This document shows positions 1-7,895 of a stretch of 7,895 nt of DNA, piece by piece; the stretch's first letter is position 1, and each line of letters opens with the position of its first letter. The notes beneath the pieces are model-generated. The model had not been told where the DNA came from, did not search any database, and worked only from the letters and a program-made list of their open reading frames with translations. Position numbers and translations under genes: made by a program. The stretch comes from Rickettsiales bacterium (lineage in GTDB: Bacteria; Pseudomonadota; Alphaproteobacteria; Rickettsiales; 21-14-0-20-44-7), in assembly GCA_023301015.1 (NCBI GenBank), contig JALZVI010000346.1, positions 1 through 7,895 of the forward strand. The letters are read 5' to 3'.

Positions 1-48
1 AAGAAAGCCAAAAAGAAATTAAAATGTGATTTACCTCACAGCATTTAA
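1..48 (+). CDS. Possible 3' tail of an upstream gene (partial)
   Basis: Two frames could be the end of a gene that begins before the window. Frame 1 reads a lysine-rich KKAKKKLK stretch and stops at TAA 46-48. It resembles the Lys-Leu tail of the hexapeptide-repeat gene at 100-750. Frame 3 reads ESQKEIKM and stops at TGA 27-29. The nucleotides here also resemble the end of the gene at 1631-1933 (aagaaagc followed by A-rich sequence and then the promoter unit), which would favour frame 3. Either way the sequence suggests another hexapeptide-repeat paralogue upstream. Too little is present to decide. Confidence 0.25.
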   Translation, partial: KKAKKKLKCDLPHSI

Positions 49-99
49 TCTCCATCCTGTTATTATATCCCACTGACACAAACAACGAAACATTGGCAA
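38..99 (+). promoter_or_regulatory. Repeated promoter-leader unit, copy A
   Basis: Extended -10 TGtTATTAT with the hexamer at 61-66. No convincing -35 lies 17 bp upstream; that position falls in the conserved CACAGCAT block. The leader is CACTGACACAAACAACGAAACA, 33 nt from the -10 to the ATG at 100. It lacks the GGA found in other copies, so no Shine-Dalgarno is visible. Promoter function is inferred from conservation across eleven copies. Confidence 0.7.
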
Positions 100-750
100 A
101 TGAAAAAATACGAAATTAACAGTGATGGCAGGATCGTCGCATTGAAATCTGGGCCATGGGGTGACATAGGAACCGTGGGTGGTTTTGTCGAATCAGATGC
201 TAACTTGAGTCATGAAGGTGATTGCTGGGTGTCTGGTGATGCATATGTGTTTGGTCATGCTCGGGTGTTCGGGAATGCTCAGGTATCCGGCAATGCTAAA
301 GTATTTGGTCATGCTCAGGTCTATGATAATGCTCATGTACTCGGAGGTGCTAGGATATTCGATAATGCTCAGGTCTATAATAATGCTCATGTACTCGGAG
401 GTACTAGAATATATGAGGATGCTCATGTGCTTGGTAATGTTAAAGTATCTGGTAATGCTCATGTGTTTGGCGATAGTATAATATTTGACAATGCTAAAAT
501 ATCTGGCGATGCTATAGTATCTGGTAATGCTCATGTGTTCGGTGATAGTATAATATTTGACAATGCTAAAATATCTGGCGACGCTATGGTTTATGATGAC
601 GCTATGGTTTATGATGACGCTAAAATATCTGAGAATACGCATGCGTCAGAAAATATCCAGAAATGTAAAAACAAAAAGAAGCTTAAGAAAGTCGAAAAGA
701 AGCTTAAGAAACTTAAGAAACTTAAGAAGCAGATCCAGAACGAGACTTGA
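100..750 (+). CDS. YdcK-like hexapeptide-repeat (left-handed beta-helix) protein, paralogue 1
   Basis: A 216-residue protein. Residues 1-45 are an N-terminal cap shared with three other genes in this window, with the landmarks GPWGDIGTVGGFVES and GDCW. The cap resembles that of E. coli YdcK (GGWVDADN...GDCWIYD). Residues 45-185 are tandem hexapeptides of the V-x-G-x-A-x type, predicted to form a left-handed beta-helix. A 24-residue block (SGNAHVFGDSIIFDNAKISG plus four) occurs twice in a row. Residues 188-216 are a lysine/leucine tail (KKLKKVEKKLKKLKKLKK) that the paralogues lack. No acyltransferase catalytic loop is visible, so an enzymatic role is not supported; a scaffold or binding role is only a guess. 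The start follows promoter copy A directly and aligns with the MKKYEI starts of the paralogues. The function of this family in phages is unknown to me. Confidence 0.9.
   Translation: MKKYEINSDGRIVALKSGPWGDIGTVGGFVESDANLSHEGDCWVSGDAYVFGHARVFGNAQVSGNAKVFGHAQVYDNAHVLGGARIFDNAQVYNNAHVLGGTRIYEDAHVLGNVKVSGNAHVFGDSIIFDNAKISGDAIVSGNAHVFGDSIIFDNAKISGDAMVYDDAMVYDDAKISENTHASENIQKCKNKKKLKKVEKKLKKLKKLKKQIQNET
451..594 (+). repeat. Two tandem 72-bp units inside the hexapeptide gene
   Basis: Units 451-522 and 523-594 are nearly identical, differing at a few third positions (for example gtgtttggcgat against gtgttcggtgat). Each encodes four hexapeptides, so a change in copy number keeps frame. An 18-bp unit, gctatggtttatgatgac, is then also doubled at about 591-626. 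This points to recent growth by slippage or unequal recombination. Confidence 0.85.
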
Positions 751-814
751 CTCACGGCATTTAATCTTCATCCTGTTATTATATCCCCACTGACACAAGC
801 AACGGAACACAGCA
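742..814 (+). promoter_or_regulatory. Repeated promoter-leader unit, copy B
   Basis: Overlaps the stop of the preceding gene. It opens with GAGACTTGACT, then CACGGCAT, then an extended -10 TGtTATTAT (hexamer 777-782). The leader CACTGACACAAGCAACGGAACACAGCA runs 32 nt to the ATG at 815. The GGA, 8 nt before the ATG, is the only Shine-Dalgarno candidate. Confidence 0.7.
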
Positions 815-1201
815 ATGCAATCAATCAAAGATGAACTACTGACACGAGTTGTCGCAGCAGTAGAAAACGGCGAATTTGAAGATGGGTCTGATATATCAGA
901 CTTCCATAACGAGTTGTTTAATACAAGTTATTATATTCACAGTAGTTACAAAGCTAAAAAGTGGCTAGAAGAACACGACCTTGATGTATTCGAGGCACTT
1001 GAACAAGTTCGTTCGTACCAAAAATCAAACTTTGGTGAAGAGAATTTAGAAAGTTACCTAGACTATGAATCGCTAGTGAACATGGTAGTATACATCTACG
1101 CTGAGGAAGTGATGTATAACCTCAACGCTGATAGCCTACGAGACCTACAGATTGATCTGGGTATCGAAGTAGAAGACGAAGACGAAGACGAAGACGAATA
1201 A
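815..1201 (+). CDS. Strongly acidic 128-residue phage protein with Asp-Glu tail
   Basis: By hand count about 35 Asp/Glu against 8 Lys/Arg in 128 residues, ending in an uninterrupted EVEDEDEDEDE tail coded by repeated GAAGAC units. The body looks helical, with landmarks LFNTSYYIHSSYKAKKWL, NFGEEN and VNMVVYIYAEEV. That pattern reminds me of small conserved phage proteins of unknown function, but I cannot name the family with certainty. Small size, high negative charge and an acidic C-terminus resemble DNA-mimic anti-restriction proteins such as T7 Ocr. This is a likeness of composition, not demonstrated homology. The gene has its own promoter unit (copy B) and is closed by a rho-independent terminator, so it is probably a one-gene transcript. 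The start is fixed by the conserved leader spacing. Confidence 0.88.
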   Translation: MQSIKDELLTRVVAAVENGEFEDGSDISDFHNELFNTSYYIHSSYKAKKWLEEHDLDVFEALEQVRSYQKSNFGEENLESYLDYESLVNMVVYIYAEEVMYNLNADSLRDLQIDLGIEVEDEDEDEDE

Positions 1202-1210
1202 CCCAACGGA

Positions 1211-1243
1211 AAACAACACGGTTTAACAGCCGTGTTGTTTTAA
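1211..1243 (+). terminator. Rho-independent terminator after the acidic gene
   Basis: Perfect 11-bp stem AAACAACACGG (1211-1221) with CCGTGTTGTTT (1230-1240), an 8-nt loop, and a T-rich right arm running into TTTAA. It begins 10 bp after the stop codon. Confidence 0.88.
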
Positions 1244-1253
1244 CTCTAATCCA

Positions 1254-1265
1254 TAAATATAAATC
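1254..1265 (+). promoter_or_regulatory. Possible AT-rich promoter of the 57-residue membrane gene
   Basis: TAAATATAAAT at 1254-1264 lies directly before the ATG at 1266, and the gene follows a terminator, so it needs its own promoter. If TAAATA (1254-1259) is the -10, the start codon would be about 7 nt downstream and the mRNA leaderless. No -35 and no Shine-Dalgarno were found. Weak evidence. Confidence 0.35.
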
Positions 1266-1439
1266 ATGAATATAACACTAACACTAGGAATTGTCTTGAT
1301 TGTAATCGGCATTGCTACGCTATTCTCAAGCACCGATCAGAAGCGTATAACGCGCATGGGAGTCCTAGCCGGTCTGGGCAATATCATGATACTGGTTGGA
1401 GGTGTTATGGTATACGGGATTCTTAGAACCGTCATATAA
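1266..1439 (+). CDS. 57-residue protein with two predicted membrane segments
   Basis: Open frame ATG 1266 to TAA 1437-1439. Residues 3-20 (TLTLGIVLIVIGIATLF) and about 31-53 (MGVLAGLGNIMILVGGVMVY) are hydrophobic and Gly-rich. They are joined by a short polar, basic loop (SSTDQKRITR), which suggests a hairpin in the inner membrane with a cytoplasmic loop. It lies alone between a terminator and the second hexapeptide gene's regulatory block. No ribosome binding site is visible. The clean two-helix pattern is the main reason to accept it as a gene. I do not recognise the family. Small phage membrane proteins of this shape include superinfection-exclusion and holin-like proteins, but nothing here chooses between them. 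Confidence 0.65.
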   Translation: MNITLTLGIVLIVIGIATLFSSTDQKRITRMGVLAGLGNIMILVGGVMVYGILRTVI

Positions 1440-1511
1440 TTTTATTTTTATCAGTCTTGGCGTTAAGACCCCCGAATTAATTTGTGGAGATATAAACCAC
1501 CCACGCAACTT
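1440..1511. other. Short non-coding stretch with small inverted repeats
   Basis: No open frame worth reporting. It contains GTCTT (1454-1458) paired with AAGAC (1465-1469), and GTGG (1484-1487) paired with CCAC (1497-1500). Neither is followed by a T-run on the + strand. The conserved 122-bp dyad block follows directly. Confidence 0.4.
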
Positions 1512-1630
1512 TGTCACATAAAAAACGTAACATGATTACGAAAATTTTGTGACAGATGCCCATGTTGCTGATGTTACCAGAATGAGACTTGGTTATCAGC
1601 ATGTTATTTTGGTTCTGTTATTATAACCAC
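1512..1630 (+). repeat. Conserved upstream regulatory block, copy 1 (dyad plus leaderless promoter)
   Basis: Aligns without gaps to 5456-5574; together with the ATG, about 112 of 122 positions match by eye, and the first 45 or so are identical. It contains a dyad centred on 1533: TGTCACA (1512-1518) with TGTGACA (1548-1554), and inside it CGTAA (1526-1530) with TTACG (1536-1540). Its 3' end is the promoter of the next gene. It could be an operator, an RNA structure or a recombination site; the sequence alone does not decide. Confidence 0.8.
1582..1630 (+). promoter_or_regulatory. Repeated promoter unit, copy C, predicted leaderless
   Basis: Begins GAGACTTGGTTATCAGCATG and has an extended -10 TGtTATTAT (hexamer 1619-1624). 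Only AACCAC separates the -10 from the ATG at 1631, so the expected transcription start coincides with the start codon. The ACTGACACAAACAACGGAACA leader of other copies is absent. Confidence 0.7.
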
Positions 1631-1933
1631 ATGAAAAAATACAAAATAAAAAAAGACGGGCGAATTAAGGCTTTGATCGCTGGGCCATGGGGTGATATTG
1701 GAACCGTGGGTGGTTTTGTTGAATCGGAAAAGAATCTGAGTCAGCTTGGCGATTGCTGGATATATGACAATGCTGAAGTCTGCGGCAATGCCCATGTTGA
1801 TGGTGATGCTCGGGTGTCTGGCAATGCTCGGGTGTCTGGCAATGCTTGGGTATCTGATGATGCTCATGTATCTGGTAATGCTGAAGTATTTGGTAATGCT
1901 GAAGTATTTGGTAGTTCTATAAAAGAAAGCTAA
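1631..1933 (+). CDS. YdcK-like hexapeptide-repeat protein, paralogue 2 (short)
   Basis: A 100-residue protein with the same N-terminal cap as the 100-750 gene (MKKYKIKKDGRIKALIAGPW, then GDIGTVGGFVES, then GDCWIYD). Only about nine hexapeptides follow, such as DARVSGNARVSGNAWVSDDA, before it ends SSIKES. It is the shortest of the four paralogues and lacks the Lys-rich tail. The frame stays open upstream to a TTG at 1589, but that would place the start inside the promoter; ATG 1631 aligns with the MKKYEI starts of the others. No Shine-Dalgarno can exist if the mRNA begins at the ATG. It is the only paralogue driven by the dyad-associated promoter, so it may be controlled differently. Confidence 0.87.
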   Translation: MKKYKIKKDGRIKALIAGPWGDIGTVGGFVESEKNLSQLGDCWIYDNAEVCGNAHVDGDARVSGNARVSGNAWVSDDAHVSGNAEVFGNAEVFGSSIKES

Positions 1934-1954
1934 TAAAAAACTGAAACGGGACAT

Positions 1955-2022
1955 AGATCACAGCATGTTATTTTCAGTCTGATATTATAACTCCACTGAC
2001 ACAAACAACAGATTATCCAGAA
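1955..2022 (+). promoter_or_regulatory. Repeated promoter-leader unit, copy D
   Basis: Begins GATCACAGCATGTTATTTTC; extended -10 TGaTATTAT (hexamer 1983-1988). The leader CTCCACTGACACAAACAACA continues to the ATG at 2023, 34 nt after the -10. No GGA or other Shine-Dalgarno is present before the start codon. Confidence 0.7.
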
Positions 2023-2313
2023 ATGAAATTACCTTTATTATTCTCTGAAAAATACCTCAATCGACTGGATGGAGACCAAACATACCGCGATTCCATTAAA
2101 AAGGAAATAGGCGTAGTTGAAAACGTATCATCCGTCTGGGGCGCTCATGACGATGGTGAGGCGACACTTGATTATTATGGTCGAGCGGTAGAATATGTCG
2201 TTATACTAGACGATGGCACGTATGTTATTAACATGTTTGACAATGGTATTGATTATGATACCCGTGTTGGCGGTTTAGAATTATATAAAAGAACACTAGT
2301 TGATATTGTTTGA
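2023..2313 (+). CDS. 96-residue orphan protein
   Basis: Begins MKLPLLFSEKYLNRLDGDQT and contains a central stretch likely to form beta strands (RAVEYVVILDDGTYVINMFD). It is moderately acidic. The hydrophobic MKLPLLF start is too short and is followed too soon by charged residues to be a signal peptide, so it is probably cytoplasmic. The gene has its own promoter copy (D) and is followed by the hairpin at 2330-2347, so it is probably a single-gene transcript. I do not recognise the family. The start is supported by the 34-nt leader, which matches the other cassettes. Confidence 0.8.
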   Translation: MKLPLLFSEKYLNRLDGDQTYRDSIKKEIGVVENVSSVWGAHDDGEATLDYYGRAVEYVVILDDGTYVINMFDNGIDYDTRVGGLELYKRTLVDIV

Positions 2314-2385
2314 GACTTACTTAATGGACGGGAGTGAAAACACTCCCTATACTATCCCTTCTGACACAAACAACGGAACACTGAC
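2312..2385 (+). promoter_or_regulatory. Repeated promoter-leader unit, copy E, with hairpin
   Basis: Starts GAGACTTACTTAATGG at the previous stop codon. Here the spacer is replaced by a perfect hairpin. The -10 is TATACT (2348-2353), the only copy without the TGn extension. Leader ATCCCTTCTGACACAAACAA followed by CGGAACA gives 32 nt to the ATG at 2386, with GGA as a weak Shine-Dalgarno. Confidence 0.65.
2330..2347 (+). terminator. Hairpin directly upstream of the -10 (possible terminator)
   Basis: GGGAGTG (2330-2336), loop AAAA, CACTCCC (2341-2347). It lies 17 bp past the stop of the 96-residue gene. There is no T-run, so termination would be inefficient; it could equally be a DNA or RNA structural part of the promoter unit. 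Confidence 0.5.
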
Positions 2386-3096
2386 ATGCAAACCGAAACC
2401 GTAGAAACTACTGAAGTAGCAGATGAAAAAATCATCGAGCGCATCCGTAACTTATTCGCGATGTCGCAGGATGACTCTAGTCCACGTGAAGCTGAAATTG
2501 CACTAAAGCGATATCAGTCACTAATGCTAAAGTATGGCATCACTGAAGCTGATCTAACTACCAGTGAGTTTGGTGATGGTGCAAGTTTTGAGGGAAAAAC
2601 ACTCGAATTATGGCGACAGTTTATGTCAATCGGGATCGCTAAGTTTACTGATACTGTGGTGACTATCGAAACCGGGAGTTTTAGAATGCGCAAAATTGTA
2701 TTCAAAGGTTATAAACGTGATGTTAACGCCGCTATCCTTATGGCCGATTATCTTGAAGGTACTATGCTGCGCTCCTTAAAGACATTTAAAAAGGAAACTG
2801 GTAGCACAGGCAAGGCAGCAAGCACCAGCTTCAAAAACAGCTTTGCATCAGCCGTTAGTCGCCGTATGCAAGACATGGCAGACGAAGCCGCTAAAACATC
2901 ACCAGATACCGCTAACGGTACTTCATTGGTAGTATCTAAAATGAAGGCAGTGGAGTCTGAGTTTGGTGCACAGCGAGTGAAAAAACATAATGCAGGCCCA
3001 AGTGATCTTGATGCCGCTGTATCAGGTAATATTGCAGGGTATAAAGTGAATCTCAATGCTCAGGTTAGCGGGAGCCAGCAAAAGGCGCTATCGTAA
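2386..3096 (+). CDS. DUF2786-domain phage protein
   Basis: A 236-residue protein. Residues about 14-57 fit the DUF2786 pattern: a helix with KIIERIRNLFAMSQDDSSP, then an EAEIAL.R...LM.KYGI helix. Residues about 70-175 resemble the companion region often found after DUF2786 (WRQFMSIGIAKF, KIVFKGYKRDVNAAILMADY, then a basic Ser/Lys stretch and SFASAVSRRMQDMADEAAK). The C-terminal 60 residues are low-complexity and polar. DUF2786 proteins occur in phages and bacteria; their biochemical role is not established as far as I know. The basic central part would allow nucleic-acid binding, but that is inference. It has its own promoter copy (E), a GGA before the start, and a hairpin after the stop. Confidence 0.87.
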   Translation: MQTETVETTEVADEKIIERIRNLFAMSQDDSSPREAEIALKRYQSLMLKYGITEADLTTSEFGDGASFEGKTLELWRQFMSIGIAKFTDTVVTIETGSFRMRKIVFKGYKRDVNAAILMADYLEGTMLRSLKTFKKETGSTGKAASTSFKNSFASAVSRRMQDMADEAAKTSPDTANGTSLVVSKMKAVESEFGAQRVKKHNAGPSDLDAAVSGNIAGYKVNLNAQVSGSQQKALS

Positions 3097-3103
3097 TCTA
3101 ACA

Positions 3104-3134
3104 GGCTCATGTGATTGTTTTAGTCGCATGAGCC
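3104..3134 (+). terminator. Hairpin after the DUF2786 gene (terminator-like)
   Basis: GGCTCATG (3104-3111) pairs with CATGAGCC (3127-3134) across a 15-nt T-rich loop. It begins 7 bp after the stop codon. There is no T-tract after the stem; the next promoter unit follows at once. Confidence 0.55.
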
Positions 3135-3138
3135 AGTC

Positions 3139-3212
3139 GAGACTTGATTCACGCCATTTTATTTTAGCCTGTTATTATAACTCCACTGATGCAAACAACG
3201 AAACATTAGCAA
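3139..3212 (+). promoter_or_regulatory. Repeated promoter-leader unit, copy F
   Basis: Begins GAGACTTGATTCACGCC; extended -10 TGtTATTAT (hexamer 3173-3178). The leader is a variant, CACTGATGCAAACAACGAAACA, 34 nt from -10 to the ATG at 3213. As in copy A, which also drives a hexapeptide gene, the GGA is replaced by GAA and the leader ends in a similar CATTRGCAA. Confidence 0.7.
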
Positions 3213-3905
3213 ATGAAAAAATACGAAATTAACACATCCAGACGCATTGTTGCACTGAGATCTGGGCCATGGGGTGACATAGGAACAGTGGGTGGATATG
3301 TTGAATCTGAAAATAACCTAAGTCATGACGGTGATTGCTGGGTTGATGGCGATGCTAAGGTTGATGGCGATGCTAAGGTATATGGTGATGCTCAGGTTTT
3401 TGGGGATGCTCATATATCTGGGAATGCTCGAATTCATGACGATGCTTGGATATCTGGGAATGCTCAGGTATCCGGCAATGCTCAAGTATCTGGTGATGCT
3501 GATGTACTTGGAGATGCTGAGGTGTCTGGTGAAGCTAAGGTATATGGGAATGCCCATGTATTTGGAGATGTTGAAGTATTGGGTTATGCTCAAGTATATG
3601 GACGTGCTCTGGTATCTGGGAATGCTCTGGTATCTGGGAATGCTAAGGTGTTTGGGTATGCTAAAGTATATGGAGATGCTAAAGTATATGGGAATGCTAA
3701 GGTATCTGGAGATGCTAAAGTATATGGGAATGCTAAGGTATATGGGAATGCTAAGGTATCTGGAGATGCTGAAGTATATGGTGATGCTAATGTATATGGG
3801 AATGCTAAGGTATCTGGGAATGCTAAGGTATCTGAGAATGTTGATGTATCTGGCAATGCTCAGGTTTATGACGATACTAGGGTGTTTAACGAGATGGGGC
3901 ACTAA
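3213..3905 (+). CDS. YdcK-like hexapeptide-repeat protein, paralogue 3 (longest)
   Basis: A 230-residue protein. The N-terminal cap (residues 1-45, with GPWGDIGTVGGYVES and GDCWVDG) is followed by about 30 almost uninterrupted hexapeptides to residue 225 (for example GDAKVYGNAKVSGDAKVYGN), predicted to form one long left-handed beta-helix. The repeats are much more uniform than in paralogue 1, and the DNA between about 3640 and 3840 is built of near-identical 18- and 36-bp units. It ends NEMGH. One base after its stop the next paralogue starts (TAACATG), so the two are co-transcribed and probably translationally coupled. Promoter copy F lies upstream. Long open frames in other phases and on the other strand are by-products of the 18-bp period. 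Confidence 0.9.
   Translation: MKKYEINTSRRIVALRSGPWGDIGTVGGYVESENNLSHDGDCWVDGDAKVDGDAKVYGDAQVFGDAHISGNARIHDDAWISGNAQVSGNAQVSGDADVLGDAEVSGEAKVYGNAHVFGDVEVLGYAQVYGRALVSGNALVSGNAKVFGYAKVYGDAKVYGNAKVSGDAKVYGNAKVYGNAKVSGDAEVYGDANVYGNAKVSGNAKVSENVDVSGNAQVYDDTRVFNEMGH
3640..3838 (+). repeat. Tandem 18-bp repeats encoding hexapeptides
   Basis: Units such as gggaatgctaaggtatct, ggagatgctaaagtatat and gggaatgctaaggtatat alternate with very few substitutions. The uniformity at silent positions suggests recent expansion or gene conversion. Length changes by one unit preserve frame. Confidence 0.85.
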
Positions 3906-3906
3906 C

Positions 3907-4335
3907 ATGAACAAATATGAAATTAACACGGATGGACGCATTGTTGCATTGAAATCTGGGCCATGGGGTGATATTGGAACCATAGGTGGTTTTGTTGAAT
4001 CTGAGGCTAACTTGAGTCATGAAGGTGACTGCTGGATCTATGATGATGCTATGGTATATGGCAATGCTTTTGTGTCTGGTCATGCTTTTGTGTCTGGCTA
4101 TGTTAAGGTATCTGGAGATGCTAGAGTATCTGGGAATACTTGGCTGTCTGCAAATGCTCATGTGTTCGGCAATGCTCATGTGTTCGGCAATGCTAAAGTA
4201 TCTGGTAAAGCTAAAGTATCTGGTAAAGCTATGGTATCTGGTAAAGCTATAGTAATCGGAAATGCTAAGGTGTCTGGCAATGCCGAAATATCTGGGAATG
4301 TTAGAGTATACAGAAAATGGTGGCGTTTCTGGTAA
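3907..4335 (+). CDS. YdcK-like hexapeptide-repeat protein, paralogue 4 (probable 3' frameshift)
   Basis: A 142-residue protein beginning MNKYEINTDGRIVALKSGPW with the family cap (GDIGTIGGFVES, GDCWIYD) and about 15 hexapeptides (SGKAKVSGKAMVSGKAIVIG). The last residues, RKWWRFW, break the pattern abruptly. In the +1 frame, from 4313, the pattern resumes as ENGGVSGNAPDNYIE and stops at TAA 4358-4360. Removing one A from the AAAA run at 4314-4317 restores it. The likely history is a one-base insertion in a homopolymer that swaps the last 15 residues or so; a sequencing error or programmed frameshifting are alternatives. It has no promoter unit of its own and starts one base after paralogue 3. 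A GGGG 8 nt before the ATG may serve as ribosome binding site. The frame is open upstream to 3325, but that part is a shadow of paralogue 3. Confidence 0.85.
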   Translation: MNKYEINTDGRIVALKSGPWGDIGTIGGFVESEANLSHEGDCWIYDDAMVYGNAFVSGHAFVSGYVKVSGDARVSGNTWLSANAHVFGNAHVFGNAKVSGKAKVSGKAMVSGKAIVIGNAKVSGNAEISGNVRVYRKWWRFW

Positions 4336-4360
4336 TGCACCAGATAACTACATTGAGTAA
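4313..4360 (+). other. Out-of-frame continuation of paralogue 4
   Basis: Reading from 4313 gives ENGGVSGNAPDNYIE then TAA. VSGNA matches the hexapeptide consensus of the upstream frame, so this is most simply the displaced original C-terminus. Confidence 0.6.
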
Positions 4361-4383
4361 AAAATTAAAAAATAAAACGGGTT

Positions 4384-4451
4384 ATAGATCACACCATTTT
4401 ATTTTCAGCCTGTTATTATAACCCCACTGACACAAACAACGGAACACAGCA
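4384..4451 (+). promoter_or_regulatory. Repeated promoter-leader unit, copy G
   Basis: Contains ATAGATCACACC as in copy D; extended -10 TGtTATTAT (hexamer 4414-4419). The leader CCCACTGACACAAACAACGG continues AACACAGCA, 32 nt to the ATG at 4452, identical in its last bases to copy B. Confidence 0.72.
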
Positions 4452-4628
4452 ATGCGATTATTCAAGAAAAAAGGCGGATACCGAAAACACAGCACTACTA
4501 ACTGGTATGACGTAGCACTATTCATCACATTCCTTCTTATAGCAGTCTTTGCCTTTGCGTGGGCTATGAACGTACCATTAGCCCATAGCATTGCAGGATG
4601 GGATCTGTGGCGATTCGGAGACGGCTGA
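4452..4628 (+). CDS. 58-residue single-pass membrane protein
   Basis: ATG 4452 to TGA 4626-4628. The N-terminus is basic (MRLFKKKGGYRKH), followed by one hydrophobic segment at residues 21-40 (VALFITFLLIAVFAFAWAM) and a short, Trp-containing C-terminal part (AGWDLWRFGDG). The positive N-terminus predicts an N-in, C-out topology. The start follows the standard leader with a GGA 8 nt upstream, which makes it one of the better supported tiny genes here. It heads a run of three small membrane genes (to 4997) with gaps of one or two bases, so the three probably share one mRNA. No family recognised. Confidence 0.8.
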   Translation: MRLFKKKGGYRKHSTTNWYDVALFITFLLIAVFAFAWAMNVPLAHSIAGWDLWRFGDG

Positions 4629-4630
4629 AT

Positions 4631-4795
4631 ATGAGATTTATTATCATGGGGCTGGTTGCTATAGTATTGGCAGTCTTTGAATTGCCTGAATCCCCCGCAC
4701 CATTAGTTCTCGTCAGCCTTGTTTTATTCATTTTATTTTTGGCGAATTTAAATACCGACGATCCTCCTAATAATACAAACAATGAGAACGAATAA
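4631..4795 (+). CDS. 54-residue protein with two predicted membrane segments
   Basis: ATG 4631 lies 2 bp after the preceding stop, with GGAG at 4617-4620 about 10 nt upstream. Residues 3-16 (FIIMGLVAIVLAVF) and 25-40 (LVLVSLVLFILFLANL) are hydrophobic and separated by a Pro-rich turn (ELPESPAP). The C-terminus is polar and Asn-rich (NTDDPPNNTNNENE). The frame could begin at ATG 4598, but that would add a basic stretch overlapping the previous gene by 31 bp; the tight spacing of 4631 is preferred. Probably an inner-membrane hairpin protein translated together with its neighbours. Function unknown. Confidence 0.75.
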   Translation: MRFIIMGLVAIVLAVFELPESPAPLVLVSLVLFILFLANLNTDDPPNNTNNENE

Positions 4796-4796
4796 C

Positions 4797-4997
4797 ATGA
4801 TTCCAGCACTAGCCGTATTTTCAACAGCCTTTGTCATAACGAATATATTATATGCGATTGGCGTATCAGCAATCGCCTATTATATTATATGGATCGCTGC
4901 CTTTGCCGCCATTCAGATTATGATATTGCTACTAGGTATTAAGATAACAGAAAATCAAGTAAAGATTGCCGCACTGATTAAAGAATTGCCGCACTGA
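4797..4997 (+). CDS. 66-residue protein with two predicted membrane segments
   Basis: ATG 4797 lies one base after the previous stop (TAACATG), the same junction as between the two hexapeptide genes at 3905/3907. An in-frame ATG at 4782 would add MRTNN and overlap the previous gene by 14 bp; neither start has a good Shine-Dalgarno. Residues 3-20 and 23-47 are hydrophobic (VFSTAFVITNILYAIG and YYIIWIAAFAAIQIMILLLG). They are followed by a short, probably amphipathic tail (KITENQVKIAALIKELPH). It is the third small membrane protein of the 4452-4997 run. I do not recognise it. Holin-like size and topology are compatible but not diagnostic, and no endolysin is nearby. Confidence 0.77.
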   Translation: MIPALAVFSTAFVITNILYAIGVSAIAYYIIWIAAFAAIQIMILLLGIKITENQVKIAALIKELPH

Positions 4998-5013
4998 TCA
5001 TAACATGAACCAG

Positions 5014-5034
5014 CTCCCAGACATTATCTGGGAG
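5014..5034 (+). terminator. Hairpin upstream of promoter copy H (possible terminator)
   Basis: CTCCCAG (5014-5020), 7-nt loop, CTGGGAG (5028-5034), 16 bp after the stop of the last membrane gene. There is no T-run; TATGG and the -10 follow at once, as with the hairpin at 2330-2347. Confidence 0.5.
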
Positions 5035-5078
5035 TATGGTATATTATAACTCCACTGACACAAACAATGGACGAAATA
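5035..5078 (+). promoter_or_regulatory. Repeated promoter-leader unit, copy H
   Basis: Extended -10 TGgTATATT (hexamer 5040-5045), with an overlapping TATTAT at 5042-5047. The leader AACTCCACTGACACAAACAA is followed by TGGACGAAATA. The GGA occupies the same place as in CGGAACA of the other copies, which makes ATG 5079 the start expected from the family rather than ATG 5067. Confidence 0.68.
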
Positions 5079-5390
5079 ATGAGCAATGAACTATACACCT
5101 ATATCAAGATCGACAAAACAATTCTCTGCAATGATGGTGAGTTTCGCCAATTCACTGATCTGGGAACCACCAAGGCGAAGAGCATCAAGACGTATAAGAC
5201 TCACAGCAGCGCTTCGCGCATGTTCAATAAGATACGCGATAATATGTCAGAAGGCACTATTGCGGCTATCACAGTATTTGAAGGTGACATACTAAACGAT
5301 GATTTCTCCATTAAACGCGCTAGCCAGATCCGACTCGACGCATTTGCAAATGATATTCTTGAAACAATCTCAGCGATGAGCGAAATTTAA
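5079..5390 (+). CDS. 103-residue orphan protein
   Basis: Begins MSNELYTYIKIDKTILCNDG. Mixed composition with a basic patch near the middle (TTKAKSIKTYKTHSSASRMF) and a helical C-terminus (IRLDAFANDILETISAMSEI). No membrane segment or signal peptide, so probably cytoplasmic. ATG 5067, in frame, would add MDEI; I prefer 5079 because it restores the 31-34 nt -10-to-ATG distance and the GGA position seen in the other cassettes. A terminator follows 7 bp after the stop. A single-gene cassette; family not recognised. Confidence 0.8.
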   Translation: MSNELYTYIKIDKTILCNDGEFRQFTDLGTTKAKSIKTYKTHSSASRMFNKIRDNMSEGTIAAITVFEGDILNDDFSIKRASQIRLDAFANDILETISAMSEI

Positions 5391-5397
5391 AATAACA

Positions 5398-5440
5398 AGG
5401 CTCGATTGACTAAAAATGAGAATCGGGCCTCATTTTATTC
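5398..5440 (+). terminator. Terminator with two alternative stems
   Basis: Stem 1: AGGCTCGATT (5398-5407) with AATCGGGCCT (5421-5430), one G-T pair, followed by CATTTTATT. Stem 2: AAAATGAG (5413-5420) with CTCATTTT (5429-5436). The two overlap, so only one can form at a time. Probably the terminator of the 103-residue gene. Confidence 0.7.
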
Positions 5441-5446
5441 TCGGTC

Positions 5447-5574
5447 ATGGGCATCTGTCACATAAAAAACGTAACATGATTACGAAAATTTTGTGACAGA
5501 TACCCATGTTGCCGATGTTACCAGAATGAGACTTGGTTATCAATATGTTGTTTTGGTTGTGTTAATATAAGTCC
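5447..5574 (+). repeat. Conserved upstream regulatory block, copy 2, with extended dyad
   Basis: 5456-5574 matches 1512-1630 without gaps. Here the dyad is longer: ATGGGCATCTGTCACA (5447-5462) pairs with TGTGACAGATACCCAT (5492-5507) with one mismatch. The inner pair CGTAA (5470-5474) and TTACG (5480-5484) shares the same centre at 5477. It lies between a terminator and a leaderless promoter. No gene in this stretch. Confidence 0.8.
5526..5574 (+). promoter_or_regulatory. Repeated promoter unit, copy I, predicted leaderless
   Basis: GAGACTTGGTTATCAATATG, then extended -10 TGtTAATAT (hexamer 5563-5568). The ATG at 5575 is 7 nt downstream, the same geometry as copy C. No leader and no ribosome binding site. 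Confidence 0.68.
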
Positions 5575-5748
5575 ATGGAAAAAATAATATACATAGTCGT
5601 CGGATATAACGACCTTATTTGTGAGCATTGGATTGTTTGCGCTCGGTTTGATTCCGATGCAGCAGAAGATGCTATGGCTGATGCGTATCACGCAGCGGAA
5701 GACAGTGATCACGTATCCTTTCATATAGAAGAAACCACGATAACATAA
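5575..5748 (+). CDS. 57-residue acidic soluble protein, predicted leaderless
   Basis: ATG 5575 to TAA 5746-5748. The sequence begins MEKIIYIVVGYNDLICEHWI, continues through an Ala/Asp-rich, probably helical middle (DSDAAEDAMADAYHAAEDSD) and ends HVSFHIEETTIT. A strand-helix-strand fold is plausible. Support for a real gene comes from the promoter geometry, which exactly matches the start of the hexapeptide gene at 1631, and from the stop overlapping the next start (TAATG), typical of coupled translation. It is encoded upstream of a membrane protein, and the two may act together; that is inference. No family recognised. Confidence 0.78.
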   Translation: MEKIIYIVVGYNDLICEHWIVCARFDSDAAEDAMADAYHAAEDSDHVSFHIEETTIT

Positions 5749-6152
5749 TGTACAACTACAAATATAAAACAGCTCTAATTAACATATTACATGTCAATGG
5801 CTTTGGTGATGACTGGATCGCTGATAATGATGCTGATACCATTGATAAAACGTTACGCCAAATTATCAAGCAGACCGATAGCAGTTATAATGCCAATGAT
5901 ATATTGGCACTGTACATGCACCCTTTCAGGCAAACAGTTTATACCATATTGGCAGTAATTTTATTTATAACACTTGTAATTGCAATAGTGAGTTCGCCAC
6001 TACCGTCCCTGATAATACTTGTGGGGGTATCACTGTTCATAGCGCGAAACGATAGACTAAGCAACAGGCAAGTAGCGGCTGCTTTCGCGACTGCTTATTT
6101 TTTATGGCTGGTAGCAATTCTAGTTGTATATTCGGAATTGCCAATCATTTAA
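5748..6152 (+). CDS. 134-residue protein with three predicted membrane segments
   Basis: Starts at the ATG that overlaps the previous stop (TAATG), so translation is probably coupled. Residues 1-60 are soluble and polar (WIADNDADTIDKTLRQIIKQ). Hydrophobic segments follow at about 63-82 (VYTILAVILFITLVIAIVSS), 85-99 (LPSLIILVGVSLFIA) and 109-128 (VAAAFATAYFLWLVAILVVY). Basic ARNDRLSNR lies between the second and third, which argues for that loop being cytoplasmic. A soluble domain ahead of a membrane anchor is a common design for phage-encoded exclusion proteins and for defence effectors, but there is no motif to support either. Family not recognised. The next promoter copy starts right at its stop. 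Confidence 0.82.
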   Translation: MYNYKYKTALINILHVNGFGDDWIADNDADTIDKTLRQIIKQTDSSYNANDILALYMHPFRQTVYTILAVILFITLVIAIVSSPLPSLIILVGVSLFIARNDRLSNRQVAAAFATAYFLWLVAILVVYSELPII

Positions 6153-6214
6153 CACCATGTTATTTTCAGCCTGTTATTATATCCCCACTGACACAAACAA
6201 CAGACGAAACGAAC
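6151..6214 (+). promoter_or_regulatory. Repeated promoter-leader unit, copy J
   Basis: Overlaps the preceding stop: AACACCATGTTATTTTCAGC, extended -10 TGtTATTAT (hexamer 6175-6180). The leader CCCACTGACACAAACAACAG continues to the ATG at 6215, 34 nt after the -10, without a GGA. Confidence 0.7.
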
Positions 6215-6694
6215 ATGGCACTAACAATTGAGAATGCAACTGATCTTGTCAAAGCGTATATCGCAAGTGCTGTAAAGTACACCGAGAGTCATGGTGATGC
6301 GTATGCTCACATGCCAAAAGAGTCATGGTCAAGCACTGATAATGGCCGATTAATTAAATTCATGGAAGCTAACGAGTTGCCAGTTGGTGACATTGATGAA
6401 CTGGCAGACTTCGTGTTAGATAATTTTAATATGGTGTCGAGACATGCTTATGACCGGTTGCCTGCCAATGTCTTTACTATAGCAATATATAATATTCAGG
6501 AGGTTGAGCTACCGGTCGAGCCAGAAGATATTCATCCTGATATGACAATGCCTATGCTCCTTGAAGTGTTAAATGAGGGAAGAATTTTTTTCACTCACAG
6601 AGAAGGTGATGACAGCGTGTTTATCTATACCACTACTGATACGTCATGGAACGTTGAAATATCATTAGAAGAACTTACAGATCGAAAAATCTGA
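6215..6694 (+). CDS. 159-residue acidic orphan protein
   Basis: Begins MALTIENATDLVKAYIASAV. Apparently mostly helical in the first half (RLIKFMEANELPVGDIDELA), and more strand-like at the end (RIFFTHREGDDSVFIYTTTD). The middle carries an acidic, Pro-containing segment (VELPVEPEDIHPDMTMPMLL). No membrane segment. The frame is open upstream to 6104, but that region is the end of the previous gene and the promoter; ATG 6215 fits the 34-nt leader. A single-gene cassette between promoter copies J and K. I do not recognise the family and propose no function. Confidence 0.83.
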   Translation: MALTIENATDLVKAYIASAVKYTESHGDAYAHMPKESWSSTDNGRLIKFMEANELPVGDIDELADFVLDNFNMVSRHAYDRLPANVFTIAIYNIQEVELPVEPEDIHPDMTMPMLLEVLNEGRIFFTHREGDDSVFIYTTTDTSWNVEISLEELTDRKI

Positions 6695-6699
6695 AAATA

Positions 6700-6771
6700 A
6701 GACTTAGTTATCAGCATGTTATTTTCATGCTGATATACTATCCCTTCTGACAAAAACAACGGAACAACAGA
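6700..6771 (+). promoter_or_regulatory. Repeated promoter-leader unit, copy K, with hairpin
   Basis: Contains a perfect inverted repeat ATCAGCATG (6710-6718) and CATGCTGAT (6726-6734) around TTATTTT. The right arm overlaps the extended -10 TGaTATACT (hexamer 6734-6739). The leader ATCCCTTCTGACAAAAACAA followed by CGGAACAACAGA gives 32 nt to the ATG at 6772. Its -10 and start region match copy E. Confidence 0.68.
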
Positions 6772-7155
6772 ATGCTTAACCTAAATCATGTATTGATCGA
6801 AAAGTCCGCGAATGTACTCGGCTACAACATCCGAGCACGCAAGGGCGAGTCATTATTACTGAAAATAGATTCTGTTAAAGCATCCGATAATGCGTCGATC
6901 TTACCCAAAGGTAGCTATGAAATCTCGCTGGTTCAATTTGACAGAGAGTATAATACGGTCACGTTTTATTCACGTAATGAATTTTTAAACGGCACTGAGA
7001 ACGAGCCATTGATGTTCGCTGGCAATGTCGGGAATAATTTACTTTTCAATCATACCGTTGTGATTGATAAAAACAGGGTCCAGATCACGGAAGTTAATTC
7101 TGATATGGGCGATGATGATTCTTCTAACGCAACCGATGGGGGTGACTTTGTATGA
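6772..7155 (+). CDS. 127-residue orphan protein, beta-rich with acidic tail
   Basis: Begins MLNLNHVLIEKSANVLGYNI. Alternating hydrophobic pattern through the body (ESLLLKIDSVKA, YEISLVQFDREYNTVTFYSR, NHTVVIDKNRVQITEV) suggests a beta-sandwich or barrel. The C-terminal 18 residues are acidic and flexible (DMGDDDSSNATDGGDF). Probably cytoplasmic. The start is fixed by promoter copy K with a GGA 8-10 nt upstream. No hairpin terminator follows; 76 bp of A-rich sequence separates it from the next gene, so read-through is possible. Family not recognised. Confidence 0.82.
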   Translation: MLNLNHVLIEKSANVLGYNIRARKGESLLLKIDSVKASDNASILPKGSYEISLVQFDREYNTVTFYSRNEFLNGTENEPLMFAGNVGNNLLFNHTVVIDKNRVQITEVNSDMGDDDSSNATDGGDFV

Positions 7156-7231
7156 ATAGATTCTAACTGAAATAAAATAAAACAAAATAATATTTTTAGA
7201 TTAAAAGAAACGATTAGTAAGAGAACGAAAA
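7156..7231 (+). promoter_or_regulatory. A/T-rich intergenic stretch, possible promoter
   Basis: Almost pure A/T between 7170 and 7205, including AAAATAATATTTTTAG. TAATAT at about 7187-7192 could be a -10, but the conserved unit of the upstream cassettes, including its CTGACACAAACAAC leader, is absent. This marks the end of the promoter-cassette array. Confidence 0.3.
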
Positions 7232-7606
7232 ATGATCGAGCAGGAACTACAAAACGAAATTTTCGACAGTGTTAAAGCCAGCGGCGGCGGTTCATTTTAT
7301 TTTGATGGAACTCCCCGTGTCCTTAATTCAGGATTTAGTTCAAGTTTGTCAGGCTTTGAAACGATATTGAAGTTAAAGGGACTAACACCTGTGAACCTTG
7401 TAAATGCTCTTAATGAGTTAGCGCGTAAGGTCGAAGATGTTGTTGACCACAAAACCCATATGTTAGGCGTGTGGGTAGATTCCGATAATCTTTATATTGA
7501 TCTGTCAGTTCAATATCAAGACATTCAAGCCGCCCTTGTCAGTGGCCGCGAGAATGAGCAAATAGCTATCTGGGATAACGCCAAAGGTGAGGAAATTCGT
7601 TTGTAG
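7232..7606 (+). CDS. 124-residue orphan protein
   Basis: Begins MIEQELQNEIFDSVKASGGG. A Gly/Ser-rich patch (ASGGGSFYFDG, SGFSSSLSGF) is followed by a helical segment (VNLVNALNELARKVEDVVDH), strands (HMLGVWVDSDNLYIDLSVQY) and an acidic end. AAGAGAA about 7 nt before the ATG is a weak Shine-Dalgarno. It is the first gene without the repeated promoter unit. It is followed by the hairpin at 7614-7650 and may be co-transcribed with the tiny basic gene at 7695. I do not recognise it. Confidence 0.8.
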   Translation: MIEQELQNEIFDSVKASGGGSFYFDGTPRVLNSGFSSSLSGFETILKLKGLTPVNLVNALNELARKVEDVVDHKTHMLGVWVDSDNLYIDLSVQYQDIQAALVSGRENEQIAIWDNAKGEEIRL

Positions 7607-7613
7607 TAGTAGG

Positions 7614-7650
7614 AAGTCCCTTCTAGTGTTGTCAGGCACTAGAAGGGCTT
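7614..7650 (+). terminator. Strong hairpin after the 124-residue gene
   Basis: CCCTTCTAGTG (7618-7628) pairs perfectly with CACTAGAAGGG (7637-7647) across an 8-nt loop. It is extended by AAG/CTT after a one-base bulge. Only a short CTTACAATT follows, so it may terminate weakly or act as an mRNA stability or attenuation element before the tiny basic gene. Confidence 0.65.
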
Positions 7651-7682
7651 ACAATTGATCTGACAACCCAATCCAAACCAAA

Positions 7683-7686
7683 GGAA
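7683..7686 (+). promoter_or_regulatory. Strong ribosome binding site
   Basis: GGAA at 7683-7686, within AAAGGAAC, lies 8 nt before the ATG at 7695. It is the most canonical Shine-Dalgarno in the window and contrasts with the weak or absent sites of the cassette genes. It is the main support for the tiny gene that follows. Confidence 0.6.
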
Positions 7687-7694
7687 CAGAAAAT

Positions 7695-7763
7695 ATGCCT
7701 CGTAAATCCTATATGAAACCGCGCAAGCGATCATCTGTTAAGAAACCGAGACGGACCAAATAA
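7695..7763 (+). CDS. 22-residue highly basic peptide
   Basis: MPRKSYMKPRKRSSVKKPRR followed by TK: 11 of 22 residues are Lys or Arg and none are acidic. It has the best Shine-Dalgarno of the window and a strong terminator starting 2 bp after its stop, with a second hairpin before it. That compact setting argues for a real, well-translated gene despite its size. The composition suggests binding to nucleic acid or to an acidic partner. The tiny basic DNA-packaging proteins of small phages (the phiX174 J type) are an analogy of composition only. Chance cannot be excluded for so short a frame. Confidence 0.6.
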   Translation: MPRKSYMKPRKRSSVKKPRRTK

Positions 7764-7765
7764 AT

Positions 7766-7793
7766 AAAAAAGCCTGCGAATGCAGGCTTTTTT
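7766..7793 (+). terminator. Rho-independent terminator
   Basis: AAAAAAGCCTGC (7766-7777), loop GAAT, GCAGGCTTTTTT (7782-7793). Perfect 12-bp stem with a GC core and a six-T run: the most canonical terminator in the window. The A-run also makes it usable in the opposite direction. It isolates the downstream CRISPR-like unit from upstream transcription. Confidence 0.93.
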
Positions 7794-7799
7794 GATAAT

Positions 7800-7830
7800 T
7801 CGCACCCGTAACGGGTGCGTGGATTGAAAT
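7800..7830 (+). CRISPR. Solitary type I-C-like CRISPR repeat (candidate RNA anti-CRISPR)
   Basis: A perfect palindrome CGCACCCGT (7801-7809) / ACGGGTGCG (7811-7819) is followed by TGGATTGAAAT (7820-7830). Type I-C repeats, about 32 nt long, have this layout: TCGC...GCG stem, then GTGGATTGAAAC or GTGGATTGAAAT, whose last 11 nt become the crRNA 5' handle after Cas5d cleavage. Only the first base (usually G) differs from that pattern at the 5' end. There is no second copy: the 65 nt downstream and the 34-nt-spaced position upstream contain nothing similar, so this is not an array. In phages such solitary repeat units can act as RNA anti-CRISPRs (Racrs) that trap Cas proteins. No cas gene is present. 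Its promoter is uncertain; GATAAT at 7794-7799 is a possible -10. Confidence 0.8.
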
Positions 7831-7845
7831 GATATAAAAGATATA

Positions 7846-7895
7846 ATGAAAATATACACTGAAAAGTATTGGGTTTTACGTGATGCTAAAAAACA
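7846..7895 (+). CDS. Start of a gene running off the window (partial)
   Basis: ATG 7846 opens a frame, MKIYTEKYWVLRDAKK, that continues to the window edge without a stop. It starts 15 bp after the CRISPR-like repeat. The preceding gatataaaagatata is A/T-rich and contains -10-like TATAAT overlapping the ATG, but no clear Shine-Dalgarno. The residues look like ordinary protein. Too short to identify; other start codons or a chance frame are possible. Confidence 0.4.
   Translation, partial: MKIYTEKYWVLRDAKK

What the first reader, a model, noticed from the sequence alone, without database searches (positions are those of the whole stretch)
7800..7830. Solitary type I-C CRISPR repeat mimic: candidate RNA anti-CRISPR
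Seen: a perfect 9-bp stem CGCACCCGT/ACGGGTGCG with one unpaired base, followed by TGGATTGAAAT, standing alone right after a strong terminator in an apparently phage-derived accessory region. Known: type I-C repeats share this stem-plus-GTGGATTGAAAY layout and are bound and cut by Cas5d; phages carry solitary repeat units (Racrs) that act as decoy crRNAs and block Cascade assembly. Inferred: this unit gives protection against a host type I-C system. The downstream 65 nt could be the pseudo-spacer, or the next gene's leader may start straight after the handle. Alternatives are a captured repeat from a host array or a mini-array used against rival phages.
Basis: partly seen in the sequence, partly recalled or inferred. 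Interest (0 to 1): 0.9.

Follow-up and report, generated by a model that had tools for sequence, protein, structure and literature searches.

The report
Solitary CRISPR repeat in a phage
A phage genome fragment carries one lone copy of a bacterial type I-C CRISPR repeat, probably an RNA decoy against the host's CRISPR immunity, and a survey of similar lone repeats in viruses suggests they tend to sit directly in front of viral genes.

Summary
Window 7799-7830 is a 32-nt unit, TTCGCACCCGTAACGGGTGCGTGGATTGAAAT. It matches fetched type I-C array repeats at 29 of 32 positions; the best of 100 shuffled windows reached 24. It folds as an 8-bp hairpin with a 3-nt loop. No second repeat lies in the 398 nt upstream or the 65 nt left downstream. 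Of 13 genomes picked for such repeats, 12 carry cas5d. The window is phage-like DNA without a close named relative. This is a good new candidate solitary repeat unit, the class to which the tested RacrIC1 belongs. Anti-CRISPR function is not shown. The main gap is expression: a terminator ends 5 nt upstream, and neither a sigma-70-like site nor the phage's repeated promoter/leader motif lies near. Host unknown; conservation in near relatives could not be tested. The unit ends 15 nt before a possible gene start. Of 101 solitary I-C units in viral contigs, 30 had an SD-preceded start within 80 nt on the same strand and 11 on the opposite strand (sign test p=0.0026), so leader placement may be a real feature of part of the class.

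The parts
7799..7830 (+). Solitary type I-C-like repeat unit, 32 nt
   Evidence: 29/32 to array repeats; shuffles at most 24/32
7801..7819 (+). Hairpin: 8 bp (7801-7808 with 7812-7819), loop 7809-7811
7820..7830 (+). Putative 11-nt 5' handle UGGAUUGAAAU left by Cas5d cleavage; cut inferred between 7819 and 7820
   Evidence: Sequence; 11-nt handle from PMC5965380 (passages); cut site inferred
7766..7793 (.). Symmetric intrinsic terminator, 12-bp stem, 4-nt loop, ends 5 nt before the unit
   Evidence: listed on the - strand; + strand
7846..7895 (+). Possible start of next gene, MKIYTEKYWVLRDAKK..., runs off the window; no strong Shine-Dalgarno
   Evidence: only forward frame without a stop after the unit; 16 codons only
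7695..7763 (+). 22-aa basic ORF upstream of the terminator
   Evidence: no family match
7232..7606 (+). 124-aa ORF, weak phage-family match phrog_17808

Best explanation
A phage-borne solitary type I-C repeat unit that works as an RNA decoy (Racr-like). Shown: the repeat letters, predicted hairpin, tail, solitude within the window, and phage-like surroundings. Inferred: RNA polymerase reads through the terminator, or starts at an unrecognised phage promoter, and the RNA carries the hairpin. Host Cas5d binds it and cuts at the 3' base of the stem. One Cas5d stays on the hairpin; the downstream RNA starts with the 11-nt handle UGGAUUGAAAU and can recruit Cas5, Cas7 and Cas8 onto a guide without a target. 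This ties up Cascade parts and weakens immunity. The phage's own site should not be a target because the triplet before the pseudo-spacer is AAT, not the TTC PAM. In this window the handle probably runs straight into the leader of the next gene, so an mRNA would itself be the decoy.
For: 29/32 identity with I-C array repeats against a shuffle maximum of 24; hairpin stability; Cas5d (TIGR01876) above cut-off in 12 of 13 genomes that I picked among the 120 loci with such repeats, and in 1 of 14 control genomes, in the same region as an array in the two genomes where I compared places (G002, G004). Solitary: flanks at most 15/32. Units with the same stem and tail also stand alone in other viral contigs: 11 of the 27 stretches, 8 with distinct flanks, under the rules. 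RacrIC1, a solitary I-C unit, gave a targeted phage a strong advantage (PMC10651486, passages). Triplet at its own site AAT; the TTC preference is from the start of an abstract in a listing, PMC8406640.
Against: No promoter-like site on the + strand between 7039 and 7823 and no copy of the phage's 9-copy promoter/leader motif near the unit; terminator 5 nt upstream. The paper chose its tested candidates with a promoter within 250 bp upstream. No identical unit in IMG/VR, named phages or plasmids. Conservation in close relatives was not testable: two further contigs hold the neighbouring 124-aa protein or a 97% relative, but they could not be fetched. Of 1950 I-C spacers from 106 fetched loci none convincingly matches the window; the best, 17 of 35 nt at the PAM-distal end, has a chance expectation of about 0.03 by my estimate. 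No acr or defence family among the proteins searched.
Confidence: 0.58

Rival explanations
1. Leader switch: the unit is a Cas5d-sensitive 5' leader of the next gene. With type I-C proteins present, cleavage and Cascade loading on the mRNA turn the gene down; without them it is translated. Decoy action may be a by-product.
For: Possible ATG 15 nt after the unit. In viral contigs 30 of 101 solitary I-C units precede an SD-start within 80 nt on the same strand, 11 of 101 on the other strand (2 in both), sign test p=0.0026; the second set, same criteria, 14 v 5 of 52, p=0.049. L166 carries two different units, 15 and 13 nt before an SD-ATG.
Against: The window's own ORF is cut at 16 codons, lacks a strong SD and would fail the survey's criterion. 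71 of 101 units lack the layout, and 22 of 49 units of the first set overlap an ORF of 90 aa or more on some strand. 16 downstream proteins tested share no family. The enrichment may only reflect that such units lie after promoters.
Confidence: 0.13
2. Inert relic: a repeat captured from a host array by recombination, with no present function.
For: No promoter found, no copy found elsewhere, terminator directly upstream.
Against: Stem and tail are intact, and the three changes against the closest repeats lie in the loop and first base; relics should decay, though a recent capture would not have.
Confidence: 0.15
3. Part of a mini-array or a CreTA-like guide that uses host Cascade against rivals or a promoter.
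For: Such virus and host elements are known (PMC11656645 passages; PMC9458426, start of abstract).
Against: No second repeat at normal spacing; the 34-nt pseudo-spacer's best match in the window (21 of 34) is no better than for 50 shuffled versions (best 23, mean 21.2).
Confidence: 0.07
4. Attachment site for phage integration into a host CRISPR array.
For: Repeat-like viral sequences can mediate such integration (statement in the discussion of PMC10651486, read).
Against: No integrase or recombinase match among the window proteins searched; the rest of the phage is unseen.
Confidence: 0.05

Closest known systems
RacrIC1 (solitary I-C unit beside an AcrIC5 homologue, Bifidobacterium prophage; PMC10651486)
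   Same: A lone type I-C repeat hairpin with handle in a phage/prophage
   Different: RacrIC1 lies 11 nt downstream of an acr gene and shares its transcript; here no acr is recognised, a terminator lies directly upstream and a possible gene start follows
Array repeats GTCGCACCCTTTACGGGTGCGTGGATTGAAAT (L071, Bacillota MAG) and GTCGCACCCCTTACGGGTGCGTGGATTGAAAT (viral contig L027)
   Same: 29 of 32 positions, identical 7-bp outer stem and tail
   Different: First base T instead of G; two loop bases differ; the unit has one extra base pair and a 3-nt loop
Solitary unit in IMG/VR locus L172 (44.8-kb contig)
   Same: Terminator, unit, then gene start in the same order and orientation
   Different: Clear SD between unit and ATG; different stem letters; an opposite-strand ORF (213 aa) also covers the unit
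RacrIF1 (type I-F; PMC10651486)
   Same: Repeat mimic as decoy
   Different: For I-F the inhibitory product is the part upstream of the cut; in I-C both products could bind Cas proteins (inference)

Membership tests
Solitary repeat unit (SRU; rules of SRUFinder, PMC10651486, section read) | At least 90% identity and 90% coverage to a known CRISPR repeat | tested here: met
   29/32 = 90.6% over full length to repeats fetched here; plasmid-collection match 28/31. Their repeat file and bit cut-off were not run
Solitary repeat unit (SRU; rules of SRUFinder, PMC10651486, section read) | No full or partial repeat (70% or more) within 100 bp | tested here: inconclusive
   Upstream best 15/32, downstream 13/32, but only 65 nt exist downstream
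Solitary repeat unit (SRU; rules of SRUFinder, PMC10651486, section read) | Intergenic | tested here: inconclusive
   No ORF of 60 aa or more over the unit, open ends included; but one minus-strand frame is open for 54 codons from the window end across the unit, which looks non-coding to me. Prodigal not available
Type I-C repeat | Hairpin plus GTGGATTGAAAY tail, repeats of this kind found with cas5d | tested here: met
Racr (RNA anti-CRISPR) | Promoter within 250 bp upstream / transcription | tested here: not met
   No sigma-70-like site or phage leader motif there; a non-standard promoter is not excluded. The paper used it to choose candidates, not to define Racrs
Racr (RNA anti-CRISPR) | Host with CRISPR-Cas of the same subtype | not testable with these tools
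   Host unknown; no spacer link
Racr (RNA anti-CRISPR) | Binds Cas proteins and inhibits interference | not testable with these tools
   Needs an experiment

The most novel reading that the evidence does not exclude
Phages embed type I-C repeat hairpins in the 5' leaders of their own genes, so that ordinary viral mRNAs double as decoy crRNAs or as sensors of host Cas5d; the window unit is one of these leader units.
Probability: 0.2. Interest if true: 0.75.

Novelty: new member of a known kind. Interest (0 to 1): 0.45.

Why it matters
It adds a candidate RNA anti-CRISPR from a phage without close named relatives. The survey it prompted suggests a testable rule: viral type I-C solitary repeats are placed in front of genes, in a fixed orientation, more often than chance, which would couple decoy production to viral mRNA and might let phages sense or exploit Cas5d.

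Tried and rejected
Host identification failed. IMG/VR scans with the DUF2786 protein alone gave no relative; with an alignment they gave three distant ones, 28-42% identity, whose fetched stretches show neither the leader motif nor the repeat tail. tblastn of that protein found 315 phage records, none at 60% identity or more, 293 of them Pseudomonas by name; a second protein (815-1198) found 14 records, 13 Lactococcus phages and one Vibrio phage, also under 60%. The leader resembles one in Pseudoalteromonas phages (10 of 18 matching records, E 1e-3 to 0.2). These hints conflict and I leave the host open. A CreTA-like guide or self-target was tested and not supported. Rfam gave only matches below each family's gathering score. 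A Vibrio plasmid match lacks the I-C tail; an Akkermansia phage match has a degenerate unit with a broken tail. The 17-nt spacer match (L015) was rejected as chance. Eleven genomes of the phylum of G002 were searched for the unit with its exact loop: 0 of 11.

Full report
What is there. The window (40% GC) is phage-like DNA. Its + strand ORFs include a YdcK-type beta-solenoid protein (three more copies by DNA similarity), a DUF2786/DUF7168 protein (phrog_421) and several ORFs without matches. Nine copies of a promoter/leader motif (TATTATAAC...CTGACACAAACAACGGA) precede genes. No named phage matches at DNA level with megablast. With sensitive blastn 23 records match; in the 20 listed, the matches begin and end in the solenoid genes (one runs 3 nt past). 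No whole genome is held for it.

The unit. TTCGCACCCGTAACGGGTGCGTGGATTGAAAT at 7799-7830 is 32 nt long. It folds as 8 bp with a UAA loop, -14.4 kcal/mol; two array repeats fold as 7 bp with 5-nt loops, -12.8 and -13.1. Against 66 distinct 32-nt repeats it reaches 29 of 32; shuffled windows reach at most 24 in 100 trials. The repeats were collected with the unit's stem and tail as pattern, so this shows kinship, not an unbiased rank. Of 13 genomes that I picked from loci with such repeats, 12 have Cas5d (TIGR01876) above cut-off and one (G001) has none; the 14 control genomes ring in 1. In the two genomes that I compared, Cas5d lies near an array (G002: array 826284-826974, cas5d 831961; G004 contig 15: array 65-630, cas5d 5622). 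The type I-C label is therefore tested, not only recalled.

Solitude. No ungapped stretch in the 398 nt upstream or the 65 nt downstream exceeds 15 of 32. An I-C array would show its next repeat within that distance. The unit (29 nt of it) is absent from IMG/VR. A version with one free loop base is absent from the genome collection. BLAST of the 32-mer against phages gave 3 records, at best 86% over 28 nt; against plasmids 22 records, the best long match 28/31 in Monoglobus records. Two other contigs carry the neighbouring 124-aa protein or a 97% relative but could not be fetched, so conservation among near relatives is untested.

Expression, the weak point. A symmetric 12-bp terminator ends at 7793. 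On the + strand no sigma-70-like site falls between 7039 and 7823 and the phage's own motif scores no better there than background. Transcription would need read-through or an unknown promoter. The frame opening at 7846 is the only forward frame without a stop to the window end, but 16 codons prove little and the SD is weak. On the minus strand one frame is open for 54 codons from the window end across the unit; I take it as non-coding, without proof.

Comparison class. 'Solitary' here means no other repeat-like stretch within about 140-160 nt; some of these contigs carry further repeats elsewhere (L004/L005, L017, L180). After setting aside 218 array units and 12 units within 80 nt of a stretch end, 115 solitary units remained, 101 after removing near-identical flanks. 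I had noticed that many stand right before a start codon. With criteria then fixed (SD-like motif, start within 80 nt, ORF of 60 aa or more, or 25 or more codons running off the stretch) the first set gave 16 sense against 6 antisense of 49, p=0.041. The second set, not examined before, gave 14 against 5 of 52, p=0.049; together 30 against 11 of 101, 2 in both, p=0.0026. Random positions give 11-12%, ORF-free positions in the first set 16%. Within 30 nt, a cut-off chosen afterwards, I count 16 sense and 3 antisense from the rows. Against this: 71 of 101 units lack the layout, 22 of 49 in the first set overlap an ORF of 90 aa or more on some strand, gene calling was crude, and the window itself would not pass the criterion because its ORF is cut. 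L172 has the window's order: terminator, unit, start codon; a terminator ending within 25 nt upstream was found for 4 of 101 units. L166 carries two units with different stems, 15 and 13 nt before an SD-ATG. Downstream genes: I tested 16 proteins, nearly all from the first set's rows (two, L195 and L208, had no SD, and L206 was taken from a later start; L174 and L210 and the second set were not tested). Matches were a tail fibre (L017), a Lar-like protein (L206), a weak transglycosylase match (L161) and three families of unknown function; 10 had none. [quoted passage not shown] the sections and passages of it that I read do not describe a bias towards leaders, and my searches on this listed no paper that does by title or abstract start. 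Its supplements were not read.

Mechanism. From PMC5965380 (passages): Cas5d cuts I-C pre-crRNA to leave an 11-nt 5' handle; one Cas5d stays on the 3' hairpin and a second is proposed to bind the 5' handle. Applied here (inference), the cut lies between 7819 and 7820 and both products could hold Cas proteins. RacrIC1 shows that a solitary I-C unit can inhibit (PMC10651486, passages); its native place is downstream of an acr gene. [quoted passage not shown] Self-targeting is unlikely since the triplet before the pseudo-spacer is AAT.

Verdict. A credible new solitary I-C unit in a phage; Racr-like function is the best explanation at 0.58, limited by missing evidence of transcription, host and conservation. 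The leader reading is the more novel one.

Noticed in passing
L166 (IMGVR_UViG_3300032069_000010), minus strand, handles at 3096 and 5570 of the reversed locus: Two solitary I-C units with different stems in one viral contig, 15 and 13 nt before an SD-ATG on the same strand.
   Followed up: partly
L159 and L161 (same contig IMGVR_UViG_3300031673_000079): Three identical dispersed solitary I-C units; two share an upstream element GTGATATCTTCA(G/A)TATCTGCG, and two precede SD-starts (58 and 24 nt).
   Followed up: partly
L007, minus strand unit at 5724 of the reversed locus: A solitary I-C unit flanked on both sides by the same roughly 33-nt sequence, like a spacer-repeat-spacer with identical spacers.
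   Followed up: no
L016 (115-kb contig), minus strand 3040-3072: Solitary unit between a tRNA cluster (12 tRNAs in the locus) and an open reading frame of at least 1005 codons that starts 24 nt later.
   Followed up: partly
L003, L009, L020: The same solitary unit lies inside a 73-aa ORF in three contigs with the same flanks.
   Followed up: no
L153 (Akkermansia phage Chantilly), locus 801-829: A degenerate I-C-like unit, GTCGCACTCCGCAAGGTGTGCGTGGATTGA followed by a run of C instead of AAY, between phage genes.
   Followed up: no
window 1512-1639 and 5456-5583: A 128-nt stretch duplicated at 91% identity, with an imperfect inverted repeat at the second copy (5446-5474 / 5480-5508), in front of different genes.
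   Followed up: no
window 7618-7647 and 7660-7667: An 11-bp hairpin whose loop region GTTGTCAG (7628-7635) is complementary to CTGACAAC 7660-7667: possible pseudoknot upstream of the 22-aa ORF.
   Followed up: no
window 44-100, 761-814, 4398-4452 and six further copies: Promoter/leader motif repeated nine times; resembles a leader in Pseudoalteromonas phages.
   Followed up: partly
L272: An array-like stretch in a viral contig mixing GCGTGGATTGAAAC and GCGGGAATTGAAAC tails.
   Followed up: no
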